From Caldifarciminota bacterium (GTDB taxonomy: Bacteria > Hydrothermota > Tepidihabitantia > Tepidihabitantales > Tepidihabitantaceae): a stretch of 64,000 nucleotides of DNA. The notes under the pieces were generated by a model. It searched no databases. It saw only the letters and a list, made by a program, of their open reading frames with translations, and had not been told where the DNA came from. Where the stretch lies: the NCBI GenBank assembly GCA_026418295.1, contig JAOABP010000004.1, positions 62,001 to 126,000 of the forward strand, in the 5' to 3' direction. Position 1 is the first letter of the stretch; every line of letters starts with the position of its first letter. The position numbers and the translations under genes are program-made. Of the stretch, positions 1-64,000 are shown in pieces.

Positions 1-475
1 CGTCGTGCAGGATATACCAGTTCACCTCACCTTTCAAGCACCCGGACAGTGCAATCAGACCTTCATGATATCTGCTTAAGAGCTCTTTATCAACCCGCGG
101 TTTGTAATAAAATCCTTCCAGATAACCCAGAGAAACGAGTTTAATTAAATTGTGATATCCTGTTTCATTTTTGCACAGAAGAGTAAGGTGAAAGCTGGCT
201 TCGGGAATATCACTCCTGATTTCCCGCTCGCGACGATCCCGAGGGGCAACATACACTTCAGCACCGATTATCGGCTTTAAACCGACATTCCGTGCCGCCT
301 TGTAGAATTTAACCGCCCCAAACATATTGCCATGATCAGTTAAAGCCAGTGCCGTCATCCCCATTTCCTTTGCTCGCAGTACCAGCTCTTCAATCTTAGA
401 GGCTCCATCAAGAAGGCTGTATTCAGAATGGACGTGGAGATGAATAAAATCGGCGCCTTGTATTTTAGGGGGCAT
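1..475 (-). CDS. dnaE: DNA polymerase III alpha subunit, N-terminal PHP part (gene runs off the left edge)
   Basis: Own translation of the minus strand from ATG at 475: MPPKIQGADFIHLHVHSEYSLLDGASKIEELVLRAKEMGMTALALTDHGNMFGAVKFYKAARNVGLKPIIGAEVYVAPRDR, the canonical DnaE PHP start. Confidence 0.95.
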   Translation of the reverse strand, partial: MPPKIQGADFIHLHVHSEYSLLDGASKIEELVLRAKEMGMTALALTDHGNMFGAVKFYKAARNVGLKPIIGAEVYVAPRDRREREIRSDIPEASFHLTLLCKNETGYHNLIKLVSLGYLEGFYYKPRVDKELLSRYHEGLIALSGCLKGEVNWYILHD

Positions 476-670
476 ATTATATTTATATATCCAACTTCTC
501 TCCAAGTGTCAAACATAACACCCGCACACTGTCCTGAAGACTTATGTAAACAGCGAAAGCTCCCCCTCTGACTTGCTGACCAGCAATCAGCACCTGATCA
601 GCTATTAATTGTCTACCGGAGGATATATTTGATTTGCCAGATTACCAAGCCTGGTTACGATAAAAATAAC

Positions 671-698
671 TTGACAGAAAGTAAAATTGCGTTATAGT
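671..698 (+). promoter_or_regulatory. sigma70-like promoter TTGACA-N16-TATAGT upstream of the 782 gene
   Basis: TTGACA 671-676, 16-nt spacer, TATAGT 693-698. Confidence 0.6.
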
Positions 699-781
699 TA
701 TCATAGATTGCTGGGTTACAACGATTATCAAAGAGATTTCTGTATGGGGAGCAGAAAAATAATATAGAGAGAGGAGGAACT

Positions 782-1099
782 ATGCGTGGTCCTTACCTTC
801 TCCGTCCCCTGCAGGTAGATATCTCTGTACCGGATAAAATCGGGGGCGTATATTGTCTGTCCAAAAATTCCAAAAAAATTGAAATAGTTGCCCGGGCAGA
901 ACGTAACTTGCGTGACGCAATCAAGGCACACTGGAAAGAATACGAATTTTTCTGGTATGAACCGGCACTGACGCCCCGAGAGGCTTACTTAAATCAGTGC
1001 TACACCTATCACCGGTTTTGTGAAAATGGCAACGGCGGCCACGAACACCCGAAACCTCCGGAGAAAGTTGAAATCAAGTGCCCGGTTTGCGGTGTGTAA
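782..1099 (+). CDS. small protein, possible GIY-YIG-like fold
   Basis: SD GAGGAGG just upstream; IGGVYCLSKNSKKIEIVARAERNLRDAIKAHWKEYEFFWYEPALTPREAYLNQCYTYHRF resembles divergent GIY-YIG proteins. Confidence 0.65.
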   Translation: MRGPYLLRPLQVDISVPDKIGGVYCLSKNSKKIEIVARAERNLRDAIKAHWKEYEFFWYEPALTPREAYLNQCYTYHRFCENGNGGHEHPKPPEKVEIKCPVCGV

Positions 1100-1114
1100 T
1101 TGGGGATTATAAAT

Positions 1115-3856
1115 TTAATCAAGAATCTTGTTCTGAAGGAATACGTTATCTATAATTGGACTGGTGACACCGAAATAAACTTGTAATTTTGCGAAATTTA
1201 CTCTACTGGTACTTACCCCTAAATTCAACCTCAATGGTAAATAATGGGCTAAAACCAGATCGGTTCCGATCTCCAACCCCGCTCCGATATCCCAGTTAAC
1301 AGTATGAGAGGAAAATTTGTTGCTGACAACGCCACCTTCACTGAAAACCGCCGCATTCAGATTGCTCAAAAATAATGGTGCCAAGCCCAATCCCCTCTCT
1401 ACCCACAAGATCGGAAACCGGCCTTCAAGGCCACAAATAATTGCGCCTGCACCAGTCATCTGTGAACATCCGCGTAATCTTAACAAACCGGCTTTATTTC
1501 CGATTTCAAACGCTGAACCCCACGATGTATCACCGGCTGCTACCGCACCAGCAAAATGCATCTTCAGACTCCAGTTTCCAGACCTACTTCCCAGATATTC
1601 ATTCCAGACCAGCACAAATCTTACCAGATTACCGGATGAAAGCAATAAACTTGAACGAAAATCAGCCAAGATTCCTATATTTCTTCCCCTTGCCGGCGCC
1701 ACATTATAACGGAATATCTGAGCATTGCTGAAATTATAAAATCCGTCAAAAATCATGCTCATCTCGTGCTCGCGCTTAAACCTTAAACCCATGCCGAAAT
1801 TTTGCTGGCATTGTTGCCTGACCAGCGGCAAACTGACACCCAATCTTGCTTGTTGCAAACTTGACATTAATTTGCTACTTAATTCGAAAATCGGGCGGTA
1901 CCGATGGAGTTCATACACAAAACCCAGCAGCGGTGATCTTTGATGAATTTGGTAACCGGCAAAGCAGTAATAACGGTGAAACTGCAGTACATCCCAGCCG
2001 AATGTACCGGCTCCTATTGACCATCCATCACTGTATTGAAGCATCGGCAACCAGAATTTGGGCAACACTGAAGGTAAAGGAGAATAATAAAAAAGCTCAT
2101 ACGTATCCGTTTTAAAGCTGTAATTTGCATCAGGATAAGTGTCCGCATAGCTAACTGCTCTCTGCCACTGCTGTGGACTTATATCGGCGACACCAAGTTC
2201 CTCCCCCTTCTCGGTCAGAAGAGTAAATGCAACTTTACGGTTATCAGGTGAAATGGACGATTCAAAAACACCAGTCAGTACATTGGTGCACCGATAAAGC
2301 TCATTGGTCTCAACCGCATATGCATAAAGATTATAAGTTCCACTGCGATCTGATATGAAATATAAGTACTTACCTGTACGTGACCACCAGGGATTAATAT
2401 CATTTGCCCGGTCGCGAGTTATCGGTAGCATCCAGCCGGTTTTCAAATCCAAGATTTCAATATCCGAGTACCCACCAGTGCGCCACACATTCACAGCCAC
2501 CAGTCCGCCTCCGGGAGAAAAGCGCGGTGTCCGGAAATACTCCTGGTTATCAAGTTCTGCAACCACCGTCTGCTCGCCTGTTCGGTAATTGATAACCTTG
2601 AGCCGGCTCACGCCATCACAATTACTCACATAGACAAGATGAGTTGAATCCGGTGCAAAATCAGGATCAAATGCACGTTCCCCCTTTGTCAATCGAACCA
2701 CAGCTGGACGCCTTAACGCGTAAACAAAAATATCACCCTGAAGGTACCCGCTCCCTTCCTCAATTAGCTCTGAAAAGGCAAGATGTTCCCCGTCCGGTGA
2801 AACACTCAAATTGCCCAAAATCCGCCCCTCCCTGACAGTCCTTACTGTCATTGTTCCGAGCTCGAGTTCCCTGATCGCCGTCGTATTAACTGTGTTTGCA
2901 GAGAGGAAATAAATACTTTTCCCGGAATGCGACCAGACTGGAGAAGAGACATGAGTTTCTCCACAATTAATTCGTGTTATGGATGTCAAACTTTCTCGGT
3001 AAATCTCTGTTTTCAACGACTCAGCCTGTTGAATCAACCATTGTCTCCAATTACTCCAGAGTGAACTGGTAAATTTCCCGAAAACCTTTTTCATTGATCT
3101 ATCTTCAAGAAATGGCAGACAAAATGAATTTTTATAATTGAACTTCTCCCAGATGGAATCTCCATGTATTCTGGCTAAAAAGGACACAAAGCTGCTGCCG
3201 TAAAGATATGGTGCCAGTGCTGAGGGATACTGCTGAAGCTGATAATTGCTGCACTGGTCGAGATGAAGCAGACGCTTCTTCCATACAGCTTCGTTCAATA
3301 TCGAGCGCCATTCAACGCTCCGTAATCTTCCTATGGTGCTGAATCGGGTTTCGTTGTAAACTGCGTAGCCCTCAAGAAGCCAGGCCGGAAGTAGAGCATT
3401 GGGCAAGATAATTCTGCCGAAAATGCGACGCAGGATGCGAAGCGATCCATGACATTGATCCATCTGACATAGATGAGAAAATTCGTGGAGAATAAGAGTC
3501 CTCAACCAGTCGTCATCGTTATTTCTTGCATCACGCGGAAAAAATGGCAGTATGACAATTGTGTTTGCAGGAAAAGGCGTAGCATAACCATTATAACAAT
3601 CATAATAATCCGCGATGACAATTTGTACCCGCCCTTCAGGAATTCTAACACCATTATCCTTAAGTGTCTGTCTGACGTTTTCGGCTACTGAGGCCACTTT
3701 TCGCACCATTTCCATCCGTTCGTAGCCGGGAATACCATGGGCAGGGAAATGGATTGCAAAATGCTCTGATTCTAACGTAAACCAGTTAAACCCCGGATCA
3801 AACTGAACATTGCTCAGGCTGCAGAATAAAGTGAAGATCCAGCAAAAAAAATTCAT
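1115..3856 (-). CDS. secreted gluzincin-like peptidase (HEFSH) with TolB/PD40-like propeller and C-terminal Omp85-like barrel
   Basis: 913 aa; LILHEFSHLCQ (HExxH) and downstream LLEGYAVYNE; PD40-like repeats; C-terminal LLRLRGCSQMTGAGAIICGLEGRFPILW resembles the Omp85 LRGY...E.RFPL region. Confidence 0.75.
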   Translation of the reverse strand: MNFFCWIFTLFCSLSNVQFDPGFNWFTLESEHFAIHFPAHGIPGYERMEMVRKVASVAENVRQTLKDNGVRIPEGRVQIVIADYYDCYNGYATPFPANTIVILPFFPRDARNNDDDWLRTLILHEFSHLCQMDQCHGSLRILRRIFGRIILPNALLPAWLLEGYAVYNETRFSTIGRLRSVEWRSILNEAVWKKRLLHLDQCSNYQLQQYPSALAPYLYGSSFVSFLARIHGDSIWEKFNYKNSFCLPFLEDRSMKKVFGKFTSSLWSNWRQWLIQQAESLKTEIYRESLTSITRINCGETHVSSPVWSHSGKSIYFLSANTVNTTAIRELELGTMTVRTVREGRILGNLSVSPDGEHLAFSELIEEGSGYLQGDIFVYALRRPAVVRLTKGERAFDPDFAPDSTHLVYVSNCDGVSRLKVINYRTGEQTVVAELDNQEYFRTPRFSPGGGLVAVNVWRTGGYSDIEILDLKTGWMLPITRDRANDINPWWSRTGKYLYFISDRSGTYNLYAYAVETNELYRCTNVLTGVFESSISPDNRKVAFTLLTEKGEELGVADISPQQWQRAVSYADTYPDANYSFKTDTYELFYYSPLPSVLPKFWLPMLQYSDGWSIGAGTFGWDVLQFHRYYCFAGYQIHQRSPLLGFVYELHRYRPIFELSSKLMSSLQQARLGVSLPLVRQQCQQNFGMGLRFKREHEMSMIFDGFYNFSNAQIFRYNVAPARGRNIGILADFRSSLLLSSGNLVRFVLVWNEYLGSRSGNWSLKMHFAGAVAAGDTSWGSAFEIGNKAGLLRLRGCSQMTGAGAIICGLEGRFPILWVERGLGLAPLFLSNLNAAVFSEGGVVSNKFSSHTVNWDIGAGLEIGTDLVLAHYLPLRLNLGVSTSRVNFAKLQVYFGVTSPIIDNVFLQNKILD

Positions 3857-5007
3857 CGGGCAACCAATCTCTTCAGCAGAACAGTAGCAAAACAGCCCGG
3901 CGGCAAATCAAAGGCGAGTCGAATTTTATATTTATCAGGGTATAACTCATCAGTCTGTGGCTGATCTATTTTGAGTTTATCGGGCTTGAATACTGCCGGG
4001 CGCTTCCAGGATTTAAAATACAATCCCTTGATGCGGAATTTCAATTTCAGCATTTTGAGTTCCAAGCCCTCCTTTTCCAGCACCGAGTTAACAATACGCT
4101 CCACCCTTTCACTCTCATATTCTGCATGGGGACCGGGTGTGGGTATTGAAAGCTGTCCGAGGTATTTTGCATCCTGTGTGCTCAAGTTCCCGAAAAACGC
4201 CATTACCCCCAGGTTATATCGAACCCGGAAACGGACTACACCCATTTCCTCCAGCAGTAATCGTAGAACCTCATTCCACAACCAGGACTGGTAGGCATTG
4301 ATAAAAAGTTCAAGGAGTGTTTTGGGTAACAATTTTATCGCACCTTCAAAGTCTCGCGGTCGCTGCAAAAGGTGCTTCACTGCTTTCTTCCCTTCAAAAG
4401 GGACGATTTCAAGGCATTTCTGCCAGTTGCCCCAGTTTAGCGCCAGCTCCTGTTTGACTTTTCGCGTCCGGGAGTCATCACTGGCAGATGGCGTGGCAAG
4501 AAAAAGTTTCAACGCCCCGTTGTAATGGCCATCGATTAATTTCCGGGCAATAAACCCGGCATGATGCCGGGCCGACCCGAACCGCTGTTCATCATAATAG
4601 TTAGCCACTCCGTAACATTCAACCGCAGGCAATGATTGCTCAATTGTTTTAACCTCATCTGCATTCAGACAGCGAACCGTAATCTGAAATCGATTTGCCA
4701 TCAATCGCTCCGGAGTTACTGGCTCATCCGCCATACCTATGCGGATCAATCGGTAATTTGATGATGTAATCTGTTCGGGTCCATTGCCGGGCAGAGATAG
4801 ATACTGAATTGAAAACGAGTAACGGTCCTTGAGCCCGGCACGAGATAAACCATTTAATTGATAACGAACCTGGATATCGCGGATGACATCGAGCGTGTTC
4901 CAGAACCTTTTTTCCAGCCGGTAGATAGAATATCTACCTCGGTTCTTGATTTTCATACGGACAATTTCCTCCACGCAAAAATCATCCGGATGACATTTTA
5001 TTTTCAT
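3853..5007 (-). CDS. truD: tRNA pseudouridine(13) synthase TruD
   Basis: [15 protein letters not shown]...[14 protein letters not shown]...[23 protein letters not shown]; start placed at internal Met (ORF track begins at 5079). Confidence 0.88.
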
Positions 5008-5282
5008 GCCCTGACACTGCGTAGAACCATAATCATTCCAATGATTACAAAAATTGCGCCGGCGACCAGATTGACCCATTTTGTCGGTACAACTTTAGTC
5101 AAATTTGCCCCAAGAATTGCTGCCAGAAATGAAGATACGGTCAGCGCCAGTACACTTCCGAGGAAAACCGGCCAGAAGCTTCGGAATCCGCTTGCAAAAG
5201 AGAATGTCGCCAGCTGAGTCTTATCTCCCAGTTCTGCAAGAAAAATTGTTATGAACGTTACACTAAAACATTTCCAGTCCAC
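5004..5282 (-). CDS. GDT1/TMEM165 (UPF0016) family, half-size
   Basis: [25 protein letters not shown], the hallmark ELGDKT motif, present once; probable GTG start at 5282. Confidence 0.85.
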
Positions 5283-5283
5283 T

Positions 5284-6210
5284 TTATCCTCCCTTTGCGA
5301 CCGCCGAAACTTCTTCTGCTTTTCCAATTGGCTGGACATTCAAATCGGACGCTATCCTTTTTACCAGCCCGCTGAGAATCTTTCCTGGTCCGACCTCCCA
5401 GAAAAACTGGCACCCCAACTCCCGGGCACTGTAGATGGTATCAATCCAGCGAACTGGAGAAACCAGCTGGCGGGCAAGGTTACGCCGGATTTCATCTGCC
5501 GAGTACGCGGGTCTGCCAGTAACATTCATAATCACCGGAAACTTGGGATCTGCCAGCTCAAATTGCCCGAGATAGGCAGCAAACTCGCTTGCTGATTCCT
5601 CAAGCAATGGTGAATGAAATGCTCCGGATACCGGCAGCGGCACCACTTTTAACGCACCTTTTTCCCTTGCTGCGCTCATTGCCAATTGTACTGCTTCCGG
5701 TTCGCCGGAAATGACGGTCTGTTTCGGCTCATTGTAATTTGCGGGCACGACCACCCCTGTCACCTCCCTACATATCTGTTCAACTACACTGCTTTCAATA
5801 CCGATGATTGCCGCCATCATACCCGGCCTTTTTTCACCTTCTCTAAACATCAATTCAGCCCGCCTCTTAACCAGCTTCAAAACTGCTTCAAATTCAAGGC
5901 AACCGGCAGCATAAAGAGCCGAATACTCCCCCAGAGAATGCCCGGCAGCGAGAATCGGTGTAATGGCATCCTTCAAAACTGCCAGAACTGCCATTGAATG
6001 CACAAGAATGGCAGGTTGAGTATACCGTGTCTGACGGAGCTCTTCCTCCGGTCCTTCAAATGATATCCTCCTGATAGGAATCTCAAGTACCTCTTCAGCC
6101 CGTTCGTATACCACCCGCGCCGCCGCAAAATTATTATAAAGATCCTTGCCCATGCCGACATACTGCGACCCCTGACCGGGGAATAAAAACCCCACATGAT
6201 TATTCATCAT
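5284..6210 (-). CDS. fabD: malonyl-CoA:ACP transacylase
   Basis: [18 protein letters not shown]...[16 protein letters not shown]. Confidence 0.95.
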
Positions 6211-6236
6211 TGCCTCCTTTTGAACATTACTCTGGG

Positions 6237-6264
6237 ATAATAAAAGTTATTTTCTCTCAGTCAA
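6237..6264 (-). promoter_or_regulatory. sigma70-like promoter TTGACT-N16-TATTAT upstream of fabD
   Basis: minus strand TTGACT (6264-6259), 16 nt, TATTAT (6242-6237). Confidence 0.5.
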
Positions 6265-6295
6265 GCTGACCTCAACGATTTTATCGTCAACAGTG

Positions 6296-7171
6296 TCAGA
6301 TAATATGAATTTCTATCCGGGAATGTTTTGGTTGAGTGCCGGGAATAAACCGGGGCACAACCTTTAACCCATCGGAAGGGAAAACTACTCTTCGCCGAAT
6401 TTCGGTTTCTAATACCCGGCAGCGATCGGCGGAAAGCTGTTCCTTCTCACTGTAAACATAAACTACAGTTTCCTTTCTAAACCGTTCCTTAATCAGATTG
6501 GCAACTTCATCCAGGCGGGCGTTCGCATCGGAAGTAAATTCTGCGCCATTGGGAATGAAAAGCATATCGGCAGCAATGGAAACAATCCACTCGTTTTTCT
6601 CCTGCCACACGACCGCATTTATCTTCTGTGGCTCACAACTAATGCGCGTCTGATTACCATGCGCATCATAGGCACTGAAGGTAAAACTGTAGACATCTCC
6701 GGTTGCTATTGGCTCACCTGCATCATTCCTTCCGTCCCAAATAATTACTGCCGGAGGTATCCCCTTTCCCTGAACCCGACGTACTCTCTCCCCCAGTGAA
6801 TTGGCGATTTCCAGTTCCCATGATGCTACGCGTTTTTCAAATTTGGGCAGGAAAACCAGAATGTCACCCTGAACCAGTGTCCTTTCTACAGGCACACGGA
6901 GAAAGGACGATTTAATGAAATGCTGAGGAATGGTAAGCGAATCAATTGCCTGCAACAGCCCGTCGTCAAATATATAGCTCCCCGGCGCCAGCAGGTCATT
7001 AAGCGGCGCCCACGGATCAAGCTGTGGAGGAAAAAACAGTTTCTGATCGCTTATTTTCATTTCCGCTTCGCCGGTGATGAGTTCCTCTCCTAATGCATGT
7101 TCAGCAGGTGGTTTCTGCTGCGAACTGTCCGGACTTTGCGCAAAAAGCAACAATACAAATACCAGATTCAT
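6296..7171 (-). CDS. envelope protein with FlgD-like Ig segment and OmpA-like C-terminus
   Basis: signal peptide; NSLGERVRRVQGKGIPPAVIIWDGRNDAGEPIATGDVYSFTF; C-terminal RLDEVANLIKERF... Confidence 0.65.
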   Translation of the reverse strand: MNLVFVLLLFAQSPDSSQQKPPAEHALGEELITGEAEMKISDQKLFFPPQLDPWAPLNDLLAPGSYIFDDGLLQAIDSLTIPQHFIKSSFLRVPVERTLVQGDILVFLPKFEKRVASWELEIANSLGERVRRVQGKGIPPAVIIWDGRNDAGEPIATGDVYSFTFSAYDAHGNQTRISCEPQKINAVVWQEKNEWIVSIAADMLFIPNGAEFTSDANARLDEVANLIKERFRKETVVYVYSEKEQLSADRCRVLETEIRRRVVFPSDGLKVVPRFIPGTQPKHSRIEIHII

Positions 7172-7177
7172 ATATTA

Positions 7178-8098
7178 TTAAGACAGCTGGAAAACAAAAG
7201 TAATGTCTCCCCACTGCTCTTCTGCCTTGACGCCTGTTCCAAGAGGTGCAAATTCCCAGCAGCGCACCGCATCTACCACTACCTGATCAAGCTCGGGATA
7301 ACCGGAACTGGAGAGTACTTGAGGGATCCCCTTAACCTGTCCATTGGGCAGAACCCAGATACGCACGGTCACCGTCCCGCTGATATGCTGATCGAGCGCC
7401 CATTTCGGATACTTGGGTTTCACTTTCTTGATAATCTCCCGTTGCGAAATCGGACCCGCGATCTGAAAACTCGTCCCGCGCGACACCGGAACCTGAACGG
7501 TGGACTGAACCTGCTCAGGTGGTGGCGGCAGGGCACTGCGTGCCCTTGCAGCCACCGGACGGTGTTCAATACTCAGCTGCGGTTGCGGCTGTTGAGGAAC
7601 CCCTGGTATCCCTCTCAGCCCCATACCGGCCCCGCTGCCACTGCCGCTACCGCGGGAAAGCGAAATGGGTGCCTGAGCCAGGATCTCTTCGGTAGTCTGA
7701 GCAGCTCCCTTTCCCCCGATTCTAATCACATCCATCTCACCATCGCGCGCGAGTTCATAACGGTCCAGCTCAATCCGTGCCTGCGATTCCGACCGCTCCA
7801 GTGTTGAACTTAAATCCAGCGGTGCCACCTCCTCAGATGCTACGCCCGTACCATAGGTGGGGACTGCGACGTCCCCGGCATCTTGTCCTCCGCCACCGGC
7901 AGGTAACGGATTCTGACTGAGCACCCTGGCGACTTCCGGCCGGTAGGTTACATCCATAAAAGTCACCTCCTGCAAATCCCACTCCGCCTCCCCGGAAGTA
8001 CGATAGCGGGAAAGCAGCAACAGCAGAGAAATATGGACTATCGTCGATATTACAAGCGCAATCTCAAAAGCACGTAAAGACCGTTCCCGATCCATCAT
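7178..8098 (-). CDS. TonB family protein
   Basis: N-terminal TM; C-terminal KVKPKYPKWALDQHISGTVTVRIWVLPNGQVKGIPQVLSSSGYPELDQVVVDAVRCWEF. Confidence 0.88.
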   Translation of the reverse strand: MMDRERSLRAFEIALVISTIVHISLLLLLSRYRTSGEAEWDLQEVTFMDVTYRPEVARVLSQNPLPAGGGGQDAGDVAVPTYGTGVASEEVAPLDLSSTLERSESQARIELDRYELARDGEMDVIRIGGKGAAQTTEEILAQAPISLSRGSGSGSGAGMGLRGIPGVPQQPQPQLSIEHRPVAARARSALPPPPEQVQSTVQVPVSRGTSFQIAGPISQREIIKKVKPKYPKWALDQHISGTVTVRIWVLPNGQVKGIPQVLSSSGYPELDQVVVDAVRCWEFAPLGTGVKAEEQWGDITFVFQLS

Positions 8099-8497
8099 TT
8101 ATCCACCCTGATTGATCTTTTTTGTTGCACAGGCAATCCGCAAAGCGCCTGCCTGCCGGGCGCAGGCAAGTATATCCAGCACCGATGAATGGAGACACTG
8201 CTTATCTGCCCGGATAACGACCAGAATATAGGGGTCACGGGCAATTTCACTGGCGATACCATCCTTGAGTTCCTCAAGGTCGGCAACCGGTTGATCATTG
8301 AGAAACAACTGCCCCTGAGCAGTCAGGGTTATCGTCACATCATTTTCAGTCTTGCGTTCCGCAGTGTGAGTCTGAGGAACATCCACCGGCGTCGAATTAT
8401 GAGTCAACACCATTGGTGCAACTACCATCATTACCAGCACCAGGATCAGACCGACACATGCCATTGGAAGAATGTCAATATTAGGTGCTTCCTTCAT
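8099..8497 (-). CDS. ExbD/TolR biopolymer transport protein
   Basis: NIDILPMACVGLILVLVMMVVAPM; DPYILVVIRADKQCLHSSVLDIL. Confidence 0.85.
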   Translation of the reverse strand: MKEAPNIDILPMACVGLILVLVMMVVAPMVLTHNSTPVDVPQTHTAERKTENDVTITLTAQGQLFLNDQPVADLEELKDGIASEIARDPYILVVIRADKQCLHSSVLDILACARQAGALRIACATKKINQGG

Positions 8498-8925
8498 CTT
8501 ACCCTCCTCGTCCGCAGCAATGCAAGATCAGCAGCCCCGGCCTGCTTGGCTAAATCCAAGATCCGCATCACCTGTTCATACCTCACTCCCTCTTCTGCTG
8601 CCACAACCACCCGGCGTTCCACACTCCGTTGCAGCAATTTGGGCAAAAGTTCACTCAGGTTGTCAAAACTCACCTGGGCTTCGTTCAACAGAATCTTGCC
8701 TTCTTTTGTAATGTAGATATTTGCCTTGATATCCGACCCCGGCTCATTGGCACCAGCCCTGGCTGCGCTTGGAGCAGAAACAAAAATTCCCGACTCAAAA
8801 AACAGTGGCATTGAAACCATGAAGGCAATTACCAGGGACAGTGCAACATCAACCAGCGAATTCAGAATCAATCCGCTGGGGCGGGGACGCTCAAGGCTTC
8901 TCCGGCGCATACTCAGAACTTCCAA
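8494..8925 (-). CDS. ExbD/TolR biopolymer transport protein (second copy)
   Basis: LILNSLVDVALSLVIAFMVSMPLFFESGI; ITKEGKILLNEAQVSF. Confidence 0.85.
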   Translation of the reverse strand: MEVLSMRRRSLERPRPSGLILNSLVDVALSLVIAFMVSMPLFFESGIFVSAPSAARAGANEPGSDIKANIYITKEGKILLNEAQVSFDNLSELLPKLLQRSVERRVVVAAEEGVRYEQVMRILDLAKQAGAADLALLRTRRVR

Positions 8926-9635
8926 GCTTTATCCTCGGCAGCTGACGGCTGAGACTGGGGCAAAACGACCTGAGATGGTGCATTTGCCTCTGGTGGAACT
9001 CCCGGACCACCTTGCAGCTTGTAGCGCTGAAGCATCACTACGAGCCGTTCCGCAGTGCTTTCAAGGGACATAGCCAGATCCGCCGCTTTTTTGGAAAAGT
9101 AATTGTAAAAAAACAGCACCGGAATTCCGATTAGTAGGCCGAACGCTGTGGTCAACAATGCCTCTGCGATACCCTTGGACACGACTGCCGGACCGCCAGA
9201 ACCGGTTGCTGCTATATTACTGAAGGCACCAATCAGACCGGTAACCGTTCCCAGCAATCCCAGAAGCGTAGCTGCATTTGCCAGCGTCCCCATACCCCCA
9301 AGCAGTCGCTCGTATTTTATCCTTTCTTCCAGAATCAGACTGTAAAGCAAATCAGAAAGTTCGTCAGCATTCAAAGTGAGGTTGTCCAGCGCAACGGCAA
9401 ATAGTCTGCCAAGCGGATTTTTCAGATTCCGGCTCCAGTTCAGGGCAGCCTCAACACCTGACCGCCCCAGTATCTGCCGGAGTTCTAGCAAACCTTTTGC
9501 CGTATTAAATCGATTTCTGGTAAAATACCAGAACCGTTCGATTATCAGTGCCAGTGCTACAATCGATGCCAGAAGTAAAATCACCATTACCGCACTGCTT
9601 CTGAAAATTGAAATCAGACTCTGTCCCATGATCAT
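8913..9635 (-). CDS. ExbB/TolQ/MotA-family proton channel
   Basis: GMGTLANAATLLGLLGTVTGLIGAFSNIA...VSKGIAEALLTTAFGLLIGIPVLFFYNYF. Confidence 0.92.
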   Translation of the reverse strand: MIMGQSLISIFRSSAVMVILLLASIVALALIIERFWYFTRNRFNTAKGLLELRQILGRSGVEAALNWSRNLKNPLGRLFAVALDNLTLNADELSDLLYSLILEERIKYERLLGGMGTLANAATLLGLLGTVTGLIGAFSNIAATGSGGPAVVSKGIAEALLTTAFGLLIGIPVLFFYNYFSKKAADLAMSLESTAERLVVMLQRYKLQGGPGVPPEANAPSQVVLPQSQPSAAEDKAWKF

Positions 9636-9678
9636 GGTTGTCTTCCTCCTGTCTGCCTGTTAAAATGATTACCACTCA

Positions 9679-12150
9679 TCACTGTTCCCCCCTTTCGGGC
9701 TGCGACATTTCTCCACTCTGCTCCCCGGCACCCAGCCGCTGGCGGCAAATCTCCGCATTCTTCCGGGCGCTCTCAGCATACTCGGAATCTGCAGCAGATC
9801 GGGTGATTTCCTCAAATGCTGCCAGTGCCTGTTTGTATTCGCCGGCGTTGAAATAGGCAATGCCGAGATTAAAAAGTGCACCCCAGCGCTGGTCATGCTC
9901 CGGAAAATAATCAAGAAACTTCCGGTATGCCTGTGCCGCCTCCTTCCAGCGCTTGGATTGTGCATAGGCCTCTGCGGTTAGCAGCTGGGCATCAGCAGCA
10001 ACCGCGGAATTGGGAAAATTAACCACGGTCTTCTGAAGCTCAACGATCGCTTCCTCATATTTCCCCTGTTCGTACATTTCCCGTCCCCGGTTATACTGAG
10101 CCTCTGCTGCCATCTCCGACTGCGGGAATCTCCGGATAAACTCATTCATTACGCTGGAATCCTCCTGACCCGCGAGATAATAACTCATTTCCAGACTCCT
10201 GCGCACACCCGGTGCCTGCTGATCTGACGGATAAAGATCGAGGAATTTCTGATATTCCCGGATGGCATCGTGATACTGACGGCGGTTATAATAACACTGA
10301 GCGATCAATGCCTGTGAAGCTGGCGCAAAGTCCGAAAACGGATAACGCTGGATCACAAAATTAAACGCTGCGAGTGCCTTGTCATATTCAAGCGCCTTGA
10401 AATAGGTGTCCCCGGCACGAAACGCCGCCTCAGCCACCTTGGGATTATTCTCGGGAAATTTATTCATCAGATTGGTCCAGGCATCAACCGCCTGTCCGTA
10501 ATATTTCAGCAGGTAATAGCAGTAGCCGGAATAGAAGTACCCCGGAACAGCTGCCAGCGGATTCTCAGGAAATGTATTGATCAGCGCCTCAAACACATCA
10601 AGTGCTTTAAGATACTCCTTCTGATTGAAAAGACAGTAACCGTACCCAAGATAGGCACTGATGGTAAACAGGGTATCGGTCAACCGGGCATTCAATACCC
10701 CCTTGAAACCTTCAATCGCCTCATCCAGCCTCCCTAAATGATACAGTGCATATGCTCGTCCGAGCCGGGCGTAGGGTGCAACATCTCCTCCCTGCTGATG
10801 ATTATAAGCTGCTTGATAAAACCTGTCTGCCTCACTATATTTTTCAGTATAATAAAAGGCCTCTGCCAGATTGAACAGTGTCTGGGCCCGCCACCCGGAA
10901 GTTTCATCAGGGAAATCGGCAAGATACTTTGTTCCCAGTGCCAGACTCTGCTCAAAATGCCGGCCGGAATTCAATGCCAGTAACAGCATTGCCGCTGCAG
11001 GTTCCCTCAGCCCGGTACCGCCATAATTTGCCAGTATCACCTCAAACTGCTGAGCAGCGTTGTCGTAATCGCCAATCTGATATGAGATAACACCCGAAAG
11101 ATAATTGCCCACTCCCGCCAGTTCTCCAGTTGTGAACATCCGGGCAAGCTGTGCAGTAGTCAGCATCGTCTGAGCGGTATCTGAAGCTGCCAGCATCGCC
11201 TCTGCCAGCTGAAGATGGGCATAGCTTGAGACCTTTGTCCGTGGATAGTTGGCTCGCACGCGCTGGAAACGTCCCACTGCTTCCTTTGCCTGTCCCAGTG
11301 CCAGCTGGCAGTAGCCGACAAAATAATTGCTGTGCGCTGCCAGAAAATTGTTGCTGGAACGGGTCAGCGGCAGGAGATAGTTGATTGCTGCCGCATACTC
11401 ATTCTGGGCGATCAGGGCGCATCCTAAAAAATACTGCGCAAAATCGGCTATCGGCGAATTGGAGAACTGCTCAAGAAAAAATTGAAATTTTGCCCGCGCC
11501 CCGTCGTAATCACGGTTGAGAAACAGCGCCAGCCCGGCATTAAAGTGTGCCATCTCAGCAAGACTGGTGTTGGGTAACCTGTCTGTGATCTCTTTGAATT
11601 TCAACAATGCGGCCAGCGGCCTTCCCAGTCGCGCATATGTCTTGCCGAGGTAAAATTTTGCCTCCGGCATTTCCAGGCCGGACAGATTTTTCTCCGCCTG
11701 TTCGTAGGCACCCTGAAAGTAATAAAGCACTCCCAGCGCATAACTGGTACGCGGGTCATTGGCGTATCCCGGTTCCTTGGCCAGTTTTTCCAACAGCAGC
11801 TGTGCCTGCCGGTAATTACCTAGCATCAGATACGAAACGGCAGCACCAAACATCGCCTCGGGTTTAATGTAAGAAAACCGTGAACGCTCGAGGAGCCCGA
11901 GAAACTCCCTCAGAGCATTGTTGAACCTGCCCTGATTAAAAAAGGCCTCCGCAAGTGTGTACCGCAATTCGTCACCATATTCACTGTTGCCGTAATCATT
12001 CACCAGCCCGGTTAATTTCTGAACCGCAAGGTCAGTTCTCCCCTCCTCCAGAAACTGCTGGACCTGATTATATCGTTCTGCCAGCTGCCGGGTCTGCTGC
12101 GGTGTCAATGTTCCGGACAGCAAAATGACGATCGTTGTCCAAACCATCAT
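9679..12150 (-). CDS. large TPR-repeat protein (YbgF/BamD-like)
   Basis: 823 aa of consecutive TPR motifs with signal peptide. Confidence 0.88.
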   Translation of the reverse strand: MMVWTTIVILLSGTLTPQQTRQLAERYNQVQQFLEEGRTDLAVQKLTGLVNDYGNSEYGDELRYTLAEAFFNQGRFNNALREFLGLLERSRFSYIKPEAMFGAAVSYLMLGNYRQAQLLLEKLAKEPGYANDPRTSYALGVLYYFQGAYEQAEKNLSGLEMPEAKFYLGKTYARLGRPLAALLKFKEITDRLPNTSLAEMAHFNAGLALFLNRDYDGARAKFQFFLEQFSNSPIADFAQYFLGCALIAQNEYAAAINYLLPLTRSSNNFLAAHSNYFVGYCQLALGQAKEAVGRFQRVRANYPRTKVSSYAHLQLAEAMLAASDTAQTMLTTAQLARMFTTGELAGVGNYLSGVISYQIGDYDNAAQQFEVILANYGGTGLREPAAAMLLLALNSGRHFEQSLALGTKYLADFPDETSGWRAQTLFNLAEAFYYTEKYSEADRFYQAAYNHQQGGDVAPYARLGRAYALYHLGRLDEAIEGFKGVLNARLTDTLFTISAYLGYGYCLFNQKEYLKALDVFEALINTFPENPLAAVPGYFYSGYCYYLLKYYGQAVDAWTNLMNKFPENNPKVAEAAFRAGDTYFKALEYDKALAAFNFVIQRYPFSDFAPASQALIAQCYYNRRQYHDAIREYQKFLDLYPSDQQAPGVRRSLEMSYYLAGQEDSSVMNEFIRRFPQSEMAAEAQYNRGREMYEQGKYEEAIVELQKTVVNFPNSAVAADAQLLTAEAYAQSKRWKEAAQAYRKFLDYFPEHDQRWGALFNLGIAYFNAGEYKQALAAFEEITRSAADSEYAESARKNAEICRQRLGAGEQSGEMSQPERGEQ

Positions 12151-13433
12151 TGCCCTGGTGTAATCTCCACCTTACCCTGAGGACCACGGGTCTGGACTGT
12201 AGTAAGGAATCCGCTGAAACTGAGAGATGAATTACGCTGATCGACAATTACAATGTCGTAATAGTAACGGCCATCAGCCACCAGCCGTCCCGCATCATCC
12301 AGTCCATCCCAGAGCAGTCTTGGCGGTGGTGCATCCCAGCCGCTATAACTGCGGATCACTTCCCCAAACGAATTTTTAATCAGAACCTGCCAGCGCTTTA
12401 CCGGCTGCCGGGAAATTGAGTGAACATCCATCCACAGAACATTGTTCTTGTCGCCCGGCGTGGGAGCAAACAGTTTCGGTTGAGCATCAATCCAGACCCG
12501 GAAACCGCCAAAATTAACAAACAGCCCGAATTTATGGGTCGGCGCCAGCCGGAATGAAGATTGATGGTGCAGGAGAAATGCGTAATCAACCCCGAGTGTC
12601 ATTCTGCCCCACGATTGATGCACGCCGAGTCCAAGACTGATTTCATTGGCGTCATAACCTACCCGGTGCACCAGCACCCCGGGAATCAGTTGAAATTCAA
12701 CCCCTCCATGAGGCTGCAGTTGCACCTGCCATCGGCGTGTAGGATTACCGGCTGAATCCACCGCCCGGATCAGCGGTGAGACTGCATCCACCGTAATAAT
12801 TGCCCGGCCATTTAATAACCTGACTGCTGCTCCGGCACGAACTGTTCTGGGATATCGGTCAGATAGAGTATAGAGAGTAAGTACCGGTTCCACCAGATTC
12901 TGCACTGTCAGTCCGAAACTGAACGGGCCCAGTTTTCTTATGACAATTCCCGCATCCATGCCGATTCCCGCATCAATATACTGAGCGAGATTTTTAGTAA
13001 TCAGTTTCAGAGTACCCCCGATACTCCAGAAATCAGACGGACCGTAGGCATAGGCAACCTGATAGGCATTTTCTGCAAAGATTGTCGGCAGATACTGCCA
13101 GTTCTCCGGCGTGCGCGAATCCAGCCCTTCGGCACCGAAGTTCAGAATTCCGATTCCGAAACTTCCCCACTCTCTTGTCGGCAGGACATAGGCAATATAT
13201 TCCATTCGCGCTCCGTAGAGCTGGGAATGAGCAGCCAAGACCTCATGGGCGTTCAGCTGAAACAGCCCGGCAGGATTGAAATAAATCGCCTGGGCATCAT
13301 CAGCTACCGCAGTAAAAGCCTTCCCCATTCCCAGACTTCTTGGTGCCGCACCGTAATTCAGAAATGCGCCGGGAAGTCCACCTTCGGCAAAAAGAAGCGC
13401 GGGCAAGAAAAGAGTCAGTAATTTCTTCACCAT
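12147..13433 (-). CDS. PorV/PorQ-like outer membrane protein with FlgD-like C-terminus
   Basis: FLNYGAAPRSLGMGKAFTAVADDAQAIYFNPAGLFQL; C-terminal SYSGWDAPPPRLLWDGLDDAGRLVADGRYYYDIV. Confidence 0.8.
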   Translation of the reverse strand: MVKKLLTLFLPALLFAEGGLPGAFLNYGAAPRSLGMGKAFTAVADDAQAIYFNPAGLFQLNAHEVLAAHSQLYGARMEYIAYVLPTREWGSFGIGILNFGAEGLDSRTPENWQYLPTIFAENAYQVAYAYGPSDFWSIGGTLKLITKNLAQYIDAGIGMDAGIVIRKLGPFSFGLTVQNLVEPVLTLYTLSDRYPRTVRAGAAVRLLNGRAIITVDAVSPLIRAVDSAGNPTRRWQVQLQPHGGVEFQLIPGVLVHRVGYDANEISLGLGVHQSWGRMTLGVDYAFLLHHQSSFRLAPTHKFGLFVNFGGFRVWIDAQPKLFAPTPGDKNNVLWMDVHSISRQPVKRWQVLIKNSFGEVIRSYSGWDAPPPRLLWDGLDDAGRLVADGRYYYDIVIVDQRNSSLSFSGFLTTVQTRGPQGKVEITPGQ

Positions 13434-15079
13434 ACAACTCCCAGCCGGTAAGTTGATTTAAATATGGTGCCGGTATGGAGCTGTCCGATGATCTGAACGG
13501 TATAGATACCGGATGCCACACGCCTGCCCGCACTGTTCCGTCCATTCCAGACGATGCAGTTGATACCGGCTTGCGCACCGGCTTCTCCTGCGGGAATTAG
13601 CCGGGAAAAAACTTCATTTCCGAACGGATCATAAATCCGGAAGTCAATCGGACTGCTCCGGTTAAGATAATAATAAATCTCCACCGCATCACGATTAAAA
13701 CCGAATGGATTGGGGAAAGCTACAATTTTACCGGACAAAATGGCACTGTCCGGTATATTAACATAGATGGGAAGCAGTGAATCGGCTGTCCCGCTGCTGA
13801 TTTGAATCGTATCAGATTCTCCGAATCGCGCGCGGGTGCAGAGAAAGCGCCCTACAGCGATCCCGGCAGTATCGGTCAGCAGTGCATTCTCCAGCATCTC
13901 ACCGTTTCCTCGCAGCACCATAAAACGGCATACCGACAATGGAACCGGTTGACCGTTGGCATCCCTGACCACCACCCGGATGTAAGCGGTCTCTCCAGCC
14001 AAAACGGTATCAGGAGCTGAAATTTCCAGCTGATTTCCTCTTGCCCTGATTTCCAGCCTTGTTCGATATGAAATATACTGGTTGTTGCGGTCAGCAGCCC
14101 AGATATCCTGATTGGTACCCGGATAGTAAAATTCGGCATAAAACACCGCGCTGTCCATGAGCACGGTCTCTGCGGGCTGAAATTCGGCGCCAAAATCAGA
14201 ATGCAGAGAAACCGGCAGACCCGGGGAACTTACCCGGTTCCAGCACCGGTCGCAGGGCAGAACCTTGACTGAAAATGGCTCACGGACATACTGGGGAACG
14301 GGAATTCCTGATTTACCCGGAGTTTGCCACCCGGCACTTGCGGTATCTCCCGGCAGAGGTTCTTCCCCGGGAAGCAATACCAGCAGCTGGGCAAAAATGC
14401 CGGGCGTAATCAGAATTAATGACGAGCTATCGCTGCGAAAAGTTCGCCCTGATACCGGCAGGGCAAAAAGCTGATGCTGTCCCGCTTGGCGCAGTCTGCC
14501 CGTAAACTGACCTACACCGTTGCTGATCAAAGCATTTGATGGCAGTAATGCAAAACTGTCGGTGGCACGAAGCAGCACACTGTCACTGTGCGCATAAACC
14601 GGATTGCACCATGCGTCGGTGAGGTATACGCGGAAAATGAAGCTGTCACCGGCAGTCTGATTGTCCGGAATTCCCAGTTTGCCTTCCCGGGTTCCGGCGC
14701 TTAACTGCTGTCCGGGTAAAATAATCACGAACCTTGCCGGGGCACCGGGCGACACTGTGAACTGATTGCTGCTGCTTGTTACCCGGAGTGAATCATCGGT
14801 ACAGAGTATCCGCAGACTCTCCGCCAGTGTGACCATTACCTTTCCCTGCCACACACCGTTCCGGAATGGTCCGATTACATTAGGATAAATGTAGGTTGCC
14901 CCCTTGCTGGTGGAAAGGAATGCGGGGCGATTGTAATTGTAAACCCCGCCAGACGGATCACGGGCAATGATTGTTACCGCAAGTGACTCACCGGCATACT
15001 GGGGACTGCTGATGGGCGTGAATTCAAATGAATTCAGCTGAGCTATGAGGAGCCAACCCAACGCCGCGCTCATCAGCAC
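13427..15079 (-). CDS. secreted protein with Ig/invasin-like segments and FlgD-like C-terminus
   Basis: ends NCIVWNGRNSAGRRVASGIYTVQIIGQLHTGTIFKSTYRLGVVW. ORF track start 15103 lies upstream of a perfect TATAAT, so GTG 15079 or ATG 15073 is preferred. Confidence 0.7.
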   Translation of the reverse strand: MLMSAALGWLLIAQLNSFEFTPISSPQYAGESLAVTIIARDPSGGVYNYNRPAFLSTSKGATYIYPNVIGPFRNGVWQGKVMVTLAESLRILCTDDSLRVTSSSNQFTVSPGAPARFVIILPGQQLSAGTREGKLGIPDNQTAGDSFIFRVYLTDAWCNPVYAHSDSVLLRATDSFALLPSNALISNGVGQFTGRLRQAGQHQLFALPVSGRTFRSDSSSLILITPGIFAQLLVLLPGEEPLPGDTASAGWQTPGKSGIPVPQYVREPFSVKVLPCDRCWNRVSSPGLPVSLHSDFGAEFQPAETVLMDSAVFYAEFYYPGTNQDIWAADRNNQYISYRTRLEIRARGNQLEISAPDTVLAGETAYIRVVVRDANGQPVPLSVCRFMVLRGNGEMLENALLTDTAGIAVGRFLCTRARFGESDTIQISSGTADSLLPIYVNIPDSAILSGKIVAFPNPFGFNRDAVEIYYYLNRSSPIDFRIYDPFGNEVFSRLIPAGEAGAQAGINCIVWNGRNSAGRRVASGIYTVQIIGQLHTGTIFKSTYRLGVVW

Positions 15080-15085
15080 GGTAAT

Positions 15086-15114
15086 ATTATACGCAACTGT
15101 CATCTGTTTGTCAA
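15086..15114 (-). promoter_or_regulatory. sigma70-like promoter TTGACA-N17-TATAAT inside the annotated ORF start
   Basis: minus strand TTGACA (15114-15109), 17 nt, TATAAT (15091-15086). Confidence 0.65.
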
Positions 15115-15210
15115 ATAAAACCTTCTTACTCTCTATGCCCCGGAAATACGGAACAAATTTATCTCAATTGACTGTGTTGACAGCAATCATGAAGACAAAT
15201 ACCCTCTCTT

Positions 15211-17478
15211 GTGTTAAAACCGGCTTATGGAATGAAACTGTCAGCGGTTCGCACCCTGCTACTCATCGCCGCCGGCTTTTTCACCGCAGAACATGTGAAT
15301 ATCTCCTTCTGGCTGGTTTTGACGCTTATTGTTCTGGGGTTAATCCTTATCCGCTCAACCCGGGGTATTTCCGTTTACCTGGTTCTGCTCTGCACCGCAT
15401 ATCTCTATCGCCACTCCGCACAACCACCGGCAGTTCCTCCAATGATCTACCAACTCCGCCAGTTTCAGGGGGTAGTAATTCAGGAACCGCTTGCCCATCC
15501 GGAAATCACCCTGAAACTCCTATCCCCACTATCAGGCAAAGTTGTGCTCCGGCTCCAGGACTCCATCTCCGGCCAGCGCTATGGAGATCTGCTTTCCATA
15601 AGTTCGCAGATCAGACCTCTCGACTATCCGCGCAATCCCGGACTGCCTGACTACAACCGGCAGCTGTTAAACCAGGGAATCATTGGCCGTGCCAGTGCCC
15701 GCCGCAGTCAGATCAGGCTCATCCGGCGGCACCTCGGCAATCCGGTGTTGAACGGAATTATCATCCCGGCTCGGCGTTACCTGGTCCGTGTTTTCCACCG
15801 GTATCTTCCCCAATGCGATATCAAACTCCTCCTCGGACTGCTGGTCGGCGAAAAGGGGGAACTGTCACCAGAGTTGAGCAGCGCACTTGCTGACACCGGA
15901 CTCTGGCATCTGCTTGCCGTCTCCGGTCTGCATATCGGAGTAGTTGTCACAGCCATTTACCTGCTGCTTTCAGTACTGGGCATCCGGGGCTGGCTCCGAT
16001 TCGCAATACTCACGCTGCTTACCCTGATTTACACCGGCATCGCCGGCTGGCAGCCCTCTGCGGTCCGGGCGGCAATCATGAGCTGGGCGTTATTTCTCAG
16101 TATTCCTCTCCAGCGTCGTCTGACATCATTAACCAGTCTCGCAGTGGCTGGGATCCTCATCCTGATTCTCAACCCCGATACCCTTTCCAGCGTCGGTACC
16201 CAGCTCTCGTTTACCGCTGCTGCTGCAATCATCACTATTACCCCGAAAATTCAGGACCGGCTGAGGCAAATCCCCACTCCTGCCAGAATCCGGAAATCCA
16301 TTCTCTTACCACTTGCTGTGTCCATTGCCGCAACTGCTGGCACTCTTCCCCTCCTCGCCCGTTATTTTTACCGGTTTCAACCCCTTTCATTCCTTGCCAC
16401 CCTGCTCATCCTGCCACTGATAACCATGATCATTCCACTTGCACTCCTTGTTTCTTTCTCCAGTCTGCTCAGCCCGGTAATTGCCGGCACCCTTGCCCAG
16501 ACACTGCACCTCCTGCTCCTGCTTACCCGCACCCTCATCACCGTCCTGGGAAAACTGCTGTGCCCGACAGTCGTATTTACGGGCAGAATTCCGGCACCGG
16601 CGGTGTGGTATTATTACGGACTTTTGCTTTTGATTCTGAACTGGCATCATAACCGGGCTCGCACCCTGTTCCGGATCGCCGGCCTGCTCGGGCTTGTCCT
16701 GTTGGTTACAGGTTATGCAATTCATAAACCCCGGACAGCGATCACCTTTCTCGATACCGGAGCCGGCGATGCGGTCCTGCTGGAAGACACCCTGGGAAGA
16801 AAACTGCTGATTGACGCCGGCATTGATCGGACTGATGTGCTCAGTGACTATCTGCTCAGCCGTAACATCCGGCACCTGGATGCTGCGATTGTCACCCACC
16901 CTGACCGGGACCATTACGGCGGTCTGCTCCGGCTTGATCCGGCAATCAGTATTGGCCATCTGTTTATTCCTGTGCTCAGTGGTGATACCGGATACCAGCG
17001 CCTGCTCCAATACCTGCAGGCACGGGGCACAGTGATCAAAACTGCCGGCGCTGGTGCTGAGCTTCAGGGCTTCGGATTTCAGATTCATTTTCTCGCTCCG
17101 GACCGGCTCACCTGCTGGCTCTACAGCCGGAAACTGGCTGCCACAAATCAGGTTTCCATTGTTAACCTGATCAGTTATTCAGGCACAAACCTGCTTTTTA
17201 CCGGCGACTGCGAATCCGCCTCGCTGCTTAAGCAGACTGCCGGTTCAGCCCGGATTCACATTCTGAAATCCCCCCACCACGGCAGCCGGAGGGGTAATCC
17301 GCCGGAACTGTTTGCGTCACTCCAACCCGATTATGTGATTGTTATGGGAAGATATCCAACCCCGGCACGCATCGAATCCATTCTGCCGGCAAAAAGGATC
17401 ACTTACCTTAACACCCGCCGTGATGGCGGGATCATCCTCCGATTCCCCGGTGGTAAACCGCAATTCAGACGGAACTAA
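15211..17478 (+). CDS. comEC: ComEC/Rec2 DNA internalization protein
   Basis: LLLGLLVGEKGELSPELSSALADTGLWHLLAVSGLHIGVV; C-terminal metallo-beta-lactamase-like AIVTHPDRDHYGG, LKSPHHGSRRGN; alternative start at 15229. Confidence 0.93.
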   Translation: MLKPAYGMKLSAVRTLLLIAAGFFTAEHVNISFWLVLTLIVLGLILIRSTRGISVYLVLLCTAYLYRHSAQPPAVPPMIYQLRQFQGVVIQEPLAHPEITLKLLSPLSGKVVLRLQDSISGQRYGDLLSISSQIRPLDYPRNPGLPDYNRQLLNQGIIGRASARRSQIRLIRRHLGNPVLNGIIIPARRYLVRVFHRYLPQCDIKLLLGLLVGEKGELSPELSSALADTGLWHLLAVSGLHIGVVVTAIYLLLSVLGIRGWLRFAILTLLTLIYTGIAGWQPSAVRAAIMSWALFLSIPLQRRLTSLTSLAVAGILILILNPDTLSSVGTQLSFTAAAAIITITPKIQDRLRQIPTPARIRKSILLPLAVSIAATAGTLPLLARYFYRFQPLSFLATLLILPLITMIIPLALLVSFSSLLSPVIAGTLAQTLHLLLLLTRTLITVLGKLLCPTVVFTGRIPAPAVWYYYGLLLLILNWHHNRARTLFRIAGLLGLVLLVTGYAIHKPRTAITFLDTGAGDAVLLEDTLGRKLLIDAGIDRTDVLSDYLLSRNIRHLDAAIVTHPDRDHYGGLLRLDPAISIGHLFIPVLSGDTGYQRLLQYLQARGTVIKTAGAGAELQGFGFQIHFLAPDRLTCWLYSRKLAATNQVSIVNLISYSGTNLLFTGDCESASLLKQTAGSARIHILKSPHHGSRRGNPPELFASLQPDYVIVMGRYPTPARIESILPAKRITYLNTRRDGGIILRFPGGKPQFRRN

Positions 17479-18437
17479 CTTCTGGGAGTACTGCCGGGCA
17501 CAAATTTCACTCCAAGCGAAACCCGCTGCGCATCACCGAGGAGTCCGTAGGAGAGATAGACCGCATCCACCGTAAGGAGCAGACCCGGGCTGAAAACGGT
17601 CTCGTATCCGGTGCCGAACGAAAAACCGGACCAGCCACCGAGTTTTCCGCCGGACTGATACCCACCCCGCAGAAACAGCCGGCTGTTCTGACTACTGCCC
17701 AGCAGTTTCAGATCCAGCTTCAGCTCCGCACCCGCCCCGATGGTCGGTCCGTAATCCGGATAGAGCGAAACATCGCCTGCCAGCAGCAGATAATTATTCT
17801 GAAAGGGCAGTTTGAACGACACGCCACTGCGCAGGTTAACCGGCGGAAACTCCCAGTAACTGATGAACCGCCGGGGGGGACCCAGGTGAAGCAGGCTGGC
17901 ACCGACCTTTACATATTTTACCGGCTGATAAAGGACACCGGCATCAAATGATAACGCCCAGGCGGCAAATGAGTCAATCCGGCTGTAAACAAACTTGCCC
18001 GCACCGCCGACCGCCAGTTTGCGAAACGGCTGCACTGCAAATCCGGGTCCGGCAATCAGGTCGTTCAGCACAAAACTGCCCAGCTCCTGTCCCAGCTCAT
18101 CCCGGCGGATGTCACTGGCGCTGAGAAAACCGCCTGCCAGACCGGCGCCGAAACGGCGGGCAAATGGCACTGCGAGTCCGCCGGTCAGATAAGACACTCC
18201 CTGCAGCATCTGGCAGGCGGTGACCCCCAGTTCGCAGGGGCAGTCCAGTGCCAGACCGGCAGGATTATAGAACAGGGCATTAACATCATCCGCGACCCCG
18301 GTAAATGCCTGCCCGAGTGCCACCGGTCTTGATCCAACCCCGATTTTCATAAAGGTAAACCCGGTTGCTGACGGTCCAAAGCCGGCACTATAACCCCACA
18401 GAACTGCTCCCAGAACCAGCATCATTATGCGGGTCAT
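17475..18437 (-). CDS. PorV/PorQ-like outer membrane protein
   Basis: TGFTFMKIGVGSRPVALGQAFTGVADDVNALFYNPAGLAL. Confidence 0.8.
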   Translation of the reverse strand: MTRIMMLVLGAVLWGYSAGFGPSATGFTFMKIGVGSRPVALGQAFTGVADDVNALFYNPAGLALDCPCELGVTACQMLQGVSYLTGGLAVPFARRFGAGLAGGFLSASDIRRDELGQELGSFVLNDLIAGPGFAVQPFRKLAVGGAGKFVYSRIDSFAAWALSFDAGVLYQPVKYVKVGASLLHLGPPRRFISYWEFPPVNLRSGVSFKLPFQNNYLLLAGDVSLYPDYGPTIGAGAELKLDLKLLGSSQNSRLFLRGGYQSGGKLGGWSGFSFGTGYETVFSPGLLLTVDAVYLSYGLLGDAQRVSLGVKFVPGSTPRS

Positions 18438-18477
18438 TTTTAAAATATTATTATATCCAGTCTGAATTTCAATTATG

Positions 18478-18505
18478 TTGCACGGGCAAAAATATCAATT
18501 ATTAT
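18478..18505 (+). promoter_or_regulatory. sigma70-like promoter TTGCAC-N16-TATTAT directly upstream of ATG 18513
   Basis: TTGCAC 18478-18483, TATTAT 18500-18505. Confidence 0.5.
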
Positions 18506-18512
18506 TTTTCCC

Positions 18513-19781
18513 ATGTCTCCCTATCGCCCCCTCCTGGAAAGGGCACCGGAATCGGCAGGAGGAAAGAGGAAAAGCCACTGGCTTCTGGTGATACCGGTAA
18601 TGATTGCTGTCTGTTTAGTAATTATTTTTATTCTCCGGACGCGGAAATCACCGCCCCTGCCAGCCGGAGATCAACCGGACTCCTGTATCACCACCCGCAG
18701 TTTTGCAATTCAGTCCGGTGAAATTCTGCCTTTTGTGTTCAACCGTGCCGGTGTGCCGGCAGCGATCACGGACCGGGCGATTGCCGCCCTGCGCGACTTC
18801 GGCTTCAATTTCAAAACCCTTCACCCCGGCGACAGCCTGATTCTCCTCTATCGTGCCGAGACACTGTTCCAGATTCGCTACTGGCGTAATTACGACTCCA
18901 TCTTCAAAATCTCAATTGACTCCACACCGTTTCAGGTATCTCTGATCAGCGAAGACATCCGGCTTCTGCCCATACTGATCACCGGCACAATCAGAAATTC
19001 GCTCTATCAGTCGCTCATTGACCAGGGGGAAAAAATCAGCCTCATTGCCGCCTTTACCGAAATCTTTGACTGGGAGATTGACTTTTTCTCCGAACCTCAG
19101 CCCGGAGATTCGTTCTTTATCCTGGTGGAGAAAAAGTTCGTGGATTCGCTCCTCGTGGGCTATGCCCCGATCATCGCTGCCCGCTATAAGGGCATGACCG
19201 GTGATTTTTATGCGTTCCGGTTCACCGATCCGGAGGGCAACACCGAATATTACAATCTCGAAGGCCAGTCTCTGCGCAAAATCTTTCTCAAATCACCCCT
19301 CCGCTTCTCCCGGATCACCTCGTTTTTCGGCCGAAGGTTCCATCCCATCCGCCGCATCCCGGCACGGCATCAGGGAATTGACTATGCTGCTCCCACCGGC
19401 ACTCCGGTGGCATGTGTAGCTGATGGCCGGATTGTCTCTGCCGGCTGGTCCGGCGGCTATGGCCGACTGGTGATTGTCGGGCATCGTGATGGGTATGAAA
19501 CCCGGTACGGACACCTCAGCGGTTTTGCCCGGGGCATCAGAACCAAAGCCCCGGTTTCCCAGGGACAGATCATCGGTTATGTCGGCTCAACCGGAATGTC
19601 TACCGGACCCCATCTCCATTACGAGGTGCGCAAATACGGCTCGCCGGTAAATCCGCTCCGGCTCAATCCTCCACGGGTCTCCGCAGTAAAACTGGCTTAC
19701 CTCCCGCTTTTCCGGGCTCAACGGGACAGCCTGCTCCGGATTATTTCCGGACAAGCGCCGCTGCCAGTACCAGTCCCATGA
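18513..19781 (+). CDS. M23 family metallopeptidase (LytM/NlpD type)
   Basis: RRFHPIRRIPARHQGIDYAAPTGTPVACVADGRIVSAGWSGGYGRLVIVGHRDGYETRYGHLS...GYVGSTGMSTGPHLHYEVRKYGSPVNP. Confidence 0.93.
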   Translation: MSPYRPLLERAPESAGGKRKSHWLLVIPVMIAVCLVIIFILRTRKSPPLPAGDQPDSCITTRSFAIQSGEILPFVFNRAGVPAAITDRAIAALRDFGFNFKTLHPGDSLILLYRAETLFQIRYWRNYDSIFKISIDSTPFQVSLISEDIRLLPILITGTIRNSLYQSLIDQGEKISLIAAFTEIFDWEIDFFSEPQPGDSFFILVEKKFVDSLLVGYAPIIAARYKGMTGDFYAFRFTDPEGNTEYYNLEGQSLRKIFLKSPLRFSRITSFFGRRFHPIRRIPARHQGIDYAAPTGTPVACVADGRIVSAGWSGGYGRLVIVGHRDGYETRYGHLSGFARGIRTKAPVSQGQIIGYVGSTGMSTGPHLHYEVRKYGSPVNPLRLNPPRVSAVKLAYLPLFRAQRDSLLRIISGQAPLPVPVP

Positions 19782-20481
19782 CCGCACCTGCACCTGCCTC
19801 CAGCAACCTGCCTGCTGCCGCCGAAATTGTGGCACCGGTGGTCATTACATCATCAACGAGAATCAGCCTTTCGCCCTGAAACCTGACCCCCGGTTTTACG
19901 GCAAACGCATCTTCCACATTCCTTTTCCGGGCAGTCTCATCCTTCATTTCAATCTGACTCCGGGTATTTTTTCTCCGGACGAGCGGATCAAGCAGCGTCA
20001 CTCCGGTAACCGCCGCAACCTCCTGTGCCAGAAGATAAGCCTGATTATACCCCCGTTCCCGCAATCGTGCGGGATGCAGCGGCACAGCGCAGACACCATC
20101 TGCCCGGCTTAATTCACTGTCCTGACGCACCAGCAGTGCCAGCGCTCCCCCCAGAACGGGCACCAGTCCGGTTTTACCCTCATATTTAAGCCTCTGAATC
20201 AGACTGGAAAATGGTGGCTGATAAGGCCCCACCGCGCGAACCCGGCTGAGAAAGAACTCCTGCCCGCACAAACCGCATATCGGCTCATCCGGCAGACAGG
20301 GCCGGCCGCAGCGCTGACACACCCCCAGTTCACTGGTAAAAAGGAGGAGCCGGCAGGAATCGCAGATCAGCCCGGACTCGATCTCCTCATCACAGCCGCA
20401 ACAGACCGGCGGGAAGACAAAATCTGAGAGTGCCTGCAGGAAGAACTTCAGCCGGCTCAGAATCGAGCCGTCAAGACTCAT
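19741..20481 (-). CDS. comF: ComF family phosphoribosyltransferase-like protein
   Basis: CCGCDEEIESGLICDSC zinc finger; GERLILVDDVMTTGATI PRPP motif. Confidence 0.9.
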   Translation of the reverse strand: MSLDGSILSRLKFFLQALSDFVFPPVCCGCDEEIESGLICDSCRLLLFTSELGVCQRCGRPCLPDEPICGLCGQEFFLSRVRAVGPYQPPFSSLIQRLKYEGKTGLVPVLGGALALLVRQDSELSRADGVCAVPLHPARLRERGYNQAYLLAQEVAAVTGVTLLDPLVRRKNTRSQIEMKDETARKRNVEDAFAVKPGVRFQGERLILVDDVMTTGATISAAAGRLLEAGAGAVMGLVLAAALVRK

Positions 20482-21245
20482 CTTCTGCGGGATAAGACGA
20501 CTATCAGCCCCAGCCCCAGCAGACTGAGACCCAATGCCACCGCCTGATTACCCCAGAAATTGGCAGCATCCTCATAATACCGGACAAAATCAATCCCGAA
20601 CCGGAAGAGTGAATAAAGCAGCAGAATTATGCCGAAGAGCACACCGGGCTTCAGTTTTCTCCGTTCCAGCAGAAGTGCAACACCAAAAAGCACAAATCCG
20701 GCTAACGATGAGTAGAGCTGGGTTGGATGAATTGTCTGATTGGGAAACTGGGCACCGGCTGCCGAACCGGCAGGAAAAACCATTCCCAGCGGACAGGCGG
20801 TCGGCTTGCCAAAACAGCAGCCGTTAAGAAAACAGCCGATTCTGGTAAACCCTTCCCCCAGCACCAGCGCCGGTGCCACCGCATCGAGCATTTTCAGCAG
20901 AGGCAGACGATTCAGCCCGACAAAGACCAGCCCGGCGATGAATGCACCTAAAAACCCGCCATAAAACATCAGTCCGGAAAGACCGGGCGGGTTGCCCCAG
21001 AACCGGATTATCCCCACCAGGTCATTCCGGAACTCGTCCCAGTGAAAGGCGACATAAAACAGTCTTGAGCCCAGAACAACTGCCAGCAGAACCCAGAGCG
21101 CCAGATCGGTAATCTTCTTCGGCTCCACCCCGAACCGCTGTGCCCGGCGTTCAACAATCATGATCCCCAGCACAAACGAGATAAAAAGCATTACTCCATA
21201 GGAGTAGAGCTGAAAATTGCCGATTCTGATCAGTACCGGGAGCAT
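20478..21245 (-). CDS. lgt: prolipoprotein diacylglyceryl transferase
   Basis: SGLMFYGGFLGAF...GEGFTRIGCFLNGCCFGKPT...QLYSSLAGFVLFG. Confidence 0.95.
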   Translation of the reverse strand: MLPVLIRIGNFQLYSYGVMLFISFVLGIMIVERRAQRFGVEPKKITDLALWVLLAVVLGSRLFYVAFHWDEFRNDLVGIIRFWGNPPGLSGLMFYGGFLGAFIAGLVFVGLNRLPLLKMLDAVAPALVLGEGFTRIGCFLNGCCFGKPTACPLGMVFPAGSAAGAQFPNQTIHPTQLYSSLAGFVLFGVALLLERRKLKPGVLFGIILLLYSLFRFGIDFVRYYEDAANFWGNQAVALGLSLLGLGLIVVLSRRR

Positions 21246-21287
21246 CAGGCTATTCTATCTCCTGACATCAGACAGTCAAGCAGGAAA

Positions 21288-22355
21288 TCAGAACCCCGCT
21301 CCGGGGAAGGGAGCAGGTGTAAAGGTCAGGGCAAAAACCGTCAGCGCCACCAGCGCCAGAATGATATCGGTCCGGTTGAGCGGTGTAATATTATCAAGCG
21401 GTGGTGGATGTTTCAGCCCTAAAATTGTCGCCAGAAACGCCCAGAAGGGCCAGCCAAGCCAGAAGATCCCGAGCAGTAGCAGCGCACCGACTATAATAAG
21501 GGAAAACAGCCGGTAGCGCCGGCCTAAAATTGCATAGGCGATGTGTCCACCATCCAGCTGTCCGACCGGCAGCAGATTGAGTGCGGTCACAAACATGCCG
21601 AGCCAGCCGGCAAAGGCGAGCGGATGGAGAACCACATCAAAGCCCGGTCCGGGCAGACGGTGAAACAGCCGGGAAATCAGCTCGAATATCAGCGGTGAGC
21701 CCAGACGGAGCAGCGGGGCATTCTCCGGGACCGGCTGGACCCGGGACAGTGCCAGCCCGACTACTGAAACCGGAATTGCCACCAGAAACCCGGTCAGCGG
21801 TCCTGCAACCCCGACCCGCACCAGTGCACTGCGCGAAGGCACGGGCGAACGGATCCGGATAAAGGCACCCATTGTGCCGGTCATCGGATGCGGCACCGGC
21901 AGAAAATAGGGTGGCGTGGCATCAACCCCATAAGCCCGGGCGGTCAGATAATGTGCCAGTTCATGACTGCCTAAAATCAGAATGATTCCCAAGGAAAAGG
22001 GAATGCCGCTTAAAAGATTCTGCGGACCGGCAAAGGGATTTTTACCCGCATGCAGGGCGCCCACAATCAGAGTTGTAAATATGGTCAGAACCAGCAGGAG
22101 AATATTAACCCACAGCCGGACGGGCCGGTTTTTGGGCAGATAGCCGTAACTGACGACATGTCCATCACCCTCCTTCTCAAAAAATGCCACCGCACCGTTG
22201 CGCGCAAATACCTGCTTCAGATTCTCAATATTCTCGTTAACCGGTTCAAAAATTCTGCCCCGGATTCTGTTCCCCTGAATCGACTCAATCGCCATGAACC
22301 GGCTCAGAGCGTAAAAGTCCACCGGTCCCTCATTCACATTTTGATCCATATCCAT
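21288..22355 (-). CDS. site-2 protease family (M50) membrane metalloprotease
   Basis: ILILGSHELAHYLTARAYG (HExxH); LNLLPVGQLDGGHI. Confidence 0.92.
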   Translation of the reverse strand: MDMDQNVNEGPVDFYALSRFMAIESIQGNRIRGRIFEPVNENIENLKQVFARNGAVAFFEKEGDGHVVSYGYLPKNRPVRLWVNILLLVLTIFTTLIVGALHAGKNPFAGPQNLLSGIPFSLGIILILGSHELAHYLTARAYGVDATPPYFLPVPHPMTGTMGAFIRIRSPVPSRSALVRVGVAGPLTGFLVAIPVSVVGLALSRVQPVPENAPLLRLGSPLIFELISRLFHRLPGPGFDVVLHPLAFAGWLGMFVTALNLLPVGQLDGGHIAYAILGRRYRLFSLIIVGALLLLGIFWLGWPFWAFLATILGLKHPPPLDNITPLNRTDIILALVALTVFALTFTPAPFPGAGF

Positions 22356-22376
22356 ATATCCGACCCTTCCTGAGTG

Positions 22377-23453
22377 CTAACAGATTCTGGGCAGTTGCTC
22401 ACCTTCCAGCATCAGCAGCCGGCGGAGTGAACCCAGACGGGTCTTTAGCCAGACTCCGGCAGGAACTTTTGCCACCTCACCGATAACCCGGGCATCTCTT
22501 CCTTCAGGAAAACTGCGCATCACCTTCAGAATCGCCTCTGCCTGCTGCCGGGCGGAGATGATCACCACCTTGCCCTCGTTTGCCATATAAAGCGGATCCA
22601 GCCCCAGAAGCTCCGCCACCCCCCTGACCGCCCTTGACACCGGCACCGCCTGCTCATCCACGATCAAGCCGAGCCCGCACATTTCCGCAAACTCATTCAG
22701 GGTGGTTGCCAGCCCGCCCCGGGTCGGATCACGCATCACCCTGACCCCGCCACATTCCAGCACCGCCATAATCAGCCGGTTCAGAGGCGCGCAGTCGCTC
22801 TTCAAATCCGCCTTCAACCGGTAAGTTCCCCTTGCCAGCGCTACCGCCGCCTCGTGACTGCCGACCTCACCATTAATCAGAATCACATCCCCGGGCCTGA
22901 TCCGCTCCACACCCAGTTCTACCCCTAACCTCCTGCCCACACCAGAAGCATTGATATAAACACCCTCACTTTCGCCCTGCCTCACATCGCGCTCAATTAC
23001 CTTTGTATCACCGGTAACAATTGTAACCCCCGCTTTCTTAGCTGTTTGCGAGATTGATTTACAAATTTTCTCAACTGTCGCCATCCGGACGCCTTCTCTC
23101 AGAATAAAGCCGAGCGCAATAAACTCCGGTTGTGCTCCACATACCGCCAGGTCATTCACCGTGCCTGCAACCGCCAGTTTTCCGATATCTCCGCCCGGGA
23201 AAAAAAGCGGTTGCACTACATATGAGTCGGTGGTAAAACAGATCTGATTACTGTGCAGTCTGACCGCCGCCGCATCCTCCAGCCGGTTCAGCACCGGATT
23301 GCCGAAATACTTCAGAAACAGCTCCCGAATCAGCCGGTGCATCTTTCTGCCGCCTGCCCCGTGTGCCAGTACGATCTGCTCCGTGTCTTCCCTATCCGGA
23401 AATGCTCCGGGATAGACCCCAATCTTCCCTGATGCTCCTTTTTTACCTTTCAT
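22377..23453 (-). CDS. hypE: hydrogenase maturation protein HypE
   Basis: VLAHGAGGRKMHRLI...VRVMRDPTRGGLATTLNE; conserved C-terminal PRIC. Confidence 0.93.
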   Translation of the reverse strand: MKGKKGASGKIGVYPGAFPDREDTEQIVLAHGAGGRKMHRLIRELFLKYFGNPVLNRLEDAAAVRLHSNQICFTTDSYVVQPLFFPGGDIGKLAVAGTVNDLAVCGAQPEFIALGFILREGVRMATVEKICKSISQTAKKAGVTIVTGDTKVIERDVRQGESEGVYINASGVGRRLGVELGVERIRPGDVILINGEVGSHEAAVALARGTYRLKADLKSDCAPLNRLIMAVLECGGVRVMRDPTRGGLATTLNEFAEMCGLGLIVDEQAVPVSRAVRGVAELLGLDPLYMANEGKVVIISARQQAEAILKVMRSFPEGRDARVIGEVAKVPAGVWLKTRLGSLRRLLMLEGEQLPRIC

Positions 23454-24654
23454 AGCGGTAGTAGGCAGCACATGCCCCTTCTGAAGAAACCATGCACGGA
23501 CCCATGGGTGCCTCCGGCGTGCACACCCGGCAAAAAAGCGGACATTCTGACGGTGTAATCAGTCCCAGGAGCACCTCGCCACACCGGCAGCCGGATGCCG
23601 GCCTGCTCGACCGGGCTGAACGGAGTCCGAACCGGAGCCGGGCATCAAAATTCTGCCAATCGGGCTTCAGCCTCAATCCCGAATTTCTGATCCTTCCGAT
23701 CCCCCGCCACTCGGCATCAGCAACTTCAAAAATACCGCTCATCAGCTGCTGGGCGACCCGGTTTCCCTCGGGTCTGACACTCCGCCGGTACTGAATTGCC
23801 AGACCGGGACCGCGTTCCATCTGTTCCAGCAGCAGAAGAATTCCCTCAAGAATATCTGCCGGCTCAAAACCGGTAATACAGCACGGCAGACCGAATCGCT
23901 GCACCAGAAACTCATAAGGCTTTGCGCCGATTACGGTAGATACATGACCCGGAAGGATGAAGCCGTCAATCTTCATCTTTTTGGCTGAGGCGATAAACTC
24001 CAGCGCGGGGGGAATCAGCTTGAACATTGTCAGAACCGAAAAATTTCTCACCCCGCGCTCCGCTGCCGCCAGCACCGTTGCCGCTACAGTGGGAGCGGTC
24101 GTTTCAAACCCCACCCCCAGGAATACAAACTCCTTTTCCGGCTCTGCCATTGCCATCTTTAACCCGTCCTGAGGTGAATAAACCACGCGTATGTCCGCAC
24201 CCTCTGCCTTCGCCTCGGCCAGCGAGCCATGCGACCCCGGTACCCGGATCATATCGCCAAATGTAACCACTACCAGTCCCGGGCGTTCTGCCAGCCTGCG
24301 CGCGGTATCAATTTCAGCATCCGTGGTCACACACACCGGACAGCCCGGACCGGAGAGCAGTTTCAGCCGGGGATCAACCGCCCGCCGGATGCCGGAGGCG
24401 GAAATTGCCATCGTATGGGTTCCGCACACCTCCATCAGCCTGATCTCACCCCGCTCCTGACATAATCCTTTCACCCGTTCATTGACCAGCATCAAAAGCT
24501 TTTGTTCACTGCCTGAAGGTGCCCGCTTCACCACCCGTATTATAAACAACACCGGACCGCAATCAAAACTGGCGTGCGACGGGCAGACCCCGCACGGTTG
24601 TGACAGAAAGTCCGGTTTGCCGCTGCGTTTGCAGGTAGATGAGGCAGATTCCAT
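23443..24654 (-). CDS. hypD: hydrogenase maturation protein HypD
   Basis: IRLMEVCGTHTMAISASGIRRAVDPRLKLLSGPGCPVCVT; start placed at internal Met 24654. Confidence 0.93.
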   Translation of the reverse strand: MESASSTCKRSGKPDFLSQPCGVCPSHASFDCGPVLFIIRVVKRAPSGSEQKLLMLVNERVKGLCQERGEIRLMEVCGTHTMAISASGIRRAVDPRLKLLSGPGCPVCVTTDAEIDTARRLAERPGLVVVTFGDMIRVPGSHGSLAEAKAEGADIRVVYSPQDGLKMAMAEPEKEFVFLGVGFETTAPTVAATVLAAAERGVRNFSVLTMFKLIPPALEFIASAKKMKIDGFILPGHVSTVIGAKPYEFLVQRFGLPCCITGFEPADILEGILLLLEQMERGPGLAIQYRRSVRPEGNRVAQQLMSGIFEVADAEWRGIGRIRNSGLRLKPDWQNFDARLRFGLRSARSSRPASGCRCGEVLLGLITPSECPLFCRVCTPEAPMGPCMVSSEGACAAYYRYER

Positions 24655-24982
24655 AAATGATATTTTTACAAACAGTTGTGTACGAGAGTCTGACCGGAGG
24701 AAAGTCAAGGGGGGGCTAGCCCCGGGCTCCCCCGACCGCAGTCCTTGTGCCGGAGTGAAAACCAGCCGGGCAGGCACTGGACGCGCTCACCCTCCCCGGC
24801 GTTACAGTCAGCAAACCCCGACCTGATCACCTGGCCCGCAGGGACACAGCCCTCCTCCCCCTCCTCATTCCGGATTCCCCGCCGTCTCACCGCTCAATGG
24901 TTATCAATGTCATCCTCCCAACTCCAGCCATCCTTGACCCGATGCCTGAGGAGAATATATTGAAGAAAGAACAGGAGGCGGA

Positions 24983-25765
24983 ATGGAGTTCAGATATCTG
25001 CTTGTGGAGGAAAAACCGCCGGTGTGCTGGGTCAGGTTCAACCGGCCGCCGGTGAATGCACTCAACACCGGAATGGTACTGGAGATCGAACGGCTGTTCG
25101 ACGAACTGGGGACAAAACCGGAAATTACTGTTGTCATCCTGACCGGTCAGGGCAAGGCGTTCATTGCCGGTGCCGATATCGCCGAAATGTCCAGCTTCTC
25201 AGCGCTGGCAGCACGGCAGTTTGCCCAGCAGGGCCACCGCTGTCTTGACAAGATCGCCGGGATTGAAAAGGTGGTGATTGCGGCGATTAACGGCTTTGCC
25301 CTGGGCGGCGGTTGCGAACTGGCGCTTGCCTGTGATCTGCGGATCATGGCAGAAGGGGCAAAGATCGGTCAGCCGGAGGTGAATCTGGGACTGATTCCCG
25401 GTTTTGGTGGCACCCAGCGGCTGGCGCGCCTGGTCGGTCCCGGAATCGCCAAGGAGATGATCTTTACCGGTGAGCCGGTAGATGCAGCTGAAGCCTGGCG
25501 GATCGGTCTGGTGAACCGCGTGGTGAAACCGGAGGAGCTGCTATCAGTGACAGGGGAAATTGCGGAGCGGATTGCCAGCCGGGGCCCGGCAGCAGTCCGG
25601 CTCGCCAAAGCCTGTATCAATCACGGGCTGGATACTGATCTCCAGACCGGCTGTGCATTTGAGATTGAAGCGTTCGGGGTATGCTTTGCCAGCGGTGAGC
25701 CGGCAGAGGGCACCCGGGCATTTCTGGAGAAACGGAATCCGGACTGGAAAAAAGGAAAGGAGTGA
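24983..25765 (+). CDS. enoyl-CoA hydratase/isomerase family
   Basis: AFIAGADIAEMSSF...AAINGFALGGGCELALACDLRI...GLIPGFGGTQRL; SD AGGAGG. Confidence 0.93.
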   Translation: MEFRYLLVEEKPPVCWVRFNRPPVNALNTGMVLEIERLFDELGTKPEITVVILTGQGKAFIAGADIAEMSSFSALAARQFAQQGHRCLDKIAGIEKVVIAAINGFALGGGCELALACDLRIMAEGAKIGQPEVNLGLIPGFGGTQRLARLVGPGIAKEMIFTGEPVDAAEAWRIGLVNRVVKPEELLSVTGEIAERIASRGPAAVRLAKACINHGLDTDLQTGCAFEIEAFGVCFASGEPAEGTRAFLEKRNPDWKKGKE

Positions 25766-25769
25766 ACTT

Positions 25770-26966
25770 ATGACCATTGGTCTGGCAAAGGACACATATA
25801 TCATTGGTGCTGCCCGGACTCCGATCGGCAGGTTTCTGGGCGGACTGGCAGGTCTGCGCGCACCGGAGCTGGGTGCGGTTGCAATCCGGGCGGCGATTGA
25901 ACGTTCCGGGGTAAAGCCGGCAGAAATCGACGGCGTGATTATGGGTAATGTGTGTCCCGCCGGAATCGGCCAGGCACCGGCCCGTCAGGCAGCGGTGATC
26001 GGCGGTGTGCCAGTGGAGGTACCGGCGCTGACGGTAAACAAGGTCTGCGGGTCAGGCATGATTGCGGTGGCACTCGCCTGTCAGCAGATCAAATCCGGTG
26101 ATGCCCGGGTGGTGGTTGCCGGCGGTCAGGAATCAATGTCCAATGTGCCCTATTATCTGAAAACCCTGCGTCAGGGGAACAAGATGGGTCACACCCAGCT
26201 TCAGGACGGCATGATTTATGACGGAATCTGGGACTATTTCGGTGATGTCCATATGGGCGAACTGGCAGACTTCACCGCCAGAAACTCAAATATCTCCCGG
26301 GAGGCACAGGACCGCTGGGCACTCCGCTCCCACATGAATGCGGTGGCGGCAATCAGGGAAGGCAGGTTCAAGGCTGAAATCATTCCGGTCTCAATCCCGC
26401 AGAAAAAGGGGGAACCGGTAGTAATTGACACCGACGAAGGTCCCCGTGCCGATACCACGCTGGAAAGACTCGCCGGGCTGAAGCCGGTATTCAGCAAGGA
26501 CGGCACGGTAACCGCAGGCAACGCCTCTTCAATCAATGACGGCGCCGCGGCGCTGGTGATCGCCAGCGGTGATTTCGTCAAGAACCGGGGACTGAAGCCG
26601 CTCGCCCGGATCGTCGCCTATGCCACCGGCAGTGTTGAACCGAAAATGCTGTTCTACGCACCGGTCAAGGCGGTGAGAAAACTGCTGGAGCTCCAGGGCG
26701 TGGGGCTGGATTACTTTGACCTGATTGAGGTCAACGAAGCATTCGCTGCCCAGGTCCTGGCTGATGCTCAGGAGCTGGGGCTGGACGAAAGCCGGGTGAA
26801 TGTCAATGGCGGGGCGATTGCCCTGGGTCATCCGATCGGCTGTTCCGGTGCCCGCATCCTCGTCACCCTGATTCATGCCCTGATGAACCGCGGGCTGAAG
26901 CACGGACTGGCAGCAATCTGTCTCGGCGGCGGTGAAGCGGTGGCGATGAGCCTTGAACTGGTCTGA
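25770..26966 (+). CDS. acetyl-CoA acetyltransferase (thiolase)
   Basis: [22 protein letters not shown]...[18 protein letters not shown]...[23 protein letters not shown] track start 25560 is out of register with enoyl-CoA hydratase, true ATG at 25770. Confidence 0.95.
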
Positions 26967-26981
26967 AGGGGCTGACGGCAG

Positions 26982-27428
26982 TTGCAATTTGAAACCAGAA
27001 CCGCGGAATCGACGATTCTACTCGGCGAACGACTGGCACAGCTGCTGAAGCCGGGGGCGGTGGTTGCCCTCTACGGTGAACTGGGCAGTGGCAAGACCAC
27101 CCTGATCAAGGGTGTTGCCCGGGGTCTGGGGGTACGGGAACCGGTCCGCAGTCCTTCTTTTGTAATCATTACCGAATATGCCGGCCGGGTCCCGGTCTAC
27201 CACATTGATCTTTACCGGTTGAACAATGCTGAGGAGGCGTCTGCGGTCGGACTCGAGTCCTATCTGAGCTCAGACGGTGTCTGTCTCATCGAATGGGCCG
27301 AACGGGCGGAATCACTCCTGCCCGCGGCTACCATCCGCATCCGGCTGGAGGTTATTGCCGGCGGACGCCGGATTGAGATTGAAGGGTTAGCCCCGGAACT
27401 GATGCAGGAACTGAAGCAGTTCGGATAA
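26982..27428 (+). CDS. tsaE: tRNA threonylcarbamoyladenosine biosynthesis ATPase TsaE
   Basis: VALYGELGSGKTTLIKGVARGLGV...SPSFVIITEY...YHIDLYRL; TTG start. Confidence 0.93.
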   Translation: MQFETRTAESTILLGERLAQLLKPGAVVALYGELGSGKTTLIKGVARGLGVREPVRSPSFVIITEYAGRVPVYHIDLYRLNNAEEASAVGLESYLSSDGVCLIEWAERAESLLPAATIRIRLEVIAGGRRIEIEGLAPELMQELKQFG

Positions 27429-30323
27429 TCCGCCCTTCAGCGTCAGACTCTTTTCCGGCAGGGTCAGTGTAATTCTGCCCGCCTCCATGCTGACCGCCAG
27501 CACCTGTTTCTGACGACACAGGAGCCGGACCTGCGCCACCTGCAGAAGGTTTTCCACCGGGGACGGATACTTTCCAAACCGGTCCAGGAGTTCCGCCTTC
27601 AGGTCCGCCAGTTCCGCCAATGTCTCCAGACTCAGCAGTCGCTTGTAGAGCGCCAGCCGCTGGAGTCCGTCCGGAATATAACTTTCCGGAATATAGGCGG
27701 TAACATCAAGTTTGAGCCGGGGCTCAACCGGCAGCGTTTCGCCCTGCAGCCGGGCAAGCGCCGCGTTCAGCAGACGCTGATAAAGGTTGAGCCCGATCCG
27801 GACAACATGGCCATGCTGCTCGGTGCCGAGCAGATTGCCGACACCCCTGATTTCCAGATCCCGCATTGCCAGCCGGTAACCCGCACCGGGCTCGGAATAG
27901 GCAAGCAGCGCTCCCAGGCGCTGACGCGCTGACGCTGTCAGATCCTGCCGGGAGGAAACCAGGAACAGTGCATATGCCTGTTCGGTTGATCTGCCCACCC
28001 TGCCCCGGAGCTGATGGAGGTCAGCCAGCCCGAACCGCTCTGCCCGGTTGACAATCAGTGTATTGACATTGGGCAGGTCAAGCCCGGATTCGATGATGGC
28101 GGTCGAAAGCAGAAGCGGAAACTTTCCCGCAGCAAAATCAAGATAGATGTCCGCCAGCTTCCGGCCCGTCATTCGGCCGTGCGCCACCCGGAGCTGGACA
28201 TCAGGCAGGATACGCCGGAGCCGTTTCTCAATCTGCTCCAAGGTCTCAATCTCGTTATGGACAAAGAAGATCTGCCCCTGACGGTTAAGTTCCCGGTAAA
28301 CATAAATCCGGATCAGTTCATCATCCCATTCGGCAATTTCGGTCCGGACTTCCCTTCTGCCCGGCGGCGGGGTGTGGATCGGTGAAATGTCAATCAGTCG
28401 GGAGAGCGCCATATAGAGGGTGCGGGGAATGGGCGTGGCACTCAGGGTCAGGACATTGACATCCGCCCGGAGCTGACGCAGTCTTTCCTTCTGCCGCACC
28501 CCGAAACGGTGTTCCTCATCGATAATCAGCAGACCGAGGTTTTTGAACTGAATGTCCGGGGCAAGGAGCTGATGGGTGCCGATGACAATGTCCACCAGCC
28601 CCAGTTTCAAATCCCGGACAATCGCCTGCTGCCGCGAGCGGGGAGTAAAGCGGGAAAGCATTTCGATCCGCAGGGGGAAGCGCTCCAGCCGGGAGCAGAA
28701 GGTACGCCAGTGCTGATAGCAGAGAACAGTTGTGGGGACGAGGAGCGCCACCTGCCGGCAGTTGATTGCCACCTGAAAGGCAGCGCGGAGCGCAATCTCC
28801 GTCTTGCCGAATCCGACATCGCCACAGACCAGCCGGTCCATCGGCTGACCCCGGGTTAAATCCTGCCGGATTGCCTCCAGTGCCTGCAGTTGATCCGGGG
28901 TCTCTTCATACGGAAAAGATGCCTCCAGTTCCGCAAGCAGCACCGGATCCGCCGGCAGTGGGTCACTCCGGACCAGCAGACGCCGTGCCCGGTTTTCCAG
29001 CAGTGTCTGCGCATATTCGGCGCTTGCCCTTTCCGCCCGTGCCCTTGCCCGGAGCCAGCCCGTGCTCCCAAGCCGGTCCAGTTGCGGAGGGGAATCATCG
29101 CTGCCGATATACCGGTCAATCAATCCCAGATTGTCCACCGGTACATAAACCCGCGCATTGTCCTGATACTCGACTACCAGATAGTCCTTCTCTCCGCTCC
29201 CGCTATCCATCCGCCTGACCCCGGTAAATCTGCCGATCCCGTAATCCATGTGCACGACATAATCGCCCGGCTTTAAAGTCAGGAGGTTGTCAACCGGAAC
29301 ACCACGGAACCGGCGCCGGTGCAGACGCCGGACCGGTGTACCGTAGAGCTCGCGTTCGGTGAGCACTGTCCAGCGCTGACCTTCGCTGGTGAAGCCACTG
29401 CTCAGTCCGCCGACGAGATAGTCCGGACCCTCGCCGAGAAGTTTTTCCAGCCGGTGCCGGTGATGTTCGGAAACCGCTATAATCGTCCAGTGCCGGTTGC
29501 CGGCAGTAATCTCCTGGCGCAGGAGCTGAAAGTTGCCGCAATATACCGGCGCCGGCAGGTAGCCGAGGTCAATCGCATCCGGCACCTGCCCGCCCATCAC
29601 CACCTGCGGCTGGACTGCGGTAACCCGTTCCCCACCAATGAAAAGCGCATCCGCGGGCAGAAGGATGGCTGACGGCTTACCGGTAAATGATTTTACCTGA
29701 CGGGCATTGAGCACAATCCGGTCCAGTTGCTGGCAGGAACGCTGAGTCAGGGGATCAAAGGAACGTAATGAGACCAGAGTATTGTCCGCCAGTTCCAGCC
29801 GGACCGGTAGCAGGGCATCATCCGGGAAGATATCAATAATTCCGCCTCTTGACGCATACTCGCCCGGCTCGGTTACCATATCCACCCGCTCAAAACCGTG
29901 ATCTTCCAGCCAGCCGATCAGCGTCTCGAAATTCAGCTGACTGCCACGCTCGAGCTGCCGTTGACAGTCCTGGAAATTCCACTCGGGCGCCGGTGTCTCC
30001 AGTGCCGGCTCGGAAGCAATCAGGAGTGCGGGACCGCAAAGTGCCGGCAGCCGGCTGAGCACCGCCGGATCATCGGGTCGGAAATGAAGGACTGGGAGTT
30101 CCGGGAAAATTGCCCGGGCATCGGCGGTCAGAATTTCCACGTCCGGCTCAGCGGAGACAATCAGAACCACCACCCGTTCGAGCCGGCAGGCAAAAAAGCC
30201 GGCAAGCAGCAGCTGAACCGCAGGCGGAAGGGGGGTGATCCGCAGCGGCAAATCCGGTTTCAAGTGAGATATCAGATTGTCAAGCAGTGGATGCGTCAGA
30301 AAACGCTGGAAAAGAACCTGCAT
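27387..30323 (-). CDS. mfd: transcription-repair coupling factor Mfd
   Basis: GDYVVHMDYGIGRFTGVRRM; GDVGFGKTEIALRAAF; IIDEEHRFGVRQKERL; start set at Met 30323 (ORF track extends to 30488 through another gene). Confidence 0.93.
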   Translation of the reverse strand: MQVLFQRFLTHPLLDNLISHLKPDLPLRITPLPPAVQLLLAGFFACRLERVVVLIVSAEPDVEILTADARAIFPELPVLHFRPDDPAVLSRLPALCGPALLIASEPALETPAPEWNFQDCQRQLERGSQLNFETLIGWLEDHGFERVDMVTEPGEYASRGGIIDIFPDDALLPVRLELADNTLVSLRSFDPLTQRSCQQLDRIVLNARQVKSFTGKPSAILLPADALFIGGERVTAVQPQVVMGGQVPDAIDLGYLPAPVYCGNFQLLRQEITAGNRHWTIIAVSEHHRHRLEKLLGEGPDYLVGGLSSGFTSEGQRWTVLTERELYGTPVRRLHRRRFRGVPVDNLLTLKPGDYVVHMDYGIGRFTGVRRMDSGSGEKDYLVVEYQDNARVYVPVDNLGLIDRYIGSDDSPPQLDRLGSTGWLRARARAERASAEYAQTLLENRARRLLVRSDPLPADPVLLAELEASFPYEETPDQLQALEAIRQDLTRGQPMDRLVCGDVGFGKTEIALRAAFQVAINCRQVALLVPTTVLCYQHWRTFCSRLERFPLRIEMLSRFTPRSRQQAIVRDLKLGLVDIVIGTHQLLAPDIQFKNLGLLIIDEEHRFGVRQKERLRQLRADVNVLTLSATPIPRTLYMALSRLIDISPIHTPPPGRREVRTEIAEWDDELIRIYVYRELNRQGQIFFVHNEIETLEQIEKRLRRILPDVQLRVAHGRMTGRKLADIYLDFAAGKFPLLLSTAIIESGLDLPNVNTLIVNRAERFGLADLHQLRGRVGRSTEQAYALFLVSSRQDLTASARQRLGALLAYSEPGAGYRLAMRDLEIRGVGNLLGTEQHGHVVRIGLNLYQRLLNAALARLQGETLPVEPRLKLDVTAYIPESYIPDGLQRLALYKRLLSLETLAELADLKAELLDRFGKYPSPVENLLQVAQVRLLCRQKQVLAVSMEAGRITLTLPEKSLTLKGGLSELLQFLHQFRG

Positions 30324-30329
30324 AAAATT

Positions 30330-30353
30330 GAAGGGGGCATTGAAGCCCCCTTC
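30330..30353 (-). terminator. hairpin between the 23-aa peptide gene and mfd
   Basis: GAAGGGGGC / GCCCCCTTC 9-bp perfect stem, 6-nt loop, followed on the minus strand by AATTTTA. Confidence 0.6.
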
Positions 30354-30370
30354 CGGAATGACAGCGATTC

Positions 30371-30442
30371 TTACTTCTTTTTCGCCGTCTTCTTGACGGT
30401 TTTCTTCGCGGTCTTTTTTGCAGTCCGCTTCATGCAGGCCAT
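30371..30442 (-). CDS. 23-aa Lys/Thr/Ala-rich basic peptide MACMKRTAKKTAKKTVKKTAKKK
   Basis: SD GGAGGTACGA-ATG; promoter TTGACA-N16-TACTAT upstream; hairpin downstream; AKKT repeats like H1-type bacterial histone tails. Confidence 0.7.
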   Translation of the reverse strand: MACMKRTAKKTAKKTVKKTAKKK

Positions 30443-30471
30443 TCGTACCTCCTTTTTTGACCTGACAAGTA

Positions 30472-30499
30472 ATAGTAAACTTGCACATTTGTCTGTCAA
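30472..30499 (-). promoter_or_regulatory. sigma70-like promoter TTGACA-N16-TACTAT for the 23-aa peptide gene
   Basis: minus strand TTGACA (30499-30494), 16 nt, TACTAT (30477-30472). Confidence 0.55.
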
Positions 30500-30565
30500 G
30501 TAAAATCGCATCATCTCAGCAATTTCCTGCTTGATTTTCCGGATGCTGAAATTTATAATCACAGA

Positions 30566-31891
30566 ATGAACTCCATCGCGCTTGTCTGCTCGTGGCTGGT
30601 GCTTGCCGGGCAGGTGCCGGATACGATTAACCGATCACCGATCACCGCGGATGAGCTGTGGCTCAAACTGACGCTTTCCGGTTCGCGCCGGCGGCTCGCA
30701 CTGGTGATCGCTGACTTCACCGTGCCGAAGGGCACCAAGCCGGATACCGCCCGGCTGACCCGCCAGATTCAGGAGGTGTTTACCGCCGATTTGCGCTTTT
30801 CACTGTATTTTACATTTGAGGAACCGGAGTCCGGGAAGGTTTACAACTTTTCAACCGATCCGAAGAAACCGGATCTTAAGGGCTGGGCAAGCACCGGCGC
30901 TCAGGTGCTCATCTGCGGTGATTATCAACCCAGGCGAGGTAACCCCCAATTGAACCTCCGGCTTTATGACCTTGCCAGCTCACGGCTGATCGCCAGTAAG
31001 GCATACAGTCTGAAACCGGACTGGCGCTGGCTTGCCCATCAGATGGCGGATGAGGTGATCAAACTGCTCACCGGCGAGGAGGGCATCAGCTGTACCCGGA
31101 TCGCATTCTCCCGGCTGGTCGCACCCGGAAATAAGGAGCTGGCGGCGGTGGATTATGACGGCGCCAATCAGGCGATGCTGACCGGTTCGGGCGGACTGAA
31201 GCTTTTTCCGGACTGGAGCCCGGACGGCAGCCGGATCGCCTACTGCTCGTATGGCACGAGTGCGCTGAACTGCTATCTGCTGGAGCTTGCCACGAAGAAG
31301 GTTTTTCTTCTGTCCGATCGCCGCGGGTTAAACACGACACCGGCAATTTCCCCGGACGGGAAGTCCGTTGCCCTGTCAATGTCGTTTGAAGGCAACTCGG
31401 AGATCTATCTGATGGACATCAATGGCAGAAATTTGCGCCGTCTCACGACCCATCCGGCAATTGACATCTCCCCCACCTGGGCACCTAATGGCAGACAGCT
31501 CGCATTTGTGTCCGACCGGACCGGCTCACCCCAGATCTACATTATCAATGTTGACGGCACTGATCTGCACCGGCTGACATTTTCCGGTTCGTATAACACC
31601 TCGCCGGTCTGGTCGCCAAAAGGGGACCTGATCGCCTTTGTTCAGCGCCAGCCTGACGGCTCTAATCAGATCTGTGTTACTAATATCCTCGGCGATACTT
31701 ACCTCCAGCTGACCTGGCAGGGGAATAATGAGGAACCCTGCTGGTCTCCGGACGGTCTGCATCTGGCATTTGCCTCTAACCGGACCGGAAGCTGGGAGAT
31801 CTGGACGATGGACTGGAATGGCACCAATCAGCGGCAGGTTACCAGAACCGGCGGTGCCTTTTCCCCGAGCTGGAGCCCGCGGCTGAAGTGA
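30566..31891 (+). CDS. tolB: Tol-Pal system TolB-like beta-propeller
   Basis: signal peptide; FPDWSPDGSRIAYCSYG, ISPTWAPNGRQLAFVSDRTGSPQIYIINVDGTDLHRLTFSG. Confidence 0.85.
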   Translation: MNSIALVCSWLVLAGQVPDTINRSPITADELWLKLTLSGSRRRLALVIADFTVPKGTKPDTARLTRQIQEVFTADLRFSLYFTFEEPESGKVYNFSTDPKKPDLKGWASTGAQVLICGDYQPRRGNPQLNLRLYDLASSRLIASKAYSLKPDWRWLAHQMADEVIKLLTGEEGISCTRIAFSRLVAPGNKELAAVDYDGANQAMLTGSGGLKLFPDWSPDGSRIAYCSYGTSALNCYLLELATKKVFLLSDRRGLNTTPAISPDGKSVALSMSFEGNSEIYLMDINGRNLRRLTTHPAIDISPTWAPNGRQLAFVSDRTGSPQIYIINVDGTDLHRLTFSGSYNTSPVWSPKGDLIAFVQRQPDGSNQICVTNILGDTYLQLTWQGNNEEPCWSPDGLHLAFASNRTGSWEIWTMDWNGTNQRQVTRTGGAFSPSWSPRLK

Positions 31892-31898
31892 TGAAGTT

Positions 31899-32444
31899 TC
31901 AACTGCGTTCGTCGAGCTGACGCTGAAGTTTCTGTAACTGGCGCATCAGCTCTTCAAGCTGAAGCCGGAGTGAATCAAGTGTCTCTTGGTAGAGGTCGCG
32001 GTCAGTCCAGAGACGGTGCCAGATCCCGCGGAGGGCGCGCTGGAGCTCTCGGGGCAGGAGTTCCGGGGGCTGAGGTCGACAAACCCTGGTCCCGAGATGA
32101 ACAGGCAGAGTCATCTCCCGCTGACGGCGGAAGCAGGTAATCATCACCCGCTCTCCCGCACGCGGACGGATCAGTTCCTGAAGTTGTAGGGTGTTATCAA
32201 TGGGGATGCGATCGAACGCAAGGATTACATCACCCATTCTCAAGCCCGCACGGTCCGCCGGACTGTCTTCAATCACCCGGCTGACCAGGACACCATGGTC
32301 GACTCCCAGCGCCACCCGCATCGCCGGGCTCAGTTCCTCGATCACGACCCCGAGCCAGCCCGGAGCGGTGTCCTGCTGGGAGGACCAGGCGGTGGAAATC
32401 AGCAGTAATGCAGTTGCTAAGATTATGGCCTGCAATTTGAGCAT
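31899..32444 (-). CDS. PDZ-domain protein
   Basis: WLGVVIEELSPAMRVALGVDHGVLVSRVIEDSPADRAGLRMGDVILAFD. Confidence 0.85.
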   Translation of the reverse strand: MLKLQAIILATALLLISTAWSSQQDTAPGWLGVVIEELSPAMRVALGVDHGVLVSRVIEDSPADRAGLRMGDVILAFDRIPIDNTLQLQELIRPRAGERVMITCFRRQREMTLPVHLGTRVCRPQPPELLPRELQRALRGIWHRLWTDRDLYQETLDSLRLQLEELMRQLQKLQRQLDERS

Positions 32445-32461
32445 CTGTCACCTCCCGGAAA

Positions 32462-33115
32462 TCAGATGCGGAGGGGCCGGGGCGTGGTTTTGCCCAGTAG
32501 CAGCCCGCACTCAAACATCCAGCCCCGGAGCGACAAGCTTAAATTGGAGAGACTGCCGTAGCGCTGTGGGATTCCGAGGGGCAAAGTATATCCCCCCTGA
32601 ACATAGAGGCCCTGTATACCGCCGGCACCAAACGGGAAGCACAGCAGTGCCAGTATCCCGGGCCGAAGGTTGAAGTCCCAGGCGAAAAGCCAGCGGTTGA
32701 AATTACTCATGCCCGGCTCTAGTGAATGCATGATCAGGAAGAAACTGTTGATGCCGATGCCAAGTCCGGGCTCCACGGTGAGAAATGAGGTGAGAGGCAG
32801 CGGGTAACCGGTTTCGAGACCGGCATGCAGCCCTGCCAGTTCTGCCCTGAGGGAGTCGCAGGAGAGGGAGCGGAAGGCAAGGCCTCCGCCGGCGCCGAAG
32901 CGTGCAGGACCGGGGACGCCAAGGGCAAATAGCTCCAAGCCCCAGAGTGGAGGACCTACCTGAAGGTTGCGGTTCCCTCCCCATTCCCGGTTGAACTGGT
33001 TGAGCTGACGCTGGAGGTCGTTGAAGCTGATAAGTGACGCCCGGAGTCCAATGCCGATCTCCGCCGAGGCAAGCGCAGTACTGAAAATCAGAGTAAGCAC
33101 CAGTTTTCGCATCAC
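32462..33115 (-). CDS. hypothetical envelope protein
   Basis: signal peptide, beta-rich; overlaps next ORF by 4 nt. Confidence 0.6.
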   Translation of the reverse strand: MMRKLVLTLIFSTALASAEIGIGLRASLISFNDLQRQLNQFNREWGGNRNLQVGPPLWGLELFALGVPGPARFGAGGGLAFRSLSCDSLRAELAGLHAGLETGYPLPLTSFLTVEPGLGIGINSFFLIMHSLEPGMSNFNRWLFAWDFNLRPGILALLCFPFGAGGIQGLYVQGGYTLPLGIPQRYGSLSNLSLSLRGWMFECGLLLGKTTPRPLRI

Positions 33116-33663
33116 TCTCCCCCTGCAGTTACCGGGTTGGTGAAGTCGTAGGTGATAGCGCCGATCTTGACCGCATCGCCACCGAGGCGTGCGGCATCCG
33201 GGAGCTGTGTTGCGGGCAGACGGGGATCTACATAGACCGCCATCGCCCGCCAGCAGGCAGGTCTGAGGTCTGGCTGACTGTAAAGATACACCCAGATTAC
33301 CCTGAGCTGACGTCTGCTTAGCCGGTAATAGTCATCAAGCATCTCCGCAATTATCCATTCGAATACCCGCTGTAACTCCTGAAGCGTCGTTCCCGAATCG
33401 GCCAGCGCCTTCACTGTCAACCACTCCTTTCTGCCTGCGGGCATTTCCTGAACCTCCATAATTGTGAAAGCGGGTTTTTGCCCGGAAAGTTGAAATTTTA
33501 TTGGCGGCGTCTGTGCGCGATTCCAACCAAAAATGAACACCATGACCACTGCCACTCCCCCAAGAACAGCAATCCATATCCAGTAGGACCTGCTCCGCCC
33601 GGCCGATATTGCCCGGCGCATTCTTTCACCCAGACCATTCACCTTCGAACCCTGAATTATCAC
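33112..33663 (-). CDS. hypothetical single-pass membrane protein
   Basis: N-terminal TM WIWIAVLGGVAVVMVFIFGW; GTG start at 33663. Confidence 0.6.
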   Translation of the reverse strand: MIIQGSKVNGLGERMRRAISAGRSRSYWIWIAVLGGVAVVMVFIFGWNRAQTPPIKFQLSGQKPAFTIMEVQEMPAGRKEWLTVKALADSGTTLQELQRVFEWIIAEMLDDYYRLSRRQLRVIWVYLYSQPDLRPACWRAMAVYVDPRLPATQLPDAARLGGDAVKIGAITYDFTNPVTAGGE

Positions 33664-33670
33664 CAGATTT

Positions 33671-33698
33671 ATTCTAATTACCGGCTCAACACCGTCAA
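33671..33698 (-). promoter_or_regulatory. sigma70-like promoter TTGACG-N16-TAGAAT directly upstream of GTG 33663
   Basis: minus strand TTGACG (33698-33693), TAGAAT (33676-33671). Confidence 0.5.
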
Positions 33699-33788
33699 GT
33701 GAAAAATAGGGAAAATTCTTGACTTATGACTAACGGGAATTAAACTTCAGCAGCTAACGCTGATGAAAATTGCCTTAGGAGGAAAAAC

Positions 33789-34763
33789 ATGGTTCTGGTA
33801 TTCTGTGAACAGCGTGAAGGCAGTCTGAGAAAGGTTGCCTTTGAGGCATTGCTGGTTGGTTACAAGATAGCTGAAACCCGCCAGACCCAGTTGAGTGCAG
33901 TAATTCTGGGGAATGGCGTTCAACCGCTGGGTCAGGAAGTTGTGAGGTTCGGGGTCAGTTCAGTTCTGGTAGTTGATAATCCGGCACTCGAGCACTATAC
34001 TCCTGAGGGTTATGCGGATATCCTCACCCAGCTCGTGAAGCAGTATCAGCCCGAGACCGTCGTGTTCAGCGCCAGCGCCAACGGAAAGGATCTGGCTGCC
34101 ACCCTTGCCGCTCATCTGGAAACCGCACTGTTACCCGATTGCACCGCAGTTGAGTTTGATCAGAACGGAACGCTGATCGCCACCCGGCCAATATATGCAG
34201 GCAAGGCACTGGCGACCGTCCGGGCACCAGATGCCCGTCCGCTCGTAATCAGCATCCGGCCCCGGGCAGTTGGACCGGCTGAAGAGAAACCCGGTAATGG
34301 CACTGTTGTTGCCGCCCAGTTAACTCCCAGTGAACTCCGCACCCGGGTTGCGGATGTTGTAAAAACTGTGCTCAAAACCGTGGAGCTCACCGAAGCAGAT
34401 ATAGTAATCTCCGGCGGCCGGGGCATGAAGGGACCGGAAAATTACGCTCTGCTTGAAGAGCTGGCAGCAGTACTCAACGCCGCCGTCGGCGCCTCCCGCG
34501 CCGCAGTTGATGCGGGCTGGCGCGATCACCAGTTTCAGGTCGGCCAGACCGGCAAGACGGTTGCACCCTCCCTTTACATCGCCTGCGGTATCTCCGGTGC
34601 CATCCAGCATCTTGTGGGCATGATCAACTCAAAATGCATCGTCGCCATCAATAAGGACCCGGAAGCCAATATCTTCAAGGTTGCAGACTATGGCATCGTT
34701 GGTGATCTCTTTCAGGTGGTACCGCTTCTGATTGAGGAGTTCAAAAAGGTAAAACAGAGCTGA
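33789..34763 (+). CDS. etfA: electron transfer flavoprotein alpha subunit
   Basis: [42 protein letters not shown]...[37 protein letters not shown]. Confidence 0.95.
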
Positions 34764-34765
34764 AC

Positions 34766-35218
34766 GTGCCTAATACCAGACAAACTGACATCACTGCAAT
34801 CCGGAATATTCTCGAGCGGGTGCTGGATATTTCTGAATCACCGGTGCCCAGGTGCCGGCTGCTGTCCTCCGGATTCGGACCGTCCCATACGCTCAATGTC
34901 CGGGAGAATATCACCGGAACCCGCGCCTGTTTGGGCTGTGGGAACTGCATTGATATCTGCTCGCTGCTCGCGCGAGAACCGGCACGGCTTAAACGCACCG
35001 CTCAGCGCACAAGTCTGGCACTGGAAACCATGGTGGGCACCGACTGTGACCGCTGTTACCAGTGTGTCCTTTCCTGTCCGCAGGTCGATACGACCATTAA
35101 ACATTATATCGTTAAAACCCGTGCCATTGAGCAGATGAAGCATCTGCTGAATCATCTCAAACCTAATGAAGACTATTATCTGGATCAGTTTTATCTGGAG
35201 TTGAATCATCATGAATGA
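34766..35218 (+). CDS. HdrC-like protein with two 4Fe-4S motifs
   Basis: CLGCGNCIDIC and CDRCYQCVLSCP; GTG start. Confidence 0.8.
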   Translation: MPNTRQTDITAIRNILERVLDISESPVPRCRLLSSGFGPSHTLNVRENITGTRACLGCGNCIDICSLLAREPARLKRTAQRTSLALETMVGTDCDRCYQCVLSCPQVDTTIKHYIVKTRAIEQMKHLLNHLKPNEDYYLDQFYLELNHHE

Positions 35219-35894
35219 AAATCTGATTGATATCTATATCATGGGCGAGCACCACCAGGTGCCCGATTCCCTGACCATTCTGCAGGCGCTGGAATATGCC
35301 GGTTACCGCCTCACCCGTGGCGTGGGATGCCGTGGCGGTTTCTGTGGTGCCTGTGCAACAGTATACCGGGTAAACGGTGATTACCACCTGAAATTCGCCC
35401 TCGCCTGTCAGACAAGGGTTGAACCGAATATGCAGCTGGCAATGATTCCATTTTTCCCCGCACACCGGCCGCGCTACCGCCTGTCAGAACTCAAAGGCAC
35501 CGCCCAGGAGGTGCTGGATATCTACCCGGAACTGCTGCGCTGTTATGGCTGTAATACGTGCACCAAATCCTGCCCGCAGGATATCGATGTCCTCGGTTAT
35601 GTTTCGGCGCTACTGCGGGGTGAAATTGCCCTCGCTGCGGATATTTCGTTCGACTGCATCATGTGCGGGTTGTGCGTGAGCCGGTGTCCGGCAGAACTGG
35701 TGAAACATCATGCTGCACTCCTCTGCCGGCGGCTCTACGGGAGCCGGCTTGCGCCCCGTTCCACCCATCTGGCTCAGCGGATTGCTGAAATCCGGTCAGG
35801 CAAGTTCAAGGCGGAACTGGAACAGCTGAAAAATATGGACCGGAAGCAGTTGCAGGAACTTTACGCTGCCCGTGAAGTCGAACCCGAGGAGTAA
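35211..35894 (+). CDS. FrdB/SdhB-like iron-sulfur protein (2Fe-2S + two 4Fe-4S)
   Basis: CRGGFCGACATV...LAC; CYGCNTCTKSCP; CIMCGLCVSRCP. Confidence 0.82.
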   Translation: MNENLIDIYIMGEHHQVPDSLTILQALEYAGYRLTRGVGCRGGFCGACATVYRVNGDYHLKFALACQTRVEPNMQLAMIPFFPAHRPRYRLSELKGTAQEVLDIYPELLRCYGCNTCTKSCPQDIDVLGYVSALLRGEIALAADISFDCIMCGLCVSRCPAELVKHHAALLCRRLYGSRLAPRSTHLAQRIAEIRSGKFKAELEQLKNMDRKQLQELYAAREVEPEE

Positions 35895-35897
35895 AAG

Positions 35898-37538
35898 ATG
35901 AGTTATCCTTCCCCTCTTGAGGAGCTGGTGCGGCGGGTGAATCAGACCCGCGAGCAGAGGCTGAAGCAGTCTTTTCCGAGGCTGGGTGCCGAGGAGAAAC
36001 AGACCTTGCTGAAAAAATTTCATCCAGATTATCGCGCCGATTCTTTTGCGGAACTGGAGGTCGGACCGAATGCGGGGGAACGGGCGCCAAAGGAGCTGGT
36101 GCGGGTGCTGGAGGGTGACAGTCCGGTTTCAGATGGAAGCCTGGGTTTTGGGGAGTTTGAGTATGAGACGGATGTGCTGGTAATCGGGGGTGGTGGTGCC
36201 GGTTGTGCAGCGGCAATTACCGCTGATGATGCAGGCGCCCGGGTAATCATTGCCACCAAACTACGACTCGGTGATGCCAATACCATGATGGCGCAGGGGG
36301 GAATTCAGGCAGCAGACAAGGAAAATGACTCCCCGGCAATTCACTACCTTGACGTGATTGGCGGCGGCCATTTCACGAATATCCCTGAACTGGTTGAGGC
36401 GCTTGTGACCGACGCCCCGGAAGCGATTCAGTGGCTGGAAAACTTGGGTGTAATCTTCGACAAAAATCCCGACGGCTCGATGAAAACCATTCATGGCGGT
36501 GGTACATCACGCAGAAGAATGCACACCTGCCGGGATTATACCGGTGCGGAAATAATGCGCACCCTGCGCGACGAGGTAAAAAGCCGGCAGGGCATCACAG
36601 TGCTGGAATTTTCACCGGCAGTGGAGCTGTTGACCACACCGGAAGGTGAAGCTGCCGGTGCGATACTCCTGAACCTCAATCTCAACCGCTACCTCCGGAT
36701 CAAGGCAAAAACGGTCATTATAACCACTGGCGGGTCGGGCCGGCTGCATTATCAGGGGTTTCCGACTTCTAATCATTATGGCGCCACCGGTGACGGGCTG
36801 GTACTGGCGTATCGGGCAGGGGCAAGGCTGGCGTTTATCGATACGATGCAGTATCATCCGACCGGAGTTGCCTTTCCGCAGCAGATCGTGGGACAGCTGG
36901 TTACCGAGAAGGTGCGGAGTCTGGGCGCACAGCTGGTGAACCGGAACGGAGAACAGTTTGTGTTTCCGCTGGAGACGCGGGATGTGGTGGCATCTGCAAT
37001 TATCCGGGAGTGCCAGGAGGGCAGAGGGGTCAAGACCCCCGCCGGGGTTGATGGTGTGTGGCTGGATACGCCGATGATTGAGGTCCTCAAGGGTCCGGGC
37101 ACGGTTAAGCGGGAGCTGCCGGCGATGGTGCGGCAGTTTGCCCGGTTCGGGATTGAACTGGATAAGGAGCCGATTCTGGTATATCCAACACTGCACTATC
37201 AGAATGGCGGGGTGGCGATTGATGCGATGTGTCATACGAGTGTGCGGTATCTGCTAGTCGCCGGCGAGGCTTCGGGCGGGGTTCACGGACGGAACCGGCT
37301 GATGGGTAATTCGCTGCTGGATGTGATTGTGTTTGGCCGGCGGGCTGGGAGGGAAGGAGCGCAGCTGGCAAAGGAGCGGACCGGCTCGTTTTTCCCGGGG
37401 CTGGAGCATTTGAGTCGCTGGCGTCAGTTGTTGCGTGAGAGGAAGGGTACCGGTGTGAGCGTTTCACCGGTTCTGCTGCCGGATTATACCCGTAAGCCCG
37501 GAAACAGAATTGGCGGGCAGGGAGTCGGGGAGGTTTAG
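35898..37538 (+). CDS. FrdA/SdhA/NadB-like flavoprotein
   Basis: VLVIGGGGAGCAAAITADDAGARV; QYHPTGVAFPQQ; YPTLHYQNGGVAID; HGRNRLMGNSLLDVIVFGRRAG. Confidence 0.9.
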   Translation: MSYPSPLEELVRRVNQTREQRLKQSFPRLGAEEKQTLLKKFHPDYRADSFAELEVGPNAGERAPKELVRVLEGDSPVSDGSLGFGEFEYETDVLVIGGGGAGCAAAITADDAGARVIIATKLRLGDANTMMAQGGIQAADKENDSPAIHYLDVIGGGHFTNIPELVEALVTDAPEAIQWLENLGVIFDKNPDGSMKTIHGGGTSRRRMHTCRDYTGAEIMRTLRDEVKSRQGITVLEFSPAVELLTTPEGEAAGAILLNLNLNRYLRIKAKTVIITTGGSGRLHYQGFPTSNHYGATGDGLVLAYRAGARLAFIDTMQYHPTGVAFPQQIVGQLVTEKVRSLGAQLVNRNGEQFVFPLETRDVVASAIIRECQEGRGVKTPAGVDGVWLDTPMIEVLKGPGTVKRELPAMVRQFARFGIELDKEPILVYPTLHYQNGGVAIDAMCHTSVRYLLVAGEASGGVHGRNRLMGNSLLDVIVFGRRAGREGAQLAKERTGSFFPGLEHLSRWRQLLRERKGTGVSVSPVLLPDYTRKPGNRIGGQGVGEV

Positions 37539-38621
37539 TTGGATTTTACATTTTCCGAAGATGCGGAGATGGTGCGGCAGACGGTGCATGAGTTCGTGCG
37601 CCGGGAGCTTTTGCCCATGGAGCCGAAGTTTCTTAATGCCCGGAATCCGGCAGAACGGAGCGAGATCGCCAAGAACGCTACCGATAAGCTGAAGGAGACG
37701 GGGCTTTTCAGTGCAGGGGTGCCGGAGGAGTTCGGGGGCGGAGGGCTGGGACCGGTTGAGGTCTGTATCATCGCCGAGGAGCTGTCCTTTTCGATCATTC
37801 CGGTTGAATGGGGAGATTATACGCCGTTGCTTTATGAGTGTTCGGAATCGCAGCGGGAGTCGTTTCTGCTGCCAGTGGTCGCAGGTGAAAAGAGGTATGC
37901 CCTTGCCTTCCGGGAGCCGGAACCTTTTTCCGGACCGGATGAAATGAAAACTTCTGCCCGGGGTGAGGGGAATGAGTACATCCTGGACGGCGTCAAGGAG
38001 TTGTCACGCGCGGAATTTGATTTCTGCCTGGTGTTCGCCCGGACCGCTGAAGGGATTACCTGCTTTATTATTGATGAGGGTTGTTCCGGCTGGGAGGTTG
38101 ACCGGAGCGCTGAACCTGCCCGCCTGGTCCTCTCCTCCTGCCGGGTCAACGCGGACCGGATGCTGGGTATGCCCGGCAAGGCATTGTTTCTGGGTCAGCG
38201 CTGGTTTGCCCTGGCGCGAGTTTCGCGCAGTGCGGCGATCACCGGTGTATGCCGGCGGATTCTGGAAACGACCGCGCTTTATGCCCGGGACTGGAAGTCA
38301 ATGAATGAGCCGATTATCAGTCGGAAGGAGATTCAGCGGACGCTTTCGGAGATGGCAGGAGGGTATGAGTCGCTGCGCTGGCTCGTATATCGCACCGCCT
38401 GGCTTGCCCAGACCGGCGCCCAGTTTCAGTATGACAGTCTGCTGCTTAAACTGCACGCCCAGACAATGCTGAACCGGATGGTAAATGATTCAATCCGGGT
38501 ACATGGCGGGACCAATCCGCCGGTGGAGCACTGGCTGATCCGTGCGTCAGGCGAAGGGGAGGCGCTGGATATGCTCCGGCTGGCGGTGAGTCATGAGGTT
38601 ATCTCCCGTTACACCGGTTAA
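37539..38621 (+). CDS. acyl-CoA dehydrogenase family, divergent
   Basis: MDFTFSEDAEMVRQTVHEFVRREL...GVPEEFGGGGLGPVEVCIIAEEL; C-terminal HGGTNPPVEHWLIRA; TTG start. Confidence 0.85.
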   Translation: MDFTFSEDAEMVRQTVHEFVRRELLPMEPKFLNARNPAERSEIAKNATDKLKETGLFSAGVPEEFGGGGLGPVEVCIIAEELSFSIIPVEWGDYTPLLYECSESQRESFLLPVVAGEKRYALAFREPEPFSGPDEMKTSARGEGNEYILDGVKELSRAEFDFCLVFARTAEGITCFIIDEGCSGWEVDRSAEPARLVLSSCRVNADRMLGMPGKALFLGQRWFALARVSRSAAITGVCRRILETTALYARDWKSMNEPIISRKEIQRTLSEMAGGYESLRWLVYRTAWLAQTGAQFQYDSLLLKLHAQTMLNRMVNDSIRVHGGTNPPVEHWLIRASGEGEALDMLRLAVSHEVISRYTG

Positions 38622-38626
38622 TTAAC

Positions 38627-40645
38627 TTGGTTTCCCGCAGTTTGCGCATTACGCTGCTGGTAGCGTTGATAATTCTCCTGCTGACCGGAGGTCTGCTGGT
38701 GCTGGGCTATCTCCGGCTCCGTGCCGATCTGCCCGCTCCGGAAACAATCATCAATTACAAGGCACCAGCGAGTACCCGGCTCGTTGACTGCCGGGGCAGG
38801 GTGATCTCCGAGTTCTTTCAGGAAAAACGCCGGCCGGTACCGCTGGAGACCATCCCTGAGTATCTGGTGCGGTCGGTAGTCGCTGTTGAAGACAAGCGCT
38901 TTTACTCCCACTGGGGAATTGACCTGATCCGGGTTGCAGGCTCAATTGTTGCCAATCTGCTCCACCCGCGCAACCTTCAGGGTGCATCCACCATTACCCA
39001 GCAGCTCGCCCGTTCCATGTTCCTCACCCCCCGGCGTCAGCTCAGCCGGAAGCTCAAGGAGATGGTGCTGGCGATTGAGCTTGAGCGCCATTATTCCAAG
39101 GAGGAGATTCTGGAGATGTATCTGAATCAGGTGTGGTTTGGCGGTTCGATCTACGGTGTTGCAGCGGCAAGCGAACGGTATTTCGGCAAGCACATCTCCC
39201 GGCTGGACCCCGCAGAGTGCGCCACGCTGGGTGCAATGATCGCCAACCCTTCAGCCTATTCCCCCTATAAATACCCGCAGCGGCTGTTGCGCCGGCGCAA
39301 TTACTTTCTGGGCAAGATGCACCGGCTCGGCCTCCTGACCAAGAAGGAGTACGAACAGGCGGCAGCCCAGCCGTTAAATGTCCTGCCACCCGGGTCGGCA
39401 ACCAATGAGGCACCATATTTTGTTGAGGAGATCCGGCGCTATCTCATTAACACCTATGGCTACGACTTTGTTTATAAGTCCGGCGCCACCGTCTACACGA
39501 CGCTGGATCTGGATATCCAGGCGGCGGCGAACCGGGCACTGCTGGGCTGGCTCGAACAGCTGGAACAGGACTACCGGCTCCGGCCGACAAAGGCACGCTA
39601 TGACTCCATTTTTAAAAATGACTCCACCGACCCGGCACCAGGTTATCTGCAGGGGGCGCTCATTGTGGAAGATGTCCAGACCGGTGAGATCCGGGCGATG
39701 ATCGGCGGCCGGGATTTCCGCCACAGCGAATTCAACCGAGCGACTCAGGCGCTGCGCCAGGTGGGCAGCGCCTTCAAGCCCTTTGTCTATGCAGCAGCAC
39801 TGGATAACGGCTATACCGCCGCCGACATTGAGAATGACTCGGCGCTCGTGATCCGGATTCCGGGCCAGCCCGATTACCGGCCGAAGAATTACGACCAGAA
39901 GTTTCTGGGCAGAATGACCCTGCGCCGTGCCCTTGCCCTGTCCCGGAATATCATTGCGGTCCGGCTGTGCGAAAAGATCGGACCCGATGTCGTTGCCCGC
40001 TACGCCAGTCTGATGGGCATTGAGCATAAAGTTCCGGCTTACTACTCCATCGCCCTCGGCTCAATTGACCTCTCACTGCTGGAGATGACCAATGCCTTTA
40101 ATACGATCGCCAATCAGGGCATCCGCCTCACCCCGTTCATGATTACCAGAATCGTTGATGATCAGGGGCATGTGCTCGAGGAGCATCATCCTGAACCCCG
40201 GCTGGCGATCAGACCCCAGACCGCCTATGTGCTGACAAGCATGATGCAGAGTGTGGTCAATGAGGGCACCGCCACCACGATCCGGGCATTGGGCTTTACC
40301 GGACCGGCAGCCGGCAAGACCGGCACAACCGACGACTACACCGATGCCTGGTTCATCGGTTTTACGCCCACCTTAACCTGCGGTGTCTGGATCGGCTATG
40401 ACCAGAAGCGCACCATTTTCCGGGGCGCTACCGGCGGTGTGATTGCTGCGCCGGTCTGGGGCGAGCTGATGAAGCAGGTTTATCAGGACACCCTTTCCGC
40501 CTTTCCGGTGCCACCCGAAATTGTCACCCTGCCCATCTGTGAGCAGACCGGCAAACTTGCCACTCCCCTCTGCCCCCGTGCCCGTTACGAGGTATTCATT
40601 CAGGGCACCGAGCCGACCGCCAGCTGTCCGCTTCACAGCCGCTGA
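38627..40645 (+). CDS. class A penicillin-binding protein (PBP1A)
   Basis: VAVEDKRFYSHWGIDLIRV...GASTITQQLARSMFL; RQVGSAFKPFVYAAAL; GKTGTTDDYTDAWFIGF. Confidence 0.95.
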   Translation: MVSRSLRITLLVALIILLLTGGLLVLGYLRLRADLPAPETIINYKAPASTRLVDCRGRVISEFFQEKRRPVPLETIPEYLVRSVVAVEDKRFYSHWGIDLIRVAGSIVANLLHPRNLQGASTITQQLARSMFLTPRRQLSRKLKEMVLAIELERHYSKEEILEMYLNQVWFGGSIYGVAAASERYFGKHISRLDPAECATLGAMIANPSAYSPYKYPQRLLRRRNYFLGKMHRLGLLTKKEYEQAAAQPLNVLPPGSATNEAPYFVEEIRRYLINTYGYDFVYKSGATVYTTLDLDIQAAANRALLGWLEQLEQDYRLRPTKARYDSIFKNDSTDPAPGYLQGALIVEDVQTGEIRAMIGGRDFRHSEFNRATQALRQVGSAFKPFVYAAALDNGYTAADIENDSALVIRIPGQPDYRPKNYDQKFLGRMTLRRALALSRNIIAVRLCEKIGPDVVARYASLMGIEHKVPAYYSIALGSIDLSLLEMTNAFNTIANQGIRLTPFMITRIVDDQGHVLEEHHPEPRLAIRPQTAYVLTSMMQSVVNEGTATTIRALGFTGPAAGKTGTTDDYTDAWFIGFTPTLTCGVWIGYDQKRTIFRGATGGVIAAPVWGELMKQVYQDTLSAFPVPPEIVTLPICEQTGKLATPLCPRARYEVFIQGTEPTASCPLHSR

Positions 40646-40657
40646 AGAACGCAGTCC

Positions 40658-41335
40658 ATGCCTTCGGTCCGCAAGCTGAAGCCGGTGCCGGAACTGTGGA
40701 CCATCTTCCAGAAACTGTTCCGGGCTTACGGTCCGCAGCACTGGTGGCCCGCTGAGAGCCCGCTGGAGGTGGTGATTGGCGCAGTCCTGACCCAGAATAC
40801 CGCCTGGCAGAATGTGGAAAGGGCAATGGCAAACCTCAAACACGCCCGGCTGTTGAACCTTGACCTGCTCTGCCGGACCCCGGCCGGCCGGATCGTCGAG
40901 CTCATCCGTCCTGCCGGATACTATAACATTAAAGCCCGGCGCCTGCTCTCGGTCCTGAACTGGCTGAAGGAGCAGGGCGGATTCGCTAAACTGCGGGCAA
41001 CTCCCACCTCCCGGCTCCGCGCCGGCCTGCTTGACTGTTATGGTGTGGGACCTGAAACCGCAGACTCAATCCTGCTCTATGCGCTCAACCGCCCGGTATT
41101 TGTCCTTGATGCCTATACCCGGCGCATCCTTACCCGTTACGGTCTGATTCAGGGAGATGAACCATATGAAGAACTGCGTCTCTGGATTGAAGAGAGCCTT
41201 GCGCCTTTCCTCAAAAAGGACCCGCGGGCAACCGTCCGGGTTTTCAACGAATTCCACGCCCTGTTTGTCCGGCTTGCCAAGACCCACTGCCGGAGCCTGC
41301 CCCGGTGTCCGGGCTGTCCGCTTAACTCCCGTTGA
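40658..41335 (+). CDS. endonuclease III-like HhH-GPD DNA glycosylase
   Basis: VVIGAVLTQNTAWQNVERAMANL; LDCYGVGPETADSILLYALNRPVFVLDAYTRRI; C-terminal Cys cluster. Confidence 0.88.
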   Translation: MPSVRKLKPVPELWTIFQKLFRAYGPQHWWPAESPLEVVIGAVLTQNTAWQNVERAMANLKHARLLNLDLLCRTPAGRIVELIRPAGYYNIKARRLLSVLNWLKEQGGFAKLRATPTSRLRAGLLDCYGVGPETADSILLYALNRPVFVLDAYTRRILTRYGLIQGDEPYEELRLWIEESLAPFLKKDPRATVRVFNEFHALFVRLAKTHCRSLPRCPGCPLNSR

Positions 41336-41365
41336 CTTTAAGCACCCGCTCAATAACATAACCAG

Positions 41366-43615
41366 ATGCGACTTCTGCTCCTGTTGCTCCTGCAGCCTCT
41401 GCCTGACACTGCAGTAACCGCACCGGATACCGGCAAGGTGGACATTGTCTATTACGGTGCCCGGCTGGTCCGGTTTCTCGCCCGCGAGGAGCGGGTAGTC
41501 CTGCTTGACTCTGCCTGGGTCCGCTACCGGGACATGTCGGTCTATGCGGACTCGATCACCTATGACATCCGGCGCCACACGCTGAGCGCGGTCCGAAAAA
41601 CCTCTGCCGGCGAATCGGCGCTGGTCCGCTTCCGGACCGCCACCGAACAGGTAACCGGCACCGAACTGCACTACAATGTTGACACCCGCCGGGGTATGAT
41701 GCGCCATGCCCGTTCCCAGGTGGAAAACGGCTGGATCAGCGCCCGTGAGGTCTGGCTCGTCCGGGAACGGGTGCTGAACGCCCTCAATGCCGATTACACC
41801 ACCTGTGATCTGCCCCATCCCCACTACGCCTTCTTCGGACCGCGGGTAAAACTGTTTATGGATGATGTGGCGATTGCCGAGCCGGTAATTCTGCGTCTCG
41901 GCAGAATCCCGGTCCTGCCCGCACCCTTCTGGCTCGTGCCGGTGGCATCAAGGCGCAAATCCGGACTGATGCCCTTCAAGGTCGGCAGTGCCACTGATCA
42001 GGGCTATTATGCCAAGGGCATCTCCTATTACTGGGTCCTGAACGACTATGCCGACATCACCTTCCTTGCGGATATCATGACCCGCCGGGGCGTCCAGTTC
42101 CGCACCGAAGGAATCTACATTGTCAACCCCTATTCCCGGGGTTCGGTGCAGGGCTCCTACATCCGCGAGTTCTGGAATCCGGCAAACCCGGACCTCGTCC
42201 GCTACAGCTTCAACCTCAGCACCGCCAGCAAAATCACACCCCTGACCGATCTTGATATCCAGGCGGAACTGATCTCCGACACCGCCTATGCCCCGGACTA
42301 TGCGGAGGACCGGCTGGACTGGCTCAAACAGGAGGTCTACTCCTACGGCGCCCTCACCCACCGGTTCCGCGGTCTGGGCAGGGCAAACCTCCGGGCTGAA
42401 CGCCACACCTATTATATGCGCCATTACGACTACCAGCTTCTGCCTGCTGCCAGCATCAGCTTTAACACCCGCACCCTGCCGCTGGGCTGGAACATCACCC
42501 CGTCTGCCGGCTTCTCCCGGCGTCTGGAAAAATCCGACTCAGCCGGAACTGACACCCTGCGCGCCCAGCGGCTCACGCCATCTTTATCCTTCAATCTCAC
42601 CAGCCCGTCTTATCCGATTGGCACAATCGAAATCTCGGACCGGCTGAACTTCTCCGATTCCCGGCGCTCATACCGGAACGCTCCCTTAAGTCACACTCAG
42701 ACCCTCAGTCACGAACTGGGACTGGGCACTTCCCAGAAGCTCATCGGCATCTTCAACACCAGTGAAGCGGTCAGCTGGAACTGGACCGACAACCTGACCG
42801 ACACCCTGCCGCCGGAACCCGGACTCACCTTCAGCCTCGGCTCCGGATTTTCCCTGTTCCGGGTCTTCTCCACCCGCGCCCTCAACCTTGCCGGCATTCT
42901 GCACACCGTCAGCCCGAACCTCCAGTTTTACTACGAGCCAAAAATTACCCCTTCGGGAGTCTTCGGCAGACCCGACCTCCTGCATCCCGATATCACCACT
43001 CTGCAGTTCTTCCTCCGCAACGGCTTTCAGGCAAAACGGGCGACAACAAAGGAAAAGTTTGACCTCGGCACGGTCAACTTCTCCACCGGTTATGACCTGC
43101 GTCAGCACCGGCTCTCACCGGTCTATGCCACCATCTCCACCCGCCCCCTCCTGCTCATCCCAAAAACCGACTCCGGACCGGTGCGCCGGCGGTTTGACCT
43201 CAACCTTGACGGCAACCTGGGATTCAGACCGGAATCGCTCCGCCTCAGCGATGACTACCAGCTGCTCACCAGCTTCAGCTGGACCGCACTCCGCACCGAC
43301 ACCATCCGCCATCAGGAAAACGGACTGGAACTGCGCCTCAACCACACCTTGGGGAAAAACCTGAACATGCTCACCGGCTCGGTATCATTCTCATTCGCCG
43401 GCTGGCGGCTCGGTCTCAACTCCATCGGCTACAACTTTACCCGGCGCCAGCTCACCGACTACTCCATAACCCTCTGGCGCGACCTCCACTGCTGGGAGGC
43501 ACTCGGCACAGTCTCCGGCTTGGGAAAACAGTGGCGCTGGGACTTTGAGGTCCGGATCAAGAAACTGCCCGATGTCCGGTTCGGCAAATCGCTCTTCCGC
43601 ACCTTCCTGCCATGA
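41366..43615 (+). CDS. lptD: LPS-assembly protein LptD/OstA-like
   Basis: OstA-like N-terminus; WLVPVASRRKSGLMPFKVGSATDQGYYAKGISYYWVLNDYADITFLADIMTRRGVQFRTEG. Confidence 0.85.
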   Translation: MRLLLLLLLQPLPDTAVTAPDTGKVDIVYYGARLVRFLAREERVVLLDSAWVRYRDMSVYADSITYDIRRHTLSAVRKTSAGESALVRFRTATEQVTGTELHYNVDTRRGMMRHARSQVENGWISAREVWLVRERVLNALNADYTTCDLPHPHYAFFGPRVKLFMDDVAIAEPVILRLGRIPVLPAPFWLVPVASRRKSGLMPFKVGSATDQGYYAKGISYYWVLNDYADITFLADIMTRRGVQFRTEGIYIVNPYSRGSVQGSYIREFWNPANPDLVRYSFNLSTASKITPLTDLDIQAELISDTAYAPDYAEDRLDWLKQEVYSYGALTHRFRGLGRANLRAERHTYYMRHYDYQLLPAASISFNTRTLPLGWNITPSAGFSRRLEKSDSAGTDTLRAQRLTPSLSFNLTSPSYPIGTIEISDRLNFSDSRRSYRNAPLSHTQTLSHELGLGTSQKLIGIFNTSEAVSWNWTDNLTDTLPPEPGLTFSLGSGFSLFRVFSTRALNLAGILHTVSPNLQFYYEPKITPSGVFGRPDLLHPDITTLQFFLRNGFQAKRATTKEKFDLGTVNFSTGYDLRQHRLSPVYATISTRPLLLIPKTDSGPVRRRFDLNLDGNLGFRPESLRLSDDYQLLTSFSWTALRTDTIRHQENGLELRLNHTLGKNLNMLTGSVSFSFAGWRLGLNSIGYNFTRRQLTDYSITLWRDLHCWEALGTVSGLGKQWRWDFEVRIKKLPDVRFGKSLFRTFLP

Positions 43616-44196
43616 AACTCTACCTTGCCTCCACCTCACCCCGGCGCCGCCAGCTCCTGCAGGACCTCGGTATCCCCTTTTCCCTTATAAAACCCGCATT
43701 CTTTGAACCCGAAATCGGCTTCAGCCAAAATCCGCGCCGGCTGGCAGTTACCCTTGCCCTGCTCAAAGCCCTCTCCTGCACCCCGAAGGTCAAAAACGGC
43801 ATCATCATCGGCACCGACACCATTGTCGTAATCAGAAACCGGATACTCGGCAAACCCGCAAACCCGGCAGCAGCAAAACGCATGCTTAAACTGCTTTCTA
43901 ACAAAACTCATCAGGTAATTACCGGAATTGCACTTATCAAAATGCCGGAGAAGAGAATCTGCACTGGTGCAGAAACAACCCGTGTCACCTTCCGTGCCCT
44001 GAGCGATGAGGAGATAAAATCCTACATCTCAACCCCTGAGCCCTATGACAAGGCGGGCGCCTATGCAATTCAGGGCAGAGCCGGACTCTTTGTGGAACGG
44101 ATTTCCGGCTGTTACCTCAATGTGATCGGACTGCCGGTCAGTCTGCTTTTGAAACTGCTTCAGGATGCCGGCTGGAAAAATCCGTTATCAGGGTGA
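43612..44196 (+). CDS. maf: Maf-like nucleotide pyrophosphatase
   Basis: LYLASTSPRRRQLLQDLGIPF...IIIGTDTIVV...DKAGAYAIQGRAGLFVERISGCYLNVIGLPV. Confidence 0.95.
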   Translation: MKLYLASTSPRRRQLLQDLGIPFSLIKPAFFEPEIGFSQNPRRLAVTLALLKALSCTPKVKNGIIIGTDTIVVIRNRILGKPANPAAAKRMLKLLSNKTHQVITGIALIKMPEKRICTGAETTRVTFRALSDEEIKSYISTPEPYDKAGAYAIQGRAGLFVERISGCYLNVIGLPVSLLLKLLQDAGWKNPLSG

Positions 44197-44853
44197 ACTG
44201 AGCCGGACATTGAGCCGGTAGCTGCAGTCGCGCAGACCCCGGGTATTATCCAGCACCAGAAAATACAGTCCGGAAACCGGAATGGTGTCGTAAAATGCTC
44301 CTGCCTGATATGCCAGACGCCGGATGCGCGGCTCATAGCTCTCCCCTGCCTGCCAGCGCCCGAAATTGGACTCATCCAGAAACATCAGATAAATTGTTGT
44401 CGTATCGCTTGAACATTGCCCCTGCAGCCGGTAACCCGCAGGACAGGAGTCAAAGAACCAGACCGCCTCGCCCGCCTTCACCGCCCCTTCCCAGACCGCA
44501 AAATTGACCACGCGGGGCACAACCCGGACCTGAACCGAATCGCTCCCCTTCCTGCCCAGACCATCGGTCACCTGCACCTTCACCAGTACCAGACCTGAGG
44601 ACTCAGGCGCCTGCCACTGAATCCGGTTGTCAAACTGCGCCCCGAAAACTCCGGCTGAACACCACCACTCATAGCTCAGCGGACCACGGGCACCCGGCTC
44701 AACCCGGCAGACAAAACTGCCGGTGTCCTGCACCGCAACCTGAACCCTGCCCTCAATCCCGCCAATCACCGGCGGACCGGGCTGATAACCGCACCGGCTG
44801 GCAGCCACCAGACCGGTGATGACAAGCAGGAGCAGGTAACTCACAAACCGCAT
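44188..44853 (-). CDS. hypothetical secreted protein with Ig/PKD-like segment
   Basis: signal-peptide-like N-terminus; single long ORF; promoter TTGACC-N16-GATAAT at 44864-44891. Confidence 0.6.
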   Translation of the reverse strand: MRFVSYLLLLVITGLVAASRCGYQPGPPVIGGIEGRVQVAVQDTGSFVCRVEPGARGPLSYEWWCSAGVFGAQFDNRIQWQAPESSGLVLVKVQVTDGLGRKGSDSVQVRVVPRVVNFAVWEGAVKAGEAVWFFDSCPAGYRLQGQCSSDTTTIYLMFLDESNFGRWQAGESYEPRIRRLAYQAGAFYDTIPVSGLYFLVLDNTRGLRDCSYRLNVRLSSP

Positions 44854-45120
44854 CGGTATAAAGATTATCCGGTCCGTCCTGTCAGGGTCAAGAAAATCGC
44901 CTCCGGACCCGGCACCAGGTCAGACCCCGCAACCGCTCCCACCCCTGCCCCGGGCTAGCCCCCGTTGACAGCTCTGAATATATAACTCATTATACATCAA
45001 AATCTTAAATCAAACAATACCTGTGCATTATTATGCACATATCTTCGCTCCGCGGTGGCGGTATTTGAGGAGAATCATCTCCATCTGTTCGGCCGGCTTC
45101 TGCCGGGAATTTGGTGAGCA

Positions 45121-45242
45121 GATTCCTCGACTCGCCTCCGGCTCGCTCGGAATGACATATGCGGATGTGGTCATTTCGACCGGAGCGGAGCCGAAGGCGG
45201 AGCGGAGTGGAGAAATCGCTCTCTCCCCTACCGCGCAATCAC
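45121..45242. repeat. REP-like inverted-repeat element, copy 1
   Basis: GATTCCTCGACTCGCC..GGAATGACA...TCATTTCGACCGGAGCGGAGCCGAAGGCGGAGCGGAGTGGAGAAATC; 122 bp identical to copy 3. Confidence 0.9.
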
Positions 45243-46586
45243 AACTTTGCGATTCACACCGCCAGCAGTGCGGATGAAATACACCCCTGGTGCCAGACAC
45301 CGCACATCATTGGCACCGGGCACAAGCTCCAAGACCCGCCTGCCGGTGATGTCCACCAGCACCGGTTTACCTGCCACTCCTGCCCGCTCCGGCAGATACA
45401 GCACACCCCGCAGCAGTGTCGGCGCTGAGCGGGCCAGATTGTTACTCCGCTTCTCCTCCTCAATCCCCTGCCCCAGCTCGCGCAGAACATACAGCGTGCT
45501 GTCACAACCAATCGCAAAGATGCGGTGCCGGATCGGGTCCAGCTCAATGTCCGGCGGACCGTAGAGACCAAACTCCTCCAGATACACCCGGTCAATCACC
45601 GAATCGGTCCGGCAGTCCAGAACCTTTAACGTCTCACCACGCGGACCGCCGGTGAAATACAGCCGGTTGCTCCAGGCCGCCCAGCGCACCGACAAAGGTC
45701 CCCAGCCCGCCTCCAGCAGTTTTTTAACTATCGAGTCGGTCAGACAGTCAATCACAAACAGCGTGTCCGGCCATCGCTGTTTCGCCCTGCTGATATAAAC
45801 TTTGTTATCAAGCGTATCAATTGCAATTGGCTCCAGCGTTGCATAGAAAATTGGGATCGGAAAGTATTTGATAAACTGATGCTGCTGAATATCAATTACT
45901 CCTGGGAGGGCTTCATCGTAAGGCAGGAAATAGCCCTTGTTCAATCGGTAATGAAAGTATATCTTGTAAGGTAACATGTGGAGCACGCGGAACATGCTCA
46001 GCAGAGATTCAGAACTGCAGTCATAGACCGCCAGCCAGGCTGGTGAGCCATACTGATGAATGACCGCATAAACCTCATTGTGCACCGAATCCCAAGAGAC
46101 AAAGGTAACAAAAAAGCGTTCCACCGGACAAGGAAACCCGCCAATAATTGAATCGTTATTGCAATCCAGAATCAGAAGTGAATCGCTGCACCCGATATAC
46201 AGACGGTTTGATGACGAAACATAGCAGTGCCCCCAGAGTCGTCCGGGTTCAAAATACAGCTCCTTTAACACTGTATCCCTTGCCACATCGATTACAACAA
46301 TCCGGTCTGCCCTGGTTTCAACACTAAGGTAAAGCTTTTGCTGCCGCCAGTTGTATGAAAAAAAGTCGACCGACCTTGGAATCCCTGGTGCTATTGTATC
46401 TACTTTGTAAGTGGAACAGCTAACCGCATACAAGAATGAACCATCGCCGCTGATATAAAGCTTGTCAAATTCGCTGAAATAAATACCGCGTGAAATACGC
46501 GACGGGAAAACAATGGCTGTATCGATTACCAGAACCTGACTGTAAATCACTGCCGGGAAAAGAAGCAAAAATGCTTTTCTTTTCAT
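45228..46586 (-). CDS. secreted YVTN/NHL-type beta-propeller with C-terminal sorting-like domain
   Basis: signal peptide; repeats like KVYISRAKQRWPDTLFVIDCLTDSIVKKL; C-terminus LAPGVYFIRTAGGVNRKVVIAR. Confidence 0.78.
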   Translation of the reverse strand: MKRKAFLLLFPAVIYSQVLVIDTAIVFPSRISRGIYFSEFDKLYISGDGSFLYAVSCSTYKVDTIAPGIPRSVDFFSYNWRQQKLYLSVETRADRIVVIDVARDTVLKELYFEPGRLWGHCYVSSSNRLYIGCSDSLLILDCNNDSIIGGFPCPVERFFVTFVSWDSVHNEVYAVIHQYGSPAWLAVYDCSSESLLSMFRVLHMLPYKIYFHYRLNKGYFLPYDEALPGVIDIQQHQFIKYFPIPIFYATLEPIAIDTLDNKVYISRAKQRWPDTLFVIDCLTDSIVKKLLEAGWGPLSVRWAAWSNRLYFTGGPRGETLKVLDCRTDSVIDRVYLEEFGLYGPPDIELDPIRHRIFAIGCDSTLYVLRELGQGIEEEKRSNNLARSAPTLLRGVLYLPERAGVAGKPVLVDITGRRVLELVPGANDVRCLAPGVYFIRTAGGVNRKVVIAR

Positions 46587-46637
46587 ATCCGATCCCGGTG
46601 GCAGAGGAGAAAATACCCCCCTGCCACCAACTGAAAG

Positions 46638-48215
46638 TTACCTTACCACGATCTTGATTCTACAGCGTCTTTGCTCTTGATCAAGAAGGAGGAAGTATAC
46701 CCCCGAGTTATCCGGTTTCCATGTAATATGCTGACCGGCATTCATTCGGAAAATCCGTCTCCCCATACCATCAAACAAAACCAGCCTTGAATTTTGATCT
46801 CTCTCCATACTGATATTGTAACATAGCGGCACTCCCGTGGAGGTAATTAAAACCTTAGAACTGTTAAAGAAATTGCTCGTATTTGTCTGTGCGCCCGAAA
46901 AACTGTGCAATTCTTGATCCCAGAGGACTCTGATCAGCCAGAAATGATTGTTCGGCCGCCCCATTCCTTCACCAGTTGTCAGATAAACTAACCGATAGCA
47001 AGTGTTTTCTTGTTTTTTAACAGCAATTGAAGCTCCGGGGCCAAACGGCTCTGGAAGCCCACCGGTGTTAATCCATCGGGCCCATGCATATCTATAGAGA
47101 TTATAATCTCCCTGTCCGAATATTGCGAAAATATCACCAGCCCCCTCGTCGTTTATGGCGCTCAGAGCTGCGCCAATGTTCTGCGGAGGCACCCGCTCTT
47201 CACTATACAGCCGCACCCAGCGGTTATACTCATCCACATAGGCGTAGCACAGGGTGTCGCCGCCACCAACAAAGGCAATGAAGATGTCTGAAGATGTGCG
47301 GAAGAACTTCCCGCAGTAGGCAAGCGCCCCGCCATCACCAACCCGCGTCGGGATATCTGCCAGCCGTTCCCAGCCACCCTGAAGCCGGAAGCTGTGCACC
47401 GGTCCGGTCTTCCAGCCGCTGCCTGCACTCCTGGATGCGGTCTGCCAGTAATAAGTGCCGTTTGCCAGTCTGGTCTCCACCTGATACTGCGGCACCGTGG
47501 TGATGACATTGATTACCGTGTTATTCAGTTCCGGATCGGTCGCCACCACCAGCCGGTATTCAATCGCTGCCCCTTCCTCCTGCCAGATGAACACCGGTGT
47601 CTGATCCGCAATCAGGGCACCCTGAGCCGGGTAGATGCCGTCCACCGTCACCGGCGGATAACTGCTCGGCAGCCAGTAGCGCCAGAACTGCTGACCGCCA
47701 CCGGCAAGGCAGTAAAGCCAGCCCGGTATCGGCTCCAGCTGCTGATTGTAGCCGGGATTTGCCTTATATGCCAGTCCGGGACGGGGACCGAGGGCAAAGG
47801 CTGTAATCGGCTCAGAATACCAGCGACCCTCATTCAACGGATACCAGAAGAGGTTGTCTCCGTCCAATGTCTGCCCCACAAGATAAACCACCCCGCATTC
47901 CAGCCATTGAAAGGTCAAAGCGGTCTGTTTCATATCCCGGTTGATCACCGAATCAGCAGGATAATGCCAGTGGCCGTCAACACAGTCGTAATAAAGGAAC
48001 CAGGTTCTGCCGTAGGCTGGTGCCGGAAAGATACCCCAGACCGTGTCATAGGACCTTGAACCATACCCGCTGTAGGAATATGTCAGACATGCCCAGCGCT
48101 GAACCGGAACCGGCACATCCTCCAGCCGTTCCCACTCCTGTGCCAGCGTCGCCCCCGCAAGCACTGCGGTGCTTAAAATCAGCAACCTGAACAAACTTGT
48201 CTTTTTCATCCCCAA
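46638..48215 (-). CDS. secreted protein with C-terminal sorting-like domain
   Basis: signal peptide; C-terminus DNSGVYFLLLDQEQRRCRIKIVVR; SD AGGAGG. Confidence 0.72.
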   Translation of the reverse strand: MGMKKTSLFRLLILSTAVLAGATLAQEWERLEDVPVPVQRWACLTYSYSGYGSRSYDTVWGIFPAPAYGRTWFLYYDCVDGHWHYPADSVINRDMKQTALTFQWLECGVVYLVGQTLDGDNLFWYPLNEGRWYSEPITAFALGPRPGLAYKANPGYNQQLEPIPGWLYCLAGGGQQFWRYWLPSSYPPVTVDGIYPAQGALIADQTPVFIWQEEGAAIEYRLVVATDPELNNTVINVITTVPQYQVETRLANGTYYWQTASRSAGSGWKTGPVHSFRLQGGWERLADIPTRVGDGGALAYCGKFFRTSSDIFIAFVGGGDTLCYAYVDEYNRWVRLYSEERVPPQNIGAALSAINDEGAGDIFAIFGQGDYNLYRYAWARWINTGGLPEPFGPGASIAVKKQENTCYRLVYLTTGEGMGRPNNHFWLIRVLWDQELHSFSGAQTNTSNFFNSSKVLITSTGVPLCYNISMERDQNSRLVLFDGMGRRIFRMNAGQHITWKPDNSGVYFLLLDQEQRRCRIKIVVR

Positions 48216-48298
48216 CCTCCTTTCCGGTTTTAATGATTATTAAATTTATCAGGTTGCCTGCTGACTTCCAACCGCTGGCAGCAGAGACTGCCGCCAGC

Positions 48299-48464
48299 AG
48301 CACCGCCTGCCCGCACCTCACCAGAAGGGTTAAGATTGTGCAATAAAAGGGAGTAGAGTAGAGTAGAAACTCACCGGCTCAATTTAATTATAAGCTGAAT
48401 CTGAATTCTGTCAATAGATTGACAAATTTTGCATTTTTCATTTTGCACTTTGCATTGATAAAGG
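48299..48464. repeat. intergenic promoter cassette, copy A
   Basis: CACCGCCTGCCCGCACCTCACCAGAAGGGTTAAGATTGTGCA...TTTTGCATTTTTCATTTTGCACTTTGCATT, shared with 52827-52997. Confidence 0.85.
48387..48414 (-). promoter_or_regulatory. consensus promoter TTGACA-N16-TATAAT in cassette A
   Basis: TTGACAGAATTCAGATTCAGCTTATAAT on the minus strand. Confidence 0.75.
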
Positions 48465-48560
48465 GATTCCTCGACTCGCCTCCGGCTCGCTCGGAATGAC
48501 CCTTCTTTTCCCTGTCATTTCGACCGAAGTGGAGAAATCCCTTCCCTTACCGCGCAATCA
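48465..48560. repeat. REP-like element, copy 2
   Basis: GATTCCTCGACTCGCCTCCGGCTCGCTCGGAATGAC...GTCATTTCGACCGAAGTGGAGAAATC. Confidence 0.85.
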
Positions 48561-49896
48561 CCACTTTGCGTTCAACTCTGGCATTACTGCGGATGAAATA
48601 CACCCCTGGTGCCAGACCCCGCACATCATTGGCACCGGGCACAAGCTCCAAGACCCGCCTGCCGGTGATGTCCACCAGCACCGGTTTACCTGCCACTCCT
48701 GCCCGCTCTGGCAGATACAGGATACTGCGGACCAGAGTCGGCTCAGATTTTGCCGGCGATGACACCTCTGCCCGCTCCTCAACCCCGACCAGACTGTCCC
48801 GGAAGATATAGATAGCAGAATCTTCTGAGGAAGAAATATAGATTTTGCGGTCAACAGGGTTGCAGTAAATTTGAGCAATCAAGGGAATTTGATAGCAGCT
48901 TTGCCCGATGAGTGAATCGGTCGCACAATCATAAACAGATATGAATGATCGAACTACCCCCTGATTGGCAGTGCAGGATACCACATACAGCCGGTTGCTC
49001 CACGGTGCATAGTCCATTCCCCAGAACTTGCCGGCACGATAGTTCAAGCTTCTCGTAACCCAAGGCTGGACATGAATTCCGCCGACAATTGAATCCGTCC
49101 CCGGATCAATTATTAGAATCGTATCTCCATAAAACCCTGGCGCTCTGGTGACAACTGATGGAAAATAAACCTTATTCACTGAGGGGACGTATTTCAGTTG
49201 CCAGACCGACAATTCGGAGGTGAAGAATACTATGTTATCAAAACGCTTGATTACCGTATCGCACGCACAATCTATTACTGCCGTCCCGTCATGTTCGCCC
49301 GCTACATAAATTTTGCGATACTGAGGAAGATAAATGCCCGCTGCTGGTTTGTACAATCCGGTTCTTATCACCTTCTGCACCTCTCCAGAAACACAGTCTA
49401 CCACCGTAATCCAGTCTGTCCGGTCAAACTCTTGGATTGAAGAAAGGTACATTTTATTACCAACGGAATCCCACCACATCGTGGCACTTGTAGGATAACC
49501 AAGGATACAGCTCACGATACTGTCTGAGGCACAATCAATTACAAAAATCTGCCCCTCCCGCCAATCTCGAGCAGCCGAGGTGAACAACCGGTCCGAAGTA
49601 GAACTATATCCCAGTCCATTTATAGAATAGAGATTAAATGGGCAGGTAACACCTGCCGGAATTAGCTTGCACATTGTGTCACCCGCGATATCGAACACTG
49701 CAAGTCCGGGAGTATCTCGGGAAGTATAATTATACAACCCCCAGTAAAGCTTCTGGGGATGTCTGCCCGGTAATAGTCCACAACCAGGGTAAGTACCGAT
49801 CATTGTCGTATAAGAAATTGTTCTGATAATCTGTTTACTATCACAGTCAAGCACATAGATATAGTAAATTCCCGAATCTGTTGTATACATATTCAC
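48547..49896 (-). CDS. secreted beta-propeller with C-terminal sorting-like domain; 5' part is in another frame
   Basis: CTD LAPGVYFIRSNARVERKVVIAR; no signal peptide in this frame, but one lies in the 49893-50087 ORF (see findings). Confidence 0.75.
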   Translation of the reverse strand: MNMYTTDSGIYYIYVLDCDSKQIIRTISYTTMIGTYPGCGLLPGRHPQKLYWGLYNYTSRDTPGLAVFDIAGDTMCKLIPAGVTCPFNLYSINGLGYSSTSDRLFTSAARDWREGQIFVIDCASDSIVSCILGYPTSATMWWDSVGNKMYLSSIQEFDRTDWITVVDCVSGEVQKVIRTGLYKPAAGIYLPQYRKIYVAGEHDGTAVIDCACDTVIKRFDNIVFFTSELSVWQLKYVPSVNKVYFPSVVTRAPGFYGDTILIIDPGTDSIVGGIHVQPWVTRSLNYRAGKFWGMDYAPWSNRLYVVSCTANQGVVRSFISVYDCATDSLIGQSCYQIPLIAQIYCNPVDRKIYISSSEDSAIYIFRDSLVGVEERAEVSSPAKSEPTLVRSILYLPERAGVAGKPVLVDITGRRVLELVPGANDVRGLAPGVYFIRSNARVERKVVIAR

Positions 49897-50087
49897 ATAC
49901 AGTTTGTTATTCTGGAGAATATGAAAAAAGAAGCGGGCTTAAACGGAAATCTCATTATAGTATCCAGGACTTGACTAAAAAGCAATCCACTACAGAAGAA
50001 CATCAACATTAACAAGGTGTGTTTCACTAATGCCACCCTTTCTCCGGAGAGGGCAGAAAGCCCTCCCCGGAAATTCCCGCCCACCAT
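49893..50087 (-). CDS. signal-peptide-encoding 5' segment of the 48547-49896 gene, -1 frame relation
   Basis: VKHTLLMLMFFCSGLLFSQVLDTIM resembles the N-terminus of the 46586 paralogue (FLLLFPAVIYSQVLVIDTAI). Confidence 0.65.
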   Translation of the reverse strand: MVGGNFRGGLSALSGERVALVKHTLLMLMFFCSGLLFSQVLDTIMRFPFKPASFFIFSRITNCM

Positions 50088-50130
50088 ACCGCCAGTTTCA
50101 GGTCATTGCCGTTAACACACCATATGCTCC

Positions 50131-50796
50131 TCATTCGTGGGCAAAGCGGTAATATACGCCGATTTTAACCGGCAGCAGTCCGACAGCGCTGAATACCCAG
50201 TTCTGCCGTAACCCGTTGTGCGGTAGGAATGATGGAACCGAGATACTGGTCCAGTTTTGAGTCTCAACAAAAGCCCAGAGTGAACGGCTGAACTGATACC
50301 TTAACCCGGCACCACCGCGGAGGTCATAATAGGGCGTGATCTCACCCATATTATTGAAGCGCATATCCGGCGTGCCCTGATTGCCCCAGAAGCCGCTGAA
50401 ACTGGCTCCTGCCCAGAGATAGGGCGCAAACCGCCACCGGAAAGGAGTCAAGAGCACATCCAGCCCGATACCGGGAAAAAGCAGAATCCCAGCCCCACCG
50501 GCGGTATACAACTGCAGTTCTGCCAGACTCACCCTGCCATAGAGACGCCAGACCGGACCATAAAGCGCATTTAATCCGAGCCCCCAGTAATCATCCTTGA
50601 ATGTAATCCGCCAGAGCTCCTGCCCGGATTGAGGGTCGAAAAACTGCAGAAAGATTTTGTGTCTTGTCCGGCAGAGGGAACCACTCAAACCGATACCCGC
50701 CTTCTCTGCTGACAGCTGACTTGTATTAATCACCAGCCCCAGCAAGACAATTGCAATTCTCCTCATATGCCATTTTACCAGTAGATCGGTTGCCAT
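50131..50796 (-). CDS. hypothetical outer membrane protein
   Basis: signal peptide (alternative start 50766, MRRIAIVLLGLVINTSQLSA); beta-barrel-like C-terminus. Confidence 0.65.
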   Translation of the reverse strand: MATDLLVKWHMRRIAIVLLGLVINTSQLSAEKAGIGLSGSLCRTRHKIFLQFFDPQSGQELWRITFKDDYWGLGLNALYGPVWRLYGRVSLAELQLYTAGGAGILLFPGIGLDVLLTPFRWRFAPYLWAGASFSGFWGNQGTPDMRFNNMGEITPYYDLRGGAGLRYQFSRSLWAFVETQNWTSISVPSFLPHNGLRQNWVFSAVGLLPVKIGVYYRFAHE

Positions 50797-50802
50797 TCAA
50801 GG

Positions 50803-50913
50803 TTTAAGAAACTCACCGTCTCAGTTTAATTATAAGCTGAATCTGAATTCTGTCAATAGATTAACAAATTTTGCATTTTTCATTTTGCACTTTGCATTTT
50901 GCATTGACAAACA
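50803..50913. repeat. intergenic promoter cassette, copy B
   Basis: TTTAATTATAAGCTGAATCTGAATTCTGTCAATAGATTAACAAATTTTGCATTTTTCATTTTGCACTTTGCAT. Confidence 0.85.
50829..50856 (-). promoter_or_regulatory. consensus promoter TTGACA-N16-TATAAT in cassette B
   Basis: TTGACAGAATTCAGATTCAGCTTATAAT on the minus strand. Confidence 0.75.
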
Positions 50914-51035
50914 GATTCCTCGACTCGCCTCCGGCTCGCTCGGAATGACATATGCGGATGTGGTCATTTCGACCGGAGCGGAGCCGAAGGCGGAGCGGAG
51001 TGGAGAAATCGCTCTCTCCCCTACCGCGCAATCAC
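50914..51035. repeat. REP-like element, copy 3
   Basis: 122 bp identical to 45121-45242. Confidence 0.9.
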
Positions 51036-51160
51036 CACTTTGCGTTCCACTCCGGCATTACTGCGGATGAAATACACCCTTGCCGGACCCGCAACCCCAT
51101 TTCTGTCTCTCTCATTCCAGTCCACCGTATGCACACCTGCCGCCGCCAACCCGACCTGTA
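51021..51160 (-). pseudogene. out-of-frame fragment of a C-terminal sorting-like domain at the 3' end of the PQQ-propeller gene
   Basis: AAAGVHTVDWNERDRNGVAGPARVYFIRSNAGVERKVVIAR in the +1 frame relative to 51112-52611. Confidence 0.7.
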
Positions 51161-52578
51161 TTCTGGTTGTCGTGCTGGAACTTGGGCCAGGGGCTGTCAG
51201 CAAGCGGCCCAGAACCCTGAATCGCATAAAGGTGGCCATCCTCTGACACAAAATACACCGTGCCATCTGCACCTATCGCCGGAGAGGTCCAAATTCCCCC
51301 TTGAGTCTGGTAACGCCATTTCCAAATGCCATCTGGACCTAAAGCATAGAGAAAACCATCCTCTGACCCAATATACACCGTGCCGTCTGAACCTATCGCT
51401 GGAGAGCGATGTACGTCACCTTCGGTCTCGTAGCGCCATTTGAGCGTCCCATCAGGATTCAAAGCATAGAGGTGGTGGTCCTCTGACCCGAAATACACCG
51501 TGCCGTCTGAACCTATCGCTGGAGAGGAATGAACCTCACCATCGGCCTGGTAGCGCCATTTGAGCGTCCCATCAGGATTCAAAGCATAAAGGTAGCAGAG
51601 TGATGTTGCGAAATACAAAGTGCCGTCTGAGCCTATCGCCGGAGAGGTCAAGACATGCCCATCGGTCTCGTAGCGCCATTTGAGCGTGCCGTCAGGATTC
51701 AAAGCATAAATATACCAAGCCTGGTGAGACCAGTCATCTGAGTCAATATACACCGTGCCATCTGAGCCTATCGCCGGAGGACCCAACATCGCATCTCCGG
51801 TCTGGCAGCGCCATTTAAAAGCCCCTTCAGAGTTCAGAGCATAAATACAGCCATCCTCTGATGCTACATACACCGTGCCATCTGCACCTATCGCCGGAGG
51901 GGAATAGATTGTTCCTACCTCAACTTCGTATTTCCACTTTAAGATGCCGTCAGGGGTGACTGCGTAAACCCCATCGTTATATCCTGTGATGTAAACTGTG
52001 CCGTCCGCGCCTATGGCAGGTGCGGCATAACCGAGAAAATCATCGATCTGACAGCACCATTTGAGAGTGCCGTCCGGATTAATCGCCAGGAGATGGCTGC
52101 GAGGTATGGAAGCTTCGCCGATGTATATTGTTCCCCCAGGACCTACCGCAGGAGATGAGGCAGGTGAACTGAGCACAAACCCTGTCTCCGGATAGCGCCA
52201 TTTCAGGATACCCTCGCCGATTGTCAGGTAGAGCGGCCTTGACCAGGCGGTGAGCCGACCCTTTTTGTCCTGCGCCTGCGCCTTGACCTGATAGTAGCCC
52301 GAAGCACTCCAGGTGTGGCTCATTGTTACCGCCTCACCGGATGGAACAAACCCACTCCAGGCCGATGTGTCGCCATCACCCCAGGAGAACCGGATGGCAA
52401 TACTGTCGGCTTCCGGGTCGGTGGCGGTGGCAGTGAACTGATAAGGGATATTCGGACCGCCAATGGAAACACCTGCTGGCGGCTCCGGGCATCTTGGCGG
52501 GCTATTCTTGCAGGACAGCACCACGACCGTAAGCAGGATACATAAGGCCAGAACCGACCTGAAGGACCGGTTCTTCAT
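51112..52578 (-). CDS. lipoprotein-like PQQ-type beta-propeller repeat protein
   Basis: MKNRSFRSVLALCILLTVVVLSCKNSPP lipobox-like; repeated SPAIGSDGTVYFGSEDHHLYALNPDGTLKWRYET; start placed at internal Met. Confidence 0.85.
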   Translation of the reverse strand: MKNRSFRSVLALCILLTVVVLSCKNSPPRCPEPPAGVSIGGPNIPYQFTATATDPEADSIAIRFSWGDGDTSAWSGFVPSGEAVTMSHTWSASGYYQVKAQAQDKKGRLTAWSRPLYLTIGEGILKWRYPETGFVLSSPASSPAVGPGGTIYIGEASIPRSHLLAINPDGTLKWCCQIDDFLGYAAPAIGADGTVYITGYNDGVYAVTPDGILKWKYEVEVGTIYSPPAIGADGTVYVASEDGCIYALNSEGAFKWRCQTGDAMLGPPAIGSDGTVYIDSDDWSHQAWYIYALNPDGTLKWRYETDGHVLTSPAIGSDGTLYFATSLCYLYALNPDGTLKWRYQADGEVHSSPAIGSDGTVYFGSEDHHLYALNPDGTLKWRYETEGDVHRSPAIGSDGTVYIGSEDGFLYALGPDGIWKWRYQTQGGIWTSPAIGADGTVYFVSEDGHLYAIQGSGPLADSPWPKFQHDNQNTGRVGGGRCAYGGLE

Positions 52579-52826
52579 TAGAATCTCAAGATACGGATAT
52601 CTTGCTACCATCTTTACCGCCGGTCAAGACGGTTCTTTTCTCTTATTCCGATTCCTTTCGGTCATTCCCGGGTACGCAGGAATGACCGGAGAAGTCGTGC
52701 AGGAATCGCCGCTCACGCCCGACATCACCATAATCCCAAAAGTCCTTCCTGTCAAGCAGTTTTGGCCCTTCAAGATAATCCGAGTGTCCCGTGTTTCTCC
52801 CCCTTGGTCTCAGGCGACGAAAAATT

Positions 52827-52997
52827 AGCACCGCCTGCCCGCACCTCACCAGAAGGGTTAAGATTGTGCAGTAAAGGGAGGTAGAAGAATAGAGACTCAC
52901 CGGTTTACCTTAATTATAAGGAGAATCTGAATTCTGGCAACAGATTGACAAATTTTGCATTTTTCATTTTGCACTTTGCATTTTGCAATGACAAACA
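52827..52997. repeat. intergenic promoter cassette, copy C
   Basis: CACCGCCTGCCCGCACCTCACCAGAAGGGTTAAGATTGTGCAGTAAAGGGAG... shared with copy A. Confidence 0.85.
52913..52940 (-). promoter_or_regulatory. promoter TTGCCA-N16-TATAAT in cassette C
   Basis: TTGCCAGAATTCAGATTCTCCTTATAAT on the minus strand. Confidence 0.6.
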
Positions 52998-53090
52998 GAT
53001 TCCTCGACTCGGCTTCGCCTCGCTCGGAATGACAAAAAAGAGCGGGTCATTTCGACCGGAGTGGAGCAATCGTTTCGCTATACCGCCTCA
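52998..53090. repeat. REP-like element, copy 4
   Basis: GATTCCTCGACTCGGCTTCGCCTCGCTCGGAATGACA...GTCATTTCGACCGGAGTGGAGCAATC. Confidence 0.8.
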
Positions 53091-53687
53091 GCCCTGTCCG
53101 GTGCGGACCGACTGGACAATGTCGTAAAAGTTGCAAAACAGTCTTGCGCCGTTTTCTTCTGACCGTTCCGGATGGAACTGGACTCCGTAAAGCGGGAGCC
53201 GGGGATGTCTGATCGCCTCAACCGGACATGAGGGAGAAACCGCACCGATCTCCCAGCCCAGCCGTTCCAGCGATTCCGGGGTGACATACTCCCGGTGGCT
53301 CTCCCGCATCTCCGCCTCCGGACCCAGTCCGGCAAACAGCCGCCAGGGCTGAAACCGGATCCGCTCCATCCGGTCAATGAACTCCGGTCCGCGCTTCACC
53401 TCTGCACCGAAGGAGCGGGCAAGGAGCTGGTGGCCGAAGCAGATGCCGAGCACCGGCAGCAGCAGCGAACGGAGCGCCGCCCGGACCGGTTCGGACACAT
53501 CCCTTTCCGAAAGCATCCACTGGGAGCCGGTGAGGACGACCGCATCGTAAGGGGCAAAATCAAACTCCGGATTCAGCTCCTCCAGCTTCAGCTCAGCAAT
53601 CTCCGAGAAGGGCTGAATCATCTGCCGGTAATAAATGAGCCGGGACTCGGCATCCTTGAGATAGCAGTTAACAAGCAGGGTCTTCAT
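53088..53687 (-). CDS. class I glutamine amidotransferase-like protein
   Basis: VLGICFGHQLLARSFGAEV; YGVQFHPERSEENG. Confidence 0.9.
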   Translation of the reverse strand: MKTLLVNCYLKDAESRLIYYRQMIQPFSEIAELKLEELNPEFDFAPYDAVVLTGSQWMLSERDVSEPVRAALRSLLLPVLGICFGHQLLARSFGAEVKRGPEFIDRMERIRFQPWRLFAGLGPEAEMRESHREYVTPESLERLGWEIGAVSPSCPVEAIRHPRLPLYGVQFHPERSEENGARLFCNFYDIVQSVRTGQG

Positions 53688-54457
53688 CCGGAGCGGAAGC
53701 GGTTGATATAGGCATAGGCTTCGTGGTGGTGGATCGATTCAAAGCTCTCCACCTCAACCAGATAGCCGGTGATCTGAGGGTGGGCATCAAGCCGCTGTGC
53801 CACCTTGCGCACCACATCCTCAACAAATGCCGGGTTGTCCAGCGCCTGGGCGGTCAGGTGCTTCTCATCCTCCCGCTCCAGGAGCGAATACACCTCGCTC
53901 GAACCGCACTCCTCCAGAAGATCAATCAGGTCCTCAATCCAGACAAACCCCTTGAACTCCACGACCGCCCGGATCTCAGCCCGCTGGTTGTGCCCGCCTC
54001 TGCCGGACATCTCCCTGGAGCAGGGGCAGAGGGTCGTTACCGGCACCGCCACTCCGAGCCGGAGCACAAACCGGTCGCTCAGGCTGGCGCTGATCCAGCA
54101 CCGGTAGTCCATCTGGGAACGGACCCCGGAAACCGGCGCGCACTTCTCCACAAAGTAGGGAAACTCCATCTCGAGATGGGCAGAGTTGGCGCCGAGCCGT
54201 TCCCGCATCTCCTTGAGAATCGTGCCCAGCTTGTGGACATCGATCTCCCGGTGATACCGGTTGAGGATCTCAACAAACCTGCCCATGAAGGTGCCGCGCT
54301 GCTCCTTGGGCAGATCAACAAACATGCTGATTGTGGCGATCGTGTGCTGACGGTTGTGCGCCTTGTCCAGAAGGACGATCGGATAGCGCAGGTTCTTGAC
54401 CCCGACCTTGTCAATCGGAATCGAACCCTCAGGCTGCTGCCTGCGGATGTCCTCCAT
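53684..54457 (-). CDS. folE2: GTP cyclohydrolase FolE2
   Basis: VGVKNLRYPIVLLDKAHNRQHTIATISMFVDLP; PVTTLCPCSREMSGRGGHNQRAEI. Confidence 0.92.
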   Translation of the reverse strand: MEDIRRQQPEGSIPIDKVGVKNLRYPIVLLDKAHNRQHTIATISMFVDLPKEQRGTFMGRFVEILNRYHREIDVHKLGTILKEMRERLGANSAHLEMEFPYFVEKCAPVSGVRSQMDYRCWISASLSDRFVLRLGVAVPVTTLCPCSREMSGRGGHNQRAEIRAVVEFKGFVWIEDLIDLLEECGSSEVYSLLEREDEKHLTAQALDNPAFVEDVVRKVAQRLDAHPQITGYLVEVESFESIHHHEAYAYINRFRSG

Positions 54458-54466
54458 CAGTCAGGG

Positions 54467-55450
54467 CTATGCCCCTTCCGGGGGCCAGCCCAGTTTCCCC
54501 TCCTTATGCCTTCTGCCCAGCACCTCAAGCATATCCCTGACCATTGCCGGCAGGTCATAATCGGGCTTCCAGCCCCACTCCTCCCGGGCAGCCGAATCAT
54601 CAATGGACTCGGGCCAGGAGTCGGCGATCTGCTGGCGGAAGTCGGGTTCGTAGGTGACCTCAAAGTCCGGAATGTGCTTTCTGATCTCGGCAGCCAGCTC
54701 GCCCGCGGAAAAGCTCATTGCGGTGACATTGAAGTCGCAGTGGTGCTTGAGCCTCTCCAGTGGTGCCTCAGCAAGCATGATTGTTGATTTGATGCAGTCG
54801 GGCATGTACATCATCGGCAGGCGGGTATCCTCCCGGAGGAAGCATTTATAACGCTTGAACTTGATTGCGGCATAGAAGATCTCAACCGCATAATCGGTCG
54901 TGCCACCACCCGGCAGGGTAACATTGGAGATGATGCCCGGATAGCGCAGTCCGCGCACATCCAGACCGAAGCGCCGGAAGTAGTAGTCACCGAGCAGTTC
55001 ACCCGCCACCTTGGTGATGCCATACATCGTCCTCGGTTTGAGAATCGTCTCATTGGGGGTATTCTTGCGCGGGGTCTCGGGTCCGAACACCGCAATCGAG
55101 CTGGGCACAATCACCCGAGCCATGTTGTGCTCCCGCGCCACCTCGAGCACATTATAGAGCCCGTTGATATTCACATCCCAGGCGAGCTGAGGATTTTTCT
55201 CACCGGCTGCGGACAGAATCGCTGCCAGATGGAAAATGGTGTCAATATTGTGCTTTCTTACCACCTCCTCAATCGTCTCCCGCTTCGCAACATCAATAAA
55301 GTAGAATGGTCCGGACTCCAGCAGTTCCCTGCTCGGCTGGGTCTTTCTGCCGGTGGCGATCACATTTTCCGCCCCGTAACGCTGACGGAGCGCCAGCGTC
55401 AGCTCCGAACCGATCTGACCGACTGCGCCGGTCACCAGTATCTTCTTCAT
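54467..55450 (-). CDS. NAD-dependent epimerase/dehydratase (SDR; L-threonine dehydrogenase-like)
   Basis: MKKILVTGAVGQIGSELTLALRQRYGAENVIATGRK; MYGITKVAGELL; start placed at internal Met (ORF track start 55477). Confidence 0.88.
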   Translation of the reverse strand: MKKILVTGAVGQIGSELTLALRQRYGAENVIATGRKTQPSRELLESGPFYFIDVAKRETIEEVVRKHNIDTIFHLAAILSAAGEKNPQLAWDVNINGLYNVLEVAREHNMARVIVPSSIAVFGPETPRKNTPNETILKPRTMYGITKVAGELLGDYYFRRFGLDVRGLRYPGIISNVTLPGGGTTDYAVEIFYAAIKFKRYKCFLREDTRLPMMYMPDCIKSTIMLAEAPLERLKHHCDFNVTAMSFSAGELAAEIRKHIPDFEVTYEPDFRQQIADSWPESIDDSAAREEWGWKPDYDLPAMVRDMLEVLGRRHKEGKLGWPPEGA

Positions 55451-55584
55451 TGGTCTGGTCTGACTCATTCTGATCACTCCTTTTCTGGTTATCTTTGTTT
55501 CAAAATATTAACATCAGCCCCTGACAATGCAAGAGTGGACAAACGGTCCGGAAATTGCTATACTCTGAAAAAATTGAGTCGCAC

Positions 55585-55660
55585 GGTGAGTGTAGCTCAA
55601 TTAGGTCAGAGCACCTGACTGTGGCTCAGGATGTTGGGGGTTCGAGTCCCCTCACTCACC
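55585..55660 (+). tRNA. tRNA-His (anticodon GTG)
   Basis: cloverleaf with acceptor GTGAGTG/CACTCAC, anticodon loop around GTG, TTCGAGT T-loop, encoded G-1. Confidence 0.95.
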
Positions 55661-55671
55661 CTCAAATGAAT

Positions 55672-55745
55672 GCGTCCGTAGCTCAACTGGATAGAGCGCC
55701 GGGCTTCGAACCCGTAGGCTGCGCGTTCGAGTCGCGCCGGGCGCA
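55672..55745 (+). tRNA. tRNA-Arg (anticodon TCG)
   Basis: acceptor GCGTCCG/CGGGCGC; anticodon loop CTTCGAA. Confidence 0.92.
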
Positions 55746-55765
55746 GATGAAAAATGGTAATTTGT

Positions 55766-55839
55766 GCCCCGCTAGCTCAACCTGGCAGAGCAACGGATTC
55801 TTAATCCGTGGGTTGCAGGTTCAATTCCTGCGCGGGGTA
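55766..55839 (+). tRNA. tRNA-Lys (anticodon CTT)
   Basis: acceptor GCCCCGC/GCGGGGT; anticodon loop TTCTTAA. Confidence 0.93.
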
Positions 55840-55847
55840 TAGAATTA

Positions 55848-58685
55848 ATGCATCTTTTTCTGCTGCTTTTCCTTCCGGCAACAGTTGAACTGGTCCGCAT
55901 TCCGGTCAAGTCCGCACCGCCGGAAATCTCCACCAGCCGGGTCTGGGTATTCTTCACTGACAAGGGAATATTCAATCAGTCACAGTATCAGCAGGCGCTT
56001 GCTGACCTCTACCGGACCGCACCCCTGCCCCAGCGGGAGCGCCGGGCACGGGAACCGCTCGCCGGCTTTGACTTTGATGACCTGCCGGTCCGGCAGGATT
56101 ATATCCGGGAAATTGAGGCGCTGGGCGCCCGGCTGCGCACTGTGTCCCGCTGGCTGAATGCTGCCAGCTTTGAAATGCCACCGGAGCTGGTAGCAAGAGT
56201 TTACCAGCTTCCTTATGTTTATGATATCCGTCCCGTTGCCCGAAGAACCGAGACCGACTTTGACCTGACAGTCCCGCTTGCCCAGCCGGAATCACATCGC
56301 AAATCCCGCTCCCTTGACACCGCTGATGCCCACCGGTTCTACGGCGCTGCCTGGGATCAGGCGCAGATGCTTGGAGTGCCGGAACTTTTTTATCAGGGCT
56401 GGTTCGGCACCGGCGTCAAACTGGCGCTCTTTGACACCGGACTGAAGCTCAAAAACCAGGCGGTCCGGCGGCTCCGGATCTGGCGGCAGTATGACTTTCT
56501 TTCCGGGGACAATTTTTATATCCGGCATTCAGGAGCAGCAGAGGTTATTCCCCAACTGCGTTACCTCGGTCTGGTCAGAGACCCGGCACTGGGGGACAAC
56601 GGCCGTCTTGCCCTGCTTGCCTTTGTTGCTGACAGTTTCAATTACAGCTACGGTCTGCCCGCACGGGCGGTCTTCTTCTCATTTTCAACCGATCGGGGCA
56701 GAAACTGGAGCCTGCCCCAGCTGACCTTTCTTTCCCGCCCCTATTATTATACCTGCGAGAATCTGCAGCTGGTCTGCCGGGATTCGGTTTTTTATCTGGC
56801 GTTCAATGAAGTTGACCTGCATCCCGGCGCAGCTCCCACCTGTTATCTCGGCTATTTCATTAATGACCGCTGGCAGAACCGCCAGACCCTGGGGCAGGGT
56901 AAACAGCCCAGCCTGGCAATTTACGCCGATACCCTGTATGTCATCTGGCTGAAAACCGATTCGGTGCTCTCTTTCCGCAAGGGGCTGATTTCCACTCCCG
57001 CACCCAGCTGGCTCCTCTCTACAGAAATCACCCATGACCAGCCGCTTGCTGAACCCCGGCTCAGCGCCGGACCTGAGGGCAGAATCAACCTCCTTGTCCG
57101 GGAGAAAAATAACGGCAGGGTCCTGCAGTTTTATTCCACTGATGGCGGTGTCAGCTTCAATTCCGATGGAGAACTGACTGCTGGCAGTGCCGTTCACCTG
57201 AAACTTTTTACGGTTGACAGCCATGACTCCCTGCGTCTGCTCCTTTATCAGGATCAAAGCAGTCCGGCACGAACCAGATTGAATCTGCTCCGTTCCTTTG
57301 ATTTTGGTGCCACCTGGTCCTCTCCGATGACCATTGACTCCGCCAGCTCATTCGGGGATTATACTCTGAGCCGCACCAGCAATGGTCTGACCCTTGTTTA
57401 CGAATCCGGCGGCATGCTCTATCAACGGACCGCCCCGGACCCGGACATGAACTGGTCTGCCTCTGAACCGGTTGATACCACCGGTTTCTGCTACTCCCCA
57501 CTGGCTGCCCCGGATAACAGCTTCATCCTCTGGTTCCGCCGGGGTGATGAAATCGCAGTCTGGGAAGACTCTGACACACTGAAGTTCTCCTATGACCAGC
57601 CCAATCACGGCACCAGAATGGCTTCACTGATTGCCGGTTATCAGCCCTATTCCATGATGGGCATTGCGCCCGGAGTTGACCTGATTGTCGCCAAAACCGA
57701 GTATTACAAGACCTCCGGCAACCGGGGTTATGAATATAACATGGAGGAGGACACCTACATTCAGGCACTGGAGTGGGTGGAAAGGTGCGGTGCAGATATC
57801 GTTTCCACATCGCTTGGCTATCGGGGCTGGTACCGGGATGAGCATTTTGATGGCAGAACCGCACCGGTCTCAATCGCCTGCGAGCTGGCAGCCCGCCGCG
57901 GGCTCGTCATCGTCACCGCGATGGGTAACCGGGATACAACCGAATATCCCTGGCCCCGGCCTTATATTACCGCACCTGGTGATGCAGAACATGTGATTAC
58001 CTGCGGCGGAGTTGAAAAGAACCTTACCCCCTGGCGCGGAACCGGCACCGGACCAACCGCCGATGGCAGAATCAAACCCGATCTGGTAGCGCTGGCAGAT
58101 ACCGTTGCGGTTGCAGCACCGGATTCGGAAAACTTCCTTGAAGGCAGCGTTGGCACCTCCTGTGCTACCGCTCTGATTGCCGGCTGCTGTGCCCTGCTCA
58201 AGGAGGCACACCCGGAATGGAATGCAGAATCAATCCGGGTTGCACTGTATTCGACTGCCTCCCGTGCTGTGAAAAGCTGCACCTTCGGTTATGGCGTGCC
58301 CCGTGTTGACTCCGCCTTCAGGAGATATCCGCCATCACCCAAGGCTCAGCCCAGTCCGGAGGATCGGATCGCACTCATTTACCCCAACCCGTTTATTACC
58401 GGGGAAAACCCGAAGGTTTACTTTGCCATTAATCTCAGCCGGGTCACCCCGGACGCCCGGATCACCATCTATACCACCAGCGGCGTCAGGGTTAAAACGG
58501 TTCAGCTCAACACCGCCAGAATGCCGACCCCGGGACGGTACTTCACTTCTGCGGAACTGGAAGGAATCAATGCCTGCTGGGACGGGTCAGATGAATCCGG
58601 AAAACCTGCCGGCTCCGGTATATATCTGGCGGTGCTGGAAACCACATTTGGACGGTCCATCGCCCGATTTGCCCTTGTGCGCTGA
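55848..58685 (+). CDS. secreted S8 (subtilisin-like) peptidase with BNR-like insertion and FlgD-like C-terminus
   Basis: LALFDTGLK (Asp), NHGTRMASLIAG (His), GTSCATALIAGCCALL (Ser); FSTDRGRNWS, YSTDGGVSFNS, RSFDFGATWS BNR-like motifs. Confidence 0.9.
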   Translation: MHLFLLLFLPATVELVRIPVKSAPPEISTSRVWVFFTDKGIFNQSQYQQALADLYRTAPLPQRERRAREPLAGFDFDDLPVRQDYIREIEALGARLRTVSRWLNAASFEMPPELVARVYQLPYVYDIRPVARRTETDFDLTVPLAQPESHRKSRSLDTADAHRFYGAAWDQAQMLGVPELFYQGWFGTGVKLALFDTGLKLKNQAVRRLRIWRQYDFLSGDNFYIRHSGAAEVIPQLRYLGLVRDPALGDNGRLALLAFVADSFNYSYGLPARAVFFSFSTDRGRNWSLPQLTFLSRPYYYTCENLQLVCRDSVFYLAFNEVDLHPGAAPTCYLGYFINDRWQNRQTLGQGKQPSLAIYADTLYVIWLKTDSVLSFRKGLISTPAPSWLLSTEITHDQPLAEPRLSAGPEGRINLLVREKNNGRVLQFYSTDGGVSFNSDGELTAGSAVHLKLFTVDSHDSLRLLLYQDQSSPARTRLNLLRSFDFGATWSSPMTIDSASSFGDYTLSRTSNGLTLVYESGGMLYQRTAPDPDMNWSASEPVDTTGFCYSPLAAPDNSFILWFRRGDEIAVWEDSDTLKFSYDQPNHGTRMASLIAGYQPYSMMGIAPGVDLIVAKTEYYKTSGNRGYEYNMEEDTYIQALEWVERCGADIVSTSLGYRGWYRDEHFDGRTAPVSIACELAARRGLVIVTAMGNRDTTEYPWPRPYITAPGDAEHVITCGGVEKNLTPWRGTGTGPTADGRIKPDLVALADTVAVAAPDSENFLEGSVGTSCATALIAGCCALLKEAHPEWNAESIRVALYSTASRAVKSCTFGYGVPRVDSAFRRYPPSPKAQPSPEDRIALIYPNPFITGENPKVYFAINLSRVTPDARITIYTTSGVRVKTVQLNTARMPTPGRYFTSAELEGINACWDGSDESGKPAGSGIYLAVLETTFGRSIARFALVR

Positions 58686-58725
58686 ACTTGATTTGTATTT
58701 TTCTCTTTGCTATATTTAATCAGAT

Positions 58726-58798
58726 TCCAGCGTAGCTCAATGGGTAGAGCATCCGGCTGTTAACCGGAGGGTCGCAGGTTCGAGCCCTGCCGCTGGAG
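58726..58798 (+). tRNA. tRNA-Asn (anticodon GTT)
   Basis: acceptor TCCAGCG/CGCTGGA; anticodon loop CTGTTAA. Confidence 0.95.
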
Positions 58799-58807
58799 TA
58801 AAAAACA

Positions 58808-58836
58808 GAAGGGGCTGCCTCTGGGGCAGCCCCTTC
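58808..58836. terminator. bidirectional Rho-independent-like hairpin between tRNA-Asn and the kelch gene
   Basis: GAAGGGGCTGCC / GGCAGCCCCTTC 12-bp stem, 5-nt loop, T-rich on both outer sides. Confidence 0.85.
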
Positions 58837-58857
58837 GCTTTTATCCGCAGGAAGCGG

Positions 58858-61476
58858 TTACTGCAGGAGTAACGCCTTGGCGGAAACCGAGTTGCCGTTG
58901 ATGGACAGACGATAGAAGTAGGTCCCGGCAGCAACCCGTCTGCCCGCCGCATCCCGGCGGTCCCAGGTCACCGTCTGATTTCCTGCATCTACCGTGCCGT
59001 CAACCAGTGTGCGCACCAGTGAACCGGTTGCATCATAAACACTCAGATTGACATTGCTGCGCGCCGGCACACTGTAGCTGATCCGGCAGAACTCGCGGAC
59101 CAGGGTCGGCTTGACGCTCTCAATCCCTTCCCAGCTGATACTCGGCTTGCCTTCCTCAATGCCGGTCAGGGCAATAACACCCTTCTGGACATTGGGCAGA
59201 ATTCCAGGAGTTGTGTTATAACCGCCTGCCACCCAGATGAAGTTACCCGAGATTGAACCGCCATGGGAACGGGTCGCGGTCAGCAGCGCCCGGTCCTGAG
59301 TCCAGGTGTGGCTGTTGACATCATACCGCCAGCAGGTATTAACAATCGTGCCTGCCCGATAGCCGCCGAACACATAGATAAAGGTACCGCCGGAATAGGA
59401 GTAGGTAACCGCCCTGCCCCAGCCCAGCCGGTCCGGCATGGAATCAGTTGCCACGGTCCAGGTATTGCCGAGCACCGAATACTTCCAGACGGTGCCGCGG
59501 GTTGAGGTGTAATCATTGGTTGACATACCGCCGATCACATAGATGGTATCACCGACCCGGGCAACCATCGCATTGCGCCGCACTTCAGGCATATTCGCCA
59601 TTGCGCTCCAGGCATTAGTGCTCGGGTCATAGCGGTAGCAGTTGTTGATCGGTCCGCCGGTTCCATCCGGTGAACCGCCAAAGCAGTAGACCCAGCCGGA
59701 GTCCGCATACTCACCCAGCGAATAGTAAAGCAGATTTGACTGTGGCATCGCGGTTGCCGAAGTCCAGGTATTGGCACCAAGATCCAGTTTCGTCAGGTTG
59801 TTGTAAAAGCCCGAACCGGAACTGCCACCACCAACCCAGATCACATCGCCAATCCGCACCGCATCATGGTTGTGTACACCGGCACCACCGCCCGCAGGAT
59901 GGGTTAAACCGGTTGACCAGGTATGGGTCACGGTATCATAAATCATATCCGAAGGATGTGAAGTATGAGTAAAGCAGTTACCGCAGATCACATGCAGTCT
60001 GCCCTGAGCATCATTGACACAGGCGGTCCGGCTTACCCGGTCGGGCTGGATGGTATCGCTCTGATACCAGTCAATTGAATACTGCATCACCTGCGCAGTT
60101 CCCCGCAGGGTATCATTAGTCCGCGATTCGTCGCCGGAGAGGTCGGTAAACATGGTAACATTGTAGGTTCCACCTACCGCCCGCCACTGAGGTGAAAAGT
60201 CCACATCTGCGGTCGCCCCCGGTGCCAGCGGTCCGGCATAGGTGGCACTCTGATTATAGACTCTTGTTCCTGCCGAATCAATCCAGCAGTAAACCGGAAT
60301 GTTGGACTGGGCATTGGTGCCGAAGTTCTTGATTTTCGCTCTTGGAGTCACATTCCCCGGAACAATCACGCTTCCCGGTGCCACAATCTGGATTACACCG
60401 ACATCATTCGCATTGCCGGTTGCCAGCACCTCATACTGACAGGTGTCGGTCGGTGTAAACCCGCCAATCGAACCGCCGTAAACCACTGCCTTGCCATCAG
60501 CATTGCCAACCCCGGTGCCGCGGTAAACCGGCAGCAGAACATCAGGCGTAACCGTCCAGGTCCGGGTTCCGAAATCAAAATACTGGCAGGTATCCATCAG
60601 CGCAACCATCTCCCGCACACCTGAAGCGACAAACATCGTCTGCCCCACGACACCGCTTGCTGCTGCCCAGGTGGCAATCGGAAGTCGCGGAAAGATGGTA
60701 GTATCAACTGTCCAGGTGTTGGAAACCGGGTCATAAAATTCAGAATGGGTAGTAGCCACATTGTTAACATTACCGCCGGTAACCCAGATGGTATCATGAT
60801 AGACACAGCCCATCGCAAACACCCGTCCCTGATTCATATCCGCAACCCGGGACCAGCCACTGCCCGGAGTATAACAGTAGACTTCGCGAGTCGGGCTGGT
60901 AGCGCCCGGCTGATTGCAACCGCTGATGTAATACAGCTTACCACGGCAGGCAAATACGAGTGGCTGCCAGTTATAGGTAGTGCCGGTGAATGGTCCGGGT
61001 CCGCTCGTCCAGGTATTTGTGCTGATGCAGTACTTGAACATCGTATCCACGGTAGCGCCTACAGTATAAGAATAACCGCTGCAGTAATAAAGTGTGTCAC
61101 CGATAATGGCAGCTCCGCCGTTACTGATATCCATCGGACAGGGTGCCAGCGTCTGCCAGGTGGTTGACCCGACCTGATGGCGGTAGAGTGCGTTGCTTGT
61201 GCCATAGCCGGCAAGGACATAGACATAATTGCCGTCAGTGGCACAGGCATTGTCCATCATCCTGCCCGGCATTTCGCTGTGGTAAAGCCAGGCATCAGTT
61301 GGCAGCTGGGTCTTCACCGTTCCCCAGACATAATCGTTTGAGCCATAGGTGCCATAATACAGTTTCACCTTCTGGGGCTCGCCTTGGCTCACATCGCTCG
61401 TGGTCACCTCCGGACCGGCAGCCAGTGCCAGTGCCAGCACGCTGACCAGAGTCAGTATTGCGACCTTGTGTTTCAT
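58858..61476 (-). CDS. secreted kelch-repeat protein with FlgD/T9SS-like C-terminal domain
   Basis: repeats such as VGDTIYVIGGMSTNDYTSTRGTVWKYSVLGNTWTVA; C-terminal VNLSVYDATGSLVRTLVDGTVDAGNQTVTWDRRDAAGRRVAAGTYFYRLSINGNSVSAKALLLQ. Confidence 0.88.
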   Translation of the reverse strand: MKHKVAILTLVSVLALALAAGPEVTTSDVSQGEPQKVKLYYGTYGSNDYVWGTVKTQLPTDAWLYHSEMPGRMMDNACATDGNYVYVLAGYGTSNALYRHQVGSTTWQTLAPCPMDISNGGAAIIGDTLYYCSGYSYTVGATVDTMFKYCISTNTWTSGPGPFTGTTYNWQPLVFACRGKLYYISGCNQPGATSPTREVYCYTPGSGWSRVADMNQGRVFAMGCVYHDTIWVTGGNVNNVATTHSEFYDPVSNTWTVDTTIFPRLPIATWAAASGVVGQTMFVASGVREMVALMDTCQYFDFGTRTWTVTPDVLLPVYRGTGVGNADGKAVVYGGSIGGFTPTDTCQYEVLATGNANDVGVIQIVAPGSVIVPGNVTPRAKIKNFGTNAQSNIPVYCWIDSAGTRVYNQSATYAGPLAPGATADVDFSPQWRAVGGTYNVTMFTDLSGDESRTNDTLRGTAQVMQYSIDWYQSDTIQPDRVSRTACVNDAQGRLHVICGNCFTHTSHPSDMIYDTVTHTWSTGLTHPAGGGAGVHNHDAVRIGDVIWVGGGSSGSGFYNNLTKLDLGANTWTSATAMPQSNLLYYSLGEYADSGWVYCFGGSPDGTGGPINNCYRYDPSTNAWSAMANMPEVRRNAMVARVGDTIYVIGGMSTNDYTSTRGTVWKYSVLGNTWTVATDSMPDRLGWGRAVTYSYSGGTFIYVFGGYRAGTIVNTCWRYDVNSHTWTQDRALLTATRSHGGSISGNFIWVAGGYNTTPGILPNVQKGVIALTGIEEGKPSISWEGIESVKPTLVREFCRISYSVPARSNVNLSVYDATGSLVRTLVDGTVDAGNQTVTWDRRDAAGRRVAAGTYFYRLSINGNSVSAKALLLQ

Positions 61477-61630
61477 TAACTCCTCCTCGGTCTTTTATTA
61501 TTTTTTTTCCCTATACCTTGGACCTTCCCGCCGACCGCATTGCGGGATGGCCCTTGTGCTGTCGCAGTTAAAACTTAACCTTACCCTGCCCAAAGTCAAG
61601 TTATATCTTCAGCATGCCAATTACAAGTTA

Positions 61631-61658
61631 TTGACAAAAAGACAGGTTTCTATATTGT
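61631..61658 (+). promoter_or_regulatory. sigma70-like promoter TTGACA-N16-TATTGT directly upstream of ATG 61665
   Basis: TTGACA 61631-61636, TATTGT 61653-61658. Confidence 0.5.
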
Positions 61659-61664
61659 ATATCA

Positions 61665-62570
61665 ATGCCGAACCGGATTAATTCGGTCTTTACGCTGGAG
61701 GATACGCTGATTGCCTATGCGGTCGGTGATAACGGTCTGCTGCTGAAAACGGTTGACGGTGGCGCCACCTGGCAGAAACTTGCGGTCCCGACTGCAGTTA
61801 ATCTCTACAGTGTCTGCTTCCCAGGGCAGGCAATGGTTGGCTATGCCTGTGGTGACAGGGGAACGCTACTTAAAACTGAAGATGAAGGCAGGAGCTGGAA
61901 ACCGCTTTCTGCTCCTGTCACGGTTGATCTGCGGTCAATCAAATTTCCCGTATCACCGGAGGTCGGATTTGTAGCCGGCGACCGCGGCACCGTGCTCCGG
62001 ACCGCCGATTATGGCAGAACCTGGGAAATACTGCCGACCGCTACCGAGGAAAAAATCATGGATATCCACTTTCCCGCTGACGAGCTGACCGGCTATGCGG
62101 TCGGTCTGAATGGCACAATTCTGAAAACCACAACTGGCGGTTCGGTCTGGTTTTCCCAGACCGGGAATGTTAATGGACTGGTAACCAATACGCACTTTAC
62201 CGCGGTTCATTTTCCGGCAGATGATGTGGTCGGATTTGCCACTACCAGTTCCGGCAGGGTGTTCTTTACCCCCAACGGCGGCGAAACCTGGCGTCCTCTG
62301 CCAATTGATTTCGTGCTGCCGCCCCTTTATTCGCTGGACATGCGCCACGACACCATGGCGGGCTTCTGTGTTGGCGCCCAGGGAACGGTGATTCATACCC
62401 TTGATGGCGGAGAGAACTGGGAAAGGATTAACAGCGGGACCACCCGGGATCTGTTTACCATCCGCTTCTTTACCGATGGTCTGATTGGAATTATTGGTGG
62501 CGACGAACTGACCCTTCTGCTCAGCCGGGATTCCGGTTACACCTGGGCACCAGCCACAATTCAAGTTTGA
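61665..62570 (+). CDS. YCF48/HCF136-like (BNR) beta-propeller protein
   Basis: repeats NGLLLKTVDGGATWQKLAVPT, RGTLLKTEDEGRSWKPLSAP, RGTVLRTADYGRTWEILPT. Confidence 0.85.
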   Translation: MPNRINSVFTLEDTLIAYAVGDNGLLLKTVDGGATWQKLAVPTAVNLYSVCFPGQAMVGYACGDRGTLLKTEDEGRSWKPLSAPVTVDLRSIKFPVSPEVGFVAGDRGTVLRTADYGRTWEILPTATEEKIMDIHFPADELTGYAVGLNGTILKTTTGGSVWFSQTGNVNGLVTNTHFTAVHFPADDVVGFATTSSGRVFFTPNGGETWRPLPIDFVLPPLYSLDMRHDTMAGFCVGAQGTVIHTLDGGENWERINSGTTRDLFTIRFFTDGLIGIIGGDELTLLLSRDSGYTWAPATIQV

Positions 62571-62575
62571 AATTC

Positions 62576-62603
62576 TTGACACCAATCCTGTTGCCAATAT
62601 ACT
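62576..62603 (+). promoter_or_regulatory. sigma70-like promoter TTGACA-N16-TATACT for acs
   Basis: TTGACA 62576-62581, TATACT 62598-62603; SD AAGGAGG before ATG 62645. Confidence 0.6.
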
Positions 62604-62644
62604 CAAAATTCCGGACAATTTTATATTAAAAAGGAGGAAACAAT

Positions 62645-64000
62645 ATGGCAGAAGAGCCGAAATTCTACGAACCGCCGCAGGAGTTGGTAGCTAACTCCAA
62701 TATCATGGCGTTTATGAAGAAACACGGTATTAAAACTCTGGATGAACTGCTGGACCGTGCCCGCGACCTCGAATGGTACTGGGGAGAAATGGCAAAGGAA
62801 CTGGAATGGTTCAAGCCCTGGACCAGGGTACTGGATGAATCAAAAGCCCCATTTTACAAATGGTTTATTGACGGAAAATTCAACATTGCCCACAACTGCG
62901 TTGACCGCCATATGAAGACCGATGTAAAAAATAAAGTCGCCTACATCTACCATTCCGAGCCGGGCGAACGGGAAATCTGGACTTATGAAAAACTTTACAA
63001 GGAAGTTAACAAACTCGCCAATGCTCTTAAAAAACTGGGAGTTAAGAAAGGCGACCGGGTAACAATCTTCCTGCCAATGATACCACAACTGCCGGTGGCA
63101 ATGCTCGCCTGTGCCAAGATCGGCGCAATCCATTCGGTGGTCTTCTCCGGCTTTTCTGCCGCCTCGCTCCGTGACCGGATTCAGGACGCTGAAGCAAAAA
63201 TTCTCATTACTGCTGATGGCGCCTATCGCCGGGGTAAACTGGTCACGCTGAAAGCCAATGCGGAGCCGGCGCTGGCAGAATGCCCGACGATTGAGCACTG
63301 TATCGTATTCAAGCGGGCGGGCAATCCGGTAGAAATGAAACCGGGGCGCGACCTCTGGTGGCACGAACTGACCGAAAAAGAGTCTGAGGAATGCCTGACT
63401 GAGGAGCTGGATTCTGAAGATATGCTCTACATCCTCTACACCTCCGGCACCACCGGCAAACCCAAGGGTGTTGTCCATGTCCATGGCGGTTATGCGGTCG
63501 GCACATATACCACCCTGAAGTTTGTATTTGATATAAAACCGCAGGACATCTACTGGTGCGCTGCCGATATCGGCTGGGTCACGGGCCATTCCTATATTGT
63601 CTATGCACCACTGATGAACGGTGCCACCTCGGTCCTCTATGAAGGTGCACCGGACTATCCTGCCCCGGATCGCTGGTGGTCAATCATTGAGCAGGAGAAG
63701 GTAACTATTCTCTACACATCTCCTACCGCCATCAGAATGTTCATGCGGTTTGGGGAGGAGTATCCGGCAAAGCATAATCTGTCATCCCTGCGTCTGCTCG
63801 GCTCGGTCGGTGAGCCGATCAACCCCGAAGCCTGGCGCTGGTACCGGAAGTACATTGGTGGCGACCGGCTCCCGATCATGGATACCTGGTGGCAGACCGA
63901 GACCGGTGCGTTTGTCATCTCGCCCCTGCCCATTACCCCGCTCAAACCCGGCTCAGCAACCAAACCGCTTCCTGGTTACTCAGCTGACGTTATTACTCAG
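62645..64000 (+). CDS. acs: acetyl-CoA synthetase, AMP-forming (gene runs off the right edge)
   Basis: Own translation [15 protein letters not shown]...[22 protein letters not shown]...[16 protein letters not shown]...[14 protein letters not shown]; absent from ORF track because no stop in window. Confidence 0.95.

Follow-up and report, generated by a model that had tools for sequence, protein, structure and literature searches.

Chlamydial Hc2 (HctB) varies in length through lysine-rich repeats and binds both DNA and RNA (PMC2848022). AlgP, an H1-like protein that is likewise rich in lysine, localises to polyphosphate granules, and peptides composed of its KPAA repeats bind DNA in vitro (PMC9239181).

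Here we describe a mini-gene of the WOR-3 class, whose products share with Hc2, as well as with BpH1 and the Burkholderia H1-like proteins (PF07382, NF038052, NF038053), a repeat tail of Lys, Ala, Thr and Val. As in Hc2, the loci that we read encode short Lys-rich repeats and change in length by whole in-frame repeats. However, Hc2 comprises 165-237 aa and the WOR-3 peptides 17-86 aa, and unlike Hc2 and the H1-like proteins, those encoded next to mfd are almost devoid of arginine, and many of the WOR-3 peptides carry a cysteine near the N-terminus. The C-terminal KPAA tails of AlgP and PhaF are also disordered, Lys-rich repeats similar to the H1 C-terminal domain, but they are fused to a structured N-terminal domain, whereas the WOR-3 peptide consists of the tail alone. 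Two further types of protein are comparable in size or composition: bTHX, a small basic Lys-rich protein of about 26 aa, from which the WOR-3 peptide differs by its variable length, and the short Lys-rich proteins of the AURKAIP1/COX24 type (bS22/mS38).

The window, i.e. the whole 64,000-nt stretch analyzed, derives from an assembly of 1.8 Mb with 97% completeness. The preliminary description of this DNA had placed a complete unit of about 170 nt on the minus strand, with a promoter, a GGAGG, 23 codons, a TAA and a 9-bp hairpin, and all of these elements are present at the positions it gave (Table 1). The T-run 3′ of the hairpin is short and abuts the likely start codon of mfd (ATG, 30323-30321), while tolB lies on the other side of the mini-gene. 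We regard mfd as a neighbor and do not think that it takes part in the function of the mini-gene. Between 30353 and 30321 of the minus strand, the likely mfd start follows the hairpin after 6 nt and lacks a Shine-Dalgarno sequence (SD); the spacing is similar in genus g2 and family f3.

Table 1 Features of the mini-gene locus, with positions in the window
Feature	Position	Strand	Basis and details
Sigma-70-type promoter TTGACA-N16-TACTAT	30472..30499	-	Direct reading; 10/12 consensus match; -35 TTGACA begins at 30499, N16 spacer, -10 TACTAT finishes at 30472
Strong Shine-Dalgarno sequence AAAGGAGG	30448..30455	-	Direct reading; 5-nt spacer to ATG at 30442
23-codon gene MACMKRTAKKTAKKTVKKTAKKK and TAA	30371..30442	-	Direct reading, homologues and pN/pS
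Intrinsic-terminator-like GC-rich hairpin and AATTTT tail	30330..30353	-	Direct reading; 9 pairs, 7 of them G-C; arms GAAGGGGGC and GCCCCCTTC, loop TTCAAT
mfd (transcription-repair coupling factor)	27387..30323	-	Pfam TRCF, DEAD, CarD_TRCF_RID, UvrB_inter

ORF finders had been said to miss the gene or to extend it, and the mechanical ORF list indeed contains at this locus just a 63-aa extension starting at a GTG (30562-30371), with the 23-aa form absent and the mfd frame extended too far, to 1033 aa. The peptide consists mostly of Lys, Thr and Ala. Its lysine content is 43%. The window contains 50 combinations of a start and a stop codon that follow an SD and span 15-100 aa, and the runner-up among them has 17%, while 15 first-order Markov shuffled windows did not exceed 20%. 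The Lys-rich mini-ORF in the window is not a chance occurrence.

Since profile searches with peptide alignments were insensitive due to low complexity, loci were instead recovered via DNA similarity, SD-plus-ORF patterns and synteny; candidates from DNA and peptide searches, from regions around the matches, mfd or a HepT-like gene, and from the patterns were then read. Of 65 WOR-3-class genomes, 49 were found to contain a Lys-rich mini-ORF equivalent to that of the window. By family (f1 to f10 denote groups within the class), a Lys-rich ORF preceded by an SD occurs in 18/18 genomes of f1, 3/3 of f3, 4/5 of f4 (of which four were examined), 1/1 of f5, 22/23 of f6 and 1/4 of f9. The places examined in f2, f7, f8 and f10, which covered parts of the genomes, yielded none; given this result for f7, f8, f10 and most of f9, the mini-gene may not be class-wide. 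Examples of the peptides are MACMKRGVKKTAKKTAKKTAKKKKK (G002), MACAKKTTKKKTTKKKKE (f3), MPCMKKAKPKATKKVAKKGKKR (f4) and MPAKKKAKKKAKKKTTKKKK (f6); the copy in G008 is broken by Ns in the record. Length varies by KKxT/KKxA repeats, with orthologues of 54, 66 and 86 aa occupying the same site upstream of mfd (the 86-aa form in G007), and most mfd-linked lineages have a Met-x-Cys start. Outside WOR-3, a GTDB-wide search with the exact pattern turned up nothing beyond unrelated short ORFs (Deltaproteobacteria, Clostridia, Methanocorpusculum) and a single small basic protein of Neomarinimicrobiota.

The ORF first proposed from the window alone stays open in homologous loci, where the SD and the hairpin are retained along with it, and its substitutions show a strong synonymous bias; neither of the two refuting outcomes named in the preliminary description thus occurred. 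Close pairs within groups gave a pS of 0.55 and a pN of 0.07 (pN/pS 0.13), from pairs that are not independent and protein-guided alignments that favor synonymous counts in low-complexity sequence. When compared without protein guidance, in pairs of equal length or over the leading ~20 codons, differences at codon positions 1/2/3 numbered 18/21/67, and the nine differences within the L085/L086 pair fall on third positions only. The gene is conserved and under purifying selection at the amino-acid level, and its control signals are alike at two genomic sites that are unrelated to each other. That the 23-aa ORF is a real gene kept across the WOR-3 class is well supported.

Promoter, SD and hairpin, originally described for the window, were found to be kept in most copies. 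We scored promoters within 110 nt upstream of 44 distinct loci: in 18 f6-type loci, the best one is a TTGACA-N16-TATAAT matching the consensus at 12/12 positions, and TTGACA-N16/17-TATAAT-like sites reach 10-11/12 in 21 of the remaining 26 tabulated loci. Mononucleotide shuffles of the same 110-nt stretch seldom score as high as the real promoters; by itself, the promoter pattern is not specific. Nearly all homologous loci have an AGGAGG-like SD at a spacing of 4-5 nt, and nearly all homologues read have a GC hairpin 3′ of the stop codon, L083 and L117 being without one. As the hairpin was a selection criterion for the 44-locus table, the fact that all 44 loci have one does not count as independent evidence.

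In f1, f3, f4 and f5 (23 genomes of one order), the unit precedes mfd in the same orientation, with differing genes on the opposite side. In f6, as well as in one genome of f9, it is located between nfeD-like and HepT-like genes, followed by the genes for a prepilin peptidase (pilD) and miaA, where the nfeD-like gene, the prepilin peptidase and miaA were recognized by reading the sequence. Genus g4 contains a further copy elsewhere, without a recognizable promoter. That the promoter-SD-ORF-hairpin unit recurs at differing sites points to an independent gene. Owing to low complexity, the case for homology of the mfd-linked and nfeD-linked sets is based on their control signals and N-terminus, rather than on an alignment.

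Over the 44 loci, Lys accounts for 765 of about 1390 residues (55%), followed by A, T, V, R and P, with no Asp, 3 Glu and no aromatics. With this share of Lys, no aromatics and almost no acidic residues, a disordered polycation is expected. The resemblance to H1/Hc2 tails, suggested earlier from the 23-aa peptide, gained backing from the long orthologues upstream of mfd, which combine a repeat-tail texture with weak profile scores. The 86-aa orthologue matched Pfam HC2 with E=0.001 and NCBIfam hist_H1_lk_Burk with E=1.7e-4, both far under the curated cut-offs, its scores being 19.6 bits for PF07382 (cut-off 40) and 21.9 bits for NF038053 (cut-off 80); the window peptide had no match to the Hc2 and H1-like profiles PF07382 and NF038053. 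As the cut-offs for Hc2, Burkholderia H1-like proteins and bTHX are not reached, we describe the peptide as H1-tail-like, not as a member of these families. The likeness gains weight because the 54-, 66- and 86-aa same-site orthologues read like whole repeat tails, and it is one of texture, strongest in the long orthologues.

We propose that the locus forms a transcription unit of its own, with a single gene that encodes a microprotein, and that its near-consensus promoter, strong ribosome-binding site and terminator would provide, judging from their sequence, high expression. The product would be a short disordered polycation of AKKT/KKxT units, most likely coating or bridging nucleic acid by charge neutralization. 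Its site of action would be the nucleoid, where it would work like a linker-histone tail that stands free of any globular domain, probably with some RNA binding. Because H1-like Lys-rich tails bind DNA, and Hc2 also RNA, a free linker-histone tail is the best reading, and we lean slightly towards a DNA-binding (possibly RNA-binding), probably abundant disordered polycation of this kind. We infer its abundance, its DNA binding and a role in nucleoid compaction; at a length of 17-28 aa, however, the peptides might not bind DNA tightly unless present in very large amounts.

G000-G002 and a number of further f1 genomes lack a canonical HU-type match (>100 bits). Most of them retain a single HU-family gene, which scores 84-90 bits and is IHF-like wherever its sequence was read, whereas no HU-family gene of G002 reached the threshold used. 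In the genome of the window, the only HU-family gene detected (L233, G000:C10:119300-120400) is IHF-like. The absence of canonical HU makes a nucleoid role attractive, as a correlation only, to which incomplete assemblies could contribute. We rejected the peptide as a replacement for lost HU: HU-bearing genera carry peptides too, some of them longer, and its presence in both kinds of genera argues against simple replacement. It is possible, although we are more inclined to doubt it, that these peptides form a new family of free-standing H1-tail microproteins, among the smallest bacterial chromatin proteins, and constitute a major nucleoid polycation of WOR-3, including the genera left with only an IHF-like HU-family gene. 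The strongly wired gene, present in most genomes of the class and missed or mis-extended by ordinary ORF calling, points to a candidate for an abundant protein of a lineage that is uncultured. As a putative natural minimal linker-histone tail that occurs by itself and varies in length through repeats, its product would allow a direct test of how charge and length affect DNA compaction.

A serious rival, which we nevertheless consider fairly unlikely, is a small basic ribosome-associated protein like bTHX or bS22, filling an rRNA cleft and expressed as strongly as other ribosomal proteins. Size and charge would suit such a protein, and the consensus promoter, together with the SD, points to strong expression. 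In addition, bTHX (TIGR04560) was above cut-off in 0/65 genomes of the class, so that its niche could be open. On the other hand, the window's genome has no bTHX match, nothing is conserved in the residue pattern beyond Lys spacing, lengths drift with repeat number, unlike those of ribosomal plugs, and the window peptide has no Pfam match; for AURKAIP1/COX24, this holds at E up to 10, in a test limited by the very short query. Further in favor of the ribosomal reading, the small basic protein of Neomarinimicrobiota (L123, about position 5778, plus strand; 29 aa, MPCGKKRKKKKMNTHKRKKRLRADRHKKK) begins with MPC, an N-terminus similar to that of the WOR-3 peptides; it has no Pfam match. We take it to resemble the AURKAIP1/COX24-type proteins; it lacks the KKxT repeat structure that the WOR-3 peptides have.

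The position directly upstream of mfd in one order would also fit a leader peptide or attenuator, in which translation of the Lys codons sets termination at the hairpin ahead of mfd. A gap of 6-8 nt separates the hairpin from the mfd ATG in genera g1 and g2 and in family f3, so that mfd may rely on read-through. However, the distance from hairpin to mfd spans 6 to about 217 nt among genomes, products reach 86 aa, mfd has no known lysine link, and the unit shows no constant link to one regulated downstream gene, being next to nfeD, the HepT-like gene, pilD and miaA in f6, and the second g4 copy standing at yet another site; we consider this reading distinctly unlikely. It is also improbable that the peptide pairs with some different polyanion instead of DNA, for instance as a granule peptide that binds polyphosphate or RNA. 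AlgP offers a precedent for polyphosphate granules (PMC9239181), and DNA, RNA and polyphosphate are not told apart by charge on its own, but none of the identified neighbors was recognized as pointing to polyphosphate or granules. Finally, a non-coding regulatory RNA with an incidental ORF is hardly credible in view of the strong codon-level selection. A sub-threshold match to RsmY covers the whole unit (27 bits, gathering score 57), but it recurs solely in the near-identical G001 copy, is absent in 14 other loci and leaves the GGA motifs of the model mostly unmatched, and the RsmY identity was rejected on these grounds.

Near the f6 locus of G037, we observed a second Lys-containing short ORF preceded by an SD, MKAMTISAQKKKTMKKNSKLR (L051, about position 7025, minus strand), of a type seen in none of the other loci read. 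PF05066 had no match in the window's genus. In f6, small proteins of 85-93 aa (L201, L204, L207, L209, L210, L213, L216, L219, L220 and L225) combine a Lys-rich N-terminal tail with a winged helix of the HARE-HTH type, a linker-histone-like architecture; the single protein that was tested matched PF05066 with E=3.8e-11.
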